Positions 1 to 64,000 of a stretch of DNA of 64,000 nucleotides are shown in pieces. The notes under the pieces were generated by a model that was given only the letters and a program-made list of their open reading frames with translations, was not told the origin of the DNA and did no database searches. The stretch covers positions 1-64,000 of the forward strand of contig NZ_RHOD01000009.1 in NCBI RefSeq assembly GCF_003946095.1. Direction: 5' to 3'. This DNA comes from Levilactobacillus lindianensis (lineage in GTDB: Bacteria; Bacillota; Bacilli; Lactobacillales; Lactobacillaceae). Both the position numbers and the translations under genes were made by a program. Position 1 is the first letter of the stretch, and the number at the start of each line of letters is the position of its first letter.

Positions 1-7
1 AATACAA

Positions 8-43
8 AAACAGAACTAGAAGCCGCTTAGCTTCTAGTTCTGT
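8..43 (-). terminator. Rho-independent terminator, distal of a tandem pair
   Basis: A 14-bp perfect inverted repeat (arms 10-23 and 30-43, 6-nt loop) is followed on the minus strand by a run of five T. It lies downstream of the yebC terminator, so it is either a back-up for yebC or the end of something on the minus strand that I cannot otherwise see. Confidence 0.7.
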
Positions 44-77
44 AAAACTATCTATCAACAGGATTTGACAGAGAGCC

Positions 78-108
78 AAAAAAAGAGAATTCCATTTGGA
101 ATTCTCTC
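78..108 (-). terminator. yebC Rho-independent terminator
   Basis: A nine-base-pair stem with a short loop is followed on the minus strand by seven T, about 10 nt after the yebC stop codon. Confidence 0.85.
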
Positions 109-117
109 AAAAGCTTT

Positions 118-855
118 CTATTCGACCCCTTCAGGTAAAACAGCAGCTTCATAAACGTCTGAGACGTCATCATTATCGTTAAGTTCATCAATGAGGCCTT
201 GGTATTGGGTAACCTTAGCTTCTGGAACCTCAGTCGTCGTCTGTGGGAACATCCGAACTTCTGAAGTATCCAGCTTGTAGCCCTTAGCTTGTAATGCGTC
301 ACGAACAGCAATTTCACTAGAAGCATCCGTGAAAATCTTAAACTCGTCGTCCGTGGTTTGTAAGTCATCTGCCCCGGCATCGAGTGCATCCATCAACATC
401 GTATCTTCATCCGTGTCCAGACCATCACGCAGGATTACAATGTAACCCTTCCGGTCAAACATGTATGAAACGGAACCTGACGCACCAAGTGAGCCACCAT
501 GGTGGGTGAAGGCAGAACGTACAGCGGCAGCCGTACGGTTCTTGTTATCCGTCAAAGCAGCAACCATGATCGCTGTCCCGGCTGGACCGTAGCCTTCGTA
601 GGTAATTTCTTCGAACTTAGCGCCACCAAGACCAGAAGCTTTATCTAACGCCCGCTTGATGTTTTCTTTAGGCATGTTAGCTGCCCGCGCCTTGTCCATT
701 TCCAAACGAAGTTGAGGGTTACCGTCGGGATCAGGACCACCTGCTTTTGCAGCTTGGTACAAATCACGTGAGATTTTTTGGAAGATTTTTCCACGCTTTG
801 CATCCTGAGCATTTTTCCGGCCCTGGATGTTATGCCATTTAGAATGTCCTGACAT
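118..855 (-). CDS. yebC: YebC/PmpR-family regulator or translation factor
   Basis: Full-length (245 aa) TACO1/YebC protein. The N-terminus [25 protein letters not shown]-type block and the acidic middle domain are hallmarks of the family. Members are described either as DNA-binding transcriptional regulators (PmpR) or as translation factors that relieve ribosome stalling, as for mitochondrial TACO1; which applies here cannot be read from sequence. The ATG is preceded by a GAGGAG ribosome site. The gene is monocistronic, with its own promoter (911-939) and terminator (78-108). Confidence 0.95.
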
Positions 856-910
856 CGTAACTCCTCTTTTCTAAAATTTTATAGATATCCGTATAAAACA
901 GACACTGTTT

Positions 911-939
911 ATATTAGCACTTACACCCCCACCATTCAA
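911..939 (-). promoter_or_regulatory. Predicted yebC promoter
   Basis: On the minus strand: TTGAAT (939-934), a 17-nt spacer and TAATAT (916-911) with an extended TGC just before the -10. The transcript would start about 50 nt upstream of the yebC ATG. Confidence 0.6.
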
Positions 940-1069
940 TTGCTTAGACTGGAAAAACCGCTATTCATCAAAAATGTATATTTTTTAGTGGACTTCGCCG
1001 TCTAAAAGGGATTACTCCAATGTTTAACTGAATAATTGCTGTATAAAAACAAATTTATCAAAATAAAAC

Positions 1070-1098
1070 TTGTATAAATAAACGAACTACTCTATACT
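1070..1098 (+). promoter_or_regulatory. Predicted promoter of the glnHP-glnQ operon
   Basis: TTGTAT (1070-1075), a 17-nt spacer and TATACT (1093-1098) lie in a very A/T-rich stretch. The leader to the ATG at 1133 is only about 27 nt and has no T-box, unlike the second ABC operon at 44.6-47.1 kb. Confidence 0.65.
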
Positions 1099-1132
1099 CT
1101 AAAACATCATCAAAACAGAGGAGCAAACACAT

Positions 1133-2608
1133 ATGAAGAAAAAATGGGTTCTATTTTTAGCCCTGGTCATCGCTCTCTTCACAGGAGCCATGATGACAGG
1201 GACCACAGCGCAAGCTGCTAGCGACGATTCACTCGCCCAAGTTCAAAAGAAAGGGACGCTGGTCATGGGGACTTCCCCGGACTATCCACCTTATGAATTT
1301 CAAGCAACCGTCCACGGCAAAACGAAAGTTGTCGGCATGGACGTTGCCGTTGGGGAAAAGATTGCCAAAGACCTCGGCGTCAAACTAGAGGTCAAGTCAA
1401 TGTCCTTTGATTCCCTGTTAGTTGCCCTTCAGACCGGTAAAGTCGACATGGTTATCTCAGGGATGAATCCTACCCCGGCCAGAAAAAAGAACGTCGACTT
1501 CACCCACACCTACTATCAAGGTGGGTACAGCATCGTCATCAACAAGGCCGACAAGGGAATCTATAAGAACAAAGATTCCTTTAAAGGAAAAACCATCGGA
1601 GCCCAAACCGGTTCTACGATGTATAACGAATCCAAGAAGCAAACGACTGACACAACCGTTAAAGGGATGACCTCCGTTTCTGACCTTATCCTGGGTCTTC
1701 AAAGTCACAAGCTTCAAGGGGTCGCCATGGAAAAGCCTTCTGCCGAAGCCTACGTTTCCAATAATAAGGAACTGGCTTCAATTCCTAGTGACTTCGACCT
1801 GAGTGCCTCCGACACCAGTGCCTCCGCTGCATTCAAGAAGGGATCCACTTCTCTGGTCAACGCCGCCAACAAATCCGTCGACCAGATTAAGAATCAAAAC
1901 CTCGTCAACAAGGATTACCTCCCGGCAGCTGGGAAGTACTTAAAGACCAACACCGTTAACACCAGCATGTTGCACTACTGGAAGGCCTTCCTTAAAGGGG
2001 TCGAATACACCCTGATCATCACGGTCTGCTCCGTCTTCTTTGGTTTCATCCTCGGGGTACTCTTAGCCCTGGCACGGATGGCCCAGGGTGGCCCACTGAT
2101 GACCGGTCTGCGGTGGTTAGCTACGGCTTACGTCGAATTCATTCGGGGAACACCAATGATGGTTCAAGTGATGTTTGTCTACTTTGGTCTCGGCTTAGTC
2201 GTTAACCTACCCGCCCTGATGTCTGGGATTATTGCCATCTCCTTGAACTCTGGGGCTTACGTGGCCGAATACATCCGTGGTGGGATTAACTCCGTGGACA
2301 AGGGTCAAACCGAAGCCGCTCGGAGCCTGGGAATGTCTCGTGGTTACACCATGCGCTACGTGGTTCTCCCACAAGCCTTAAAGAACATCTGGCCATCATT
2401 GGGCAACGAATTTATTACCTTAATCAAGGACAGTTCAATCGTCTCCATCATCGGGGTCTCCGAACTGATCTTCCAAAGCAACATCGTTCGGTCCGACACT
2501 TACCGTGGGGTTGCCCCTATCGCAGTCATCATGGTTCTCTACTTCATCTTGACCTTTACCGCCTCACGGATCTTGAACTTCTTTGAAAGGAGAATGCAAC
2601 ATGACTAA
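1133..2608 (+). CDS. Amino-acid ABC transporter, substrate-binding protein fused to permease
   Basis: The 491-aa protein combines two parts of a polar-amino-acid importer. It opens with a Sec signal peptide ([16 protein letters not shown]..., likely cut after AQA). Residues about 35-265 are a type-3 periplasmic binding protein fold ([42 protein letters not shown]). Residues about 280-490 are a GlnP/HisM-type permease with several membrane helices and the EAA coupling loop ([22 protein letters not shown]). Such fusions are typical of lactic acid bacteria and tether the receptor to the membrane. The substrate is probably glutamine, glutamate or a related amino acid, but this is not provable here. 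It overlaps glnQ by 8 nt. Confidence 0.9.
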
Positions 2609-3341
2609 ACCAATTATCGAGGTTAAGAGCCTCGCCAAAAATTTCGGCGACAACGTCGTCTTAAAGGATATTACGGAACAGGTTGATCCTGGCCAAGTCA
2701 TCGTCGTTATCGGGCCTTCCGGTGGTGGGAAGAGTACCTTCTTACGGTGTCTCAACCTCCTCGAAACGCCCACGAGTGGCGAGGTCGACTTCAACGGTGA
2801 AAACCTCACCACCCTCGACCCTAAGCGAGTTAACGAACTGCGTGAACAGATGGGGATGGTTTTTCAAAACTTCAACCTCTTCCCCAACATGACCGTTCTC
2901 GAAAACATTAAGCTTGCCCCCATGAAAGTTAAGGCTGTCGATGACGCTGCCGCCACCAAACGGGCGCACGAATTGCTTAAACAAGTTAACTTGGACGACC
3001 ATGCGGACGCCTTTCCTAGTAGCCTATCTGGTGGTCAAGCCCAACGGGTGGCCATCGCCCGAGCCCTCGCCATGGACCCCAAGGTAATGCTCTTTGACGA
3101 ACCAACGTCAGCCTTGGACCCCGAAATGGTCGGCGAAGTTCTCAACGTTATGAAGGAACTCGCCAATCAAGGAATGACGATGGTCGTGGTAACCCATGAA
3201 ATGGGTTTTGCCAAGTCAGTGGCCGACCGGGTCTGGTTCATGGCCGACGGCTTCATTCAAGAAAACAACACCCCTGAATCCTTCTTCAGCGATCCTCAAA
3301 CAGAACGGGCCCAGGACTTCTTATCCAAGATCCTCATGTAA
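2601..3341 (+). CDS. glnQ: Amino-acid ABC transporter ATP-binding protein (GlnQ-like)
   Basis: The 246-aa ATPase energises the fused binding protein/permease encoded just upstream. Visible motifs are the Walker A loop GPSGGGKST, the ABC signature LSGGQAQR, Walker B with the catalytic Glu in [14 protein letters not shown], and the H-loop VVTHEM. I place the start at the ATG at 2601 ([15 protein letters not shown]) because AAAGGAGA lies correctly upstream. This start overlaps the 3' end of the previous gene by 8 nt, implying translational coupling. The operon ends at a bidirectional terminator. Confidence 0.93.
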
Positions 3342-3362
3342 TCCTTAACACTAAGCGCAAGC

Positions 3363-3398
3363 AAAAACACCAACTCGCAATTGCGAGTTGGTGTTTTT
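3363..3398. terminator. Bidirectional terminator between glnQ and the surface-protein gene
   Basis: A fully self-complementary hairpin with five A on one side and five T on the other works in both directions. It separates the plus-strand transporter operon from the convergent surface-protein gene. Confidence 0.9.
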
Positions 3399-3411
3399 AG
3401 CGACTCATTAA

Positions 3412-6400
3412 TTAATGACGACGTTGTTTCCGAATACCGAAGACGCCCAAGCTCCCTAGCAGAACACCAATGGCAGCCCACCAAGGGGATTGTTGCCCAT
3501 TGGTCTGTGGTAACGTAGCTTCTTTAGACGACGTTGTTGACTTCGTCGAAGCGGTCTTCAGGATCGTTTCATGTGGCATGGCCGCTTGACCACTGATGAT
3601 TGGTGTCTTGTCCGTCAAATCAGGGGCAGGAACACCACCATCACTAATGACTTCGTGTTCGTTATTTGGCCCTGGATTTGGCTTAGGGTCAACCGGGTCA
3701 ACGGGATCAACCGGGTCGGTCGGATCGGTTGGGTCCGTAGGATCTGTCGGATCAACTGGATCGGTTGGATCGACGCCCCCGTCACCGGCACCACCGGTCG
3801 ATGGGGCGACAACCGTTAAGGTCACAGTCGTCGTTTGCAACCCATCTGCACCCAAATAGTTCAGCGTCACCGTGTAAGTGCCTGGTGTATCGAGCTTGGC
3901 ATCCCCAAGATCGAGGGTAACCTTACCTGCATCAATGGCTTCAGCGTTGCTATCGGTCCCCTGTGGCTTGAAATCGGCTGCAGTTGGTGCAGCATCACCG
4001 GCTGTCATCGTGTAGTTACTTCCAGTCAGGGTTGGTATTGCTTTGTTGATTGTCAATACGCTATTGGTACTCAGTGACACACTGTAGTTAGGATTAGTAC
4101 TCGACGATAAACTGTAAGCATAGGTTCCAACCTTTTCACCATCGACTCGGTCTACTGTGATGCCGTAATCAGCTGGGTTAACAGCCTGTCCGTCGACAGT
4201 TACCGTTGGCGTTGGGTCAGCTTGACCAATCGTCTTTTGACCAGTGACCGTCGCGACAATAACTGCCGGATCAATCGTCAACGTGGCCGAATTTTGATCA
4301 GTGTCCGGTGTCCACACATACGAAGCAGCATCTGGACTCTGGGATAAGACCCGGTCGAGAGCTTCTGGACTGACCGTTACGACATAGTTGCCAGCATCGG
4401 CGGTTTGACCATTAACCGGCGTTAACACAAGATCCCCATCCTTCAAATCATAGAAGAAACCATCGGTTAGATGAATTTGATAATTTGAAGCGTCCGGAGT
4501 TGGTGTTGTGCCATTATACGTGGCGGTTTGTGAACCGGTAATCCAGTATGATCCTTGCCGTTGACTAACCTTTACCAGGGCTGTTTCACTATCGTTGCCG
4601 TAGGTATATATCACCTTGTGGGTTCCAACACTCAGATCATTGATCACATCATCAGGCTTAATAGGTTGGCCATCCAATGTGATAGCCAGGTCATCCAGCG
4701 ATAACTTTGTATCTTCAATATTGAACAAGTTGTCCGCTGGTGTCCAACTCTGACCATACCAAATGGCTGTATTCACAACTTGGATATTGGGATCATTCAA
4801 AACAACCTGATAAGTTCCGTTATAAATGTTCTGGCCAGTAGCATCGGTTAAAGCCCAAGCAAATGTAAACTGGGTGACGCCTTTAGCTACCTGGAAGGTA
4901 TCGGTAGCTTGATCGAAGGTCACTTGATTTCCAGAATCCGCACCATTGACTTCAATGTCGGAAACCTTTAGGTCTGTATTGTTTAAGGACCCCACAGACG
5001 TCGCAAAAAGGTCGTTCAGGGAGACATGGGCGGTATCCGTAAAGATAGCCGCATACTGTGTTGAAGCAATGTCAGGCGTCTCCTGGTTCGTTGTCAGCTG
5101 TGTAATCCGGTTATAGCTGAAAGCCTGGTCCCCAATTGCCGTATCTGGGCCAACGCTGACACCGGTCAATTGGTTACTGAAGAAGGCCTGATTGCCCAAG
5201 GTTGTAATACTATTAGGCAGAACGATGTTACCCGTCAATTCATTGTAAATAAAGGCCCCTTCGCCAATCGTAGTCAAGCTAGGATTGAACGTAATCTCTG
5301 AGATATGGTCCCCTGCAAAGGCTTGATTCCCAATAGTTGTTAAGTTTGTTGGTAAGCTCAGGTTACCGGTTAACCCGGTGTATTCAAAGGCCCCATTACC
5401 AATATCGGTTAAGGCATTAGCGTCAGTCATGTCGACACTCGTTAAGTTGCCATCATAGGTAAAGGCAAAATCACCGATCTTCTGCAATCCCACTGGTAAT
5501 TTAATCGACGTCAAGGCCGTATTATCCAGAAACGCTGAAGCTCCAATCGTTTGTAAACTATCCGGTAAAGTCACCGAGCTCAACCAAGTGTTGTACACGA
5601 AGGCCCCTTCACCGATTGAAATCAATTGACTACCCGGCGCAAAGTTAACCGTCGTCAACCCACCAACGGTATTACCAGATGAGTCTTTTTTGGTATCAGC
5701 CGCAAAGGCATAATTCCCAATTGTCTGCAAACTGGCCGGCAAGGCGAGTGTGGTCAGATTACCATCGTATTCAAAGGCTTCGTTACCAATACTGGTCAAA
5801 CTAGTCGCCGCATCAAAGTTCAACGTTGACAGTGCGCTATCGGAACTAAAGGCCCCGTCACCAATACTGGTCAGACCTCCCATAAAGGTTGCACTGCCTA
5901 AACTAGTGTCACTGGCAAAACTACTATCGCCGATTGTTTGCAGGTTCGTTAAGTCACCCCAGTTAACTGTGGCTAAGTTTGAATTGTAACGGAAGGCGCC
6001 GTCACCAATCGTTTGGATGCTGGTTGGTAAAACCAGATTTGAAATTTGTGCACTGGTAAACGCATCCTTACCAATTGAAGTTAATACAGTGTTTTGGCCG
6101 AAATCTAGCGATTCAATTGGATTGTAAATAAATGCTGAATCTTCAATTGTCGTGACCGTATTCGGTAAGGTCAATGACGTCAGTTTATCACTGGCAAACG
6201 CACTCCCACCAATCGTTGTGAGCGTCGTATTACCACTAAGATCTAAAGTTCTTAAATTTGAAAGAAAGGCAAAGGCACCACTGCCAATAGTCGTCACGCC
6301 ATCCCCAATGACCACCCCTGTAATCCCAATCGATAAGTTGTTGGGATCATCCGCATTATAGGAAACAAAGGCGTTATCTGCAATACTGGTAACCTTGTAG

Positions 6401-7128
6401 ACATCCCCATCATCGGGATTAATCATGGTCGTTGGGATCGTTAAAATCCCATTGACGGCTTTAGTCAATCCCGTAATGGTGGCTTCTTTAGTGGTCGCAT
6501 CGAAAGTGGCTTTGAAGTAACTCGCATCCGTCACATCTGAAGACACCTTCGCCACTTTGGCGCTGTATAGGCTTGCGGCCATCGGAGCAGCAAACAACGA
6601 AGGCGTTACATCAAGACTCGTGGTCTCAACGGTTGACGTCGCATCAGACAACGAAGCACCATTCGTAGCGTCCTGCAAGGCTGCGGCCTTTGCTGCCGCT
6701 TCTTGAGCAGCGGCTTCTGAGGCGGCTTTGGCTGCTGCTTCTTCAGCTGCCGTACTTGAAGCGGCGGCTTCTTTAGCCGCGGCCAAACTTGCAGCAGCGG
6801 AGCTTGCGGCGGCGCTTGAAGCTGCTGCACTGGAGGCTGCGACACTAGAGGCTGTTGCACTTGACGCAGCGGCTTCTTTAACCGCGGCCTCGCTTAAAAC
6901 CTCCGCATCAGAACTCGCCTCGGTTGCTAACACAACTTTATCAGCCCCACTTGCCGGCTGTTCACTGGCCGCAGTGGTCGTATCAGCGGCATCCCCTGAA
7001 TCCGCGTGCGCTACTGTACTCTGATCTTGAGCCATTGCAGTGCCTAGTCCCACTGCAACAACAGTAATCGCGGCAAAGACCCAGTGTTTGCCATTCTTGT
7101 ACATCTTGTAATGCTGTTTAGCTTGCAT
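3412..7128 (-). CDS. LPXTG-anchored surface protein with BspA-type leucine-rich repeats
   Basis: A 1238-aa wall-anchored adhesin-like protein. Order of parts: KxYKxGKxW-type signal peptide (YKMYKNGKHWVFAAITVV, residues 7-24); Ala/Ser-rich low-complexity stalk (about 85-160); 18 LRR_5/BspA-type units (about 225-690), each with a core like TIGDGAF plus LxSLTLP; MBG/bacterial-Ig-like modules (about 810-1110); a DPTDP/DPVDP wall-spanning repeat (about 1130-1155); sorting signal LPQTN (1206-1210), hydrophobic stretch and RKQRRH tail. Sortase A would cleave at the Thr. The start at 7128 has AGAGGAG eight bases upstream. LRR_5 proteins of this type are often adhesins; the ligand is unknown. It is preceded by an unusually long leader of about 210 nt. 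Confidence 0.9.
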   Translation of the reverse strand: MQAKQHYKMYKNGKHWVFAAITVVAVGLGTAMAQDQSTVAHADSGDAADTTTAASEQPASGADKVVLATEASSDAEVLSEAAVKEAAASSATASSVAASSAAASSAAASSAAASLAAAKEAAASSTAAEEAAAKAASEAAAQEAAAKAAALQDATNGASLSDATSTVETTSLDVTPSLFAAPMAASLYSAKVAKVSSDVTDASYFKATFDATTKEATITGLTKAVNGILTIPTTMINPDDGDVYKVTSIADNAFVSYNADDPNNLSIGITGVVIGDGVTTIGSGAFAFLSNLRTLDLSGNTTLTTIGGSAFASDKLTSLTLPNTVTTIEDSAFIYNPIESLDFGQNTVLTSIGKDAFTSAQISNLVLPTSIQTIGDGAFRYNSNLATVNWGDLTNLQTIGDSSFASDTSLGSATFMGGLTSIGDGAFSSDSALSTLNFDAATSLTSIGNEAFEYDGNLTTLALPASLQTIGNYAFAADTKKDSSGNTVGGLTTVNFAPGSQLISIGEGAFVYNTWLSSVTLPDSLQTIGASAFLDNTALTSIKLPVGLQKIGDFAFTYDGNLTSVDMTDANALTDIGNGAFEYTGLTGNLSLPTNLTTIGNQAFAGDHISEITFNPSLTTIGEGAFIYNELTGNIVLPNSITTLGNQAFFSNQLTGVSVGPDTAIGDQAFSYNRITQLTTNQETPDIASTQYAAIFTDTAHVSLNDLFATSVGSLNNTDLKVSDIEVNGADSGNQVTFDQATDTFQVAKGVTQFTFAWALTDATGQNIYNGTYQVVLNDPNIQVVNTAIWYGQSWTPADNLFNIEDTKLSLDDLAITLDGQPIKPDDVINDLSVGTHKVIYTYGNDSETALVKVSQRQGSYWITGSQTATYNGTTPTPDASNYQIHLTDGFFYDLKDGDLVLTPVNGQTADAGNYVVTVSPEALDRVLSQSPDAASYVWTPDTDQNSATLTIDPAVIVATVTGQKTIGQADPTPTVTVDGQAVNPADYGITVDRVDGEKVGTYAYSLSSSTNPNYSVSLSTNSVLTINKAIPTLTGSNYTMTAGDAAPTAADFKPQGTDSNAEAIDAGKVTLDLGDAKLDTPGTYTVTLNYLGADGLQTTTVTLTVVAPSTGGAGDGGVDPTDPVDPTDPTDPTDPTDPVDPVDPVDPKPNPGPNNEHEVISDGGVPAPDLTDKTPIISGQAAMPHETILKTASTKSTTSSKEATLPQTNGQQSPWWAAIGVLLGSLGVFGIRKQRRH

Positions 7129-7345
7129 CGTCGCTTGCTCCTCTCACAATGACCGGGCTAGTCACCCCAGTTGCTGTACCGAAATATTCCGAACAGCGGT
7201 TCCGTACTCTTAGTTTTATTTTAGTCACTAATTTATCTAGCGCAACTAATTCTTGTTTGTGGTAACAAGTTAGTCTTAAAACATTACCAAATAGCCAACG
7301 AATGAGGACTAATCCTATTTCACACAATAAACCGATTATTCTCAT

Positions 7346-7375
7346 ATTCTATACCGAAACCTGACTCGCGGTCAA
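7346..7375 (-). promoter_or_regulatory. Predicted promoter of the surface-protein gene
   Basis: TTGACC (7375-7370) on the minus strand, with -10 candidates TATAGA (7353-7348, 16-nt spacer) or TAGAAT (7351-7346, 18-nt spacer). Transcription would begin near 7339, giving a leader of about 210 nt. Within 7129-7339 I see no open reading frame with a ribosome site and no clear terminator. Confidence 0.6.
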
Positions 7376-7383
7376 TCAATAAC

Positions 7384-7443
7384 TAAAAAAAAAGTTAATC
7401 ATCACAACGATGTTACCCCCGAATAATTAAAATAGGGGGTAAC
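7384..7443 (-). terminator. Hairpins and T9 run downstream of the membrane-protein gene
   Basis: A perfect 9-bp inverted repeat (7412-7420 with 7435-7443, 14-nt A/T loop) is followed on the minus strand by a smaller bulged hairpin and nine T (about 7384-7393). This probably terminates the 7499-8329 gene. The 9-bp repeat also lies about 37 bp upstream of the surface-protein -35 box and could serve as an operator. Confidence 0.5.
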
Positions 7444-7498
7444 CCATTTTGATAACTAACTATTTTTGCCTTCATATTAGAAGTCACTCATTTGTTGT

Positions 7499-8329
7499 TT
7501 AAGACTTACGGAAGGTTCGATGCCCCAGCAACACCAGGAGTCCCAACACGATCTCAGCAGCACCAACGAAGATAATGACCCCCAAACCACTGTGGCCGAC
7601 CGTGGTCGCAGCGGTTCTGACGGCTGAGGCCATACCAGCCAGAACAACGGGGAGTCCAAAGTAACCGACAGCGCCCAAAATAATCGTCAACAGTCCCCCG
7701 ACTGCTAACCCGGGCCCTAGGCTCCCAAAGACGTGATGCACGCTAAAAGCATAAACCGTTGTCACAATCAACAGCATGGCCACGGCTACAATTACCCAAA
7801 GGTCAAGCTGGCGGGCCCGCCGAATCTTGGTACCGGCAGCCATCATGGTATCGGTCTGAACAGCCTGCTTCACGGTCTTTTGTGCCTGTTTTGCTAATGA
7901 CGTTTGCAAAGAATCGCTGGCGGTCACGCCCATGGCTTGCGCCTGGGCCGCAATGGCAGCTTTTAGGTCGGTGTCATCAACGGTAGCGCCTGATTCACCA
8001 TAAATCTCCGCAATCCCCTGTTCTAGGTAAGGTTGAACCAACCCTGATGTGACAGGATTCCCACTGATCCCCAGACTCAGGAGATCGTTGTTCAAATCAT
8101 TAACGACCTTCTGTCCGGTACTATCGCGTGAGATAACGCCAGCGGTATAGTTGGCATTGAACACGGTAAAACGTAGCCCAACCGTGATTGTTAGGAGCAT
8201 GATGAGCACGGCTACCCAGCGGGCCAAGGCAGGCCGACGCTGATAGCCATTCTGATTGGGACTTGCTTGAGGCTGCGGGTTCTCCGCTTCCTCCGAGTGA
8301 TAGCGGGCCATTCGACTATTTGCACTCAT
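7499..8329 (-). CDS. Unrecognised membrane protein, four predicted TM segments
   Basis: I do not recognise this 276-aa protein. It has a short polar Gln/Pro-rich N-terminal tail (SPNQNGYQRRPAL), one membrane helix (RWVAVLIMLLTITVGLRFTVF), an extracytoplasmic region of about 110 residues containing NANYTAGVISRDSTGQKVV, then three closely spaced C-terminal helices rich in Gly/Val/Leu. The ATG at 8329 (MSANSRMARYHS) is favoured over upstream ATGs because GGAGGGG lies eight bases before it. Lone gene between ccpA and the surface-protein gene, same strand. The topology (one helix, external domain, three helices) suggests a sensor or envelope role, but no function is claimed. Confidence 0.8.
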   Translation of the reverse strand: MSANSRMARYHSEEAENPQPQASPNQNGYQRRPALARWVAVLIMLLTITVGLRFTVFNANYTAGVISRDSTGQKVVNDLNNDLLSLGISGNPVTSGLVQPYLEQGIAEIYGESGATVDDTDLKAAIAAQAQAMGVTASDSLQTSLAKQAQKTVKQAVQTDTMMAAGTKIRRARQLDLWVIVAVAMLLIVTTVYAFSVHHVFGSLGPGLAVGGLLTIILGAVGYFGLPVVLAGMASAVRTAATTVGHSGLGVIIFVGAAEIVLGLLVLLGHRTFRKS

Positions 8330-8433
8330 GAGCATCCCCTCCATTCTTAATTTTAATTGTTACCCATTGTAGCACACTCTACCTTTGCCACTCATTAAAC
8401 CACTGTCAAACATCTGGCAACTCGTCGTGGATC

Positions 8434-8467
8434 AAAAATACCGCCGTTCCAACTGGCCCGACGGTAT
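8434..8467 (-). terminator. ccpA terminator
   Basis: A GC-rich hairpin (stem around ATACCGTCG/CGGCGGTAT) followed by T5 on the minus strand, starting a few bases after the ccpA stop. Confidence 0.85.
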
Positions 8468-8472
8468 CTCAT

Positions 8473-9474
8473 CTATTTCGTTGAGCTCCGCTTCATCAAG
8501 CCATAAGGTAGGATGACCGTATTCTCATCAACGTTTTCGTTATTCATCAACTTCGTCAACAGACGCATGGCAACGGCCCCAATATCATAGAGGGGCTGGG
8601 TGATCGAACTCATCTTAGGCCGAACCAATTCCGTCAGCTTCGTGTCATTACTGGTAATGACTTCGAAATCTTCTGGAACGGAGACGCCCGCATCGGTGAG
8701 CCCGTTCATCACACCCGCAGCTAATTCATCGTCGCCGACAAAGGCTGCCGTAGCACCAGCCGCGGCCAAAGCAGGTTCGAGTGATTGACCAGCCTTGTAG
8801 GTGTAATCTGTTTCAAAGACCAGCTTGTCATCGTAAGAGATGCCAGCGTCCTTCAAAGCCTTCTTGTAACCCTTCAACCGATAGTCGTGGTTGATCGTTT
8901 GGTCCATGGAGCCGGAAACAAAGGCGATCTTACGGTTGCCGTGATCAATCAGACTCTTAACGGCCTCCGCCACAGCGGCAACGTAGTCAATGTTGACACT
9001 GGGTTGCGTCTTCTGAGCATCAACAGAACCCGCTAAGACAACTGGCGCCTTGGAACGACGGAATTCTTCGCGAAGTTCATCGGTCACTTGGTTCCCCATG
9101 AAGATGATCCCATCGACTTGTTTAGCCATTAACGTGTTTAGTACCTGAACCTCTTTACCGCCGTTTTCGTCGGAATTGGTCAGGATGATATTATATTTGT
9201 ACATCATGGCCACGTCATCAATACCTCTAGCTAATGAAGAGAAGTAGATATTTGTGACATCGGGGATGATAACCCCCACCGTTGTGGTCTTCTTACTTGC
9301 TAATCCTCGGGCAACAGCATTTGGCCGGTAATCCAGGCGGTCAATAACTTCGAGCACCTTCTTACGAGTTGCGGGTTTGACGTTGGGATTCCCATTGACC
9401 ACACGGGAAACAGTAGCCATCGACACGGATGCTTCCCGGGCCACGTCATAGATCGTTACAGTTTGTTTTTCCAT
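8473..9474 (-). CDS. ccpA: Catabolite control protein A
   Basis: LacI/GalR-family regulator of 333 aa, the master regulator of carbon catabolite control in Firmicutes. The N-terminal helix-turn-helix (IYDVAREASVSMATVSRVVNG, residues 6-26) and hinge helix region (YRPNAVARGLA) are followed by the periplasmic-binding-like core that in this family docks HPr-Ser46-P. Start chosen at 9474 (MEKQTVTIYDVA), the usual CcpA N-terminus, with a GAAAGG site upstream; an in-frame start at 9513 would add 13 unusual residues. Divergent from pepQ, an arrangement known from other lactobacilli, and a perfect cre site lies between them, so autoregulation is likely. Confidence 0.97.
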   Translation of the reverse strand: MEKQTVTIYDVAREASVSMATVSRVVNGNPNVKPATRKKVLEVIDRLDYRPNAVARGLASKKTTTVGVIIPDVTNIYFSSLARGIDDVAMMYKYNIILTNSDENGGKEVQVLNTLMAKQVDGIIFMGNQVTDELREEFRRSKAPVVLAGSVDAQKTQPSVNIDYVAAVAEAVKSLIDHGNRKIAFVSGSMDQTINHDYRLKGYKKALKDAGISYDDKLVFETDYTYKAGQSLEPALAAAGATAAFVGDDELAAGVMNGLTDAGVSVPEDFEVITSNDTKLTELVRPKMSSITQPLYDIGAVAMRLLTKLMNNENVDENTVILPYGLMKRSSTK

Positions 9475-9534
9475 TGTGATAGCCCTTTCTTTCCTGTTTT
9501 GATTTGTTTTCATTCGTTTTCAAGCAACTTGACT

Positions 9535-9563
9535 AGTATACAGAAACTCCGAGGTCGACGCAA
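9535..9563 (-). promoter_or_regulatory. Predicted ccpA promoter
   Basis: TTGCGT (9563-9558), 17-nt spacer, TATACT (9540-9535) on the minus strand. The cre palindrome begins 4 bp upstream of the -35 box. Confidence 0.7.
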
Positions 9564-9566
9564 GAT

Positions 9567-9580
9567 TGAAAACGCTTTCA
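9567..9580. promoter_or_regulatory. cre site (CcpA operator)
   Basis: TGAAAACGCTTTCA matches the TGWAANCGNTNWCA cre consensus at every defined position. It lies just upstream of the ccpA -35 box, centred about 45 bp before the ccpA start point, and about 97 bp upstream of the likely pepQ start point. This position fits control of ccpA, pepQ or both. Confidence 0.85.
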
Positions 9581-9658
9581 CATCAAAGAATACCTTATTT
9601 TCATGTAATTTTCAAGACAGATCCCTTCAGATTTACTAATTATTAGAATATTTGATGG

Positions 9659-9664
9659 TATAAT
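9659..9664 (+). promoter_or_regulatory. pepQ -10 box
   Basis: A perfect TATAAT lies 29 nt upstream of the pepQ ATG. No good -35 hexamer is present at the usual distance, so this promoter may need an activator or be intrinsically weak. Confidence 0.5.
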
Positions 9665-9692
9665 TGAACCATTAATTTGAAAGGGTGATTTC

Positions 9693-10790
9693 ATGACGAA
9701 ACTCGAACAGATTCAGCAGTGGACAGCGGAACACCATGCTAGTATGACCTATTTAAGCAATCCCAAAACCATCCAGTACCTCACGGGATTTGGGAGCGAC
9801 CCCATTGAACGGGTCTTAGCCTTGGTCATCTTCCCTGACCAAGATCCCTTCATCTTCGCCCCCGCCCTGGAGGTCGAAGTCATCAAGGCTACCGGATGGG
9901 CTTACCCCGTCATCGGTTACCTTGACCACGAAAATCCTTGGGCAATGATCGGTGACCAAGTCAAAGCCCGCCACGTCAACCCTACCCAAATCGTTTTGGA
10001 AAAGGGCCAGTTGCCGGTTGCCAGAATGGAAGCCCTAGCGGCACAATTCAGCAACCCCCACTTTGATTTAGATCTGACCAGCTTCATCGATCACATGCGT
10101 TTGATCAAGTCCGAAGATGAAATCAAGAAACTTGAAATTGCCGGTAAATGGGATGATTTCGCCTTCGAACACGGATTCGCTGCCGTAAAGGCTGGCAAGA
10201 CGGAACAATCTGCAGTTGCTGAATTACAATACGCGTTGATGAAGGAAGGCATCATGGAGATGTCTTTCGGGAGTCTGGTTCAGGCCGGTGCTCACGCTGC
10301 AGAACCCCATGGTGCCACTAACGCCACGAAGTTCCAAAATAACGAACTCGTCCTCTTTGACTTAGGGACGGTTTACGATGGCTACATCTCCGATGCTTCT
10401 CGGACGGTGGCCCTCGGCACGCCTTCCGCTAAGGAAAAGGAAATCTACGATGTGTGTCTTGATGCCCAACTGACAGCGCAAGCCGCTGTTAAACCCGGCA
10501 TGACCGCCGCTGAGCTCGACAAGATTGCTCGTGACATCATCACCAAGGCCGGCTACGGCGAATACTTCATTCACCGTCTCGGCCATGGTATGGGGATGAG
10601 CGACCACGAATTTCCATCCATCATGGCTGGAAACGACCTAGTTCTCGAACCCGGCATGTGCTTCTCCATCGAACCGGGCATCTACATCCCCGGTGTCGCT
10701 GGTGTCCGGATTGAAGACTGTGTTCACGTCACTGAAGACGGGAGCCTCCCCTTCACACACACTTCAAAAGACTTAACTTACGTCGGCTAA
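9693..10790 (+). CDS. pepQ: Xaa-Pro dipeptidase
   Basis: M24-family metallopeptidase (365 aa) that splits Xaa-Pro dipeptides released from casein-type or peptide nutrients in the cytoplasm. The N-terminal creatinase-like domain covers about residues 1-125 and the pita-bread catalytic domain the rest. Metal ligands are visible: two Asp in FDLGTVYDGYISDASRTV, His in HRLGHGMGMSDHEFP, Glu in FSIEPGIYIPG and Glu in VRIEDCV. The ATG has a GAAAGGGTG ribosome site. Placement opposite ccpA with a cre site between is the classic lactobacillus pepQ/ccpA arrangement. Confidence 0.95.
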   Translation: MTKLEQIQQWTAEHHASMTYLSNPKTIQYLTGFGSDPIERVLALVIFPDQDPFIFAPALEVEVIKATGWAYPVIGYLDHENPWAMIGDQVKARHVNPTQIVLEKGQLPVARMEALAAQFSNPHFDLDLTSFIDHMRLIKSEDEIKKLEIAGKWDDFAFEHGFAAVKAGKTEQSAVAELQYALMKEGIMEMSFGSLVQAGAHAAEPHGATNATKFQNNELVLFDLGTVYDGYISDASRTVALGTPSAKEKEIYDVCLDAQLTAQAAVKPGMTAAELDKIARDIITKAGYGEYFIHRLGHGMGMSDHEFPSIMAGNDLVLEPGMCFSIEPGIYIPGVAGVRIEDCVHVTEDGSLPFTHTSKDLTYVG

Positions 10791-10812
10791 ACCAAATTAG
10801 CCTAGGCATGAC

Positions 10813-10854
10813 AAAGCCCCGACTTCGCAATCTGCGATGCCGGGGCTTCTTTTT
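10813..10854 (+). terminator. pepQ terminator
   Basis: AAGCCCCG pairs with CGGGGCTT, with an inner TCGCA/TGCGA stem, followed by T5 on the plus strand. Confidence 0.85.
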
Positions 10855-10862
10855 GGCTTTAT

Positions 10863-11252
10863 TTATTCAGCATCAGAGTCAGTTGCATCCGTTTCCGGAT
10901 TCTCGTCTGATTCGTCGTCGCTACTGTCTGCCTCAGCATCGTCGGGAGTTAAGTCAGGAACCTCATCACTACTCAAAACGATATCGTCCGCCGGATCATC
11001 ATCGGCGGTTGCGGCTGCTTGCCAGGCTGGCGCATCATCCTTTGCCTCCAAGCGGTCGTTTAAGGCCTCCTTGAAGTCGTCTGCGGCGTCCGCAGCATAA
11101 AAGGCATAATCGACTGCCCGATCCTTGAGAGCATTGTACCGGTCACGTGCGGCACCCTTCAGGGCCTCACGTTGTTCCAAGTCAAGCGCATGGTAGGCTG
11201 CATAAGCGGCTCCACCTAAAACTAACCCTGCTAATAACTTGTGTTTTGACAT
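10863..11252 (-). CDS. YtxH-like envelope protein with long acidic tail
   Basis: The 129-aa protein has a short N-terminal hydrophobic segment (LLAGLVLGGAAYAAYHAL) followed by a basic/amphipathic helical part, as in YtxH-domain general stress proteins. From about residue 70 to the end it becomes extremely acidic (runs of D, E and S such as DSSDDESDENPETDATDSDAE). It sits 23 nt after a DUF948 gene, a pairing common in bacilli and lactobacilli. Role unknown; stress- or envelope-related by association. Confidence 0.75.
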   Translation of the reverse strand: MSKHKLLAGLVLGGAAYAAYHALDLEQREALKGAARDRYNALKDRAVDYAFYAADAADDFKEALNDRLEAKDDAPAWQAAATADDDPADDIVLSSDEVPDLTPDDAEADSSDDESDENPETDATDSDAE

Positions 11253-11275
11253 TCTAATGACTCCCTTTCTGTATC

Positions 11276-11680
11276 TTAATCCTTAGATTTATGATTTCTG
11301 TAGAGATCAAATGCCGTCTTACCCATCCGGGCAGCCAGTGATGTCTTGGCGGTCGTCTTGGCTGTGTCACTCACGCGCTCCGTCAGGTTACGGGTGGCCG
11401 TATTCAGATCTGACACACTCTCACCTAAGTCAGCAGCGGCCTGAAAGACTGGATCAATCGTGGCGACCTTCTGGTTGACGTCCTCTAACAATTCATTCGC
11501 GTTGGCCATAATATTTTCAGCTTGATGACTGATGACGTCAATGTCTGACGTCATGGTCTTCACTGATTTATTAACCTCACCCAACGTTTTATTCATCTTT
11601 ACTAAGAACATGCCAATGAAGAGGACCAGAATCAAAAACGCAATCGCTGCGATTAGGCCCGCTACTTGTCCACCGGTCAT
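11276..11680 (-). CDS. DUF948 (YoxC-like) membrane protein
   Basis: The 134-aa protein has one N-terminal membrane helix (VAGLIAAIAFLILVLFIGMFLV) followed by a long predicted coiled coil resembling a methyl-accepting-chemotaxis helical stalk (NKTLGEVNKSVKTMTSDIDVI and similar heptads). This is the DUF948/YoxC architecture. First gene of a two-gene unit with the YtxH-like protein. Biochemical role not known. Confidence 0.85.
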   Translation of the reverse strand: MTGGQVAGLIAAIAFLILVLFIGMFLVKMNKTLGEVNKSVKTMTSDIDVISHQAENIMANANELLEDVNQKVATIDPVFQAAADLGESVSDLNTATRNLTERVSDTAKTTAKTSLAARMGKTAFDLYRNHKSKD

Positions 11681-11714
11681 GACAACCCCTCCTTGTACTC
11701 AGTTACTTACCAAT

Positions 11715-11743
11715 AGAATAGCATTCTCACCAGTCCGGTGCAA
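11715..11743 (-). promoter_or_regulatory. Predicted promoter of the DUF948-YtxH operon
   Basis: TTGCAC (11743-11738), 17-nt spacer, TATTCT (11720-11715) on the minus strand, about 30 nt from the start codon. Confidence 0.6.
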
Positions 11744-11853
11744 TTAAAACCCCGAATTATCCCGGCTTTTCTCCGCGGATACTGGTCTTATTAGGAAAAT
11801 CTGCTAAACTAAAAACAGCGTTTTAAAATCTGAATCTAAGGGAGGCACGTTCC

Positions 11854-12720
11854 TTGACGGCCTTAATAGCCACGATAGCCCCGACTTCCAAGGGACTACA
11901 ACATTATCTGAATACCTTTAACTGGGAGGACCTCTGGCACTTGATTACCAGTCGCTTCCTCACCCTACTCTTCCTAACCGTGCTCTTCTTCTTTGTGAAC
12001 TTGGTTGGCAAGGCCATTCTTAAACGGAGCTTTAAACGTTACCTAAACCCTAAGCAAACCGCGAACAATCGACTGCAAACCATCAGCATGCTGTCCATGA
12101 ATATCTTCCACTATACGATCTTGTTCTTCTGGCTATACGCCATGCTCTCCACCCTGGGCGTTCCGGTTGGCACACTAATCGCTGGTGCCGGAATCTTCAG
12201 TTTGGCTTTAGGCCTCGGTGCACAGGGCTTCGTGAGCGATCTGGTCACTGGGGTTTCGATTCTTCTGGAACAGCAAATTGACGTCGGCGAAACCGTCAAA
12301 ATTGGAACTATCGAGGGTGTCGTCACAGCAATCGGCTTGCGAACAACTCAGGTAACCAGTGCCGATGGAACCATTAACTTCATTCCCAATCGAAACATCA
12401 CCATCGTTTCTAACCGCTCGCGAAACAACATGCGAGCCACGGTAAATATTCCTATCGCACCAACGACGCCCGTCGAACAGCTGCGACCCATCATCGAACA
12501 AGTCGATCAAGAACTCTTACCAAAGCATCCTGGCGTCATTGGAACGCCTCTGCCAACTGGGGTGGTTACCTTGCCCACCGGAGAACTGGTTTACCAGGTC
12601 AGCCTCGTCTGCGAGAGTGGCACCCAATTCTCGTTACAGGCTATCTTCCTCACGGCTTATCTCAAGGCTATTCGTCAAGCCGGCATCAAATTGCCAGCAC
12701 ATACGCCGACCCAAGTCTAA
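11854..12720 (+). CDS. Small-conductance mechanosensitive channel MscS family
   Basis: The 288-aa channel protein releases solutes on hypo-osmotic shock. It has three N-terminal membrane helices; the pore-lining helix and start of the beta domain carry the family signature (GAGIFSLALGLGAQGFVSDLVTGVSILLEQQIDVGETVKIG). A C-terminal cytoplasmic domain follows. It resembles B. subtilis YkuT. The start is TTG at 11854, chosen because AAGGGAGG lies at ideal distance and no ATG is available nearby. In B. subtilis ykuT is close to ykuL, whose homologue is the convergent neighbour here. Confidence 0.9.
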   Translation: MTALIATIAPTSKGLQHYLNTFNWEDLWHLITSRFLTLLFLTVLFFFVNLVGKAILKRSFKRYLNPKQTANNRLQTISMLSMNIFHYTILFFWLYAMLSTLGVPVGTLIAGAGIFSLALGLGAQGFVSDLVTGVSILLEQQIDVGETVKIGTIEGVVTAIGLRTTQVTSADGTINFIPNRNITIVSNRSRNNMRATVNIPIAPTTPVEQLRPIIEQVDQELLPKHPGVIGTPLPTGVVTLPTGELVYQVSLVCESGTQFSLQAIFLTAYLKAIRQAGIKLPAHTPTQV

Positions 12721-12725
12721 CAACA

Positions 12726-12775
12726 TAAGATCAAATCAAGCCAGGACATCGCCGTCCTGGCTTGATTTGATCTTA
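12726..12775. terminator. 22-bp perfect inverted repeat, bidirectional terminator
   Basis: Arms 12726-12747 and 12754-12775 are perfectly complementary over 22 bp with a 6-nt loop. The hairpin lies between convergent mscS and cbpB genes. The last bases of the right arm are the stop codon of cbpB. There is no long T run, so termination or mRNA 3'-end protection would rest on stem strength. Confidence 0.7.
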
Positions 12776-13276
12776 AGCGTGGCTCGAGCTGTGTAGCGAC
12801 GCTTCCGTCGTCAACTTGGGGGTCACATCGTAATTGACATGTAGATTATGTGCCAAATAATTAATTCGTTTTAATAGTTCTCGTCTGGTGATGATCCCTT
12901 GAAAAACTTGATCCTCATCGACCAACGGAATAAAGGGATCGTCTACTAAATAGTTCAAGATCGTTTCTAATTTTTTCGGATCATTGACCCAATGGCCAAC
13001 CGGTGACATGACATCCGCCACCTTGTAGTGGCTCAGCTGATCAACCGCGGCTCCGGGAACCTGTAAGAGCTTGTCGGTAATCGCCGCTAGAGAGATCATC
13101 CCTTGCAAGTGATCGTCCGCAGCCAACACTGGAATCCGGTTATACCCCACCTTGGAAAGCACCATTAGTGCGTGTTCCAGGGTGTTACTAGCCGTGACAT
13201 TGGCAACCACGTCGGCGGGAATGACATAGCTTCTGGTATCTTTCAAAAGCATCTGCTCTACAGCAGTATCAATCAT
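12773..13276 (-). CDS. cbpB: CBS-domain protein, CbpB/DarB-like c-di-AMP sensor
   Basis: The 167-aa protein consists of two CBS motifs. The segments NTLEHALMVLSKVGYNRIPVL and EDQVFQGIITRRELLKRINYL closely resemble B. subtilis YkuL (DarB) and Listeria CbpB, which bind cyclic di-AMP and, when unbound, stimulate the (p)ppGpp synthetase Rel. That function is inferred from similarity to remembered family sequences. Last gene of the murI-rdgB-yfcE-cbpB unit. Confidence 0.8.
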   Translation of the reverse strand: MIDTAVEQMLLKDTRSYVIPADVVANVTASNTLEHALMVLSKVGYNRIPVLAADDHLQGMISLAAITDKLLQVPGAAVDQLSHYKVADVMSPVGHWVNDPKKLETILNYLVDDPFIPLVDEDQVFQGIITRRELLKRINYLAHNLHVNYDVTPKLTTEASLHSSSHA

Positions 13277-13294
13277 GAGCTAGAATCATCCTTT

Positions 13295-13819
13295 CTACGC
13301 GTTTGCGTGGTCGAAGGTAAATTTGAGATCAGCAATTGGCTGGGCATGCCGATCGACGTATTGGACCACCGTCTGGGTCGCCGTCACCGTGACTAAGGCT
13401 GCGGTACCGCCTAAATAGCGGTATTCGCCTCGTGGCTGGCTAATACTACCAGGATTAACGAACAACCGGCCATCAACTTGTTCGGCAGCTAGTCGGTGCG
13501 TGTGACCGTAAAAGATAATGTTGGCCTGCGCCGCTTGGGCTCGTAAATCCAACTGGGTCAGATCATAGTTCACGGCGTCATGATGCCCGTGAGTGAGTAA
13601 GACCTGGCGACCCGAAACTTTAGGCGTCAAGACCAGCGGAAATTTAGCATCGAAATCCATGTTTCCACCCACCGCATAGGCATCCTTAAACCAAGGATCA
13701 CTGGCTGGCATCTCGGAATCCCCACAGTGAAAGATCACGTCGGGCTTCAGTTGGTCTCGCAGTGTCGACAAAATGGCTGTATCTCCGTGATTATCACTGA
13801 CAACTAACCATCGACTCAT
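13295..13819 (-). CDS. YfcE/MJ0936-family metallophosphoesterase
   Basis: The 174-aa calcineurin-like phosphoesterase carries the ordered metal-binding motifs DNHGD (near residue 8), HCGDSE, GNMDFD, THGHHD and GHTHR. The natural substrate in this family is uncertain; E. coli YfcE hydrolyses phosphodiesters in vitro. Start at 13819 (MSRWLVVSDNHG) is set by the GGGAGG site contained in the end of rdgB; the ATG comes 2 nt after the rdgB stop, so the two are probably translationally coupled. Confidence 0.9.
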   Translation of the reverse strand: MSRWLVVSDNHGDTAILSTLRDQLKPDVIFHCGDSEMPASDPWFKDAYAVGGNMDFDAKFPLVLTPKVSGRQVLLTHGHHDAVNYDLTQLDLRAQAAQANIIFYGHTHRLAAEQVDGRLFVNPGSISQPRGEYRYLGGTAALVTVTATQTVVQYVDRHAQPIADLKFTFDHANA

Positions 13820-13821
13820 TG

Positions 13822-14421
13822 CTAGGCCTCCCACCATTCGTCAAATTTCGGTAACATCGCAGCGGTTGCTTTAGCACGATGGCTGTGTTGGTTTTTCTTC
13901 GCCAATCCCATCTCGGCAAATGTCTGGCCTTCGCTCGGCACGTAGAATAAGGGATCATAACCGAAACCATCGTGGCCCCGTGGCGCCGTCAAGATCACGC
14001 CACGAACCTCACCCGTAGCGACCAACTTTTTACCATCAGGCTTAATCAGCACCAGTGAGGTATGGAAGGCCGCCGTTCGCTTCTCAGCTGGGACGCCTGC
14101 TAGGTTTGCCAGTAATTTGGCGTTGTTCTTGGCATCGTCATGGTCGCCAGCATACCGGGCGGAATAAATGCCTGGTTCACCATTTAAGGCATCCACCATC
14201 AAACCGGAATCATCGGCTAAGACGGGTAACTGGGTCTCTTGGGCCACTGAGGTGGCTTTTAATTCAGCATTCTCCGTAAAGGTCTTGCCAGTCTCATTGA
14301 CCTGCTTCAGATCTGGGAAGTCGGCCAACGTTTTAACCGTCAATCCCTTAGGCTCGAAGATGGCTCGAAATTCCTGGGCCTTGCCCGGATTATTCGTCGC
14401 AACTACAATCGTGTTTGTCAT
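13822..14421 (-). CDS. rdgB: XTP/dITP diphosphatase (HAM1/RdgB)
   Basis: House-cleaning nucleotide pyrophosphatase of 199 aa that removes deaminated purine triphosphates (dITP, XTP) before incorporation. Family motifs are present: VATNNPGKAQEF at the N-terminus, LADDSGLMVDALNGEPGIYSARYAG, and HDGFGYDPLFYVP. Its ATG overlaps the murI stop codon by the ATGA configuration. The murI-rdgB-yfcE order is common in lactobacilli and bacilli. Confidence 0.95.
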   Translation of the reverse strand: MTNTIVVATNNPGKAQEFRAIFEPKGLTVKTLADFPDLKQVNETGKTFTENAELKATSVAQETQLPVLADDSGLMVDALNGEPGIYSARYAGDHDDAKNNAKLLANLAGVPAEKRTAAFHTSLVLIKPDGKKLVATGEVRGVILTAPRGHDGFGYDPLFYVPSEGQTFAEMGLAKKNQHSHRAKATAAMLPKFDEWWEA

Positions 14422-15251
14422 TTGTCGTTAACCTCCAAGGTTGTGGTAAGTTCGCTGAGCGGTAAGTGAATAGCTTGAACCGGTGTCTGGTCCAACCAAT
14501 GATCGGCCAAGTTGTTAAAGTCTGTTGCATTTCCAGTAGTGTAGTAAATGGCTGATGACCCGGTCTTCGGATTAGCCAGGTTCCAGTAATCTAGGAGCGA
14601 CGTGGCCATATTGGCCGTTGCAGTTCCTGGATCAACCAAGGTGACCCGGTCTCCCATGACGTCTTGGATGAGCGGTCGCAACAGTGGAAAATGTGTGCAG
14701 CCCATAACCAAGGTGTCAATGTCTTGGTCCAGTAACGGCGCTAAATCAGTGGCTACCACTTGCTTGGCATGGTCTGAGGTCAAATCATTAGCTTCTACTA
14801 ACGTCACCAAGTCCTGACAGGCTACTGAAATCACCGTGTTTCGGTTATCTTTAGCCAAAATTGTTTGGCGGTATTGATCGCTCTTCACCGTTCCAGTGGT
14901 AGCAATCACCCCGATTCGATGGTTACGGGTCACTTGCGTTGCCGTCCGCGCCCCCGGGGCAATCACACCAACAACGGGAATATCCAGTTCCTTTTGCATG
15001 GTGGTTAAAGCCGCTGCAGTAGCGGTATTACAGGCAATCACCAGCATCTTAATGTGCGCTTCTCGCTGCAGAAAACGGGCAATCTGGCGAGTAAATGTGG
15101 TGACCTCTGTGACCGTTCTTGGGCCGTAAGGTAAACGCGCCTGATCCCCCAAAAACACCGTGTCTTCGGTGGGCAACAAGCGCTGTACTTCTTTAAGTAC
15201 CGTTAAGCCGCCGACTCCTGAATCCATTAACCCAATTGGACTATTTTGCAT
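14418..15251 (-). CDS. murI: Glutamate racemase
   Basis: Cofactor-independent racemase (277 aa) providing D-glutamate for peptidoglycan. Both catalytic Cys motifs are present: ACNTATAA (about residue 73) and GCTHFPLL (about residue 185), plus the N-terminal GLMDSGVGGLTVL. The start has AAAGGAG nine bases upstream. First gene of the murI-rdgB-yfcE-cbpB unit. Confidence 0.96.
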   Translation of the reverse strand: MQNSPIGLMDSGVGGLTVLKEVQRLLPTEDTVFLGDQARLPYGPRTVTEVTTFTRQIARFLQREAHIKMLVIACNTATAAALTTMQKELDIPVVGVIAPGARTATQVTRNHRIGVIATTGTVKSDQYRQTILAKDNRNTVISVACQDLVTLVEANDLTSDHAKQVVATDLAPLLDQDIDTLVMGCTHFPLLRPLIQDVMGDRVTLVDPGTATANMATSLLDYWNLANPKTGSSAIYYTTGNATDFNNLADHWLDQTPVQAIHLPLSELTTTLEVNDK

Positions 15252-15285
15252 GAATCAACGCTCCTTTGTCATTGCTTGAATCTAT

Positions 15286-15314
15286 ATTATCGCCTTTTTC
15301 TGAACCGGTTTCAA
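15286..15314 (-). promoter_or_regulatory. Predicted promoter of murI-rdgB-yfcE-cbpB
   Basis: TTGAAA (15314-15309), 17-nt spacer, GATAAT (15291-15286) on the minus strand. Confidence 0.55.
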
Positions 15315-15397
15315 GCAACACCCCCACTAAAACTCAGATCCGGGGGATAAAAAAGCCTTAAATTTAGTTGCGGTCCAGCGTTCCCATTATTTTAAGG

Positions 15398-15403
15398 TAT
15401 AAT
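15398..15403 (+). promoter_or_regulatory. yslB -10 box
   Basis: A perfect TATAAT whose last bases overlap an upstream in-frame ATG (15402). Transcription would start around 15410, so that ATG cannot be the translation start; this supports the GTG at 15441. No strong -35 is visible. Confidence 0.55.
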
Positions 15404-15440
15404 GAAATTAGAATCTAAACGGAAAAAGGAGTCAACCCTC

Positions 15441-15956
15441 GTGAAAAACCTCTACGAAACTGTCATGGGAGATGCCGCTGGTGCGTCCTGTCTCCCCCAA
15501 TTTATTCTCCGCGACGCCTTGTTGCCAGAGCTCCTCGGCGATGATCAAGGTGCCATCGGCTACTGGGCTGGCAAATCATTGGCCCGAAAGTTCCCCGTTG
15601 GTAATCCCAGTGATGCCGCCATCTTCTTCGCCCAGGCGGGTTTTGGTACCCTAACCTTAGAAAAGCAGACGGCCCAGATGACGCGTTGGCAACTCGCTGG
15701 CAAGCCGGTTCAACTACGGCTCAAGATGGGCGCCGAAGCTGATTTCACCCTTGAGGCCGGTTTCCTTGCCGAAATGATGTCCCAACAACTTGGCGTGGTT
15801 ACAGAAGCCGAATTGACCGAAACCCCGCGGAAGCTGCGAACGCAAGCCGTGATCTTCGACGTCTACACCGATCCGGATGATCTCATCCCTGACTTTGATG
15901 CACCGAAGCCTCTCGACTTGGTTACACCACCAGCCACCGACGACGCAAAAGACTAA
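15441..15956 (+). CDS. yslB: YslB family protein (DUF2507)
   Basis: The 171-aa protein resembles B. subtilis YslB and the V4R-like DUF2507 fold (FILRDALLPELLG near the start, GYWAGKSLARKFP, GFLAEMMSQQLG). The function is not established. The GTG start at 15441 is used because GGAG lies nine bases upstream and the promoter -10 box overlaps the earlier ATG. Divergent from murI and convergent with trxA. Confidence 0.85.
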   Translation: MKNLYETVMGDAAGASCLPQFILRDALLPELLGDDQGAIGYWAGKSLARKFPVGNPSDAAIFFAQAGFGTLTLEKQTAQMTRWQLAGKPVQLRLKMGAEADFTLEAGFLAEMMSQQLGVVTEAELTETPRKLRTQAVIFDVYTDPDDLIPDFDAPKPLDLVTPPATDDAKD

Positions 15957-15974
15957 TTGAAATCAATCCAAAAG

Positions 15975-16010
15975 AAAAGCCATCACCAGGAAAACTGGTG
16001 ATGGTTTTTT
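15975..16010. terminator. Bidirectional terminator between yslB and trxA
   Basis: GCCATCACCAG/CTGGTGATGG stem with a 4-nt A-rich loop, T6 on the plus side and A-rich flank on the other, between two convergent genes. Confidence 0.88.
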
Positions 16011-16012
16011 GA

Positions 16013-16327
16013 TTAAGCTTCGAGATATTGATCTAAAATCTTCTTTAATTGGTCTTTGGAGTGGTAACCCACGATTGAGTCGACCACTTTACCATCCTTT
16101 TTAACCAATAAGGTTGGAATACTCATGATACCAAAGGATTGCGGTGTGTTGGGATTGGCATCAACGTCCATCTTGTTAAAGGTGACGTTATCCATTTCCT
16201 CAGCCAATTGTTCAACGACTGGTGATTGCATCCGACAAGGACCACACCAAGTTGCCCAAAAGTCTGTCAGCGTCACGCCGGTTGCCGTATCATTTTCGAA
16301 GGTTTTATCTGTTGTTTCTGTAACCAT
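16013..16327 (-). CDS. trxA: Thioredoxin
   Basis: The 104-aa cytoplasmic dithiol oxidoreductase contains the active site WCGPC (FWATWCGPCRMQSP), the cis-Pro region SIPTLLVKKDGK and normal length. It lies after mutS2, the usual place for a lactobacillus trxA. A possible own promoter (TTGTGA, 16-nt spacer, TAGACT, about 16395-16422 on the minus strand) is present in the gap after mutS2, so it could be expressed both with the operon and alone. Confidence 0.95.
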   Translation of the reverse strand: MVTETTDKTFENDTATGVTLTDFWATWCGPCRMQSPVVEQLAEEMDNVTFNKMDVDANPNTPQSFGIMSIPTLLVKKDGKVVDSIVGYHSKDQLKKILDQYLEA

Positions 16328-16446
16328 CGTATTGCCTCCCTTTTTTCGTCATGGCGGTCAAACTCAACCGCTGGTCTTAACTTCAAGTTCCAGTCTAACA
16401 GACTGAGTTAAAATCACAACTAAGTTGCTTACAACTAATTAGTGGC

Positions 16447-18810
16447 TTACTTGAACCGGACCACAGTGGATCCATCCCCACCAGCATTTGCCGGCGAAAA
16501 GCCAAAACTCTTAATCCGATTGTTACGTTTCAAGTACTCGGTGACTCCTTTACGCAAGGCCCCAGTACCCTTACCGTGAATAATCGTGACAGAGGGATAA
16601 CCTGCCAACAGAGCCGAATCAATGTAACGGTCAACCTCAGCCATGGCTTCTTCATAACGATGCCCCCGCAGGTCGAGCGTTGGTGACATGCCATTAGAAC
16701 CCGTTCGGCGAACCGTAGCTCGCGGCTGCTTGGCACTCTTGGCCGGGTCCTTGGCCTTTTCCATATCACGCGTCGCAATCTTCATCTTTAAGATACCCAA
16801 TTGGACTTCCCAATTGCTGTCATCAAGTTGTTCCACGAGGACCCCGACTTGACCGTAAGACTTAACCAGCACGCTGTCTCCCTTGTGGAAGTCCAGCTTA
16901 GCCTTCTCCCGCCGCAACACCCGGTTTTTCTTAAGCTTGGTGTCCTGCTGGAGGGCGTTCAACGCCCCCTGTGCGGCAATCAATTCATCTTCCTTGACGA
17001 CACTCTGACCGGCAGCCAGCTGCTTCTTACGAAGGTCCGCAATGATTTGATTGGCCCGCTTACGAGATTCATCAACCAAGCGATTGGCTTCTCGTTTGGC
17101 ATCGGCCATAAGGTGATCTTTCTGTTGTTGATACTGTTCAAACTGTTGTTGTAATTGATCGTGTAACTCGTCGGCTTCCTTCAACTCTTGACTGAGTTGC
17201 GTTGCATCGGCGTCCACCCGTCGTTTCTGTTCAGTCAGATCACTAATCATGGCATTTAAGTCCTGACTATCCTGATCCGTCAAGCCCCGGGCCGCAGAAA
17301 CAATCTGTTCCGGCATGCCCAATCGAGCCGCAATATCTAAAGCATTACTCCGTCCAGGAATACCAATTAACAGGTGGTAAGTCGGTTGAAGCGTGTTACC
17401 ATCAAATTCCATGCTGGCATTGATCGTTTCTGGCCGATTATACCCATAGGCTTTCAACTCTGGATAGTGGGTTGAAGCCATTACATAGCTCCCAAGCGTC
17501 CCAATCTCATCGAGAATAGCAATCGCCAGTGCTGCCCCTTCTTGGGGATCGGTCCCGGCACCCAATTCATCCACAACAATCAGGCTTCGATCGTTGGCAT
17601 GCTTCAGAATGGCCACGATATTTTCCATGTGACCAGAGAAGGTACTCAAACTCTGTTCGATGGATTGTTCATCCCCAATGTCAGCGAAGATGTCATCGAA
17701 GACCCCGATGACACTATTTTCGTTGGCTGGAATGAAGAGTCCTGATTGCCCCATCAACTGAACTAAAGCCAGTGTTTTTAAGGTAATCGTTTTCCCACCG
17801 GTGTTGGGTCCCGTTACGATGATGGCCTTGTAGTCCTTACCAATCGCAATGTCGTTGGCCACAACCTTGTGGGGATCGATCAAGGGATGCCGCGCTTGCC
17901 GCAGGTCGACTTGATTATCCAGAGAAAGCTTGGGTTCCGTGGCCTTCATGTGATGCGCATATTTAGCCTTGGCATTGATAAAGTCGAAGTGACCCAGAAT
18001 TTCCGAGTTCCGGAGAATTTCATCCTGATAAGGATCCAGCAGGGCCGTTAATTCAGCAAGAATTCGCTGTTCTTCATGCCGTTCATCAATCTGATTCTGC
18101 CGTAACCGGTTGTTCAGACCCACGACGGCCTGGGGTTCAATGAACAGCGTCTGACCACTAGCACTCTGGTCATGAACGATGCCCCCGAAACGTTGCTTGT
18201 ATTCTGCCCGTACCGGAATCACGTACCGATCATCACGAATCGTGACGATGGTTTCACTGAGGTACTTGGCATCCTTCCCTCGTGTATATTGATCCATGGT
18301 GCTCCGGATGGCTGCCTCGGTTTGCGTGATGTGCTGGCGAATCTGACGAAGAGCTGGTGAGGCCTCATCCGTGATATGGCCATCCCCTTCCAGAGACGTC
18401 CGAAGTCGCCGCGTCACCTCTGGCAACGTGACAAGTTCTTTAACCACCCGATCCAAACGCTGTAAGTCGACTTCCTTTTCAGCTAAGTCTCGGAAGAACT
18501 TCACCACCGACCCGGTAGTCCACAGCACACGACTGATCTGAGCCAATTCCAGACCGTTCAACGCCGCATCCATCGCTAAGCGATGCAAGTGAGGCCGAAT
18601 ATCATCAAGCTTAGGTAGCGGGATTCCGTTCTCCAAACGATAGATATCCGCGCCATCCTTAGATTCAGACAGCCAGATCTGTAACGTTTTGGCATCCGCC
18701 GTTGGCTGAAGCTGACTCAATTCATGTTGACCGGCAGCCGAGACTAAGTAGCCTTGCAAGCCTTGCTTAATCCGGTCGTATTCCATAATTTTTAAGGTTT
18801 TTTGATTCAT
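16447..18810 (-). CDS. mutS2: MutS2 (ribosome-collision/recombination ATPase)
   Basis: The 787-aa MutS-like protein lacks the mismatch-binding domain. The core and clamp region is followed by the ABC ATPase (Walker A GPNTGGKT, then VVDELGAGTDP), a long coiled coil rich in Q/E/R, and a C-terminal Smr nuclease domain (LDLRGHRYEEAM...HGKGTGALRKGV). In B. subtilis MutS2 rescues collided ribosomes; elsewhere it suppresses recombination. Start at 18810 (MNQKTLKIMEYDRI) is set by an AAAGGA site; an upstream in-frame ATG would overlap that site. Third gene of zapA-cvpA-mutS2-trxA. Confidence 0.95.
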   Translation of the reverse strand: MNQKTLKIMEYDRIKQGLQGYLVSAAGQHELSQLQPTADAKTLQIWLSESKDGADIYRLENGIPLPKLDDIRPHLHRLAMDAALNGLELAQISRVLWTTGSVVKFFRDLAEKEVDLQRLDRVVKELVTLPEVTRRLRTSLEGDGHITDEASPALRQIRQHITQTEAAIRSTMDQYTRGKDAKYLSETIVTIRDDRYVIPVRAEYKQRFGGIVHDQSASGQTLFIEPQAVVGLNNRLRQNQIDERHEEQRILAELTALLDPYQDEILRNSEILGHFDFINAKAKYAHHMKATEPKLSLDNQVDLRQARHPLIDPHKVVANDIAIGKDYKAIIVTGPNTGGKTITLKTLALVQLMGQSGLFIPANENSVIGVFDDIFADIGDEQSIEQSLSTFSGHMENIVAILKHANDRSLIVVDELGAGTDPQEGAALAIAILDEIGTLGSYVMASTHYPELKAYGYNRPETINASMEFDGNTLQPTYHLLIGIPGRSNALDIAARLGMPEQIVSAARGLTDQDSQDLNAMISDLTEQKRRVDADATQLSQELKEADELHDQLQQQFEQYQQQKDHLMADAKREANRLVDESRKRANQIIADLRKKQLAAGQSVVKEDELIAAQGALNALQQDTKLKKNRVLRREKAKLDFHKGDSVLVKSYGQVGVLVEQLDDSNWEVQLGILKMKIATRDMEKAKDPAKSAKQPRATVRRTGSNGMSPTLDLRGHRYEEAMAEVDRYIDSALLAGYPSVTIIHGKGTGALRKGVTEYLKRNNRIKSFGFSPANAGGDGSTVVRFK

Positions 18811-18841
18811 AAGACGTTCCTTTCTCACGAACAGTCAGGCA

Positions 18842-19369
18842 TTATGCCGCGAGCCACCAGTGCACAAGGCGTTCTGACAACAGTGGGGTCTCTTTAACGA
18901 TCCACTGGGCCACGGGCGAAGCCTGATAACTATTCTGAAATGTCGTCATTGGTAATAGAATGAGTAGATTTAAAACTAAAAAGATCACCACATAACGTAC
19001 TAAGAGGTTGATTAAACCGCCTCCCAATCCGTTCACCTGGTGGATAACCGGAAGCTTAGTAGCCCGGTTAACCGTCTCGATGATGCGATGAACAATGAAG
19101 AAACCCACCGTCAAGATGGCCGAGAAAGCCAGTCCGTTGAGGAAAAATGAACTGCTCTGGCTCGCGGTTGCCACACTCGCCGAACTATCCAACGAGAGAT
19201 TTCTCACGAATTGGCCGATTCCGGTGGCCAACGGCCGTGACAAAAGCCGGGCCGCAATCCAGACGACGAAGTACCCGATGGTATTGAGAATCTGCCGCAA
19301 GAGTCCTCTGCGGTAGCCTCGTCGAAACCCCAGGATCAGTAGGCTGATAATAATCAGACTCAATATCAC
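18842..19369 (-). CDS. CvpA family membrane protein
   Basis: The 175-aa integral membrane protein of the CvpA/colicin V production family has four predicted helices (ILSLIIISLLILGFRRGYRRG at the start). B. subtilis homologue YshB occupies the same place, between zapA and mutS2. The start is GTG at 19369, one base after the zapA stop. An in-frame ATG at 19447 lies deep inside zapA and gives an implausible basic N-terminus. Function unclear. Confidence 0.85.
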   Translation of the reverse strand: MILSLIIISLLILGFRRGYRRGLLRQILNTIGYFVVWIAARLLSRPLATGIGQFVRNLSLDSSASVATASQSSSFFLNGLAFSAILTVGFFIVHRIIETVNRATKLPVIHQVNGLGGGLINLLVRYVVIFLVLNLLILLPMTTFQNSYQASPVAQWIVKETPLLSERLVHWWLAA

Positions 19370-19370
19370 C

Positions 19371-19628
19371 CTAATTCCCCGTTTCCGTGGAATCCGTGGG
19401 CTTGTCAGGCTGTTCGTCAGCCATCTTAAGTTGATCCGAGATCGCATTGAAGGCCATCAAAATGGCGGCATCTTCCTTGCTCATCTTGGGTGAAAGAGTC
19501 TTCAGTTGTTCGAACTGTTGGTTCAAAACTGTCGTGACGGCACGCATGTGCTCGTCAGTCGCTTGGCCCACAATCGTATAGGTTTTCCCGGCAATCATGG
19601 CCTTGAACCGGTGTGTCTGTTCCGTCAT
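19371..19628 (-). CDS. zapA: Cell-division protein ZapA
   Basis: Small (85 aa) FtsZ-bundling protein. The beta-rich N-terminus HRFKAMIAGKTYTIVG and the C-terminal coiled coil with DAAILMAFNAISDQL match ZapA/YshA of Firmicutes. Start at 19628 with GGGGGA eight bases upstream. First gene of the zapA-cvpA-mutS2-trxA unit. Confidence 0.88.
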   Translation of the reverse strand: MTEQTHRFKAMIAGKTYTIVGQATDEHMRAVTTVLNQQFEQLKTLSPKMSKEDAAILMAFNAISDQLKMADEQPDKPTDSTETGN

Positions 19629-19660
19629 ATCGATATTCCCCCTGTTTTGCATAACGCTTT

Positions 19661-19666
19661 ATTTTA
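19661..19666 (-). promoter_or_regulatory. zapA operon -10 box
   Basis: Extended -10 TGGTAAAAT on the minus strand, with a loose TGCAAC 17 nt upstream as a possible -35. Confidence 0.45.
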
Positions 19667-19729
19667 CCATTGATCCGGGGAACGTTGCACGCCTTTCACC
19701 CGCTAATAGGTCGTCGTTTCGTCCCAAAT

Positions 19730-19759
19730 AAAAAAGAGCGGAGATCTCCGCCCTTTTTT
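19730..19759. terminator. Terminator after the ireB-ruvX-DUF1292 operon
   Basis: GCGGAGATCTCCGC-type hairpin flanked by six A and six T; strong on the minus strand, following the DUF1292 gene. Confidence 0.9.
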
Positions 19760-19771
19760 GGATCTTAATGA

Positions 19772-20083
19772 CTAGTTTTTCTTACCAGCGTCAGGATTGA
19801 TTTCCCCGTCGGAAAGGAAAGTGTTCAATACGGATTCAATCATATCCCATTCTTCATCGGATTCGATTAATTGTAAATCTCCACCGGTTGGGTTAGCTGG
19901 ATCGTTTTCAGGTGGTAAGACATAGGCTTGGATGTCGACTTCTTCATCCTCGCTCTTACCAGACGGGTAAATCAAAATATATGACTTACCGAAGTCATCG
20001 GATTCAAAGGTAAACAGGACATCGTATAACTCTTCGTTACCATTTTCGTCAACTAACGTGATTTGTTCTTGGTCTTCGTTCAT
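19772..20083 (-). CDS. DUF1292 family protein (YrzB-like)
   Basis: Acidic 103-aa protein with the DUF1292 pattern (ITLVDENGNEELYDVLFTFESDDFGKSYILIYP). Start at 20083 with GAGG upstream, 8 nt after ruvX. The triplet ireB-ruvX-yrzB is conserved in Firmicutes (yrzL-yrrK-yrzB in B. subtilis). Function unknown. Confidence 0.88.
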   Translation of the reverse strand: MNEDQEQITLVDENGNEELYDVLFTFESDDFGKSYILIYPSGKSEDEEVDIQAYVLPPENDPANPTGGDLQLIESDEEWDMIESVLNTFLSDGEINPDAGKKN

Positions 20084-20091
20084 GCGAAACC

Positions 20092-20529
20092 TCACTTTTC
20101 TCGAGTTAATTTTCCATGCCGATCTAAATAGTTCTGCAGGATTAACCCGGCTGCTAATTTATCAATTACTTTTTTTCGTTTACGGCGAGACGTATCCGCT
20201 TGTTCCACTAACATACGCTCCGCTTCAACGGTTGTCAATCGTTCATCCTCGAAGTCAACTGGCAGGTGGAAACGCTCAGTCAACATATCACCATAACGCT
20301 TGGATGCCTCGGCCCGAGGCCCTAAAGAATTGTTCATGTTCTTGGGCAGGCCGACCACAAAACCGCCGACATCATGCTCCTGAACCAATTCGGCCACGCG
20401 GTCGATCCCAAAGATCTCCTCGTCCTCGTTAATCCGAATGATTTCAATTCCCTGGGCCGTCCAGCCTAAGGCATCGCTAATCGCAATGCCGACCGTTCGT
20501 GATCCCACATCTAATCCCATTAACTTCAT
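20092..20529 (-). CDS. ruvX: RuvX/YqgF putative Holliday-junction resolvase / pre-16S rRNA nuclease
   Basis: The 145-aa RNase H-fold protein starts with [16 protein letters not shown], contributing the first catalytic Asp, and has [14 protein letters not shown] and [14 protein letters not shown]. coli YqgF is implicated in 16S rRNA 5'-end maturation; resolvase activity is reported in some relatives. Its ATG overlaps the ireB stop in the ATGA configuration. Confidence 0.93.
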
Positions 20530-20798
20530 GATGGCTTCACCGGTCCATTCTGATTCAAATAGAACCGGACTAATTCTTCGATGATTTCATCGCGTTCATG
20601 CTTACGAATGAGATTCCGCGCATCATTGATACGTGGAATGTACGCAGGATCGCCTGATAGTAGGTACCCGACAATCTGATTAATGGGATTATATCCCTTT
20701 TCCTCAAGTGCCTGGTACACCGTTACCAGGGTATCGTGCACGTCCTTCGGCTGGTTGGCGCCAAAATCAAAATACATCGTTTTGTCTAATGAACTCAC
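20526..20798 (-). CDS. ireB: IreB regulatory phosphoprotein
   Basis: The 90-aa UPF0297/DUF965 protein. In Enterococcus faecalis IreB is a substrate of the PASTA kinase IreK and affects cephalosporin resistance. Highly conserved blocks [12 protein letters not shown] and [25 protein letters not shown] are present. The GTG start at 20798 is chosen because the family begins with (M)SSLDKTM and GGGGGTG precedes it; an in-frame ATG at 20855 would add 19 non-family residues. Confidence 0.92.
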
Positions 20799-20833
20799 TA
20801 TGAAACACCCCCGTACTTCCTCACTTAGCCTCA

Positions 20834-20862
20834 ATTTTACTCGATCAGCTGGCAAACTACAA
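20834..20862 (-). promoter_or_regulatory. Predicted ireB-ruvX-DUF1292 promoter
   Basis: TTGTAG (20862-20857), 17-nt spacer, TAAAAT (20839-20834) on the minus strand; leader about 30 nt. Confidence 0.6.
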
Positions 20863-20967
20863 CGACCGCCACCTAATGTAATCTATTCGTAATACTGCTG
20901 TTACCAAGGGAGCCGCCCTAAATTCTGGACTGCTCCCCCGCGTCGCATTTTAACTTAATTCAATGGC

Positions 20968-23607
20968 TTAGTCCTGATCCGCTAACCAAGTTTCAGCAGC
21001 GGTCATGGCATCTGGTAACCCAGCTGGGTTCTTACCACCGGCCTGGGCCAAGTTTGGCCGTCCACCCCCACCACCATTAATCTTTGGTGAGATGGCTTTG
21101 ATCAAATCGCCAGCTTTAACCTGTTTCTGTTTGTCGGCACTAACGGCGACGATCAAGTTAGCCTTACCGTTGACTTCGGCTCCCAATACTAACACATCCG
21201 AAAGGGCTTGGTCACGCCAAGTGTCAGCGAGGGCCCGTAATTGGTCCATCTTGGACACCTGAACCGTCCCACTGATCAGCTTGTAATTTCCAGCCGTAAC
21301 CACGTGGTCAAAGACGGCACTGGCCTCTTGACTTGCCAGCTTGCCTTCTAAGGTCGCTTGTTTCTGTTCTAAGGCCTTAACTTGAGCTTGTAGGCTCTGG
21401 ACCTTCTGTTCCACTTCAGTGTCCTGAGTGACCTTTAAATCGCCAGCTACGGCGTCTAAGATTTCACTCCGACCCTGTAAGTAGCGATAAGCAGCGGCTG
21501 AGGTAACGGCTTCGATCCGTCGTACCCCGGCACCCACACCAGATTCGGAAGTAATCTTGAACAGCCCAATTTCGTTCGTGTTCTTTACGTGATTCCCACC
21601 ACAAAATTCGGTCACAAAGTCGCCGGCACTGACTACCCGAACGACCTTACCGTACTTTTCACTAAAGAGAGCAATGGCGCCCATCTTTTTAGCAGATTCA
21701 ATGTCGGTTTCCACCGTCGTAACGGGAAGTTCCGCAAAGATCTTCTCATTAACGATGGCTTCGGCCTTGGCCAAGTCGGCAGGATCAACCTGACCGAAGT
21801 GGGTAAAGTCAAACCGCAAGTAGTCCCCTTCAACCAAGGAACCGGCTTGTTGGGTGTGCTCACCAAAGACGTCACGTAAGGCCTTATCCAACAAATGGGT
21901 TGCGGTATGGTTCTTTTCGACCTTACTGTGGAAGACCGTGTCAACCTTGAGCTGGTAAGTTGCGCCCTTCTTCAAAGGTGCAACGACCGTCAGTGTATGC
22001 AGGTTCTGGCCGTTAGGCGCGTGTTGCACATCGGCAACGTGAGCAACCACGTGTCCGGCTTCATCCAAGATGTCCCCTTTATCCGCAACTTGACCACCCA
22101 TTTCGGCATAGAACGGCGTCTTGTCGAACATGGCTTCGGCCGTTCCAGTCGTGGCTTCATCGGCCAGTTGGTCATCAACGACCAACTCAGTCAACGTACT
22201 GGTTGTTGCTAATTGCGTGTAACCCACGTATTCACTCGGGGTTGTCACGTTGATTAACAAGTCGTGCTGCAGGCCCATCGCCTTTTGCTTGCCCCGGGCG
22301 TTGCGTGCCCGATCCTTTTGCTTCTGCATCTCGGCCTTGAAGCCGTCAACATCCACCGTAATGCCTTGATCGTCGGCATATTCTTCGGTTAATTCAACCG
22401 GGAAGCCGTACGTGTCGTAGAGTTTGAAGGCGTCGGGGCCGGCAATCTGGTTGCCACCCTGCTTCTTCAAATCAGCAATCAGACTGTTCAACAGCGTTAA
22501 TCCGCCATCCAACGTTTCCCCAAAGCGGTCTTCTTCAGAACGAACCACCTTGGCAATGTAGTCGGCTTGTTTGAGCACATCTGGGTAGTAAGATTGCATA
22601 ATCTTCCCAACCACTGGCACTAATTGGTCTAAGAAATCCCCTTCGATCCCCAGTTTTTGACCGTTAACAATGGCCCGCCGAATTAAACGACGGATCACGT
22701 AGCCTCGGCCTTCGTTACCTGGTAAAGCACCGTCACCAATGGCAAAAGTAATGGCCCGGGCATGGTCAGCAATCACCTTGAAGGACACGTCGTCCTCGTG
22801 ATTGGCACCGTACTTCTTGCCATCGCTGAGTTCTGCGGTCTTCTCGATAATTGGTAAGAAGAGGTCGGTTTCAAAGTTAGTCCGCGCATTTTGGAAAATC
22901 GAAACAACCCGTTCGAGCCCCATCCCCGTATCAATGTTCTTCCGTGGCAATGGCTTGTAGGTCCCATCTGGCTCATGGTTGAACTGCGAAAAGACGATGT
23001 TCCAAACTTCAAGGTAGCGTTCGTTTTCCCCACCAGGATAGTTTTCAGGATCATCGGCGGCCAGGTTGTTGAAATCTTCGCCCCGGTCATAGAAAATTTC
23101 GGAATCAGGACCCGAAGGACCCTCACCAATATCCCAGAAGTTATCTTCCACGGCGATGATGTGGTCGGGTGCCACGCCGGCAGCCTCCCAATCAGCCTTG
23201 GCATCGGTGTCCTTGGGATAAACGGTCATGTATAGTTTATCTGGATCCCAACCAAACCAGTCAGGTGACGTCAAAAGTTCCCACGCCCAGGTGATCGCTT
23301 CTTTCTTGAAGTAATCCCCCACGGAGAAGTTCCCGAGCATTTCAAATAACGTGTGGTGCCGGGCAGTCTTCCCCACATTTTCAATATCATTGGTCCGGAT
23401 ACTCTTCTGTGAAGAGGTTAACCGTGGATTCTCTGGCACAACTTGGCCGGAGAAGTATTTCTTCATGGTCGCAACCCCAGAGTTGATCCACAGCAACGAC
23501 GGATCATCCTTAGGAACCAGCGATGCACTGGGTTCAATCGTGTGGCCCTTAGACTTGAAAAAGTCCAGGTACATCTGGCGAATTTGACTGCTACTTAGGT
23601 CTTTCAT
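20968..23607 (-). CDS. alaS: Alanyl-tRNA synthetase
   Basis: Class II synthetase of 879 aa, normal length. The aminoacylation core is N-terminal (MKDLSSSQIRQMYLDFFKSKGH, then motif 2/3 region with GMGLERV). The editing domain carries the zinc/catalytic signatures HTATHLL and CGGNHV. The C-Ala domain ends the protein and includes the GGGGGRPNLAQAGG glycine-rich segment. Start at 23607 with GGAGG upstream. It is expressed behind a consensus promoter and an alanine T-box leader. Confidence 0.97.
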   Translation of the reverse strand: MKDLSSSQIRQMYLDFFKSKGHTIEPSASLVPKDDPSLLWINSGVATMKKYFSGQVVPENPRLTSSQKSIRTNDIENVGKTARHHTLFEMLGNFSVGDYFKKEAITWAWELLTSPDWFGWDPDKLYMTVYPKDTDAKADWEAAGVAPDHIIAVEDNFWDIGEGPSGPDSEIFYDRGEDFNNLAADDPENYPGGENERYLEVWNIVFSQFNHEPDGTYKPLPRKNIDTGMGLERVVSIFQNARTNFETDLFLPIIEKTAELSDGKKYGANHEDDVSFKVIADHARAITFAIGDGALPGNEGRGYVIRRLIRRAIVNGQKLGIEGDFLDQLVPVVGKIMQSYYPDVLKQADYIAKVVRSEEDRFGETLDGGLTLLNSLIADLKKQGGNQIAGPDAFKLYDTYGFPVELTEEYADDQGITVDVDGFKAEMQKQKDRARNARGKQKAMGLQHDLLINVTTPSEYVGYTQLATTSTLTELVVDDQLADEATTGTAEAMFDKTPFYAEMGGQVADKGDILDEAGHVVAHVADVQHAPNGQNLHTLTVVAPLKKGATYQLKVDTVFHSKVEKNHTATHLLDKALRDVFGEHTQQAGSLVEGDYLRFDFTHFGQVDPADLAKAEAIVNEKIFAELPVTTVETDIESAKKMGAIALFSEKYGKVVRVVSAGDFVTEFCGGNHVKNTNEIGLFKITSESGVGAGVRRIEAVTSAAAYRYLQGRSEILDAVAGDLKVTQDTEVEQKVQSLQAQVKALEQKQATLEGKLASQEASAVFDHVVTAGNYKLISGTVQVSKMDQLRALADTWRDQALSDVLVLGAEVNGKANLIVAVSADKQKQVKAGDLIKAISPKINGGGGGRPNLAQAGGKNPAGLPDAMTAAETWLADQD

Positions 23608-23629
23608 CTCTCAATACCTCCAAAAAAGT

Positions 23630-23845
23630 ATAAAAAACACCGTTGCCCGTAAAGACGCCGAAGCGCGGTACCACTTTACTTGCAACGATGTTCTAATCGT
23701 TTACCTCTTAAACTCATAACGCTGAGTCGCGATGTTTCCGAGGGAGCACCAGCATCAAACCGAATCGTTTTTCACAGCAGCCAAAACGTTTCTGAAAGAC
23801 GGTCAGACATGGCATATCCTCAAAAGTTTATTTAATTGTTGTCCA
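23630..23845 (-). ncRNA. T-box riboswitch of alaS (alanine)
   Basis: The leader between promoter and alaS contains the T-box core AGTGGTACCGCG (23675-23664 on the minus strand). A terminator hairpin ends in T6 (23637-23632). A GATGCT context gives specifier GCT (Ala) at 23753-23751. The bulge TGGT predicts pairing with an A discriminator base, as in tRNA-Ala. Uncharged tRNA-Ala should stabilise the antiterminator and switch alaS on. Confidence 0.88.
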
Positions 23846-23851
23846 TTTGAA

Positions 23852-23880
23852 ATTATAGGTGGCCACCGTCGCCTTGTCAA
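23852..23880 (-). promoter_or_regulatory. Consensus alaS promoter
   Basis: Perfect TTGACA (23880-23875), 17-nt spacer, perfect TATAAT (23857-23852) on the minus strand. This is the best promoter match in the window, as expected for a gene controlled by attenuation. Confidence 0.88.
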
Positions 23881-23920
23881 TCTTCGACACTGAATATGTT
23901 TGTCTCTGTCCAGCGCCTTC

Positions 23921-24073
23921 GGGTTGGTGAACATGGGCTGGAGGACGCCCAGAGCCGAAGTGCGGTCTCTGAACTTGCCCTTAAGCCTCCAAAACCGAGT
24001 CTCAAGGGCACCAATTCTCTAAGCGGTAAACCGCTAAGCGAATTCCCACAGCTGAGCCCATGTTCACCAACCC
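23921..24073. ncRNA. Candidate structured RNA, stem-closed three-hairpin element
   Basis: A 19-bp perfect inverted repeat (23921-23939 with 24055-24073) encloses three hairpins: 23950-23971 (AGAGCCG with CGGTCTCT, one bulge), 23976-24010 (TGCCCTT with AAGGGCA) and 24013-24044 (AATTC/GAATT outside AGCGG/CCGCT). Together this resembles a four-way junction. It lies between the helicase stop and the alaS promoter. No open reading frame with a ribosome site fits. The strand is undecided because the stems are mostly perfect Watson-Crick; I do not recognise it as RNase P, tmRNA, SRP or a T-box. Confidence 0.5.
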
Positions 24074-24082
24074 TACGGCTGA

Positions 24083-24157
24083 CACGGTGTGTTACTTCGA
24101 TAACGGTAAAGTTTTACGCCAACGCCACCGTCTTACCTATAGATTCACACACCCGTG
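24083..24157. other. Second stem-closed domain in the helicase-alaS gap
   Basis: A 10-bp stem with one bulged C (24083-24092 with 24147-24157) closes a 54-nt loop that can form smaller hairpins. It adjoins the 19-bp stem element. On the minus strand it would be the first structure after the helicase stop codon, but it lacks a T run typical of a terminator. Confidence 0.4.
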
Positions 24158-24172
24158 CGTTACCAGTTAGTT

Positions 24173-25531
24173 TTATTGGTAACGATCTGACTCACGCTTA
24201 CGACGCTTCCGTTCGTTTCGGGCACTCTGACGGGCGGCAACCCGCTTTTCCTGGTCCTTACGACGATGAATTTCTTGCTTGATTTGATGCTTGTAACCAG
24301 GCTTGATCTTCTTCTTCTTTTTCATCACGTAACCAATCAGTGATGGGTCCAGTTTTTGCGTACTCTTACGCCGCTGTGTCCGCCGGTTTCGGTCATAGGA
24401 ATCAACAATTTCACCGTTACTGATCCGCTTAGGCTGGAACTTAATGCCCATCTTTTCAATCTCAGCAATCTTGGCTTCTTCATCTGGTGAGTACAGGGTA
24501 ATCGCCGTTCCTGGCATCCCCTGACGACCGGTCCGGCCAACCCGGTGAACAAAGAAATCCAGATCTTCTGGCACATCATCGTTAATCACGTGGGAGACCC
24601 CTTCAATATCAATTCCTCGAGCAGCCAAGTCGGTTGCGACAACGAATTGGTACTGGAGATTCTTCACTTCACGCATGACCCGCTTTCGTTCACGGGGTTT
24701 GATACCCCCGTGAATCATGGCGACCTTCAGACCCTGGGCCTTCAAAAAGTCATGGATTTGTTCCACTCGATCCTTGGTGTTGGCAAAGATCAGAACCAGG
24801 TAGGGTTCCCCCATCGTGATCAATTGATAGATCAATTGATTCCGGTTTTGACCCTTGGTTGAAATTAACCAGTTATCGATCGTCGATGAGATCACCGTCG
24901 CCGTTGGAATTTCTTCAATAACGGGATGATTCATGTACTTCTTCAAGAATGGATCGAGTCGTTGTGGGATCGTTGCGGAGAACACCATCATTTGAAGGTG
25001 GCTTGGCATCCGACTGGCAATCTTATCAACTTGGTCTAAGAATCCCAGATCCAGCGTCATGTCGGCTTCATCGACAACGAATTGCCGCGTGGTGTGGACA
25101 TCTAAGGCCTGTGATTGGATTAAATCTTGCACTCGTCCAGGAGTTCCGATCACGAGTTGTGGTTGGTAATGGTGTAATTTATTCACTTGACGCTGCTTAT
25201 CAGTTCCCCCGACGTAGTTCCCAATTCGAATTTCAAATGGGGCTTCGGCGGCCAATTGTTCCGCCGCGGTGTGAATTTGGTAAGCCAGTTCCCGGCTCGG
25301 CGTGGTAATCACGGCTTGAACTTGGTTTTCTGACGTTAATTGATTAAAAATTGGCAGTAAAAAGGTATGGGTCTTACCACTCCCGGTTTGGGATTGGCCA
25401 ACCACATCTTTCCCCGAAGCGATTACGGGGATTAATTTAGCTTGCACCGGTGTTGGCTCGGTGAAACCAATCTTTTGCAAGGCCGTCATCAAGTACGGTT
25501 GCAAGTTGAATTGCTTAAAATTTGCGGTCAT
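24173..25531 (-). CDS. cshB: DEAD-box RNA helicase, CshB-like
   Basis: The 452-aa ATP-dependent RNA helicase has ordered motifs Q (FTEPTPVQ), I (SQTGSGKT), Ia (TTPSREL), Ib (GTPGR), II (VDEAD), III (SAT), V (ATDLAARGID) and VI (HRVGRTGR). A strongly basic C-terminal tail (KKKKKIKPGYKHQ...ARQSARNERKRRKRES) probably aids RNA binding. Length and tail resemble B. subtilis CshB (YqfR), which helps cold-shock growth and ribosome assembly. Its ATG overlaps the stop of the upstream nrnA-like gene by 4 nt. Confidence 0.92.
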   Translation of the reverse strand: MTANFKQFNLQPYLMTALQKIGFTEPTPVQAKLIPVIASGKDVVGQSQTGSGKTHTFLLPIFNQLTSENQVQAVITTPSRELAYQIHTAAEQLAAEAPFEIRIGNYVGGTDKQRQVNKLHHYQPQLVIGTPGRVQDLIQSQALDVHTTRQFVVDEADMTLDLGFLDQVDKIASRMPSHLQMMVFSATIPQRLDPFLKKYMNHPVIEEIPTATVISSTIDNWLISTKGQNRNQLIYQLITMGEPYLVLIFANTKDRVEQIHDFLKAQGLKVAMIHGGIKPRERKRVMREVKNLQYQFVVATDLAARGIDIEGVSHVINDDVPEDLDFFVHRVGRTGRQGMPGTAITLYSPDEEAKIAEIEKMGIKFQPKRISNGEIVDSYDRNRRTQRRKSTQKLDPSLIGYVMKKKKKIKPGYKHQIKQEIHRRKDQEKRVAARQSARNERKRRKRESDRYQ

Positions 25532-26493
25532 TCATTTTCTCCTTTATCGTTAGCCACTAACTCATCGAGTTCATGGATAACTTGGTCGATCTCGGCTTGG
25601 TCCTTGGCCGAAGCCCCACTGGCTAGCGCGTGTCCGCCCCCGCCATGAGCCTTCGCCAATCCATTGATAGATGGGCCCTTAGACCGTAACCGAATCCGGT
25701 ACGTATGATCTTTTGATTCGACAAAAATTGCCCAAGCAACCACCGTCGTGATCTTACCCGGCAGTGGCACCACCGCAGACGTTGAGTCCCCGGTGCCCAG
25801 GCCGAAGGGTTCCACCACTTCGTCACTGAGCTTCAGGTAAGCCGCCCCACTCGGTAAAATCGTTAGGTTCTGATAAACATATGCCGATAGTTTAGCCACG
25901 GCCGGTGACACTTCGTCTTCGGCTTGGTTGACCGTCGTTGCGGAGAAGTCATAGGTCATGAGCTTACCCGCAACGGCCATCGTGTTTGCTGAAGTGGCGG
26001 GATACATGAAACGTCCCGTATCCCCGACGATGCCGGCATACAGTAGTCGAGCGGCATCGTCTGGCATAACCAGATCAGTTTGATTAACGGCGAACCAGTC
26101 ATAAATGATTTCGGACGTGCTAGACGCCTGGTCTAAGACCCATTGAAGATCTCCAAAGGCATCCTCATTAGGATGATGATCAATCTTAATCACCTCAGCC
26201 CCAGTCTGCCAGCGTTCATCGTCGACCCGTGGTTGATTGGCGGTATCCACAACAATAACCAACGCATCCTGATAGACGTCATCGCTTACGTCCTGGTCGG
26301 CCTGACCCATCCAGTCGAGTCCTGGATAGTGTTTGCCCACCGCATAGATGGCTTTCTCCGGAAAACTAGCACGGAGAATGTCCCGTAAAGCCAGCTGAGC
26401 CCCGATACAATCGGGATCTGGTCGTTGATGACGGTGAATAATAATTGTTTTAAATTTTTTAATTTGTTCTAAGATGGCAGCTTCAATAGCCAT
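25528..26493 (-). CDS. DHH/DHHA1 phosphoesterase, NrnA-like
   Basis: The 321-aa protein has an N-terminal DHH domain with HRHQRPDPDCIGAQLAL, a middle VVDTAN block and the DHH-type IDHHPN motif, plus a C-terminal DHHA1 domain with GGGGHALASGA. This matches NrnA/YtqI, which degrades short RNA oligomers (nanoRNA) and dephosphorylates pAp; a c-di-AMP-related phosphodiesterase is an alternative within the same family. First gene of a two-gene operon with the helicase, a logical pairing for RNA turnover. Confidence 0.88.
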   Translation of the reverse strand: MAIEAAILEQIKKFKTIIIHRHQRPDPDCIGAQLALRDILRASFPEKAIYAVGKHYPGLDWMGQADQDVSDDVYQDALVIVVDTANQPRVDDERWQTGAEVIKIDHHPNEDAFGDLQWVLDQASSTSEIIYDWFAVNQTDLVMPDDAARLLYAGIVGDTGRFMYPATSANTMAVAGKLMTYDFSATTVNQAEDEVSPAVAKLSAYVYQNLTILPSGAAYLKLSDEVVEPFGLGTGDSTSAVVPLPGKITTVVAWAIFVESKDHTYRIRLRSKGPSINGLAKAHGGGGHALASGASAKDQAEIDQVIHELDELVANDKGENE

Positions 26494-26551
26494 AAATGTT
26501 CACCCATTCTCTATCCGATTTGTCGACCTAATCGCGTCGATACCGCGTTTC

Positions 26552-26580
26552 AGTATACAAGTTTTACGGGGTAATATCAA
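26552..26580 (-). promoter_or_regulatory. Predicted promoter of the nrnA-cshB operon
   Basis: TTGATA (26580-26575), 17-nt spacer, TATACT (26557-26552) on the minus strand. Confidence 0.7.
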
Positions 26581-26590
26581 AGGAAGTCGA

Positions 26591-27706
26591 TCATTTTACC
26601 GGATGATCGTCAAATAAGGGAAGTGTGATGTTCTCGAAGGCCAATGGCGCTAGCCCCGTCAACGTAATTCCCAGGAGCCGAACTTCCTCATCGGATCGGG
26701 CCACCTCGTGGTAAATTTCTAAGGCCAAGTCATAGTAAGTCTCGGCATCATTAGCGATAAAGTCTGCTTGCGTCACCCGCCGTGTCACCGTATTGAACTC
26801 ACTATCCCGCAGTTTCAGTACCAGGGTCTTACCATGCCGCTGTTTCTGCCGCATGGTTGCGGCCACAAGATTGGCGAGATATTGTAACTGCGCCTCCACT
26901 TCGCCCAAAGTGGTCAGGGGCGGGCCATAGGTGCGCTCCTTGCCAATGGATTTGCGTTCCCGCTGATATTCAACCGGTCGGTCATCGATTCCCCGAACCC
27001 GCTGGTAGAGGATATAGCCGAATTTACCAAAGTCATGAATCAAACTCAGCTGACTGCGCTGGTAAAGGTCGGCGCCATTGTGAATGCCGAGATCATACAT
27101 CTTGGGCACAGTCTTCTTCCCCACGCCCCGAAACCGTTCAATCGGTAGTGCCATCAGAAAGTCATGGGCTTCTTCGGGCATGATGACACTGACCCCCACC
27201 GGCTTGCGAAAGTCCGAAGCCTCTTTAGCCAGAAACTTACTGTAGGAAATCCCCGTTGAACAGGTCAGATGGGTCTGATCAAAGATTTCCGTCTGAATGG
27301 CATGCGCCACCTGAACCGCCGAATGTAAATGATGCTTATTCTCGGTCACATCCAGGTAGGCTTCATCGAAGGCCACCGTTTCAATCTTGTCGGTATATTC
27401 ATGGAAAATGGCGTGAATCTGGTCCGACACCTGCCGATATAACGGAAAGTTGGGCGTCTGGAAGATTGCCTTAGGACTCAGCTTAAGGGCCTCACTCGCA
27501 CTCATCGCGGAATGGACCCCGGCCTGCCGTGCCACATAGTTGGCAGTCGCCACTACCCCACGGCCCCCGGTCTTACGGGGGTCTTGGGCAATGATCAGGG
27601 GGTGGCCTTTGAATTCGGGATGGTCCCGCTCCTCAATCGAAGCATAAAAGGCATCCATGTCGACGTGGATAATCTTACGTTGCTTCTGTTGATCGGTCGG
27701 TTCCAT
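26591..27706 (-). CDS. dinB: DNA polymerase IV (translesion polymerase)
   Basis: Y-family polymerase of 371 aa. Motifs: [15 protein letters not shown] (first catalytic Asp), the [14 protein letters not shown] finger segment, and [12 protein letters not shown] (catalytic Asp-Glu). Palm, finger, thumb and little-finger regions are all present. The C-terminal TLPLFDD resembles a sliding-clamp-binding peptide. Start at 27706 with a GGGGG-type site. The promoter overlaps a LexA-like palindrome, indicating SOS control. Confidence 0.96.
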
Positions 27707-27744
27707 TCGAATTCCCCCTTTCAGATCGGTGTATTAATACTTAA

Positions 27745-27773
27745 ATTATATCCAAACATACGTTTGCCGGCAA
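27745..27773 (-). promoter_or_regulatory. dinB promoter with LexA-like box in the spacer
   Basis: TTGCCG (27773-27768), 17-nt spacer, perfect TATAAT (27750-27745) on the minus strand. The spacer holds CAAACGTATGTTTG (27766-27753), a perfect palindrome resembling the Firmicute DinR/LexA box (CGAAC-N4-GTTCG). A repressor there would block polymerase directly. Confidence 0.75.
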
Positions 27774-27807
27774 TGAAAATGTTTGTCACCATTGGGATTT
27801 TTAGGCG

Positions 27808-27840
27808 AAAAAAAACGACCTCCAATTAAACGGGGTCGTT
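27808..27840 (-). terminator. yajC terminator
   Basis: AACGACC/GGTCGTT stem followed by eight T on the minus strand, just after the yajC stop codon. Confidence 0.88.
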
Positions 27841-27848
27841 AGAAGTGC

Positions 27849-28271
27849 TTATTCAGCGTCGCTGTCGGAGTCAGACTTTTCAACATCGTCAGTCTTGGCT
27901 TCAGCATCAGTTGATTCTGCTGGGGCTTCTTCAGCTTCTTTGGCTGCAGGTGCTGCAACGGCTTGTGGGCCTTGTGCAGAAACGGCAGAAATCGCCCGCA
28001 GGTCAAACGTCAAGAAGATCCCGTCACAATCAAGGGTAGCGGTCTTGTCGGTGTCGTTGATTTCATCAATAACCCCGTGTAAACGGCCGATGGTAACGAC
28101 GTGGTCACCCTTCTTTAATTGGCTCATCATTTCGCGGTGCTTCTTTTGTTGCTTTTGTTGTGGACGCACCATGATAAAGTACATCAAAACTAAAAATACA
28201 ACTAAAATTGCAATGGTTGGTAATGAACTGCCCTTAGCAGCAGCAACTGTTAAATTTCCAAACACACTCAT
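27849..28271 (-). CDS. yajC: Preprotein translocase accessory subunit YajC
   Basis: The 140-aa single-pass membrane protein associates with the Sec translocon through SecDF. The N-terminal helix (PTIAILVVFLVLMYFIMVRPQQKQQKK) and the following small domain (LKKGDHVVTIGRLHGVIDEI) are diagnostic. Residues about 105-140 form an Ala/Glu/Asp-rich acidic tail (EEAPAESTDAEAKTDDVEKSDSDSDAE) beyond the usual family length. It follows ruvB after about 100 nt. Confidence 0.92.
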   Translation of the reverse strand: MSVFGNLTVAAAKGSSLPTIAILVVFLVLMYFIMVRPQQKQQKKHREMMSQLKKGDHVVTIGRLHGVIDEINDTDKTATLDCDGIFLTFDLRAISAVSAQGPQAVAAPAAKEAEEAPAESTDAEAKTDDVEKSDSDSDAE

Positions 28272-28373
28272 TCACTCCTTCATTTCATCTCTATTGAACA
28301 ACTCTACCAGAATCAAGAGATTCCGTCCAATTATTTCTAAAAGAACCACAATTGGTCGGTTTCCCTGACCCGA

Positions 28374-29393
28374 TCAATCACGATGGGGCATCTCAATGCC
28401 GAGATGTTCATAGCCGGCAGCGGTGACAACTCGCCCACGCGCCGTTCGTTTCAAATAACCCCGTTGTAAGAGGTACGGCTCATACATTGCGGCCACGGTC
28501 TCTGTCTCCTCACCCACGTTGGCAGCTAACGTTCCAAGGCCCACGGGCCCGCCGTCGTAGTAGTCAATCATGGTGCGCAGTAACTTGATATCCGTGCTGT
28601 CTAACCCCGCCGAATCCACACGCAGTAGGTTCAAGGCGTGATCAACAATTGCCACATCAATCGTCGAGTGATCGGGCGACACCTCGGCAAAGTCACGGAT
28701 CCGCTTTAACAAGCGGTTGGCGATCCGTGGCGTCCCTCGAGAACGCAAAGCAATCTCGTGTGCCCCTTCAGTGGCAATCGTGGTGTTAAAGATGGCGGCC
28801 GATCGCTGCACAATCTCCTGAAGATCCTCCGTGCGATAGTAAGCCATGTGTTCCACGATCCCAAATCGATCCCGAAGTGGCGCCGACAAGAGACCTGCCC
28901 GTGTCGTTGCCCCAATTAAGGTAAAGGGTGGCAACGGGAAGTGCACTGGATGGGCGGTTGGTCCCTGACCAACCACAATGTCAATATAGAAGTCTTCCAT
29001 TGCCGAGTACAACATTTCCTCAACAATCTTCGGCAAACGGTGAATTTCATCAATAAAGAGAATGTCGCCAGGTTGGAGTTCATTTAAGAGTGCCACCAAA
29101 TCCCCTGGCTTCTCGATTGCCGGTCCGCTGGTCGTGCGAATCTGCACGCCCATTTCGTTGGCAATCACCATCGCCATGGTGGTCTTTCCTAGTCCAGGAG
29201 GCCCGTACAACAGGACGTGGTCCAATGACTCTTCCCGTTGTTTAGCGGCCTGAATGTAAACCCGGAGCTCATGCTTAATCGGATCCTGACCGATGTATTG
29301 TTGCAGGGTCTGGGGACGCAGAGACTTTTCAATCGAATCCTCCCCTTCATCGGCGGGTTCCGGTGAGACTAGTCGTTCGTCATCATCAGCCAT
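28374..29393 (-). CDS. ruvB: Holliday-junction branch-migration ATPase RuvB
   Basis: AAA+ motor of 339 aa. Walker [12 protein letters not shown], Walker [10 protein letters not shown], sensor region [19 protein letters not shown], and the C-terminal winged helix are all visible. With RuvA it drives branch migration in recombination repair. Start with AAAGGAGG seven bases upstream, 21 nt after ruvA. Confidence 0.97.
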
Positions 29394-29414
29394 GTTCGTG
29401 GCCTCCTTTCAGTT

Positions 29415-30020
29415 TTACTTGGTCAGCAGGCGTAAGCCCTCACTGAGATAATCGTTGGTATTGCTTCCCGCAAATTGTTTGAGCTTAGGCGTGATCTTCT
29501 TGATCGCCGCTGCCCGATAGCCCAGAGCATCCAGGGCCGCTAAAGCGTCGCTGAGTTCTGGACTGACGTTGCCATCACCCGCTACCTCTGGGGTAAAGAG
29601 ATCTTGGCTAGCTGGTGCGGCCAGATCGTCAAGCTTGCCCTGCAGGTCCAAGACAATCTGCCCGGCCGTCTTCTTACCCACTCCAGGAAACTTCGTGAGA
29701 AAACTGACATCATTGGTCCGAATGGCTTGCATCAGGCCTTGGTGGTCGGGATTAGCCAAGATGGCCAAGGCACTCTTGGGTCCAATACCATTAACATTAA
29801 TTAATTTCAAGAATAGTTGTTTTTCATCATAATCGGCAAAACCATACAGCGTCTGGGCCGAATCACTCACCGCCTGGTAAACGTAGACCGTCACGGGGGT
29901 CGTTCCCACCTGATAACGGTATGGGTTGGCGGTATTGACTAGGTAGCCAACGCCATTCACGTCGATAACCACGTGTGTCGGGGTGACCGCCGTGATGGTG
30001 CCATGAAGGTATTCATACAT
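29415..30020 (-). CDS. ruvA: Holliday-junction-binding protein RuvA
   Basis: The 201-aa tetrameric junction-binding subunit has the OB-fold N-terminus MYEYLHGTITAVTPTHVVIDVNGVGY, helix-hairpin-helix segments (NVNGIGPKSALAIL and FPGVGKKTAGQIV), and the C-terminal RuvB-contacting domain (LDALGYRAAAIKK). Start with AAAGGAG upstream. A LexA-like box lies immediately upstream. Confidence 0.97.
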   Translation of the reverse strand: MYEYLHGTITAVTPTHVVIDVNGVGYLVNTANPYRYQVGTTPVTVYVYQAVSDSAQTLYGFADYDEKQLFLKLINVNGIGPKSALAILANPDHQGLMQAIRTNDVSFLTKFPGVGKKTAGQIVLDLQGKLDDLAAPASQDLFTPEVAGDGNVSPELSDALAALDALGYRAAAIKKITPKLKQFAGSNTNDYLSEGLRLLTK

Positions 30021-30041
30021 GAGGCGTCTCTTCTCCTTTAG

Positions 30042-30055
30042 GAAACATATGTTTG
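30042..30055. promoter_or_regulatory. LexA-like SOS box upstream of ruvA
   Basis: GAAACATATGTTTG is a near-perfect palindrome of the DinR/LexA type, 22 bp before the ruvA ATG. An extended -10 (TGGTACAAT, about 30073-30065 on the minus strand) lies just upstream, so the box would overlap the transcription start. This gives ruvAB SOS control independent of mutSL. Confidence 0.75.
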
Positions 30056-30095
30056 CTTCTCAAATTGTACCACATTGTCGGCAACTGCGGCAGGG

Positions 30096-32096
30096 TTATT
30101 CCCCCCAGTCGTCGCCACTGTGGTGCGGATCTTGAATTCGCTTGAAGAGTCGTTGTAAGTCCTGATCCGTAAAGTGAACCAGAACTGGCCGGCCGTGAGG
30201 ACAATTAAACGGGTTCTCGGCAGTTGCCAACTTAACCAGTAAGGCCCGTGCCTGCTGATCGTCCAGATGGTGGTTGGCCTTGATGGCCCGTTTACAACTC
30301 ATCATGATAGCCGTCTTCTCCCGAAAGGCTGCCACTGAGATCTTCCCATCCTTTAGGACCCAGTCGACCATCTCTTTAATCGTATCTTCCTCTTGTCCCG
30401 CCTTGAACCAGGTTGGATGCTCGTGAACGATGAAACTATTCGGTCCAAACGATTCCAACCGCACCCCGACACTGGCTAACGTTTCCAAATGAGCGTTGAG
30501 ATCCAAGACATCAGTCGTGGGATAATCCAAGACGATCGGCACGAGTAGCCGTTGCTCATCATCACTGACCTCACCGATCGCCTGGCGATAGTACTCGTAA
30601 TTAACGCGTTCCTGAGCGGCATGTTGGTCAATCAGGTAGAGTCCCTCATCGGCCTCCGCCAACAGATAGGTCCCGTGAACCTGTCCTAAATACCGTAGCT
30701 TAGGAAAGCGCGGCACGTCGGGATCGGGTTCCGGCGCTGTTAAGGGCTGACTCGCCACCGGCTGTTCTGCCGAATGACCGCTACCTAGTGGCGCCGCCGG
30801 TTGTTCCTGTCGATACTTCTCGTCAAAGGCCTTCAGCTCTGGTGTTGAAAAGTCCGAACGTTGGTGGACCACCACGGGTTCTACTGGCACCTCTTCCGGT
30901 GTTTGTAAGGGTTGTGGCCCCTTATCTGCCGGTGTTGACACCGTTGGTTGGTTAGGTGATGCGGTGAGCGTCGATTCCGCTCGTTCCGCCGGCGTTGGTG
31001 CGGCATGTAACGGATACTTCGTTGAGGCATCATTTAAGGCCATAATCAGTTGATCTGTGTGGTCGTCTTCCCGCTTCTTCTGCGGTAACTCTCCGTACGC
31101 ATCCGGAATCAAGTTTTCCCGTGAGAACCGATCGAACACGGTCTTTTGAATCAATTGTGTCAATTCGGGTTCCTGACTGATACGGACTTCTTGTTTCGTG
31201 GGATGAACGTTCACGTCCACTAAGAGGGGATCCATCGTAATCGTCAGAACGGCAATGGGATAACGTCCCACCATGAGTTTCGACCCATAGCCGGCTATTA
31301 AGGCTTTACTCAACTGAAAGTTATGAATGAACCGTCCGTTAAGCAGAATCGAAATGTACTGCCGACTAGCCCGGGTCAGTTCTGGTAGGCTGACGTAACC
31401 AGCCACCTTGAAGTCTGAATTGTCACCCTTAATGGCTACCATCTTGCGCGCACTTTGTACGCCATAGATCCCGGCAATCACCTGCTGGAGGTCACCGCGC
31501 CCCGCCGTCCGGGTTAGTTCTCGGCCATTGTGAACCAGTGAAAAGGCAATCTCTGGATAGCTCAAGGCCAATCGATTGACGATATCGGTAATCCGTGCCA
31601 ATTCGGTAGCCGGTGACTTGAGATATTTCAAGCGTGCCGGCACGTTACCAAAGAGATCCTTGACCGTGACCGTCGTCCCCTTGCGAGCTTCGGCGGCGCT
31701 ATGGTCTTGGATGATACCCCCAACATTATGAATCATGGTCCCGACCCCGCCGGTTGACGTCGTCAACGTCACATCGGCCACAGAGGCAATACTAGGCAAA
31801 GCTTCACCCCGGAACCCTAAAGACTTGATGCGAAAGAGGTCTCGTCGATCGGTAATCTTACTGGTAGCGTGTCGTTTGAAGGCCATCTCGGTGTCTTCAT
31901 CCGCAATGCCATCCCCGTCATCGACGACGCTAATGCGCTTTAGCCCGGCCTCTTCCACCGTGATATCGATCTGCGTGCTGTGAGCATCCACGGCGTTTTC
32001 CACCAATTCTTTAACGACAGATGCTGGCCGTTCAACCACTTCACCCGCCGCAATTTGATCGGCCAATACCGAAGCCAGTTCATGAATCTTAGCCAT
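30096..32096 (-). CDS. mutL: DNA mismatch repair protein MutL
   Basis: The 666-aa GHKL ATPase and latent endonuclease. N-terminal ATPase motifs: [30 protein letters not shown] and [13 protein letters not shown] Pro/Ala-rich linker spans about residues 335-460. The C-terminal endonuclease motif [12 protein letters not shown] and the [11 protein letters not shown] zinc-site motif are present, so this is the nicking type of MutL found in organisms lacking MutH. 22 nt after mutS. Confidence 0.96.
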
Positions 32097-32117
32097 TAGC
32101 GTTCCTTCCTTTCATCG

Positions 32118-34766
32118 CTATTTTGAGAGTTTTTGTTGCCATTTATAGACTTGACTCATGACGTCCATCGGTGTCATCCCCATCAGGTTTAGATGACTGA
32201 TCTGGTCAATCACCTTGGCCTGAGCTGGAGTAACCTCGGGTTCGTCTGTAAAGAGTGACAGCTGTTGATCATCCCCATCAGCTGGTGCCGGAGCTTCCTC
32301 ACTGGTAGCCGATGCCGTAACCGGTTCCGGTTTCTGCGCGGTCTCGACGGTTGTAGTGACCGCCGCTGACGTTGCCACAACCGGCTTCTCAGCTGCGGAT
32401 TCTTCGAGATCGGTCAAAATGACATCCGCCCGTTTCAACAGTTGTTCGGGCATCCCGGCTAGTTTAGCCACGTGAATCCCATAGGACTTATCGGCGGGAC
32501 CTGGTTGCATTTGATGTAAGAAGACCAGATCACCGTCCTGTTCGACAGCCCCCACGTGAACGTTACGGAGCTGCTTCAAGGAATCTTCTAGCGCCGTTAA
32601 TTCATGGTAGTGGGTTGAGAACAGCGTCTTGGCATGGACGCGATTGTGAACATATTCAATAATCGCTTGAGCCAAGGCCATCCCATCATAGGTCGCGGTC
32701 CCCCGCCCAATCTCATCGAAGAGAATGAGGCTGTTGGCGGTAGCGTGGCTAAGCGCTCGGTTGGCCTCTTGCATTTCCACCATGAAGGTACTTTGTCCGG
32801 AAATAAGGTCATCGGCGGCGCCAATTCGCGTGAAAATCTGGTCAAAGATTGGCATCTGTGCAGCCTCGGCTGGCACGAAACACCCCATCTGAGCCATGAT
32901 GACCGTGAGCGCCAGCTGACGCATGTAGGTACTCTTCCCGGACATGTTGGGCCCAGTAATTAGAAGAATATTGGTGTCATCGTTCATGCGAACGTCGTTG
33001 GGAACGTAAGATTGACGACCCAAGACTTTCTCAACAACCGGATGCCGACCCTGCTTAATCTCGAGGTCGTGACCAGGTACCAGTTCAGGTTTAACGAAAT
33101 GATAGTCCTCACTGACTACCGCAAAGCTTTGGAGAACATCCAGACTGGCGATGATCGCTGCTAACTTTTGCAGACGCTTGATAGCCTGCTTAACCGTCTC
33201 ACGTAAGGTGGCGAAGAGTTGGTACTCTAAGGCGACCGACTTTTCTTCGGCCTCTAAGATCAGGCGTTCTTTGTCTTTCAACTCTGGCGTTGAGAAGCGT
33301 TCGGCATTCGTCAACGTCTGTTTCCGTTCATAACGGTCCTTCGGTAGCTTGCTGAGGTTCACCTTGGTGACCTCAATGTAGTAACCAAAGACGTGGTTGT
33401 AGCCAATCTTCAAGTTGTTTATTCCCGTGACCTCGCGTTCATGGGCCTCTAACTCGGCTAACCAAGTTTTGCCGTGCCGCATAGCGTCACGGTATCGGTC
33501 TAGCTGTGCGTTATAGCCATCACGGATAACGCCCCCATCCGTCACGGACAAGGGAGGTTCAGGGACAATTGCCGCACGAATTGCCGCGGCCACGTCCTCG
33601 ACGGGATCCAGATGTGCGAGCGTTTCGTCAAAGACACTTTCACCTAAATCGGCAATCGTGTGTTCAATCTGTGGGACCTGTTCTAGAGACGTCTGTAACT
33701 GAATCAGGTCCCGACCATTGACACTCCCAAAGGCAACTCGACCGGCCAAGCGCTCCAAATCATAAACCTTGACCAATTCGGCCTGCAAGTTACTGCGCTC
33801 GAAGTAGTGATCTAACAGTACGCCAACCTTAGCTTGTCGTGTTTCGATGGCTTTCCGATCGATCAATGGTCGATCCAGCCACTGCTTGAGGAGTCGTCCC
33901 CCCATGGCCGTCTTGGTCTCATCCAGTAACCAGAGCAGCGTCCCAGATTTCTTTTTGGTCCGCAGGTTCTGAGTAATTTCCAGATTGGTCTGTGAAGAAT
34001 GGTCCATTTTCAAAAATGACGCCGGTTGATAGGCCACCGCCCGTTGTAAGTGCGCCAGGCTCCGCTTCTGTGTCACCGTCACGTAGGTCACCAAGACCGC
34101 CACCACGCGCTTGAGCGGAGCTGTCTTTAGGTCTTGTTGAACGTAACTCAATTCGGCGCTCTCCTGAACCTCGAGCTGCTTAGAAATCATCATGCCTAAC
34201 TGCTTCAAGCGATCTCGCAGTGTCTCAGGCACCGTCTCATCCACGACGACTTCCTTGGTCTGCAGGCCCATGAGTTCATTGACCACAGCATCGTCGCCCT
34301 GAATCTCAGCGGCCTTAAGTTCCCCCGTCGAGAGATCCGTATAGGCCAGACCATAGTTTGCCTGGCTAGTCATCGTTAGCGCTGTCAGATAGTTATTCCG
34401 TTTGGCACCAGCGGCACCGGTATCGGTTTGAGTACCCGGTGTGACCAGCTGAATGACCTCACGCTTCACCATACCCTTAGCTAACTTGGGATCCTCCATC
34501 TGTTCACAAATGGCGACCTTGTAGCCTTGATCCACGAGAATGTCGATATAGCTCTGAACCGCCTTGTGGGGCACCCCACACATAGGAATCGGGTTCTTCG
34601 CACTGTGACTTCGAGTCGTCAGGGTGAGCTCCAAGATCTGAGACCCCTTCACCGCATCCTCATTGAACATTTCATAAAAGTCCCCGAGTCGATAAAATAA
34701 AAAGGCATCCGGGTACTGATCTTTAATTTTCTGATATTGGGCCATCATGGGCGTCGTTTTCGTCAT
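32118..34766 (-). CDS. mutS: DNA mismatch repair protein MutS
   Basis: Mismatch-recognition ATPase of 882 aa. N-terminal mismatch-contact motif [13 protein letters not shown], Walker [14 protein letters not shown], Walker [14 protein letters not shown], and the FSTHYHEL switch region are seen. Near residue 840 a QQLSLF peptide matches a sliding-clamp-binding motif, inside an Ala/Glu/Pro-rich low-complexity tail. Start at 34766: the AAAGG site is about 14 nt away, slightly far, so an internal start a few codons in cannot be excluded. Confidence 0.95.
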
Positions 34767-34793
34767 GAAAATTGGTTCATCCTTTCAGTAACT

Positions 34794-35591
34794 CTAGCTT
34801 TGGTACGGGTGTTGCGGGCTGATTAAGATCGGCCGGATTCGTGAGGCGTGACCAGTCTTATCGTTCAAGTCAATGACACAACCGGATAGGAGTCCTGCGC
34901 CCTTTTCTTGAACGGTATAACGTGTCGGCCGTTGGTTTTCAAAACGTTCGATCACACTGTCGGCCTGCATTCCAAGAACACTGTCGGCCGGACCGGTCAT
35001 CCCGACTTCCGTCAAGAAGGCCGTCCCGTGCTTCAACACTTGGGCATCACTGGTCTGAACGTGGGTATGAGTCCCCACCACCGCGGAGAGCTGACCGTCG
35101 TAGCGCATAGTAAAGGCCCGCTTCTCGCTGGTTGTCTCGGCATGGAAATCGACAAAAACAAAGTCGGTATCCAATTGGGGAAGGAGATCCTTCATGGTCG
35201 CAAAGGGATCATCCATGGGATTCATGAAGACCCGTCCTTGCATATTGACCACCGCTAAGACTTGCTGATTAACCTTAACCTTGGTCCAACCTTGCCCCGG
35301 GGTGTTATCTCCAGGAAAGTTGGCGGGCCGCACCAGACGATTGGCACTACCAATAAAATCGTAGAGTTCCGCGTTATCCCACGTATGGTTACCCATGGTG
35401 ACCACGTCGGCCCCGTCCTTCAACAGCTGCTTGTAAATACTCTGACTGATACCACGCCCAACTGGGGTTGAGTTTTCCCCATTGACGATGGTGACCTGGG
35501 GCTTTAAGTCCCGTTTTAATTGCGGCAGGTACTCATGAATCATAGCCACACCAATATTTCCAACAACGTCACCAACAAAAAGAATACGCAT
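34794..35591 (-). CDS. ymdB: YmdB-family metallophosphoesterase
   Basis: The 265-aa calcineurin-like phosphodiesterase starts MRILFVGDVVGNIG and has NGENS, GNHTWDN and HTHVQTSD metal-site motifs. In B. subtilis YmdB hydrolyses 2',3'-cyclic nucleotides and influences biofilm/motility choice, and lies next to rny as here. Start at 35591 with AGGGGA upstream; an in-frame ATG at 35648 would add a non-family N-terminus. Confidence 0.92.
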   Translation of the reverse strand: MRILFVGDVVGNIGVAMIHEYLPQLKRDLKPQVTIVNGENSTPVGRGISQSIYKQLLKDGADVVTMGNHTWDNAELYDFIGSANRLVRPANFPGDNTPGQGWTKVKVNQQVLAVVNMQGRVFMNPMDDPFATMKDLLPQLDTDFVFVDFHAETTSEKRAFTMRYDGQLSAVVGTHTHVQTSDAQVLKHGTAFLTEVGMTGPADSVLGMQADSVIERFENQRPTRYTVQEKGAGLLSGCVIDLNDKTGHASRIRPILISPQHPYQS

Positions 35592-35772
35592 CTTCGTTCC
35601 CCTATCTATGACCCCTATGGGTCCTGGTTGACCGGTCAATCCGATCATTTTTTCATTCTATTCAAGTCGGTTCGGCTCACCTAGCCACCACGGCTGGGCC
35701 GACGCGAACCACTTCGCTTAATTCTGTCAATTGCATACGGTCTATTTTACCATGGATTTACCCCAATGACGT

Positions 35773-35804
35773 AAAAAAGCTAGGACCGCAATTGGCCTAG
35801 CTTC
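35773..35804 (-). terminator. rny terminator
   Basis: AAGCTAGG/CCTAGCTT stem followed by T6 on the minus strand, immediately after the rny stop. The next gene, ymdB, therefore needs its own promoter or read-through. Confidence 0.88.
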
Positions 35805-35810
35805 TCTGAC

Positions 35811-37382
35811 TTATTTCGCATATTCAACTGACCGGACTTCCCGGATGACAGAAACTTTGACGTGACCTGGATAATCCAAGTCGCCCTCAATTTGCTTCTT
35901 GATGTCTCGTGCCAAGACAACGGCATCCGTATCGGAAATCTTCTCTGGCCGCACGATGACTCGAACTTCACGTCCCGCTTGAATGGCAAAACTATGGTCG
36001 ACACCGTCAAATGAATTGGCGATGGTTTCCAGTTTGTCTAAGCGATGAATGTAGCTCTCTAATGTGTCTGAGCGTGCGCCTGGACGGGTAGCCGAGATAA
36101 TGTCGGCAGTCCCTACCAGTTCCGCAATCACAGATTGCGAAGCCGTTCCGTCTGCTTGAGCGGCAATGGCATTCACCACGACAGAGCTCTCACGATATTT
36201 CTTCGCAAGTTCCATCCCTGTGGTAATGTACGAATTGTCGTCCTCATGTTCCGCAGCACGGCCAATATCATGTAATAATCCTGCACGTTTTGCTAACGTA
36301 ACATCCTCACCTAATTCAGCAGCCAATACCCCAGTGATCTTGGCAACCTCGACTGAATGGGCCAAAGCATTCTGCCCATGAGAAATTCGGAAATTCAAGC
36401 GGCCAACTGCTTTAACCAATTCGGGATGCATCGAGTGAATCCCGAGATCAAAGGTTGTTTGCTCACCAATCTCCCGGACACGTTCGTCCAGTTCTTTCTT
36501 GGCTTTTGCCACCATTTCCTCAATCCGTGCCGGATGAATCCGACCGTCTTGAATCAATTTCTCCAATGCAATCTTGGCAACTTCTCGCCGTAAGGGGTCA
36601 AAGCCACTCAAGACGACTGCTTCCGGCGTATCATCGATAATCAAATCAATCCCGGTCAACGTTTCCAAGGTCCGAATGTTCCGTCCTTCACGACCGATAA
36701 TCCGGCCCTTCATGTCGTCGTTAGGCAACGTCACAACGGTAATCGTTGTTTCAGTCACCATATCAGCGGCACTCCGTTGAATGGCAGAGACAATCAGGTC
36801 CTTCGCATTAGCCTGGGCCGTCTTACGAGCCGTCTCTTCGCTTTCTTGAATCATTTTTGCCCGTTCCCCGGCCAGAGAGGTCTTAGCCTCTGAGATGATC
36901 AGGTCGCGTGCATCTTCCTGGGATAACGCCGCAACGGTTTCGACCGCTGCCTGTCGCTTTTCAATCAGTGAGTCTGCCTGTTGTTGTTTCTTCGCTAAAT
37001 TCTGTTCTTCGGCACTGAGCTTTTTGTCTCGGCGATTCAAGGAGTTCTCTCGCTTTTCCAGAGAGTTATCTTTCCGGTCCAGTGACTCTTCTCGTTGAAT
37101 CAAACGGTCCTCTTGCTTCTGAACTTCGGCACGACGTTCTTTCAGCTCGGTTTCGACTTCCGCCCGATACTTGTGGCTGTCTTCTTTGGCCTCTAACAAG
37201 GCCTCTTTAGTAGCCGTCTCAGCTTGCTTCTGCGCTTCCGCTAGCACACCTTTAGCGGTGTACTTAGCGGCATCTAGCTTGCGTTCGTGGACAGATTTAC
37301 GATAATAATACCCGCCCACAACACCAACAACGATAGCGATGATTGCGAGGATTATAGTTGGAACAGTCATGATTCCACTCAT
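35811..37382 (-). CDS. rny: Ribonuclease Y
   Basis: Membrane-anchored endoribonuclease of 523 aa that initiates mRNA decay. An N-terminal helix ([19 protein letters not shown]) is followed by a long coiled coil rich in K/E/R (about 35-205), a KH domain with [15 protein letters not shown] (about 235), and an HD domain with [14 protein letters not shown] supplying the metal-binding His-Asp. The first ATG (37382) has GGAGG seven bases upstream. Confidence 0.97.
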
Positions 37383-37464
37383 GATTCCACCTCCGCATCA
37401 TCAAAAATGACTAATTTAAAATCAGACTTTTCAAGATGTTGTTATGATTACTGACACAACCTCA

Positions 37465-37493
37465 ATTTTAATGGTTGCCGTGAACGCTGTCAA
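37465..37493 (-). promoter_or_regulatory. Predicted rny promoter
   Basis: Perfect TTGACA (37493-37488), 17-nt spacer, TAAAAT (37470-37465) on the minus strand, between the recA terminator and rny. Confidence 0.78.
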
Positions 37494-37516
37494 CTAAACT
37501 CATTGATTGCGAACAC

Positions 37517-37550
37517 AAAAAATCACGCTGGCGTCTCTGCACCAGCGTGA
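37517..37550 (-). terminator. recA terminator
   Basis: TCACGCTGG/CCAGCGTGA stem and T6 on the minus strand, starting about 12 nt after the recA stop. Confidence 0.9.
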
Positions 37551-37561
37551 ATGGTTAATCC

Positions 37562-38677
37562 CTACTTACCTTGTGGCTTGTCGGGGGTTAATTCAATTTG
37601 TTGTGACCCTTTCTTAGACGTTGTCTTGCCATCCTTAGAGGCCTTTTGATTTTTGTCTTTAGCCGGTGTCTCTGGTTCGTCACCATCGACGTTAACACCG
37701 TAAGCTTTACGGACCCGGGTGTTGATCTCAGCCATCATGTCAGCATGATCGGCCAGGTACTGCTTGGCGTTCTCACGTCCTTGACCAATTCGATCTTCAC
37801 CGTATGAGTACCAAGACCCACTCTTATCCACGATATCCTTTTCAACCGCCATATCCAAAAGCTCACCAGTCTGGGAGATCCCTTGACCATACATGATGTC
37901 GACTTCGGCACGCTTGAATGGTGAGGCCACCTTGTTCTTCACAACCTTAATCCGAGTCCGGTTACCGATCACATCGGTCCCGTCCTTGATCTGTTCAGCA
38001 CGCCGAACTTCCAAACGGACCGTAGCGTAGAACTTCAGTGCACGACCACCAGGCGTGGTTTCAGGGTTACCAAACATAACCCCAACTTTTTCACGAATTT
38101 GGTTGATAAAGAGGGCAATCGTCTTCGTCTTGTTAATTGATCCAGAAAGTTTCCGGAGAGCTTGTGACATCATCCGGGCTTGTAGACCCACGTGGGCGTC
38201 CCCCATTTCCCCTTCGATTTCGGCACGGGGAACCAGGGCGGCAACGGAGTCGACAACCACGATGTCCACGGCCCCACTGGAGATCAAAGCATCGGCAATT
38301 TCCAACCCTTGTTCACCAGTATCTGGTTGTGAGAGTAGCAGGCTATCGATGTCGACACCCAAAGCCGTTGCATAAGCCGGGTCCAGCGCGTTTTCAGCGT
38401 CGATATAAGCGGCGGTACCCCCGCGTTTTTGGACCTCGGCAACGGCGTGTAAGGCCACCGTCGTTTTACCGGAAGATTCAGGTCCATAAATTTCAACGAT
38501 TCGGCCCCGAGGATATCCCCCAACACCTAATGCCACGTCCAGGGCTAACGATCCAGAAGGCACGGTTTCCACCTGCATGTTCGTATTGTCTCCTAGCCGC
38601 ATGATGGACCCTTTACCAAAGTCTTTTTCAATTTTCTTCAGCGCTTTATCCAGCGCCGCTTGTCGTTCGTCAGCCAT
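37562..38677 (-). CDS. recA: Recombinase RecA
   Basis: Strand-exchange ATPase and LexA co-protease of 371 aa. Walker [10 protein letters not shown], Walker [12 protein letters not shown], loop L1/L2 region ([42 protein letters not shown]) are intact. The C-terminal tail is Lys/Asp-rich ([20 protein letters not shown]). Start at 38677 ([13 protein letters not shown]) with AAGGAGG upstream rather than the in-frame ATG at 38701. A LexA-like box precedes the promoter. Confidence 0.98.
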
Positions 38678-38712
38678 TTGAATCCTCCTTGAGTGCTTCA
38701 TATTCTAGTAAC

Positions 38713-38741
38713 ACTATACCGGCTTCAATCTAAAATTGCAA
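38713..38741 (-). promoter_or_regulatory. Predicted recA promoter
   Basis: TTGCAA (38741-38736), 17-nt spacer, TATAGT (38718-38713) on the minus strand; leader about 30 nt. Confidence 0.7.
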
Positions 38742-38750
38742 GCAAAAACA

Positions 38751-38762
38751 GAACAAAAGTTC
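38751..38762. promoter_or_regulatory. LexA-like SOS box upstream of recA
   Basis: GAACAAAAGTTC is an exact GAAC-N4-GTTC dyad, the classical Firmicute DinR/LexA (Cheo box) core. It lies 9 bp upstream of the recA -35, between cinA and recA. Confidence 0.72.
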
Positions 38763-38769
38763 CCCTAAA

Positions 38770-40014
38770 CTAAATTCCCAGTGTTCGCCGAATCCAGTCC
38801 AGCCCCAGAAGAACCGTCCTGGCCCGAATCTTGGCGCGATCACCTGTCAGATGAACTAATTTGGCTTGTGGGTCTTGCCCCCGCTGAGCCAGTCCCAGCC
38901 AAACAGTGCCGGCCGGTTGCCCTTCCAGCATGTCCGGACCAGCCACTCCGGTGAAACTGAGCGCCAGATCGGTATCCAGTCGTTGTCGGGCACCCTCGGC
39001 CATGCGCTTCGCCGTGGCCGCACTCACCACACCCTCGGCATCAATAATCGTATTCGGGATGTCTAAGAGCGTGTGCTTAGCCTCATTGGCATAGGTCACA
39101 AAGCCCCCCGGAAATACCGCCGAAACGCCGGCAACATCCCCCAGTGTACTCTGAAATTCACCAGCGGTCAGGCTCTCAGCCGCCGTAATCGTCAGCTGGA
39201 GGTCAATCAGCCCATGAACCACCACATTGGCCAGACTGTTATCGTCACCATAACCATAAAGATAATCACCAACCCGCTGGCGAATCAGAGTCACCAGGCC
39301 ATCAATGCGTTCACTCGCCGCAACCTCACTGCTAGCCGTCGCGGTCAAGCGCAGGGTCACCTCATTGACCTTGGCATACGGTGCAATTGTCGGATTAGTT
39401 TGCTTAGCAATCAAATCACCTAAGGTTGTCACCAGCTGAGACTCCCCAATTCCGAAGAAACGAAGGACCTTTGAGACCAGATACTCTTCTCGCCGGTAAA
39501 CCTGCTTAAGAACTGGTAGCGCCTCTTCACGAAACATCGGTTCCAATTCACTAGGTGGCCCAGGGAGTAGCATCACATCTGCCCCCGTAGGTGCTTGATA
39601 GAAGGCCCCCACAGCCATTCCCGTTCGATTCTTCAGTGGGAGGCTACCATCCGGGTAAAGTGCCTGTAAGCGATTGTTAGGGGTTAATTCTTGCCCCGTC
39701 GTCAGAAAGTGCTGGTGAATCTTTGCCATCGCAGCTTCATCCTCAACTAACTTAACGCCCAGGAGATGGGCCACAGTTTGCTTGGTCAAATCGTCCTTAG
39801 TCGGTCCTAAGCCCCCGCTAATCACGACCAAATCACTACGCGACCGAGCCTGCGTAACCACGGCGGTCAATCGATCGGCATTATCACCCACTAATGAGTG
39901 GTAGTAAACCTCGATCCCGGCTGAAGCCAATCCGCGCGCGATAAACGCCGAGTTAGTGTCGACAACCTGTCCCAATAAAATCTCTGTACCCACTGCAATA
40001 ATTTCTGCCTGCAT
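38770..40014 (-). CDS. cinA: Competence/damage-inducible protein CinA
   Basis: The 414-aa protein has an N-terminal MoCF-biosynthesis-type domain (AEIIAVGTEILLGQVVDTNSAFIARGL, SGGLGPTKDDLT) and a C-terminal CinA/PncC amidase domain (TAAESLTAGEFQSTLGDVAGVS, TGVAGPD). PncC-type enzymes deamidate nicotinamide mononucleotide for NAD recycling. The gene directly precedes recA, as in many competent Firmicutes. GGAGGG lies six bases before the ATG. Confidence 0.94.
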   Translation of the reverse strand: MQAEIIAVGTEILLGQVVDTNSAFIARGLASAGIEVYYHSLVGDNADRLTAVVTQARSRSDLVVISGGLGPTKDDLTKQTVAHLLGVKLVEDEAAMAKIHQHFLTTGQELTPNNRLQALYPDGSLPLKNRTGMAVGAFYQAPTGADVMLLPGPPSELEPMFREEALPVLKQVYRREEYLVSKVLRFFGIGESQLVTTLGDLIAKQTNPTIAPYAKVNEVTLRLTATASSEVAASERIDGLVTLIRQRVGDYLYGYGDDNSLANVVVHGLIDLQLTITAAESLTAGEFQSTLGDVAGVSAVFPGGFVTYANEAKHTLLDIPNTIIDAEGVVSAATAKRMAEGARQRLDTDLALSFTGVAGPDMLEGQPAGTVWLGLAQRGQDPQAKLVHLTGDRAKIRARTVLLGLDWIRRTLGI

Positions 40015-40095
40015 ACTATCCCTCCGATGCTGACTTAGTTAATTCCGTAAAATACCCGCGTTTATTCGTCGCAAATGATCTTTTTTAGACACAAG

Positions 40096-40125
40096 AACCC
40101 CCGTAAAAAAACTCACGGGGGCTCG
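40096..40125 (-). terminator. Hairpin after pgsA
   Basis: A nine-bp GC-rich stem (CCCCCGT/ACGGGGG core) lies just after the pgsA stop. Unusually the run of seven T (minus strand) is in the loop rather than after the stem, so terminator strength is doubtful. Confidence 0.45.
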
Positions 40126-40131
40126 CCGGCC

Positions 40132-40719
40132 TTATTCGTCGGAAGATTCCGCGAAGACCTGCTTGTTTTGTACAAAATAATCGATACCAGAATAAATGGT
40201 AAAGAAGAGGCAAATGTAGAAGAAGATCAGGGCCATTGGCACGTTGATTGCCCCAAAGCCAATGTTGTTAAGCAAGAGGAGAATAATCCCCACCATTTGG
40301 GTGGTCGTCTTAATCTTCCCTGGCCAGGCGGCAGCCAAGACCCGGCCACCAGTTTCCACGACGATCAGCCGCAATCCGGTCACGGCTAATTCCCGGCAGA
40401 CGATGATCGCTACACCCCAAGCCGGAACCTTCCCCATCGACACTAAGAGAATGAAAGCCGTCATGACGATCATCTTGTCAGCCAGTGGATCGGCAAATTT
40501 ACCAAAGTTGGTCACCAAATGTTGCCGCCGAGCAATCTGGCCGTCCAAGAAATCTGTAATGGAAGCCACAGCAAAAACCAAGGCCCCCAAGATTTGGGTG
40601 ACCGGAATTGCGGTTCCTAGCCAAGTCACCGTCCCCCAGTCCAGTGGGAGCACCAGTAACAGCAAGAAAACAGGGATTAAGATAATCCGAATAATGGTCA
40701 AACGATTTGGGACGTTCAC
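40132..40719 (-). CDS. pgsA: CDP-diacylglycerol-glycerol-3-phosphate 3-phosphatidyltransferase
   Basis: Integral membrane enzyme of 195 aa making phosphatidylglycerol phosphate. The CDP-alcohol phosphotransferase signature (D-G-AR-G-D-D) is read in SITDFLDGQIARRQHLVTNFGKFADPLADK, and several membrane helices follow. The GTG start at 40719 (VNVPNRLTIIRI) is preferred because AGGAGG lies seven bases upstream; an ATG at 40737 falls before that site. Separated from rodZ by a terminator-like hairpin. Confidence 0.93.
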   Translation of the reverse strand: MNVPNRLTIIRIILIPVFLLLLVLPLDWGTVTWLGTAIPVTQILGALVFAVASITDFLDGQIARRQHLVTNFGKFADPLADKMIVMTAFILLVSMGKVPAWGVAIIVCRELAVTGLRLIVVETGGRVLAAAWPGKIKTTTQMVGIILLLLNNIGFGAINVPMALIFFYICLFFTIYSGIDYFVQNKQVFAESSDE

Positions 40720-40755
40720 AGAAATTTCCTCCTTCAAATACCGAAACTTTTCATC

Positions 40756-40792
40756 AAAAAAGCGTGTCGGTCGCCACGGACCGACCCGCTTC
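40756..40792 (-). terminator. Terminator or attenuator between rodZ and pgsA
   Basis: A GTCGGT/ACCGAC-centred stem with T6 on the minus strand lies in the 77-nt gap between rodZ and pgsA. Because little room is left for a new promoter, it may act as a partial attenuator. Confidence 0.8.
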
Positions 40793-40796
40793 TACT

Positions 40797-41735
40797 TTAT
40801 TTAAATTCTAGGGTAACTGCTTGAACCTGCGATGATGTCGTCGTGCTGGAACTTGTCGTGTCCGTCGATGTTGAGTCGGACGTACTTGAAGCAGCACTGG
40901 TACTCGTTGCAGAGTTGAAGTGGAACGTTTCGCCATCAACCTTAACCTTAGTTGCTGGAGCGTTCCCAAAGTTAAAGGTCACACTAGTTGCGGAACTTGG
41001 AATGCGCATGCTGTGCGACGTCGTCGCAGACAAAGTTCCCTGCCAAATCGTCGACCCACCAACACTGACGGACATCCACGCACTTGATGAGGCGGACAAC
41101 TTCAGCTTAGGTTTATCAGCAACGTTCTTCACTTGCCAAGTAGAACCAGAGGTCGTCGTACTCAATTGCTTGAACACCGGCGTCTTCGTCACCTTCTTGG
41201 ACGAGGCCTTCTTCGAAGAAGACTTGCTCTTAGCCGAGCTACTTGTCTTCTTTTCGGAACTACCAGAAACACTGACGGAACTGCTGTCGACGTTATCCTT
41301 CTTGGTTGAGCTACCACTGTGGGCCGCTGCCATCCAGATACCGAGTAGGACTGCCAGAACCACGATCACAATCCCAATCACTGGCACCGTGCGTCGTAAC
41401 TTCACGTAACGGTCGTCGACCTTCCGCTGTTGTGAACGGGTTTCTGGATTATTCTCATTAACTTTGTCGACATATTCTTGGGTCTGGGTACTTGGTAACG
41501 TGCTGTCGAATTGCTTTAATAGCTCGCCGCCATCCAGATCCACCATGTCCGCGTATTGCTTGATGAATGCCCGAACATAAAAGTCCCCTGGCAATTCGTC
41601 AAAGTTTTGGTCTTCAATTGCGATGAGGTAGCGCTTCTGAATCTTCGTCGTTTGCTGCAAATCGTCCAAGGTAAACCCCTTGGCAATCCGAGCGTCGCGT
41701 AACGTTTTCCCCAAAGTTATTTTATTTTCACTCAT
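40797..41735 (-). CDS. rodZ: RodZ-like HTH/DUF4115 cell-shape protein
   Basis: The 312-aa bitopic protein has an N-terminal Cro/CI-type HTH (TLGKTLRDARIAKGFTLDDLQQTTKI), a basic juxtamembrane segment, a membrane helix (VPVIGIVIVVLAVLLGIWMAA), a Ser/Lys-rich linker, a C-terminal DUF4115-type beta domain, and a Ser/Thr low-complexity tail. RodZ links MreB to the elongation machinery; MreBCD is encoded 7 kb away. It follows ymfF-ymfH, the same order as B. subtilis ymfM. Confidence 0.9.
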   Translation of the reverse strand: MSENKITLGKTLRDARIAKGFTLDDLQQTTKIQKRYLIAIEDQNFDELPGDFYVRAFIKQYADMVDLDGGELLKQFDSTLPSTQTQEYVDKVNENNPETRSQQRKVDDRYVKLRRTVPVIGIVIVVLAVLLGIWMAAAHSGSSTKKDNVDSSSVSVSGSSEKKTSSSAKSKSSSKKASSKKVTKTPVFKQLSTTTSGSTWQVKNVADKPKLKLSASSSAWMSVSVGGSTIWQGTLSATTSHSMRIPSSATSVTFNFGNAPATKVKVDGETFHFNSATSTSAASSTSDSTSTDTTSSSTTTSSQVQAVTLEFK

Positions 41736-41772
41736 TATAAACTCTCCACCTGTTCAAAATTTCTCTACTAGC

Positions 41773-41778
41773 AGTATA
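41773..41778 (-). promoter_or_regulatory. rodZ -10 box
   Basis: Extended -10 TGCTATACT on the minus strand, about 40 nt upstream of the rodZ ATG; no clear -35. Confidence 0.5.
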
Positions 41779-41847
41779 GCATAGGCGCTGTCGCATTTTT
41801 AGCTAGAGGGCCGATAAATCTGGATTTAAACGATTCTTAACCTCCCC

Positions 41848-43137
41848 TTAAGGCAAGATCGTATGAACCGTCTGCTGACTGGCCGACAAGAAGGCTTGTG
41901 AAGCTTCTTGCAGATCGGCAAACGTGAGGTCTTCCAGAATTGCCAATTCATCAAAAATAGTTGCCCCCGAGAACAGCGGTCCGTCATATTGGTTGGCAAT
42001 GGCTTCCACCGAGTTCATGGCCCCGACGATCCGTCCAATTGCCTCTTGCTTGACTAATACAAATTGCGGATTAGCAGCCTCTAACTGGGCTGGCGCATCC
42101 TGTAAAATAGCCGTCACTTCTTGGGCAAACTGTTCGGGTTGATCAGTATCCCCAGTCAACTGGGCAAAGTGAGCGCCCCGTTGAACTTGGAAATCGTAGC
42201 CAAAGCTGTCGTCAATAATGTTTGCATCATACAAACGTAAGTAATTATCCCCACTGTCGTTGAATAACAGGTCAAACATCAGTGAAATGGCCGCACTGTA
42301 CTTTAAGCCAGCTCGGCCAGCCGGTACCGTATCGAAGCCTCGTAAGCCGACATTAACTCGGGGACGTGTCACAGCCAAATGTCGGGTCTGCGTCGCCGGA
42401 ATGTCTGCTGGTAACGATTGCGGGCTAGCCACGCGTCGAATCGGACTGGCTGGACCAAAGGTCTTGTGGTCCTGATTAGCAGTAATCCAACGCAACGTTT
42501 CTTCGGGATCCAATTGCCCCACCACGACCAGGCTCATATTACTTGGGTGGTAGAAGGTGTTGTAAGCCGTATAGAGGTCGTCAGCCGTAATCTTTGCAAT
42601 GGAGTCAACGGTCCCGGCAATATCGATGTGCAGGGGTTCCTTAGGATACAGGTTACCAATCATCCCAAAGTAACTCTGCCAGCCCGGGTCATCATCGTAC
42701 ATTTTAATTTCTTGGCCGATGATCCCCTTTTCCTTATTGACCGTCGCTGCCGTGAAGTACGGCTGTTGCACGAAGTCCAGCAGAATATCGAGATTTTCTT
42801 TCAAGTGACTGGTCGTCGCGAAGAGATAGCTGGTCTGCGTGAAGCTGGTAAAGGCATTCGCCGAGGCTCCGTACTGACCAAATAAATCAAAGGCATCGTG
42901 GTCTTCTTTTTCAAAGAGTTTATGTTCCAGAAAGTGCGCAATCCCATCGGGTAACCGCACGGGTTCAGTCTGATCACGGGGAACAAAGGCATTGTCCACC
43001 GCACCGTAATCCGTCGTCATGATGGCAAAAGTTTTGTGGAACCCAGCCTTAGGCATCAAAATCACTCGGAGACCATTGGATAGCGTCGTCTGATAGATAC
43101 TCTCACCTAAGCGGTCGTAACTTTCTTTATTCAGCAC
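41848..43137 (-). CDS. M16-family zinc peptidase, active-type subunit (YmfH-like)
   Basis: The 429-aa M16 protein has the inverted zinc motif HFLEH (in DGIAHFLEHKLFE). It resembles B. subtilis YmfH/AlbF. Start at GTG 43137 (VLNKESYDRLGES) is proposed: GGAGG lies eight bases before it, inside the end of ymfF, overlapping that gene by 11 nt. An in-frame ATG at 43152 would lie on top of the ribosome site. Together with the adjacent partner it probably forms a two-subunit peptidase; the substrate is unknown. Confidence 0.88.
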   Translation of the reverse strand: MLNKESYDRLGESIYQTTLSNGLRVILMPKAGFHKTFAIMTTDYGAVDNAFVPRDQTEPVRLPDGIAHFLEHKLFEKEDHDAFDLFGQYGASANAFTSFTQTSYLFATTSHLKENLDILLDFVQQPYFTAATVNKEKGIIGQEIKMYDDDPGWQSYFGMIGNLYPKEPLHIDIAGTVDSIAKITADDLYTAYNTFYHPSNMSLVVVGQLDPEETLRWITANQDHKTFGPASPIRRVASPQSLPADIPATQTRHLAVTRPRVNVGLRGFDTVPAGRAGLKYSAAISLMFDLLFNDSGDNYLRLYDANIIDDSFGYDFQVQRGAHFAQLTGDTDQPEQFAQEVTAILQDAPAQLEAANPQFVLVKQEAIGRIVGAMNSVEAIANQYDGPLFSGATIFDELAILEDLTFADLQEASQAFLSASQQTVHTILP

Positions 43138-44407
43138 TTTGGTCACCTCCATGTAAGCAGTACGTGGCTTGTAACGTCACCCGTTTGGCAACTCGGGCGA
43201 CATCGTCCGCGGTAATTGCCATCAGTTTTTCTTGCCAAGCTGCTAAGGGTTCACTCAGGTGGGTTAATTGGACATTGAGTAGGCCGGTCAGCCGGCGTTG
43301 CGGACTGTCGAGTGCCGATAAACGGGCATTTAACAGACTCGCTTTAACTTCATCTAAGAGGCTAGCTGGCAGCTCCCCTCGTTGCATGGCGGCTAATTGC
43401 TCGCCGATAATGTTTTCCACGCGTTGCTGATTCTCCGCTTGGATCCCGGCTTGCACCGTCAGTGTCCCGTTAAAAGGATTGTAGCCACTGCTGGCGTAGT
43501 AGGCCAGACTAGCCTTCTCACGAACATTCGTAAAGAGAAGTGAGAGCGGACTGCCTCCAAAGGCCGCATTAAAAACAACTGCCGCCATGAAGTCTGCGTC
43601 ATTGCGATAAACAGGTAACTGGTACCCCAAGTTTAATTTTGCCTGAACCACCGGTGCCAGGTCATCGCCAACTTGAACCTGTGGTTGGGCGTCCCAATGA
43701 TAGTAAGGATCACTGGTGGGTTCCGTCCGGTCATTGAGTGGCCACTGGGCCAGTGTCGACTGAACCCGTTCGGCCGTCACGTCGCCAATCACGGCCACAT
43801 GAACGGCATCATTGGCCAACATCTCGTGATAAGTTCCCAAGATATCAGTTGCCGACAAGCCACTCAAGACGTGCAGGTCCCCCAGGGCATTCATCGCTTG
43901 CGTGGGTTGTCCGGTGAAAAGCAGTTCCTGTAAACGGCGATTAGCCAGGTACTGCTTGTCGTCGTCCAGTGATTTAATTGCCGTGTAAAGATTCTGACGT
44001 TGTTGGGTAAAGGTTGCGGAGTCAAAGTTGCCTCCTGGCAACAATGGCGCGAATAACACCTGCTTTAACAGGTCCATCCCCCGTTCAAATAAGGGCATAT
44101 CGTCCGCGTAGTTTGCCAGGTACTGCTCATCAACTACCGAACAAGTCAATCGAATGACGTGCTTGGTGCCGAGCTTCAGAACGCTGATCCCGAACGTTGC
44201 CCCATAAAGTCGAGACAACTCACGAGCCAAGGCCGTTTGAGTTGGGTACTGTTCCGTGCTTGTCTCGAGCACCTGAGCTAAGAGGGCTCTGGCTGTGATG
44301 GCCGTCGCTTGGAGCGGCGCCACGAAGTCCACTTTAATGCCGACAGTTTTGAATTGTTTAGTGGGTAACAGATCGAGTGTTACCCCGTTTTTTATGCGAA
44401 AATGCAC
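43127..44407 (-). CDS. M16-family peptidase-like protein lacking the zinc motif (YmfF-like)
   Basis: The 426-aa protein shares the M16 fold (KVDFVAPLQATAITARALLAQVL near the start) but I find no HXXEH, so it is probably the non-catalytic partner, as in other bacterial M16 pairs. Start is GTG at 44407 with AGGAGG eight bases upstream; upstream in-frame codons to 44578 would be untranslated sequence. Precedes and overlaps its partner gene. Confidence 0.88.
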   Translation of the reverse strand: MHFRIKNGVTLDLLPTKQFKTVGIKVDFVAPLQATAITARALLAQVLETSTEQYPTQTALARELSRLYGATFGISVLKLGTKHVIRLTCSVVDEQYLANYADDMPLFERGMDLLKQVLFAPLLPGGNFDSATFTQQRQNLYTAIKSLDDDKQYLANRRLQELLFTGQPTQAMNALGDLHVLSGLSATDILGTYHEMLANDAVHVAVIGDVTAERVQSTLAQWPLNDRTEPTSDPYYHWDAQPQVQVGDDLAPVVQAKLNLGYQLPVYRNDADFMAAVVFNAAFGGSPLSLLFTNVREKASLAYYASSGYNPFNGTLTVQAGIQAENQQRVENIIGEQLAAMQRGELPASLLDEVKASLLNARLSALDSPQRRLTGLLNVQLTHLSEPLAAWQEKLMAITADDVARVAKRVTLQATYCLHGGDQSAE

Positions 44408-44447
44408 GCGCAGAATCCTCCTCTGACAAAAGTCTAATCGGTGTTTA

Positions 44448-44476
44448 ATGATAAGGGAACGAACCGGTAAATACAA
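44448..44476 (-). promoter_or_regulatory. Predicted ymfF-ymfH promoter
   Basis: TTGTAT (44476-44471), 17-nt spacer, TATCAT (44453-44448) on the minus strand, between the ABC-operon terminator and ymfF. Confidence 0.5.
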
Positions 44477-44542
44477 GCAACCACTTTCATTTTCACTGAG
44501 TTTTGATCGGTCGCGCCCCGCTGCCAAGTCCGAAAACACGGT

Positions 44543-44572
44543 AAAAGGCCCCAGACAACCGTCTCGAGCCCT
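44543..44572 (-). terminator. Terminator of the second ABC operon
   Basis: AGAC/GTCT inner stem with an outer AGG/CCT pairing and T4 on the minus strand, shortly after the binding-protein stop codon. Confidence 0.6.
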
Positions 44573-44584
44573 CAACAAACCAAT

Positions 44585-45433
44585 TTATTTTTTCAGTAAC
44601 GGTGTATCGACGTTTCCGCCGAACCATTTTTGATTAATCTTGGCCAACTGCCCATCCTTAGCGGTCCGCGCCAGCCCCCGATTAATCTTGTTTCGGAGGG
44701 TCACATCCCCCTTACGCATGCCCACCGCAAACTGTTCCTTGGGGAAACTCCCCACGGTGACCTTGAAGTCTTCCGGATGTTGCTGGTGTTTGATGTAATA
44801 ATTAGCATAGGTACTATCGATGAGTAGCCCCTGAATCCGACCAGCGTTCAGGTCAATGAAGGCGTTGGTGAAGGAATCATACTGAACGGCAGCGTGATTC
44901 TTGATCCGGCTCTTAAAGATCTTGGGGTAATCCTCAATGTCATTATACCCAGAGGAACCGCTTTGCGCGCCCAAAACCTTACCCTGCATCCCAGCAAAGC
45001 TGGTGATACCACTCTTCTTTAACGTCACCAGCACTTGGTCGTTATTCAAGTACGTTTGCGAGAAGGCCACCTTCTTAGCTCGTTCCGGCGTGATGGAGTA
45101 CCCGTTCCAAATCAAATCAATGGTGCCATTACGCAATTCCGTGGCATTCATGGACCAGTCAATCGTTTGGAAATCAACCTTGATCCCGTACTGCTTGAAC
45201 ACGGCCCGTGCTAAATCGATGTCATAGCCGACCAGCTTCCCACTCTTCTGCCGAAAGCCCATCGGCACAAAGCTATCGTCGAGACCAATGACGACCTTTT
45301 TTCGCCGCTGAATCCGTGACCAGGTATCCCGGTTGTCGGCTTGCTTCGCGGACTGACCACACCCAGCCAACGCCGTCCCCAGAGTCAGCAGTACCGTGAG
45401 TAACACGGCCAATCGTCCCAATCTTTTTCTCAT
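44585..45433 (-). CDS. Amino-acid ABC transporter substrate-binding lipoprotein
   Basis: The 282-aa receptor has a lipoprotein signal peptide ending in lipobox LAGC (Cys about residue 25). The type-3 SBP fold follows (KVVIGLDDSFVPMGF, KLVGYDIDLARAVFKQYGI, DLIWNGYSITPERAKKVAFS). Last gene of the permease-ATPase-SBP operon under T-box control, so the substrate should be the amino acid sensed by that leader. Unlike the transporter at 1.1 kb, receptor and permease are separate polypeptides. Confidence 0.93.
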   Translation of the reverse strand: MRKRLGRLAVLLTVLLTLGTALAGCGQSAKQADNRDTWSRIQRRKKVVIGLDDSFVPMGFRQKSGKLVGYDIDLARAVFKQYGIKVDFQTIDWSMNATELRNGTIDLIWNGYSITPERAKKVAFSQTYLNNDQVLVTLKKSGITSFAGMQGKVLGAQSGSSGYNDIEDYPKIFKSRIKNHAAVQYDSFTNAFIDLNAGRIQGLLIDSTYANYYIKHQQHPEDFKVTVGSFPKEQFAVGMRKGDVTLRNKINRGLARTAKDGQLAKINQKWFGGNVDTPLLKK

Positions 45434-45445
45434 AGTTACTCACTC

Positions 45446-46081
45446 CTAACTCTTCGCTTCGACCCGTAGCATCTGATCGGCAATTGATTCCGCAAATGGC
45501 ATATCATGGGTGACCACAATCTGCGTCATCCCCTCAGCCTTCAGTTTTAAAATAATTTCTTCAACTTCTTTACGTAGGTCCGGATCCAATGCTGACGTTG
45601 GTTCATCATAGCACAGAAGCTTAGGTCGCATGGCCAGCGCGCGGACGATGGCCACCCGTTGCTTCTGTCCCCCGGACAATTCGTAGGGGTACAGGTCGGC
45701 CTTGCCATCCAGATTCAATTGCTTCAATAGCCGTTGTGCGGTGGCTTCAGCCTCGGCCTTACTCTGCTTGAGCACCATGGTTGGGGCCAGCGTCACATTC
45801 TGGAGCACCGTCAGATTGGGAAACAGTTGAAAATCTTGGAAAACCACACCCATCACCGTGTCATTATTGCGGTTGGTAACCGGATTAAAGGGTTGACCAT
45901 CCAAGAAGAAGTCCCCACTATCGGTTTCTTCTAGGCCACTAATGCACCGCAACAGGGTTGTCTTACCGGCACCCGAGGGCCCCACGATGGTCAAGATCTG
46001 ACCATCATTAACGGTTAAGTTCACGCCATCCAAAATTAATTTGCCGGCAAATCTTTTCGTAATATTTTTAAGTTCTAGCAT
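45446..46081 (-). CDS. Amino-acid ABC transporter ATP-binding protein
   Basis: Compact 211-aa ATPase with Walker A GPSGAGKTT, signature LSGGQKQR, Walker [16 protein letters not shown] and H-loop VVTHDM. It ends soon after the H-loop, shorter than GlnQ at 2.6 kb. Start 46081 with GAAAGGGTG upstream. Middle gene of the operon. Confidence 0.92.
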   Translation of the reverse strand: MLELKNITKRFAGKLILDGVNLTVNDGQILTIVGPSGAGKTTLLRCISGLEETDSGDFFLDGQPFNPVTNRNNDTVMGVVFQDFQLFPNLTVLQNVTLAPTMVLKQSKAEAEATAQRLLKQLNLDGKADLYPYELSGGQKQRVAIVRALAMRPKLLCYDEPTSALDPDLRKEVEEIILKLKAEGMTQIVVTHDMPFAESIADQMLRVEAKS

Positions 46082-46098
46082 ATCCTGTCACCCTTTCT

Positions 46099-46740
46099 CT
46101 AACGCCAGGCGCTGTAGTGCTTCTCTAATCGCTTCAGGACCACCGTGCAGACCGCCGTGAGTAGCAAGTAAATAACGGCAACCAACACCATCGGAACCAG
46201 TGTAACGTCTCGAGCCATGGCCACGTTTCCGGCCCGAAGGAGATCTCCCAGTCCAATGACGTAGACCAGTGACGAATCCTTAATTAAATTGATAACCTCA
46301 TTACCAATTGAGGGAAGCACAATTTTGACCACTTGAGGAATCACGATCTTCCGCAAAGTCTGCCAATTTGTCAGACGTAACACTCGAGCACTCTCGTACT
46401 GCCCCACGGGGATGGCTTGGAGGCCACCCCGGAAGATCTCGGCAAAGTACGCCGTGTAGTTCAAGATAAAGGCGAAGAGAGCGGCATCATAACGTTGGAA
46501 CACGATGCCGATAATCGGGAGTCCGTAGAAGACGAAGATGAGTTGCAACAACAGTGGGGTTCCTCGCATCAACCACACGTAAACGTCAATCAACCAGGTT
46601 AAGGGTTTGAAATTGGTAATCATCCCCAACCCCACCAAAATTCCCAAGGGAACAGAAATAATTAACGTCCAGAAGAAAATCGACAACGTCGTGCCGGTTC
46701 CTGAAATTAACGATGGTAAAATTTGACTCACATAATTCAT
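46099..46740 (-). CDS. Amino-acid ABC transporter permease
   Basis: The 213-aa GlnP/HisMQ-type permease has about five membrane helices and the EAA-type coupling loop (PVGQYESARVLRLTNWQTLRKIVIPQVVK). Start at ATG 46740 (MNYVSQILPSL) with AGGAGG nine bases upstream. First gene of the T-box-controlled operon, transcribed away from minD. Confidence 0.92.
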   Translation of the reverse strand: MNYVSQILPSLISGTGTTLSIFFWTLIISVPLGILVGLGMITNFKPLTWLIDVYVWLMRGTPLLLQLIFVFYGLPIIGIVFQRYDAALFAFILNYTAYFAEIFRGGLQAIPVGQYESARVLRLTNWQTLRKIVIPQVVKIVLPSIGNEVINLIKDSSLVYVIGLGDLLRAGNVAMARDVTLVPMVLVAVIYLLLTAVCTVVLKRLEKHYSAWR

Positions 46741-46763
46741 GGCAATCATCCTCCTCTTCAACT

Positions 46764-46800
46764 AAAAAACGCCCTCTTGAGACTAACTCTCAAGAGGGCG
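46764..46800 (-). terminator. T-box terminator 2
   Basis: CGCCCTCTTGAGA pairs perfectly with its complement around a 5-nt loop and is followed by T6. Closest terminator to the permease start. Confidence 0.9.
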
Positions 46801-46878
46801 TTCGACCGCGGTTCCACCTCATGTACTCGATGGGCTCACGCCACACCGACTCAGGGAGTTGCCCGCCGCCACAAAAAT

Positions 46879-46915
46879 AAAAAAAGTCCCCTTAGGTCCA
46901 AAGACCTAAGAGGAC
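46879..46915 (-). terminator. T-box terminator 1
   Basis: GTCCTCTTAGGTC pairs, with one mismatch or wobble, around a 3-nt loop and is followed by T7. It belongs to the upstream platform. Confidence 0.9.
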
Positions 46916-47145
46916 GATCACATCGTGGTTCCACCTCTGTTTGTTAAACCATCACTGGTCTAACCTCAGCGAGTTGCTAGCAACTCCAGCGATAACGGAC
47001 TACCCCGGGTCATCCTACTAGATTCAGACGACCAACTCACAGATGTGTTTCGGTTAACCAAGGACACCCGTTTCCATCGACCGGGCTTTCTGTTGAGACT
47101 TTGGTGACCTACTCTTCTGTTCAACGTTATTCATTCATTGACAAC

Positions 47146-47174
47146 ATACTACGATCTTTTTCAATCGCCGTCAA
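47146..47174 (-). promoter_or_regulatory. Promoter of the T-box ABC operon
   Basis: TTGACG (47174-47169), 17-nt spacer, TAGTAT (47151-47146) on the minus strand, directly after the minD stop codon. Confidence 0.75.
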
Positions 47175-47208
47175 GCTTTATTGAAAACTTTATCGTCGGT
47201 TACAACGC

Positions 47209-48015
47209 TTACCCGCGATGGAACCAGCCACTGACCTTATGCCAGAACCCAGTTGGAGCCTCGGCTTCAATCTTCATCAGTGGGACGGTCTCGCCTTCCA
47301 GGCGCCGCGCAACATTCCGGTAACCTTGAGAAGCCGGATTATCGGTTTGCATGACGATCGGTTCCCCTTGGTTAGACGTCGTGATCACGGCGTCATCGTC
47401 AAAGATGATCCCTAACAATTCGATACCCAGGTGATGGGTAATCTCGTCGATATCCATCATGGACCCGTCCTGCATCATGTTCCGACGAATCCGGTTGATT
47501 AACAGGCGTGGAGCCTCGGTCAGTGGATGTTGTTCCAACAGACCGACGACCCGATCGGCATCCCGAACGGCGGAGATTTCTGGCGTCGTCACCACAATGG
47601 CAGCATCGGCACCCGCAACGGCGTTCATGAAACCTTGCTCGATGCCGGCAGGACAGTCGATCAGAACATAGTCATATTCTGGTTTTAATTCATCGACAAT
47701 TTCCTTAACCTGATCCGGTTGTAAGGCATTCTTGTCGGTGTTTTGGGCGGCTGGTAACAAGTAGAGCTTGTCGTCAAACCGCTTGTCTTTGACCAAGGCT
47801 TGGGGGAGCTTAGCCCGCCCTTCAGCGACGTCAACGATATCATAAATAATGCGGTTATCGAGACCTAAAACCACGTCCAAGTTTCGCAGACCGATATCCA
47901 GGTCCATCAGACACACACGTTTGCCCATTAAAGCCAACGCCGTTCCGATATTGGCACTGGTGGTCGTCTTTCCAACCCCACCTTTACCAGAGGTGATGAC
48001 AATTGCTTTTCCCAT
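47209..48015 (-). CDS. minD: Septum-site-determining ATPase MinD
   Basis: ParA-type ATPase of 268 aa with deviant Walker A SGKGGVGKTT, switch regions (LMDLDIGLRNLD, IDCPAGIEQGF) and a C-terminal amphipathic membrane-targeting helix (GFWHKVSGWFHRG). It recruits MinC to the membrane to block misplaced Z-rings. Starts 2 nt after minC; last gene of the mreBCD-minCD cluster. Confidence 0.97.
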   Translation of the reverse strand: MGKAIVITSGKGGVGKTTTSANIGTALALMGKRVCLMDLDIGLRNLDVVLGLDNRIIYDIVDVAEGRAKLPQALVKDKRFDDKLYLLPAAQNTDKNALQPDQVKEIVDELKPEYDYVLIDCPAGIEQGFMNAVAGADAAIVVTTPEISAVRDADRVVGLLEQHPLTEAPRLLINRIRRNMMQDGSMMDIDEITHHLGIELLGIIFDDDAVITTSNQGEPIVMQTDNPASQGYRNVARRLEGETVPLMKIEAEAPTGFWHKVSGWFHRG

Positions 48016-48017
48016 AA

Positions 48018-48689
48018 CTAAATTCCTCCAATCTGGTTATATAACTTCGGATTAATCTTCTTTAATTGCGCCAGCTTACCGTATGACAACACGTGAAGAT
48101 CGTTCACATACGCGATCGTTTGACGGGAATCGGTCACTTGTTCCGATTCAATAATGTCGAACTGTTCGGCAATACGAACCTGTTGGGCAGTCTGAAGATT
48201 TCCCATAATCAGTTTGGATTCATCATCGGGATAGCCGGCTTGCAAGATACCGGTCACGTCGCCCATTGAAAAGATGTTGCCCGTCGTCCGGAGCTTACCA
48301 CCCTCGTGGATCGTTCCCAAGAAGAGAACATCCCCTTGCATGGCAACTTCTTGACCGTTACGAATAACCTTGCTCAACAGGTGAACGTTCTCCCGTTCGC
48401 GGAGTTGAATGGCATCATCAACGGTGATGACGTTAGCCGCAATCTTGTGGATTTCAAAGCGTGGATAATTCCCAACCATCTCTTCAATTTGAGCTTTCTC
48501 ATCGGCTGTCAAGAGACGATCCCCAGTCAGCACATCCAACGACACTTTGGTCGTCTCCAATGCCTTAGGATCGGTCTTGAGTTTCTCTAACAGTGCCTTC
48601 AGATCGACTAGAATTTGTTCAAAACTGGCCGCTTGCTTTAGCACCAGATCATAGCCGTTTTGCGTTCCCCGTAATACGGCAGCTTGCAT
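48018..48689 (-). CDS. minC: Septum-site-determining protein MinC
   Basis: FtsZ-polymerisation inhibitor of 223 aa. The C-terminal beta-helix domain is clear (LLSKVIRNGQEVAMQGDVLFLGTIHEGGKLRTTGNIFSMGDVTGILQAGY). The N-terminal part is less conserved, as usual. Start at 48689 with GAAGGGA upstream, in the mreD-minC gap. Confidence 0.94.
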   Translation of the reverse strand: MQAAVLRGTQNGYDLVLKQAASFEQILVDLKALLEKLKTDPKALETTKVSLDVLTGDRLLTADEKAQIEEMVGNYPRFEIHKIAANVITVDDAIQLRERENVHLLSKVIRNGQEVAMQGDVLFLGTIHEGGKLRTTGNIFSMGDVTGILQAGYPDDESKLIMGNLQTAQQVRIAEQFDIIESEQVTDSRQTIAYVNDLHVLSYGKLAQLKKINPKLYNQIGGI

Positions 48690-48707
48690 AGCGTTCGTTC
48701 CCTTCAC

Positions 48708-49229
48708 CTAGTTTAACCAATTATACACCCAACGAATCGGAAAATATAAGATGACATACAACGCGAGATTAAGAGCCAGTGTCGGACCTAAGGTATTCAC
48801 CAGGAAAGAACTCCCGGAAATGACGGTCATATGCACCACCCGACTAGCCAAAAATCCTAGTCCCTCAACTAACGTAATATCAATAAAATAAATTAATAGT
48901 CCACTGAGAAAGTTGGGACTGATGTAGGTCACCATGATCCGCGTCACATACACGACTAAGGGAAAGATGAAAATGTAAACACCAAAGATCCCCGTGTAGT
49001 ACAAATCAAAGACGGCCCCGGCCACAATGGCCCAGCGGCCCAGTGGCATCGTCACATTCTCCTCATAGAGAACAGCCGTGACTAACCACAACACGACCAG
49101 GTGACTCACCATGACCGTGGGATAATTAAACATCTGGCTACTGAAGATATGACTTAAACTGCCATCCAGCAGCAGCATAATCAGTAAGCCAATCGGAAAA
49201 CCAAAACGTAACTTTGATAATCGATACAC
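48708..49229 (-). CDS. mreD: Rod-shape protein MreD
   Basis: Hydrophobic 173-aa protein with about five membrane helices (FGFPIGLLIMLLLDGSL, YYTGIFGVYIFIFPLVVYV), located between mreC and minC as in most rods. Part of the elongasome together with MreB, MreC and RodZ. Confidence 0.9.
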   Translation of the reverse strand: MYRLSKLRFGFPIGLLIMLLLDGSLSHIFSSQMFNYPTVMVSHLVVLWLVTAVLYEENVTMPLGRWAIVAGAVFDLYYTGIFGVYIFIFPLVVYVTRIMVTYISPNFLSGLLIYFIDITLVEGLGFLASRVVHMTVISGSSFLVNTLGPTLALNLALYVILYFPIRWVYNWLN

Positions 49230-49241
49230 GTCTTAGCCCCC

Positions 49242-50093
49242 CTACTGCTTCGTAACAGCGACTGTGACGATGTTTAAGTCGGTCAGATCGGTCGCTGGCG
49301 TGATGTATAGCTTCGTTGACAACCCGTAGTCATCGCCGCCAGTTTCGGCAACTTTTCCGACGTACAAGCCCTTAGGCGTCACGCCACCAAGCCCACTCGT
49401 AACGACCTTGTCGCCCTTGTGAATCTTGGCTTTGGTGGTGATGTTATTCATCGTAATCTGTCCCGTTGCGGACTTGTAACCACTCAGAACCCCGTTAACC
49501 GTGGCCCCAGACTTCGTGGTAATCTGAACGGCGAATCGGTTAGCGGAATCGTTATTATCCGTAATCAATTCAACCTTAGAGTTCGTCTTGTTCACCTCGG
49601 CAACCCGGCCAATCAGGCCAGATCCGGACATGACCGGCATGTTCTTCTGCACGCCAGCTGATGAGCCCTTGTTAATGACCACTTGGTTTTGCCAAGATGA
49701 TGGCGTCCGCGTAATAACGGCGGCCGAAACGGCGGTGTAGTCCGTCAACGAATCATTTAGCTTAACCTGTTGTTTCAGTTGTTTGTTTTCTTTAGCTAAG
49801 GTTTGATCCCGCACCTTGGTCTGGGCAAGTTCACTCACCTGCTTCTTCAACTGTTGGTTTTCTTGATAGGTGTTCAATAACTCCGAAACGGAGCTAACTG
49901 AACCACTTAAGCCATTGGCAGGGAGGGCCACTACCCGGTCCGCTAAACCAACAATATCGTTACCGAACTGTTGAATTAAAGGTGGCGTAGACCGCTTGTT
50001 ACGAATCACCACGGATACCGTCATCAAAGCAAAGCTAACAATCAGGCAGACGATGATAATCACCAGTCGCCGATTGAAAGAAAATTTCTGCAT
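49242..50093 (-). CDS. mreC: Rod-shape protein MreC
   Basis: Bitopic 283-aa protein: one N-terminal helix (LVIIIVCLIVSFALMTVSVV), a coiled coil (NTYQENQQLKKQVSELAQTKVR) and extracellular beta domains (VINKGSSAGVQKNMPVMSGSGLIGRV). Start at 50093 (MQKFSFNRRL) with GGAGG upstream rather than the in-frame ATG at 50132. A terminator-like hairpin separates it from mreB. Confidence 0.95.
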   Translation of the reverse strand: MQKFSFNRRLVIIIVCLIVSFALMTVSVVIRNKRSTPPLIQQFGNDIVGLADRVVALPANGLSGSVSSVSELLNTYQENQQLKKQVSELAQTKVRDQTLAKENKQLKQQVKLNDSLTDYTAVSAAVITRTPSSWQNQVVINKGSSAGVQKNMPVMSGSGLIGRVAEVNKTNSKVELITDNNDSANRFAVQITTKSGATVNGVLSGYKSATGQITMNNITTKAKIHKGDKVVTSGLGGVTPKGLYVGKVAETGGDDYGLSTKLYITPATDLTDLNIVTVAVTKQ

Positions 50094-50146
50094 GTTTGAC
50101 CTCCATCTTGTTCGCCAGTTGTGCCGAAACACTCTAGCGTCACAAT

Positions 50147-50173
50147 AAAGAAGCGGGAAGCTGCCTTCCCGCT
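50147..50173 (-). terminator. Intercistronic hairpin between mreB and mreC
   Basis: A perfect 9-bp stem (50152-50160 with 50165-50173, 4-nt loop) followed on the minus strand by the T-rich TCTTTATT. It could lower mreCD-minCD expression relative to mreB. Confidence 0.65.
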
Positions 50174-50178
50174 AGTCC

Positions 50179-51183
50179 CTATTTCTTCTTCATGACATCG
50201 ATACTCTTTAATGATTCACCTGTTCCGGCAGCCACACAATCCAAAGGATCACTGGCAATCGAAACGGGTACCTTAGTGGCATCAGCAATAACTTCTGATA
50301 AGTTTTGCAGTAAAGCACCACCACCGGTTAAGACGATCCCATGATCAATCACGTCGGCAGCAATTTCAGGAGACGTTTCTTCCAACGTTTCCTTGATTGC
50401 GGTGATGACGTCTTGAACGGGTTCTTGAATGGCCTTGGCCACGTCAACGGCTGAAACTTCAACGGCCTTAGGCAACCCGGTAACCAGGTCACGTCCACGA
50501 ATCGTGGACCCGTCCATCTTTTCAGCAGCGTCAACTGAGGCTGATCCAATATCCATCTTTAATTTTTCTGCGGTCCGTTCCCCAATCAAGAGATTGAAGT
50601 TCGACCGAACGTAAGTCGCAATGGCTTCGTCCAGCTTATCACCGGCAACTCGAATGGAGCGGCTTGAGACAATCCCACCTAATGAGATAGTGGCCACATC
50701 TGTGGTCCCACCACCCATGTCGACAACCATGCTACCAGTTGGGTCCATGACGGGTAACCCGGCACCGATCGCTGCAGCAAATGGTTCTTCGATAACGTAA
50801 GCGTCACGCGCACCGGCAACCCGAGTTGCGTCGATGACTGCTCGCTTTTCAACTTCTGTGACACCACTTGGCACACAAACCATTACGTAAGGCTTGCCGT
50901 TTGAACGGCCCAAAGTCTTTTCGATGAAGTACTTCATCATGGCAACGGTCGTATCGTAATCTGCGATAACCCCGTCTTTCATTGGCCGAATGGCAACAAT
51001 ACTTGCTGGCGTACGGCCGATCATGGCACGAGCATCTTCACCAACGGACACAATTTCCCCAGACTTTGTGTTCTTGGCGACAACAGAAGGTTCGCGTAGA
51101 ACGATTCCTTTACCGTCAACGTACACAATCGTATTGGCGGTACCAAGATCGATCCCAATATTTTTCGTTCCTAATCCGAACAC
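50179..51183 (-). CDS. mreB: Rod-shape-determining actin homologue MreB
   Basis: Actin-fold ATPase of 334 aa that orients cell-wall synthesis. Phosphate-1 motif [14 protein letters not shown], phosphate-2 [14 protein letters not shown] and adenosine motif [14 protein letters not shown] are intact. The start is GTG at 51183 ([14 protein letters not shown]) with GAAGGGA upstream. First gene of mreBCD-minCD. Confidence 0.97.
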
Positions 51184-51247
51184 AGTGTTTCATCCCTTCA
51201 TTGTCAACAAAATTTTTTAGTTATTTGTCTTATTCATTGATAGACGT

Positions 51248-51253
51248 ATTATA
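51248..51253 (-). promoter_or_regulatory. mreB -10 box
   Basis: Extended -10 TGTTATAAT on the minus strand with only a weak upstream hexamer. A short ACGTG/CACGT palindrome (51266-51279) overlies the -35 region and might be an operator. Confidence 0.55.
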
Positions 51254-51334
51254 ACATACCTATCTACGTGAGAACACGTCGTCACTGACAAGAATACCGA
51301 ACTTTTAACGAGAAAGAAATAGTTAAAACTGATT

Positions 51335-52000
51335 TTAATCAGATTTTAAACGTTCTGTCTTATTCGTCGCAGGTGGCAGTGGCAAGATCCCGGCCTCACG
51401 GAGACTGAAGTAGGCTTGTAGGCCAACGACAAAGCCGTCCAGAACCGGAATTCCCATCAGTTCACCACACGCCGCTAAGCGGTGCATAAAAGCCAGATCG
51501 TTCGGAGATGGCTCGGCCGATCCACTTGGATGGTTATGTGCGATGATCACGCCAGCCGCCCCACTCATTACCGCGAGTTGAAAGATCTCCCGGGGATGAA
51601 CGGGACAACTGGTCAGGGTCCCCTGAAACACCGTCTGTCGTTCTAAAATACGGTGCTTGGCATCGAGCACAAATACCTCGACTCGCTCCTGTGGCAGGTA
51701 ACGCAAGTCGGCCATTAGGCGTTGCCCCATCTGACCACTGGCCAGGACTTCTCCCAGGAGTGGTCGCGGCGCACGTTGTACCCAACGTCCCAGATCAATC
51801 GCCGTCAAAAGAGCTCGGCGGCGCGGTAAACCCGCCACATACTGTTGGCACTGTTGACGACTCGCATACCGTAGATTAGCAAGACTGTGAAAGTAACGGA
51901 AGAACCGCTCAACCTCACTGGTCTCTGCTAATCCTAAATGACGCATCACGCGTCCCAATAGTTGCCGTTCATTTTGACTCGTTACCTGTTCTTGCCGCAT
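51335..52000 (-). CDS. radC: RadC family JAB/MPN metalloprotein
   Basis: The 221-aa protein has a helix-hairpin-helix-like N-terminal part and a JAB domain with metal motif HNHPSG and downstream Asp (SAEPSPNDLAF). Despite the name, a DNA-repair role is not established for the family. AAGGAG precedes the ATG. Lies between folC and mreB, as in many Firmicutes. Confidence 0.93.
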   Translation of the reverse strand: MRQEQVTSQNERQLLGRVMRHLGLAETSEVERFFRYFHSLANLRYASRQQCQQYVAGLPRRRALLTAIDLGRWVQRAPRPLLGEVLASGQMGQRLMADLRYLPQERVEVFVLDAKHRILERQTVFQGTLTSCPVHPREIFQLAVMSGAAGVIIAHNHPSGSAEPSPNDLAFMHRLAACGELMGIPVLDGFVVGLQAYFSLREAGILPLPPATNKTERLKSD

Positions 52001-52043
52001 ATTGCCTCAGCTCCTTACGGGTAACTCCGTAAAGCGAGCCGGC

Positions 52044-53363
52044 TTATTCGTCGGTATCCTTAAAATAGTGCCGAACTTCCGAAATAAAGTAGAGTGACCC
52101 CGTCAAAAGCACCAGGTCATCGGCGGAAATGCTCGACAACACTTCTTTTAGAGCACTCGGCCAGTCAGGTGCCATCGTGATCCGTTTGTGTGACGCCACA
52201 GCATCCTCTAATGCCTGTGGCGTGGCCGCAGAACGCTTTCCCGGTCCCTGGAACTGCGTCACGACAATGTGCACGTTAGGCACGGTGAGTAACGTCTGAA
52301 CCATCTTCTCGTACTGCTTATCTGCCAATACCGCCAAAACAATATAAATATCATGTTGCTTGAAGTGTTGCCGCAACAGGTGGGCCAACTCCAGCATTGC
52401 CGGTTCGTTATGCGCCCCGTCGATCGCAATCAGAGGCTCCGCATTCAGCCGTTCGAAACGACCTGGCCAGGCAGTGTGTCGCAAGCCTTCACGGATATCT
52501 ACCAACCGCATCGGTAGATGTCGCAACTGATGATAGGTGGTAAAGGCCGTTAACGCCGTGGCTGCATTGTCGATCTGATATTCTCCCAGCAGGTCAATCT
52601 CCAAGTGGCGCCAACGCCGATCACCCCAGTGGTAATCAAAGCGTTCACCCCACCCGTCCTCTGGCCGATTCTTAACGGTAAAGTCGCGTCCTAAGGCCCG
52701 CACATCCGTGTGTTGGCGAGTGGCGGTCTCGTCCATCACCGCTAAGGCATCCGGCGTTAAACGACCGCAGACCACTGGAATGCCAGCCTTAATGATCCCG
52801 GCTTTTTGCGTCGCGATCTTGGGAATGGTGTCACCTAAAATCTTCATGTGATCCATGCCAATCGTGGTAATGACGGACACGGCTGGTGTGATGATGTTCG
52901 TCGAATCATACAGACCACCCAGCCCGACTTCGACAATCACGATATCCACGGGATGACTGGCAAAATAACAGAACATGAGGGCCGTGTCGATTTCGAATTC
53001 GGTGGGTCCCTCGGCCCCTAACTCCTGGTCTAATTGCGCCACGACTGGTTGAATCTGATTGACCATTGCCAGCAGATCGTCGTCAGGAATTGGCTGGCCA
53101 TCGGTACTGATCCGCTCGTTAAAGCGGGTGATAAATGGTGAGGTAAAGGTCCCCACCGTCTGGCCCTCGGCCATGAATAAATCTCGTAAGTAAGCCACCG
53201 TGGACCCCTTACCATTGGTCCCGGCAACGTGAATCATGTCTAACTTTTCTTGTGGATCACCCAAGATGTGCATGAACTCCCGCATCCGATCAAGTGTTGG
53301 CTTCTTCTTGAAGCGATCGCGACCGTGGATGAACGCTAAGGCTTCGTCGTACGTTTTTACCAA
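52044..53363 (-). CDS. folC: Folylpolyglutamate synthase / dihydrofolate synthase
   Basis: Mur-ligase-type enzyme of 439 aa adding glutamate to folates. P-loop GTNGKGSTVAYL, FTSPFITRFNERI, and VVEVGLGGLYDSTNI are present. The start is TTG at 53363, supported by GGGAGGG eight bases upstream. In many lactobacilli folC follows valS; here a strong terminator separates them. Confidence 0.95.
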   Translation of the reverse strand: MVKTYDEALAFIHGRDRFKKKPTLDRMREFMHILGDPQEKLDMIHVAGTNGKGSTVAYLRDLFMAEGQTVGTFTSPFITRFNERISTDGQPIPDDDLLAMVNQIQPVVAQLDQELGAEGPTEFEIDTALMFCYFASHPVDIVIVEVGLGGLYDSTNIITPAVSVITTIGMDHMKILGDTIPKIATQKAGIIKAGIPVVCGRLTPDALAVMDETATRQHTDVRALGRDFTVKNRPEDGWGERFDYHWGDRRWRHLEIDLLGEYQIDNAATALTAFTTYHQLRHLPMRLVDIREGLRHTAWPGRFERLNAEPLIAIDGAHNEPAMLELAHLLRQHFKQHDIYIVLAVLADKQYEKMVQTLLTVPNVHIVVTQFQGPGKRSAATPQALEDAVASHKRITMAPDWPSALKEVLSSISADDLVLLTGSLYFISEVRHYFKDTDE

Positions 53364-53551
53364 AATAAAACCCTCCCGCTAAATCACTATTTCTTAGTGT
53401 AGCAGATTTTTTAGGAAGTGGGCCGCAATTGCACGATCACCGATTAGAAATCAGTCCAGTCGGCCGAACTTCTTAAGAAAGCTTAAGGTTCTCTCAAAAC
53501 ATGCGTCAAATCAGCGTCATTTTTCGTTAGTACTAGTAAGGGGATCAGTTG

Positions 53552-53588
53552 AAAAAAATCACCATCCCCCAACGGAGATGGTGATTTA
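53552..53588 (-). terminator. valS terminator
   Basis: AATCACCATC/GATGGTGATT stem and T7 on the minus strand. Confidence 0.9.
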
Positions 53589-53622
53589 TTAAGACCCTGT
53601 TTCAGTCTCACGTGATTTAAGC

Positions 53623-56289
53623 TTAAAGTTGGGCCTTGATATCGGCTAAACGTTGTTGCGTCGCTGCTAACTTCTTTTCGTTGTCAGCTTGCTTTTCACG
53701 TTCCGCGTTAACCACGTCTTCTGGTGCGTTGGCCACAAAGCGTTCGTTGCCTAACTTCTTGGTAGCGCGTTGAACTTCGGCCGTAAACTTTGCAACTTCC
53801 TTGTCCAAACGTGCCGCTTCGTCATTCAAGTCAACCAATTCAGCCAATGGTACGGAAACCTCGGCATCCGTAATCACAGCCGTCATAGATAACTTAGGTG
53901 CGGTCAGGTCAGCACCAATTTCAAAGTTCTTCGGGTGAACAAACCGGTCGATGAAGTCACGGTTGCCTTCGAAGACACTCTGTAAGTTGGCATTGCTGGT
54001 CTTAACCTGCAAGTCGATTGGCGTGGACATTGGCGCATTGGCTTCGGCCCGAATGTTCCGAACGGCCTTGATCAAATCAATCAGGCTGGTCATGTCGCTT
54101 TCAGCCTTGGCATTGCTAAATTCTGGGTGATCCATTGGGTAAGCGGCCGTCACTAAGGACTGGCCGTCATGTGGCATCGCTTGCCAGATGGCTTCGGTCA
54201 CGAATGGCATAATTGGTTGGAGCAGACGCAAGGTTTGGTCTAAGACGTAGGCCAGCAAGTCTTGTTTAGTTGCCTTAGCGGCTTCATCGTCGCCGTTCAA
54301 GACTTCCTTACTCATTTCAATATACCAGTCACAGAAGTCGTTCCAGATAAAATTGTACAGGGAACGACCAGCTTCACCAAAGTCGAACTTGTCGAACATT
54401 TCGGTGACGTGCTTAACCGTGTCGTTCAAGCGACTCAGAATCCACTTGTCGGTCAGGTCCCACTTGTCGGCTACGGGAACCACGGGCTTGGTGTTTTCAC
54501 CCAAGTTCATGATGACGAACCGGCTGGCGTTCCAAATCTTGTTGATGAAGTTCCAAGCGGAGTCCATCTTGTCATAACTGAATCGAACGTCTTGCCCCGC
54601 CGTTGAACCGGTGGACAGGAACCAACGCAAGGCATCGGCACCGTACTTGTCGATGACGTCCATTGGGTCAATCCCGTTACCCAAAGACTTACTCATCTTG
54701 CGCCCGTCTTCGGCCCGAATCAACCCGTGGATTAAGGCGTGCTTGAATGGGCTCCGTCCGGTAAATTCAAGACTTTGGAAGATCATCCGAGAAACCCAGA
54801 AAGGAATGATGTCATAACCAGTTACTAAGGTATCTACTGGGAAGTACCGTTTGTAATCCGGCGCATCGACATTTGGCCAGCCCATCGTGGAGAATGGCCA
54901 CAGCGCACTGGAGAACCAGGTGTCTAAGACATCAGGATCTTGTTCCCAGTTTTCAATGTCCTTAGGGGCTTCTTCGTTAACGTAGACTTCGCCAGTCTTC
55001 TTGTTGTACCAGGCTGGAATCTGATGTCCCCACCAAAGTTGACGGGAGATAACCCAGTCATGAATGTTCTCCATCCATTGCAAGAAGGTATCTTCGAACC
55101 GCTTAGGAACGAAGTCAACGGCGTCGTCACCCTTTTGGTTCTTGATGGCTGCTTCAGCAAGTGGCTTCATCTTCACGAACCATTGCGTCGAGAGCCGGGC
55201 TTCGACTTGAACCCCAGTCCGTTCAGAATGTCCAACAGCGTGAACAATTGGGTCAATCTTAATCATTAACCCTTGTTCGTCCAGATCGGCAACCATGGCC
55301 TTACGGGCATCGAAACGGTCCATGCCAGCGTACTTGCCAGCGCGTTCGTTCATGGAGGCGTCTTCGTTCATGGTATTGATTCGTTCGAGATTGTGACGAT
55401 TCCCAACTAAGAAGTCGTTAGGATCGTGGGCTGGCGTAATTTTCACCATCCCTGTCCCAAAGTTAATGTCGACGTATTGATCGGCAATAATTGGAATTTC
55501 ACGGTTAGCCAGTGGCAAGATAACCTTTTTGCCAACTAGTTCCTTGTACCGGTCGTCATCGGGGTTAACGGCAACGGCCGTATCCCCCATCATGGTTTCA
55601 GGACGCGTCGTGGCAATTTCGATGTAGTGCTTGCCGTTAAACGTGTCATCTGGATTAGCAAATGGGTATTTAACGTGGTAGAAGGCACCCTTGTCGTCCT
55701 TGTGAATAACTTCAATATCAGAGAGCGCGGTCCGGGCTTGTGGGTCCCAGTTGATGATGTATTCACCACGGTAGATCAGGCCCTTCTTGTACAAGGCAAC
55801 AAAGACCTTCTTAACGGCGTCAGATAAGCCATCATCTAAGGTAAACCGTTCGCGGGAGTAATCCATGGACAACCCCATCTTGGCCCATTGTTTGTGGATG
55901 GTTGCGGCGTATTCGTCCTTCCATTCCCAAACCTTGTTGACGAACTTTTCACGGCCGAGGTCGTAACGGGTAATCCCTTGTTCACGTAAGCGGGCTTCCA
56001 CCTTGGCTTGCGTAGCGATCCCGGCATGGTCCATCCCCGGAAGCCAGAGCGTATCAAAGCCCTGCATCCGCTTTTGCCGGATGATCATGTCTTGTAAGGT
56101 CGTGTCCCAGGCATGGCCTAAATGCAGCTTCCCAGTAACATTTGGTGGTGGTAAAACGATCGAGTAAGGTTTGGCTTTCTTATCCCCACTCGGTTTAAAA
56201 ACATCTTCATCAAGCCAAGTCTGGTAACGGCCGGCTTCGACGGCGGTTGGGTCATACTTGGTTGGCATATCAACTTGTTTGTCTGCCAT
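53623..56289 (-). CDS. valS: Valyl-tRNA synthetase
   Basis: Class I synthetase of 888 aa. HIGH-type motif [15 protein letters not shown], the CP1 editing domain, KMSKS ([14 protein letters not shown]) and a C-terminal coiled-coil arm ([22 protein letters not shown]) are in order. Start at 56289 ([14 protein letters not shown]), with AAAGGA ten bases upstream; the in-frame ATG at 56349 falls inside the T-box terminator region. Controlled by a valine T-box. Confidence 0.97.
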
Positions 56290-56334
56290 CAGAATCATTT
56301 CCTTTCTTGTGCTTAAGCTACGCGTTGGTGACAC

Positions 56335-56568
56335 AAAAAAACTCTCCATCCTAAAAATTAGGACGAAGAGTTCTTCGCGGTACCACCTAAATTGGGCGTT
56401 TATGCCCCACTTAACTTCTTTGTTAACGGAGAGTGCTCCGGAATGACCTTACTTTAAGTTCAGGTCATCAGCTCACAAGCTACGTTCACGTCTCACGACT
56501 GACCGGTTTTCAGCACCCCGGCTCTCTGCACAGTCCCTCAAACGCTACTGACTTGCTCCTAGCTATTT
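56335..56568 (-). ncRNA. T-box riboswitch of valS (valine)
   Basis: Single, canonical leader. T-box core AGGTGGTACCGCG at 56388-56376 (minus strand), terminator with T7 at 56371-56335, and specifier GTA (Val) at 56483-56481 in a GTGAACGTAGC context. The TGGT bulge predicts an A discriminator base as in tRNA-Val. Confidence 0.9.
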
Positions 56569-56574
56569 TTAACT

Positions 56575-56603
56575 AGTCTACTCAATTTTGACCTAAAGAT
56601 CAA
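56575..56603 (-). promoter_or_regulatory. Predicted valS promoter
   Basis: TTGATC (56603-56598), 17-nt spacer, TAGACT (56580-56575) on the minus strand. The -35 lies inside the last codons of tpx. Confidence 0.65.
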
Positions 56604-57102
56604 CTCGTGGGACTAATTTTTCCAAAGCCTCGATGGCTTCTAGGTAGTTGGGTTCGTCGGACTGTTCAGTGACAATCTGACGGTAAACAATCTTACCCGT
56701 CTCGTCGATGATCCAGATTGAACGAGCCAAGTTACCCAAATTAGGCACGTACAGACCCATTTCGTAACCGAAGGAAAGTTCTTCATCGGATAACAGGTCG
56801 ACGTTTTCAACGCCTTGGGCGGCACACCAACCGGTCTGTTGAGCGATCGAGTTATTCGAAATCGTCGCAAACCGAGCAGCTGGATAGTGGTCCGCCTGCT
56901 GGGTGAACTTCCGTGTTTGCAAGGTGCAAACTGGCGTCTCAAGGTCCGGAACAACACTGATCAATGTCACTTTACCAATCAAATTTGCCGTTTTAACCTT
57001 GACATCTTTCTGATCAAAAACTTTAAACTTTGGTAACTGATCCCCTACTTCTGGCAGCGTGCCGGAGAGAGAAAATGTATTGCCGAGCCGTGTAACTTCC
57101 AC
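56593..57102 (-). CDS. tpx: Thiol peroxidase (atypical 2-Cys peroxiredoxin)
   Basis: The 169-aa peroxiredoxin reduces H2O2 and alkyl hydroperoxides using thioredoxin. Peroxidatic Cys in the VPDLETPVCTLQT motif, resolving Cys in WCAAQGVENV. The GTG start at 57102 (VEVTRLGNTFSLSGTLP) matches the usual Tpx N-terminus and has AAGGGG upstream; an in-frame ATG at 57120 is less suitable. A palindrome in its leader may be an operator. Confidence 0.94.
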   Translation of the reverse strand: MEVTRLGNTFSLSGTLPEVGDQLPKFKVFDQKDVKVKTANLIGKVTLISVVPDLETPVCTLQTRKFTQQADHYPAARFATISNNSIAQQTGWCAAQGVENVDLLSDEELSFGYEMGLYVPNLGNLARSIWIIDETGKIVYRQIVTEQSDEPNYLEAIEALEKLVPRVDL

Positions 57103-57126
57103 GCAGATCAACCCCTTCAAGATGTT

Positions 57127-57143
57127 TATCGGTAGAACCGATA
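57127..57143. promoter_or_regulatory. Palindrome in the tpx leader
   Basis: TATCGGT-AGA-ACCGATA is a perfect 7-bp inverted repeat with a 3-bp centre, about 25 bp before the tpx start codon. It resembles an operator more than a terminator. It does not match the PerR box pattern. Confidence 0.4.
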
Positions 57144-57255
57144 TCTGTTTTAATTATCCCGCAACTAGGGGGGCAATGACAAGCGTTTTGCTATAAAATC
57201 AAGAAAAACTCAAGTTTAGTCACCTAACCGACCAGGTGAGGGCCAACAGAATGTG

Positions 57256-57286
57256 AAAAACGCCCTGGGCCAAATCCCAGAGCGTT
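57256..57286 (-). terminator. thiI terminator
   Basis: AACGC-CTGGG/CCCAG-GCGTT stem and T5 on the minus strand. Confidence 0.87.
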
Positions 57287-57295
57287 CCATCTAAA

Positions 57296-58513
57296 TTAAA
57301 GTAATTCGGCAAACACATCTTCATTTTGATTCAAGTAGTTATCTCCAGGACGAATCTCAGAGATGACGATCCCATCGAGGGCTTCCTTCATCAAGCCTTC
57401 AACGTCGATGTATCCCTCATACTTCCGGGTCTTTTCCAGATCCGGACGCGTCTTAGGAGACGGCGGCGTGAAAATGGTACAGCAGTCCTCATATGGCAGA
57501 ATTGACAGATCATAGGTGTCGATATCCTCGGCAACCTTGATGATTTCCGTCTTGTCCAGCGACAATAATGGCCGCAGAATCGGCATCGTCGTCACATCAT
57601 TGATGGCCTGCATGCTATCGAGAGTCTGCGAGGCAACTTGCCCCAGAGATTCGCCGTTGAAGATTCCCTTGGCATGACGCATTTCGGCCACAGCTACGGT
57701 CAAACGGAGCATCAAGCGCCGTTGAACCGTCATCAGATAACCTTCGGGCACCTTTTCCTTGATCGTTTCCTGAATCTTGGTAAAAGGCACTTGAATGAAC
57801 TGAATGCCACCGGAATAACCGGCCAACTTAGCCGTCAATTCCTTGGCCTTAGCCAGGGCTTGTTCGGACGTGTATGGCGGACTGAAGAAGTGTACCATAT
57901 CAATCTTAACGCCACGACGCATAGCATAGTAGGAGGCGACCGGCGAGTCAATCCCACCAGATAACATCATCACGGCCTTACCACCAGTTCCGACGGGTAA
58001 GCCCCCGGCACCTTGAATGGTCTTACCGGATAGGTAGACGCCGTTCATTCGAATTTCGACCCGAAGTTCGATATCAGGATGCTTCATTTGGACAGTGATT
58101 CCGGGAACGTTGTCCAAGATCGTGTCACCCATGATGTTATTCATTTGGTAAGTATCGTACTTGAATTCCTTGTCCTGACGACGTGTGTTGATCTTAAACG
58201 TCATCCCCGGTTCAAAGACTTCCTTGACCATGGCCACCGCGGCTTCTTTAATGGTGTCGAGATCCTTATCAACCTTCACGGAAGGTGAGAAGTTTTCGAT
58301 CCCAAAAACGCCCTTGAGGCGGTCCATGACGGCGCTGGAATCTGCCCCGTTCAGTGTGACGTGTAACCGGTCGTGTTGTGCGCGGACTTCTATTCCGTCA
58401 AATTCGCTAAGAGCTTTGCGAACGTTTTGGCCTAGCTGCTTGATGAAGTCTTTCTTGTTTTTCCCCTTCGTCGACAGCTCGCCGTAACGGACCATAATTT
58501 CACTGTATTCCAT
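57296..58513 (-). CDS. thiI: tRNA 4-thiouridylase ThiI
   Basis: The 405-aa enzyme adenylates U8 of tRNA for 4-thiouridine formation. N-terminal ferredoxin-like and THUMP domains are followed by the PP-loop ATPase ([20 protein letters not shown]). It lacks the C-terminal rhodanese domain of E. coli ThiI, as in Bacillus, so sulfur is probably supplied directly by the adjacent cysteine desulfurase. 19 nt after iscS. Confidence 0.96.
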
Positions 58514-58532
58514 TGCGCGACCCCTTTCGTAG

Positions 58533-59678
58533 TTAGGCTAACTTTTCAAATTGCGTATAGAGTTCGTCAAATACGCGGTTAAATTCTTCGGCTTCCGCCA
58601 TGGTGTTGTGTTCGTCCAAGGAAATCCGAACGGCACTGGTAGCAATGCCATCGTCAATCTTCATGGCTTGTAACGTGCTGGATTCCACGTGCTTCTTCGA
58701 TGAACAAGCACTGGTCGTTGAAATGTAGATATCATGTTCCTCAAAGGCGTGCACGACGGTTTCGCCGCGGACACCGGCAATGGCAAAGCACAGAATGTGC
58801 GGCGCAAATACTGGTAAATCCTTTGAGAAAATCGTGACATTAGGAAAAGCCGCGACATGATGTAAGATTGCTAAACGAATCTCACGTTGACGCTTAACCT
58901 TAGCATCCTCACCGTCTAACAGTAACCGCAAGGCTTTAGCCATTGCAGCAATGGCGGGTAGGTTCTCGGTTCCGGAACGCAAATTCCGTTCCTGACCCCC
59001 ACCAGCCATTAACGGCGTAATTTGACGCCCTTGGCGTTTGTACATAAAACCAATGCCTCGTGGAGCATGGAACTTATGGCCAGAGAAAGTCACAAAGTCG
59101 ACCCGATCATTAAAAATCTTGTCAGCTAAGCCTTTCCCAATTCCTTGAACGGCATCAATATGCCAGTGAATCCGTGGAAAGTCGCGCATGACGTCGGCAA
59201 TTTCATCAAGTGGTTGAACCGCCCCGATTTCATTGTTAACGGCCATGGTTGAGACCAGGATCGTGGTGGGCTTAATCGCCGCCCGCAAATCGGCAGCAGA
59301 GACCCGTCCATTCTCATCGACTGGGAGGTAAGTGACCTCAAAGCCTTGCTGCTTCAACTGTTCCATGGAATTGTGAACCGCTGGATGTTCAACCTCGGTG
59401 GTGATCAGGTGATTACCAAACTCACGTTTAGCCATCGCTGTTCCCTTGATGGCCCAGTTATCGCCCTCGGTACCGCCACTCGTGAAAAGAATTTCACTGA
59501 GCTTGGCCCCAACGAGATCGGCAATCTGTTGGCGCGATTGTTCCAGCAGGTTAAAAGCCTGTTCCCCAAACTTATGCAGACTAGAAGGATTTCCCCAGTA
59601 GTTTGCGCTAACTTTGGCGTACGTATCAACCACTTCCGGTGCGGCTTTGGTCGTGGCACTATTATCAAAATAAATCAT
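58533..59678 (-). CDS. Cysteine desulfurase (NifZ/IscS type)
   Basis: PLP enzyme of 381 aa. PLP-binding Lys in [25 protein letters not shown] at the phosphate site, and the persulfide Cys in [14 protein letters not shown] are visible. Paired with thiI, it corresponds to the B. subtilis nifZ-thiI couple dedicated to tRNA thiolation rather than general Fe-S assembly; that specialisation is inferred from context. Confidence 0.94.
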
Positions 59679-59734
59679 ACTGAACCCTCTTATTCTATTT
59701 TCTATTGGTTCGACTCCGATAGAAATTCTTTCTA

Positions 59735-59763
59735 ATTATAAACACAAAATTCACCGATCACAA
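59735..59763 (-). promoter_or_regulatory. Predicted iscS-thiI promoter
   Basis: TTGTGA (59763-59758), 17-nt spacer, perfect TATAAT (59740-59735) on the minus strand. Confidence 0.75.
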
Positions 59764-59821
59764 GCCCCATGCCTCGTGATTGCGGTTTCACCCGAGGGTT
59801 ACTGGCTAAAACTCTGACCAG

Positions 59822-59852
59822 AAAAAAAGAGCCCGGGTCGCCCCAGGCTCTT
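59822..59852 (-). terminator. ezrA terminator
   Basis: AAGAGCC/GGCTCTT stem with T7 on the minus strand, just after the ezrA stop. Confidence 0.9.
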
Positions 59853-59862
59853 CATCCACAAT

Positions 59863-61596
59863 TTAATTGTTGGCTTCGCCACGATGGGGAGCCGTCTTCC
59901 CCTTGCTCTGGTAGTAAGCATCTTCCAGACGCTTGTACGACCCAGGTTCAACCTCATCCAATACCGTGGCAATGGTTTCCAAAGCTTTGGCATATTGGTG
60001 TTTCATTTCAAACAACTCGGAAGCTTCCTTACTAGCAGAAGCAACGTTCGGATGACTAGTCTGATACCGGTTCGCGTACTGTAACAGCTGTTCAGCGAGT
60101 TCAGCACTGTCGATCAGATCATCGGTCTTTTCCTGTAAGGTATCTAAATCAGTCTGAATAATCAACAATTGCTTCGTAATCCGCTCCATATCAATCTGGG
60201 GCTGGTCCATATCATTGGCCAGCTGGGCCACCTCGTCGCGAACAACGAAGAAGTAATCCAGATAATCTTGAGGGATTCCCGGCAAGTTAATATTTTCGAC
60301 CTGACGCCGTAAGCTATGTAAGTTGAAATCAAACTGTTGTAACGTGTCTCGTGCCTGTCGTTCTTCGTCGGCTAACCCGGCCACGCTCTGCATAATCTGA
60401 CCCTGTTGCTCTTCAATCTGTTGCACGTCTTTTTGTTGTTGCTGCTGGTGGGCCAACACTTGCGAGAAGGTTGCCTTCTTAGCTGTCAGATCTTGAACAT
60501 CCTTTTGATAGATGCCATCGATCGACCGCAACTGCTCATTCAATTCACGCGCCGTTTCCAATTCCTGATGGTCCAACGTGTAGTTCTGACCCAACCGATC
60601 CAGTTCACTCAATAGCGTGTGGCTTTGATTCTGGGCGTGTGCGATAAACTTTGCAACCCCATCCAGGTTGGCTTCAACCGGATCCTTGGCATCAATTTCC
60701 GTCTGCATCACATCGTAGACTTGGTCAATCTGCTTGGCAATACGGTCATTGACTACCTTGGCATCGTCTGGACGCAACTGACTCAAGGTATCTAAGTTTT
60801 CCTTAACCCGGTCCTCAATTGCCTTGATTAAAGCCGGAACATCAGCCTCACCAAACTTGAAATCTTGCGCCGTTAGCTGATCGTAACCCGCTCGCAATTC
60901 CTTAACTTGGTCTGGGAAGACCACGGTCAAGTCCTTGTAGACCGGTGGAATGGCTTTGATCAGAGCCTTCAGGTTCTCAGTATCTTCCTGTAATTGGGTC
61001 AAAACATCGGCGGCCCGTTCATGGTCCCCTTCATCGGTCAGCCGAGAGAAGGTGTCGAAGTTATCTTCAATGTGACTCAGCTGTTCCTCGAGCCCATCAA
61101 TGCTGGGTCCAAACGCAAAATTCTTAGCCAGTAACGTCTTTCGTAAACCTTGGTACTCTTGTTCGAGTTCCTTAACGGCCTGGCGATGTTGCTTGTCGAC
61201 CTCTTGTAAGTGGGTCAACTGGCCTTGGACCGTTTGAATGAGTTCCTGGGTCTGGTCGACTAAAGTGGTCACCTTAGTCAATTGCTGATTGAGTTGCAGG
61301 AGGTTCATCCCCCGTGAGTTGGCATCTAATTGGGTCAACTGTTCGTCAATACGCACAAATCGATTGTCGTTAATGTCCACAAAATCGGCCTTCAGCTGAT
61401 CATATTGATCAGCCGATTGCCCCGTCAGGCTGAGTTGCCCCACTAAATGGAGCTCTTCTTCTAGTGGAATTTCCACCATCGCTTCTTTTTTTGCGGTTAA
61501 CGCCGTGACTTGTCGGCGAATTCGTTGCTGGTAAACCAGCACACCGGCATACACGATAATCGCCAGTATGACAATTCCAATTAGCACAGCTACCAT
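59863..61596 (-). CDS. ezrA: Septation ring regulator EzrA
   Basis: The 577-aa protein has one N-terminal membrane helix (MVAVLIGIVILAIIVYAGVLVY) and long spectrin-like coiled coils through the rest, matching EzrA in topology and size. It modulates FtsZ ring assembly and links to peptidoglycan synthesis. Start at 61596 with AAGGATGGGG upstream. Divergent from the fRMsr gene; upstream of iscS-thiI, a conserved lactobacillus order. Confidence 0.92.
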   Translation of the reverse strand: MVAVLIGIVILAIIVYAGVLVYQQRIRRQVTALTAKKEAMVEIPLEEELHLVGQLSLTGQSADQYDQLKADFVDINDNRFVRIDEQLTQLDANSRGMNLLQLNQQLTKVTTLVDQTQELIQTVQGQLTHLQEVDKQHRQAVKELEQEYQGLRKTLLAKNFAFGPSIDGLEEQLSHIEDNFDTFSRLTDEGDHERAADVLTQLQEDTENLKALIKAIPPVYKDLTVVFPDQVKELRAGYDQLTAQDFKFGEADVPALIKAIEDRVKENLDTLSQLRPDDAKVVNDRIAKQIDQVYDVMQTEIDAKDPVEANLDGVAKFIAHAQNQSHTLLSELDRLGQNYTLDHQELETARELNEQLRSIDGIYQKDVQDLTAKKATFSQVLAHQQQQQKDVQQIEEQQGQIMQSVAGLADEERQARDTLQQFDFNLHSLRRQVENINLPGIPQDYLDYFFVVRDEVAQLANDMDQPQIDMERITKQLLIIQTDLDTLQEKTDDLIDSAELAEQLLQYANRYQTSHPNVASASKEASELFEMKHQYAKALETIATVLDEVEPGSYKRLEDAYYQSKGKTAPHRGEANN

Positions 61597-61679
61597 ATTG
61601 ACCCCATCCTTCATCCACATTTCAACGTTTAACGAGTTGCAAAATCACTCGGTTCATCTTACAATTTAATCTAATCTCG

Positions 61680-61685
61680 ATTATA
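61680..61685 (-). promoter_or_regulatory. ezrA -10 box
   Basis: Extended -10 TGCTATAAT on the minus strand, without a clear -35. Confidence 0.55.
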
Positions 61686-61782
61686 GCATAAGTCACGCCT
61701 AGGCTTCACTACGTTTTCACGATTCTCTTAACCTTTTTACCTATACGCGACTATTTATTCTTATCACATTGGAGGCCTTTTC

Positions 61783-62253
61783 ATGAGTGACCAAATTAAT
61801 CCCTTACTTACCGAGCAACTCGATGCACTTCTATATGAAGAAACGAATCTTGTGGCGAACCTTGCCAACGCCTCCGCTCTCTTGAAACAAACGTTGACCG
61901 ACATCAACTGGGCTGGCTTCTACCTTTACCAACCGGCCAGCGATGACCTCATCCTTGGTCCCTTCCAAGGCAACGTGGCTTGTGTCCACATTGAGAATGG
62001 TCATGGGGTCTGTGGCACTGCCCTAGCCACACAGGAAACACAGTTGGTCCCTGACGTCCACGCCTTTGCCGGTCACATTGCCTGTGACTCCGCCAGCAAC
62101 TCCGAGATTGTCGTTCCACTTACCTTAGCCGATGGCACCAAGTTAGGTGTCCTCGACATTGACTCCCCCATCAAGGGGCATTTCACGACCAACGATCAGG
62201 CGGTTCTCGAGGAATTCGCCCGGGTTTTGCTGAAACACATTGACAAAGCCTAG
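61783..62253 (+). CDS. Free methionine-(R)-sulfoxide reductase (GAF domain)
   Basis: The 156-aa GAF-fold reductase (YebR/YtsP/fRMsr type) repairs free Met-R-sulfoxide. Three Cys in the expected positions are seen: GNVACVHI, GHGVCGTA and HIACDSAS, plus SEIVVPL and GVLDIDSP. GGAGG precedes the ATG. The rpsD promoter -35 overlaps its 3' end, and the gene is co-oriented with rpsD. Confidence 0.93.
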   Translation: MSDQINPLLTEQLDALLYEETNLVANLANASALLKQTLTDINWAGFYLYQPASDDLILGPFQGNVACVHIENGHGVCGTALATQETQLVPDVHAFAGHIACDSASNSEIVVPLTLADGTKLGVLDIDSPIKGHFTTNDQAVLEEFARVLLKHIDKA

Positions 62254-62269
62254 TTAACCTGGGTATAAT
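62240..62269 (+). promoter_or_regulatory. Predicted rpsD promoter
   Basis: Perfect TTGACA (62240-62245), 18-nt spacer, perfect TATAAT (62264-62269). The -35 lies in the last codons of the preceding gene. Confidence 0.82.
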
Positions 62270-62276
62270 GGCGTTT

Positions 62277-62451
62277 GTGTAAAATAATGCAGCGATAAGT
62301 GGTAAGCTCGTCAACAGATTGTTGCCGTTACATTGGTTCAGGAAGTAACCTGCGGCTGCATACGGTGAAACCTGCAAAGCAATCTGCACGAATACTAAAC
62401 TTATATACAGCTTATTTTACTCCAAATAATATTTTATTGGAGGAACTATCT
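62277..62451 (+). promoter_or_regulatory. Structured rpsD leader, probable S4 autoregulatory element
   Basis: The 5' leader is about 175 nt. TGCAGC near 62288 pairs with GGCTGCA near 62355, enclosing a GTTAC/GTAAC hairpin. In B. subtilis ribosomal protein S4 represses rpsD through its leader RNA, so this is the likely role. An A/T-rich single-stranded region and GGAGG follow. Confidence 0.6.
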
Positions 62452-63057
62452 ATGTCTCGTTACACTGGCCCAAGCTGGCGTATTTCCCGTCGTTTAGGGG
62501 TATCCCTTTCCGGCACTGGTAAAGAATTAAACCGTCGTCCTTACGCACCTGGTGATCATGGTCAAGGTCGTCGTCAAAAGTTATCTGAATACGGTACGCA
62601 ATTGCGTGAAAAGCAAAAGCTCCGGTTCACTTACGGCATGACTGAACGTCAATTCTACAACTTGTTCAAGCGTGCCGGCAAGATCGCTGAAGGTACCCAT
62701 GGTACTAACTTCATGATCTTACTCGAACGTCGTCTCGACAACATGGTTTACCGTTTAGGTTTGGCTACTACTCGTCGCCAAGCTCGTCAATTGGTTAACC
62801 ATGGTCACATCACTGTTGACGGCAAGCGTCTGGACATCCCTTCATACGAAGTTGAAGTTGGTCAAGTGATCAGCGTTCGTGAAAAGTCCAAGGACTTAGC
62901 TGTTATCAAGGGTGCTGTGGAAGCCGTTGTTGGCCGTCCACAATACGTTCAATTCGACGCTGACAAGCTGGAAGGTTCCCTTACCCGTTTGCCACAACGT
63001 GAAGAATTAGATGCAGAACTCGACGATGCTCTTATCGTTGAATACTACAACCGGTAA
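62452..63057 (+). CDS. rpsD: 30S ribosomal protein S4
   Basis: Primary 16S rRNA-binding protein of 201 aa. It starts [16 protein letters not shown], contains the S4 RNA-binding module ([42 protein letters not shown]), and lacks the Cys-zinc N-terminus, the C-minus form common in lactobacilli. Start at 62452 with GGAGG; upstream in-frame codons belong to the leader. Confidence 0.98.
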
Positions 63058-63083
63058 GACGCAGTTCTTATTTCGGTTCACAG

Positions 63084-63114
63084 AAAGACTTGTCCTTGTG
63101 GCAAGTCTTTTTTG
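63084..63114 (+). terminator. rpsD terminator
   Basis: AGACTTG/CAAGTCT stem with T6 on the plus strand. Confidence 0.9.
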
Positions 63115-63149
63115 TTATGTGCCGAATTGTCAAACTAAGTATGAAATAA

Positions 63150-63204
63150 ATAACAAAAGCAGTCGCATCCCCCACTCCAAGTGGCTTGCGACTGCTTTTG
63201 TTAT
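63150..63204. terminator. 18-bp inverted repeat, terminator for the minus-strand gene
   Basis: Perfect 18-bp arms (63150-63167 and 63187-63204) around a 19-nt loop; symmetric A4/T4 tracts let it act in both directions, in tandem with the rpsD terminator. Confidence 0.8.
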
Positions 63205-63227
63205 ATCTAAAATTATTGCCTTCCCAA

Positions 63228-63575
63228 CTACTTCTTCTGCGTAGCAGGCTTAGCCACATACCGATTAAGGATATGAAATCCCGAAACCTTATCAACCGTC
63301 AGCACGTGAACATCCGACCTGTCGTTGGAGAAACGCGCACTGACTTGGTAGTATTGCGACTTGGGACTCCCGGCGTAATCTTTAACCGCCGACTTCGACA
63401 CCTTCCAAGGTCCTGATAATAAAGCCGCGATAGGATGCCCCTGTTGAAGGATGCTCAGGCGAACCGCATTACTCGGGACAAATGGCGTGAAGGTACCAAC
63501 TAAGGCCAAGACAATGAGACCTCCCCACAGCCACTTCGACTGTTTGGTAAACCAGCCTTGTTTCTTTTCTTTCAT
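63228..63575 (-). CDS. Small membrane-anchored protein of unknown function
   Basis: I do not recognise this 115-aa protein. A short basic N-terminus (MKEKKQGWFTKQSKW) is followed by one hydrophobic helix (LWGGLIVLALVGTFTPFVPS) and a mostly beta-like extracytoplasmic part ending in a basic tail. Start at 63575 with AAAGGAAG upstream. It lies 31 nt after the AI-2E-family gene on the same strand and may be co-transcribed with it. Confidence 0.75.
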   Translation of the reverse strand: MKEKKQGWFTKQSKWLWGGLIVLALVGTFTPFVPSNAVRLSILQQGHPIAALLSGPWKVSKSAVKDYAGSPKSQYYQVSARFSNDRSDVHVLTVDKVSGFHILNRYVAKPATQKK

Positions 63576-63606
63576 CACGCCGCTTCCTTTCAAGAATGTT
63601 TTCTAT

Positions 63607-64000
63607 TTATGAGTTTACGTCCGCGTCTTCCGACGTCACGCGATGTGGCTTCAACTGAACATCGAAAACATCCAGGAAGAAGGCCATCAAGGGAACACCT
63701 ACCAGTAATCCCCAAGTTCCCAGGACCTGTTCACTGACAATTAAGGTGATAAAAGTTACAAAGATTGGCAAGTTAGTCGCGTTAGCCATTAACCGGGGAT
63801 GGAGGAAGTAGGATTCAAACATATGAATCAAAATGACCAGCACCAGCACCGCAATCACGCGGATTAATCCGCCCGTCACGAAGGCCACAATCGTTAAGGG
63901 AATCAATGAGATCAACACCCCAGCTACAGGAATTAGTCCTAGGAAGAAGACCATAATCCCTAGAATTAACAAGCTAGTCATGCCAAGGGCCCACAGGCCC
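63607..64000 (-). CDS. AI-2E-family transporter, C-terminal part (cut by window edge)
   Basis: The 3' part of a multi-helix membrane protein; the reading frame stays open to base 64000 (GLWALG before the first internal Met), so the start lies outside. VFFLGLIPVAGVLISLIPLTIVAF and HMFESYFLHPRLMANATNLPIFVTFITLIVSEQVLGTWGLLVGVPLMAF match the C-terminal half of the AI-2E/YdiK/PerM family, which includes permeases and Na+/H+ antiporters. Substrate unknown. Confidence 0.85.
   Translation of the reverse strand, partial: GLWALGMTSLLILGIMVFFLGLIPVAGVLISLIPLTIVAFVTGGLIRVIAVLVLVILIHMFESYFLHPRLMANATNLPIFVTFITLIVSEQVLGTWGLLVGVPLMAFFLDVFDVQLKPHRVTSEDADVNS

Follow-up and report, generated by a model that had tools for sequence, protein, structure and literature searches.

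The gap between cshB and alaS in the window, by which we mean the whole 64,000-nucleotide stretch of DNA analyzed here, raises the question of whether a strongly folded segment found there serves one of the two neighboring genes or belongs to something far more widespread. The source genome falls in the genus Levilactobacillus by its named neighbors, within the family Lactobacillaceae. A first-pass annotation had described a 19-bp perfect inverted repeat with three hairpins inside, and this description holds. The arms (23921-23939 and 24055-24073) are perfectly complementary over 19 bp, and the folding energy is -76.2 kcal/mol on the plus strand (z = -8.05) and -85.9 kcal/mol on the minus strand (z = -8.59), with 0 of 200 shuffles reaching as low a value on either strand. 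These arms are nested in a 25-bp repeat (23915-23939/24055-24079) that is 92% complementary. The outer arms alone are unexceptional, since six perfect inverted repeats of at least 14 bp within 250 nt occur in the window and one of them (22 bp, 12726-12775) exceeds these arms in length. The exceptional part of the element is the conserved fold that they enclose. Apart from these arms, the perfect inverted repeats at 12726-12775, 3363-3398, 63150-63204 and 46768-46802 measure 15-22 bp, have a short loop or none, and are perhaps terminators.

Comparison with relatives shows that the element, which is located between the cshB stop codon and the alaS promoter, extends from 24080 to 23912 on the minus strand. 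Its parts and neighbors are as follows:

23912..24080, minus strand: full extent of the structured repeat, of type A (covariance model R1, 160 bits, E 1.2e-35)
24055..24079, minus strand: 5′ arm of the outer stem P1
23915..23939, minus strand: 3′ arm of the outer stem P1
24013..24044, minus strand: hairpin P3, with a U-U mismatch common to type B and one pair broken in the window copy
23976..24010, minus strand: hairpin P4, with an A-G mismatch common to type B
about 23947..23974, minus strand: hairpin P5 (GAGACCG...CGGCUC)
23942..23943, minus strand: point at which the window copy lacks 11 nt that the orthologs at L012 and L013 have
24081..24172, minus strand: interval from the element to the cshB stop codon, with no type-B match in the window
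23852..23880, minus strand: upstream promoter of alaS (TTGACA-17-TATAAT, 12 of 12 consensus positions), past the 3′ end of the element
23648..23831, minus strand: T-box leader of alaS, which at 51.7 bits falls short of the Rfam gathering score (93); it is a neighbor and not part of the element

Since the consensus alaS promoter lies past the 3′ end of the element, the element is outside any leader that starts there. The sole open reading frame of at least 60 amino acids across it (23896-24282, plus strand, 128 amino acids) runs into the end of cshB on the opposite strand; this frame looks spurious, and we take the stretch to be non-coding. The first-pass annotation had further stated that the element matches neither a terminator nor a T-box, RNase P, tmRNA or SRP RNA by familiar motifs. 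A terminator scan lists none over the element, which speaks against an intrinsic terminator as its identity. A search of Rfam (4227 families, release 15) gave no family above threshold over the window copy and no match there up to E = 5, which likewise speaks against a T-box or any other Rfam RNA and bears out the first-pass view that the element is new to such catalogs; the alaS T-box was the only match in 23600-24200. Two T-box leaders that exceed the Rfam gathering score are located elsewhere in the window, at 46907-47133 and 56356-56569 (minus strand).

The element proves to be one member of a large family of interspersed non-coding repeats of Lactobacillaceae, roughly 185 nt in length. 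The family comprises two types, A and B, of about 155-200 nt each, in which an extended outer stem encloses two or three hairpins. Three more copies in the window genome, diverged to 67-78% identity, were revealed by a DNA search; their folds agree over the length available, one of them being cut by a contig end. In the assembly of this genome, a contig ends inside an element copy at L003 (G000:C4). DNA matches at E <= 1e-5 occur in 17 of 35 Levilactobacillus genomes. A covariance model, R1, built from 27 type-A copies, finds the family in 33 of these 35 genomes (E <= 1e-3, best 77 candidates per genome) and in 120 of 397 Lactobacillaceae genomes from 13 of 40 sampled genera (best 6 candidates per genome). 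Among 395 genomes of the order, 25 have matches at E <= 1e-5, and 24 of these 25 are in Lactobacillaceae.

Many of the elements found by R1 (type A) are adjoined by a weaker R1 match on the opposite strand, which led to the second type, B, and to a covariance model built from it, R2. This second model also detects A elements, including the window copy at E 1.2e-15, and A and B are therefore related. Their sequences share the U-U mismatch in one hairpin and the A-G mismatch in another; elements in some species lack one hairpin. R1 yields 62 matches in the window genome (E <= 1e-4), 89 in Levilactobacillus paucivorans, 100 in L. humaensis and at least 150 in genome G030, and R2 yields 83 (E <= 1e-3), 125 and 135 in the first three of these, among the best 150 candidates per genome.

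Copies can be very dense. In L. lanxiensis (G411), 12 stretches of 20 kb, set on a grid irrespective of matches, contain 61 R2 matches after exclusion of one opposite-strand echo. Extrapolated from these 240 kb, the density of about 254 per Mb corresponds to about 760 copies in a genome of 3 Mb, or 4-5% of its length. Eight comparable grid stretches of the window genome contain one element, and 17 stretches from three species, many of them picked around matches, contain 142 elements in 340 kb (7.5% of sequence). At seven loci with other members of the family, only sub-threshold Rfam matches overlap elements. The opposite strand of an element at L138 (2719-2784, minus strand) has a glutamine-II riboswitch match of 27.5 bits (cut-off 33) that probably arose by chance. 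We also note that a Ref68/Lacto-3 sRNA is located close to an element pair in G018 (L132 1090-1223). A search of the open full-text literature, which mostly lacks subscription papers, found no earlier description, and thus the family is apparently undescribed so far.

The dispersed copies, numbering dozens to hundreds by blastn and covariance models, fit the first-pass suggestion of a mobile miniature repeat, and they also permit a test of the fold. In an alignment of 119 copies fitted to the covariance model, 97.4% of 6924 cells are paired, a value that no shuffle reaches, and 47 of 59 pairs have changed on both sides, compared to 33.7 in shuffles. When partners are slid by 1-3 columns as a control, only 32-50% are paired. 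The covariation that the first-pass annotation named as a check is therefore overwhelming. Furthermore, G-U pairs are far more common than A-C appositions, at 387:43 for A and 126:17 for B in model-fitted alignments and 73:17 when 27 A copies are aligned by MAFFT without fitting to a model, whereas shuffled ratios are 1.6-1.7:1. This asymmetry reveals that one strand folds, as RNA or as single-stranded DNA, and that it is the strand whose 5′ end is directed toward the spacer of the paired elements described below.

Members occur alone or in groups. A sample of 400 kb from G030 (20 stretches, 19 with matches, mostly picked around matches and with weak matches counted) contains 78 clusters, of which 38 are singles and 40 have several members. 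Neighbor relations there are divergent in 39 cases, tandem in five and convergent in none, and 35 of 36 two-member clusters are divergent. Within 340 kb from three other genomes, singles account for 74 of 106 clusters, and neighbors within 420 nt are divergent in 27 cases, tandem in nine and convergent in none. In a divergent pair, the 5′ ends face the spacer and the 3′ tips point outward; such pairs, with spacers of about 24-55 nt, are also present in G320 (genus g38) and in G018 (Levilactobacillus). Homology among G030 copies mostly fades near the tips, although the two most similar copies remain alike for some distance past them. No larger unit was found around 82 G030 copies with 1.5-kb flanks, and the sequence upstream of the 5′ ends has no conspicuous conserved motif resembling a promoter. 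Nearly all elements of G030 (112 of 114) are intergenic, according to a home-made gene caller that assigned 291 genes to 69% of the sequence. At two places in this genome (L112 1156-1689 and 7188-7733), A elements seem to be nested in remnants of B, with the interior of the host element gone.

A regulatory or independent RNA specific to the cshB-alaS locus, in whose favor the strong fold speaks, is highly improbable given this distribution. Type-A copies do reside in the same gap at seven related loci, not necessarily all derived from one insertion. However, the same fold recurs in many other intergenic regions and in both orientations, and the consensus alaS promoter and T-box lie past the element. 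Moreover, R1 finds nothing in 10 of 20 measurable related cshB-alaS gaps, which are short (278-349 nt); R2 was run on four of these 10. These observations also speak against two proposals of the first-pass annotation, an independent small RNA and an element of the cshB 3′ untranslated region.

The gap itself has had a varied history. A B-A pair is present between cshB and alaS in L. humaensis, L. parabrevis and an uncultured relative (L053), where a type-B partner in divergent orientation occupies the part of the gap that corresponds to the interval next to the window copy. The L. paucivorans gap has an A element and an apparent remnant of B, the window gap has an A element without the 11 nt, which form most of the 3′ strand of P2, and scraps remain in L. 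huananensis. In the explanation that we favor below, which we hold somewhat more probable than the alternatives combined, the window copy is a solo, partly worn element whose partner is gone and whose 3′ arm is incomplete. A separate stretch, starting GCACGTTTCAGARGCCGCAAG, occurs twice in the gaps of both L050 and L059 and once in that of L052. In L. paucivorans and L. humaensis, the stretches of conserved synteny carry no element except at cshB-alaS. The gap between dinB and nrnA resembles the cshB-alaS gap in its history, being 85-99 nt long at 14 of 21 loci and about 405-451 nt long, with an A element, at four; short gaps occur in more distant species.

Copies can also be nearly or wholly absent from a genome. 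The CshB protein of L. huananensis (G408, L041) is 99% identical to that of the window, and yet hardly any recognizable copies are left in this near relative of the window species, with no R1 matches and two weak R2 matches (best E 3.7e-5). Genome G024 has no match to either model.

The behavior of individual sites emerges when L. lanxiensis is compared to L. mulengensis and L. wangkuiensis across regions of shared synteny. Among 193 element tests, in which most shared sites are counted from both sides, 94 found counterparts between anchors, and by this lenient criterion a same-strand counterpart was present every time; anchors were missing in 85, four were odd, six were unclear and four were absences. 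Of the absences, two retain obvious remnants, a third cannot be aligned, and the fourth (L179 6251) is possibly a plain presence/absence difference. Thus, with 85 of 193 tests lacking an anchor, no clear case of gain at a new site between close species was seen, and L179 6251 is the one possible case. More than 100 columns could be aligned for 42 site pairs; the strand is the same in all 42, and identity is 87-99.5% in 31 and below 84% in 11. Seven of the 42, all among the 11 pairs of low identity, have an A element in one species and a B element in the other. Position and orientation are therefore stable between close species, and the type differs at 7 of 42 sites. In alignments of the seven switched sites, unique flanks continue on at least one side and usually on both, and at several the outer-stem arms are at least partly shared while the interior is that of a different element. 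In four of these seven cases, the element called B is itself a chimera of this sort, its outer arms resembling those of A. Identity is 91.5% for intergenic DNA, 95.3% for open reading frames and 89.8% for shared elements, switched sites included. Because the last value does not exceed that of intergenic DNA, it lends no support to selection on the primary sequence.

Several known kinds of repeat resemble this family in part. MITEs are short, non-coding, dispersed sequences with inverted ends, and the same can be said of the family; unlike them, it has no detected target-site duplication, and its ends hold conserved folds. The BOX and RUP repeats of streptococci are high-copy, structured intergenic repeats in Lactobacillales, a description that the family shares, and BOX is modular in a different way. 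REPINs are described as extragenic inverted doublets with spacers and high copy numbers, predicted to fold in single-stranded DNA or mRNA and linked to a transposase supplied in trans (PMC3116915), with REP palindromes of 20-40 bp (PMC3733652). The family likewise forms extragenic inverted doublets with a spacer, as REPINs or REP doublets (BIMEs) do, though many of its copies are single. It differs in that each half is a domain of 155-200 nt with two or three hairpins rather than such a short palindrome, in that one site can hold different types in different species, and in that the Y1 (RAYT) family does not track it. The bcr1-bcr18 repeats of the Bacillus cereus group, which belong to a different host family, are similar by description: they are interspersed and intergenic, bcr1-bcr3 are MITE-like, and many are transcribed (PMC3446304).

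On balance, we lean toward the explanation that these are REPIN-like selfish repeats, kept by way of a folded single strand and replacement in place, and that the window copy is no regulator of cshB or alaS. The divergent pair would be the original unit and single copies what remains of pairs. Copies would persist as REPIN-like selfish DNA with the help of a factor supplied in trans that recognizes the fold of one strand, in RNA or single-stranded DNA. Old copies might be renewed when the inner domain of a resident element is replaced through the outer-stem arms, and such replacement would be more common than insertion at new sites. Our preferred reading of species such as L. huananensis is that copies decay jointly once the trans factor is lost. 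The window copy would then have no special role for either neighboring gene. Most clusters in three genomes are single, which lowers the odds of this explanation, and the trans factor was not found among three candidate families (IS200-type transposase, reverse transcriptase and TnpB). TnpB (PF07282) was rejected as a factor or guide-RNA source because copy-rich G020 and G025 have no match at E <= 1e-5, and reverse transcriptase (PF00078), for a SINE-like route, because it occurs in 10 of 35 genomes and in neither G000 nor G020. The replacement in place could be ordinary recombination between paralogs. Perhaps, and we offer this only tentatively, the elements constitute a new class, selfish or domesticated, of cassettes locked in position and orientation, whose inner domains are swapped on RNA or single-stranded DNA by dedicated machinery that recognizes the structure. 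If so, hundreds of sites per genome would be refilled repeatedly without target duplication.

The main rival to REPIN-like selfish repeats is a host role at mRNA 3′ ends, which we regard as unlikely. Read-through would place a downstream element at the 3′ end of an mRNA, where its fold could block exonucleases or transcription, and a divergent pair would serve both of two convergent genes. The constraint on one strand of the fold is as expected, and 23 of 70 regions with an element lie between convergent genes compared to 13 of 103 without (OR 3.4, p 0.002), whereas regions between divergent genes are depleted (5 of 70 versus 27 of 103, p 0.0013). Avoidance of promoters would yield the same convergent enrichment, however. 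Intergenic repeats were found to be part of an mRNA in two Bacillus cereus strains, 84 of 165 in one and 62 of 155 in the other (PMC3446304). Against such a role, tandem gene contexts exhibit no sense bias (35 elements with and 35 against the genes; 11 and 11 for singles), predicted terminators are equally common at gene ends with an element (26 of 88) and without one (24 of 89), and two species do almost entirely without elements.

Movement by known enzymes is harder still to reconcile with these data. A classical MITE, in which A and B would act as long terminal inverted repeats and a DDE transposase would be supplied from another locus, is improbable, even though the paired ends are inverted (the tips in G018 are CGCCTTACCGG/CCGGTAAGGCG) and the homology of most pairs stops near the tips. 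Examination of 36 pairs for target-site duplication gave nothing beyond chance, and long ends with a covarying fold on one strand are unlike the usual transposase-binding repeats. Carriage by plasmids or phages was also rejected, as blastn found no match in phages (two variants) and only a 40-nt fragment in two L. brevis plasmids (three variants). Therefore, the first-pass idea of a mobile miniature repeat survives in so far as dispersed copies fit it, but the classical MITE form of that idea founders on the missing duplication and the complex fold of one strand. True REPINs, moved as single-stranded DNA by IS200/RAYT-type enzymes, would account for the inverted doublets, the hairpins with conserved mismatches and the extragenic spread. 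This reading is nevertheless very improbable, and the Y1 transposase (PF01797) was rejected as a required factor, because the enzyme is absent at E <= 1e-5 from copy-rich G020 and G029 and present in G012, which has almost no copies. In addition, the A elements of G030 exhibit no replication-strand bias (27 plus versus 26 minus in one portion, 15 versus 16 in the second).

Provided that the 240 kb sampled are representative, the family makes up about 4-5% of the L. lanxiensis chromosome, with no Rfam family over the members tested. With dozens to hundreds of copies per genome, they constitute a natural covariation data set, and close species with and without elements are available for comparison. 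Elements of this kind may prompt mistaken calls of small RNAs or regulatory sequences, as well as assembly breaks, in lactobacilli. Their site-for-site switching between types is not readily explained by standard transposition.
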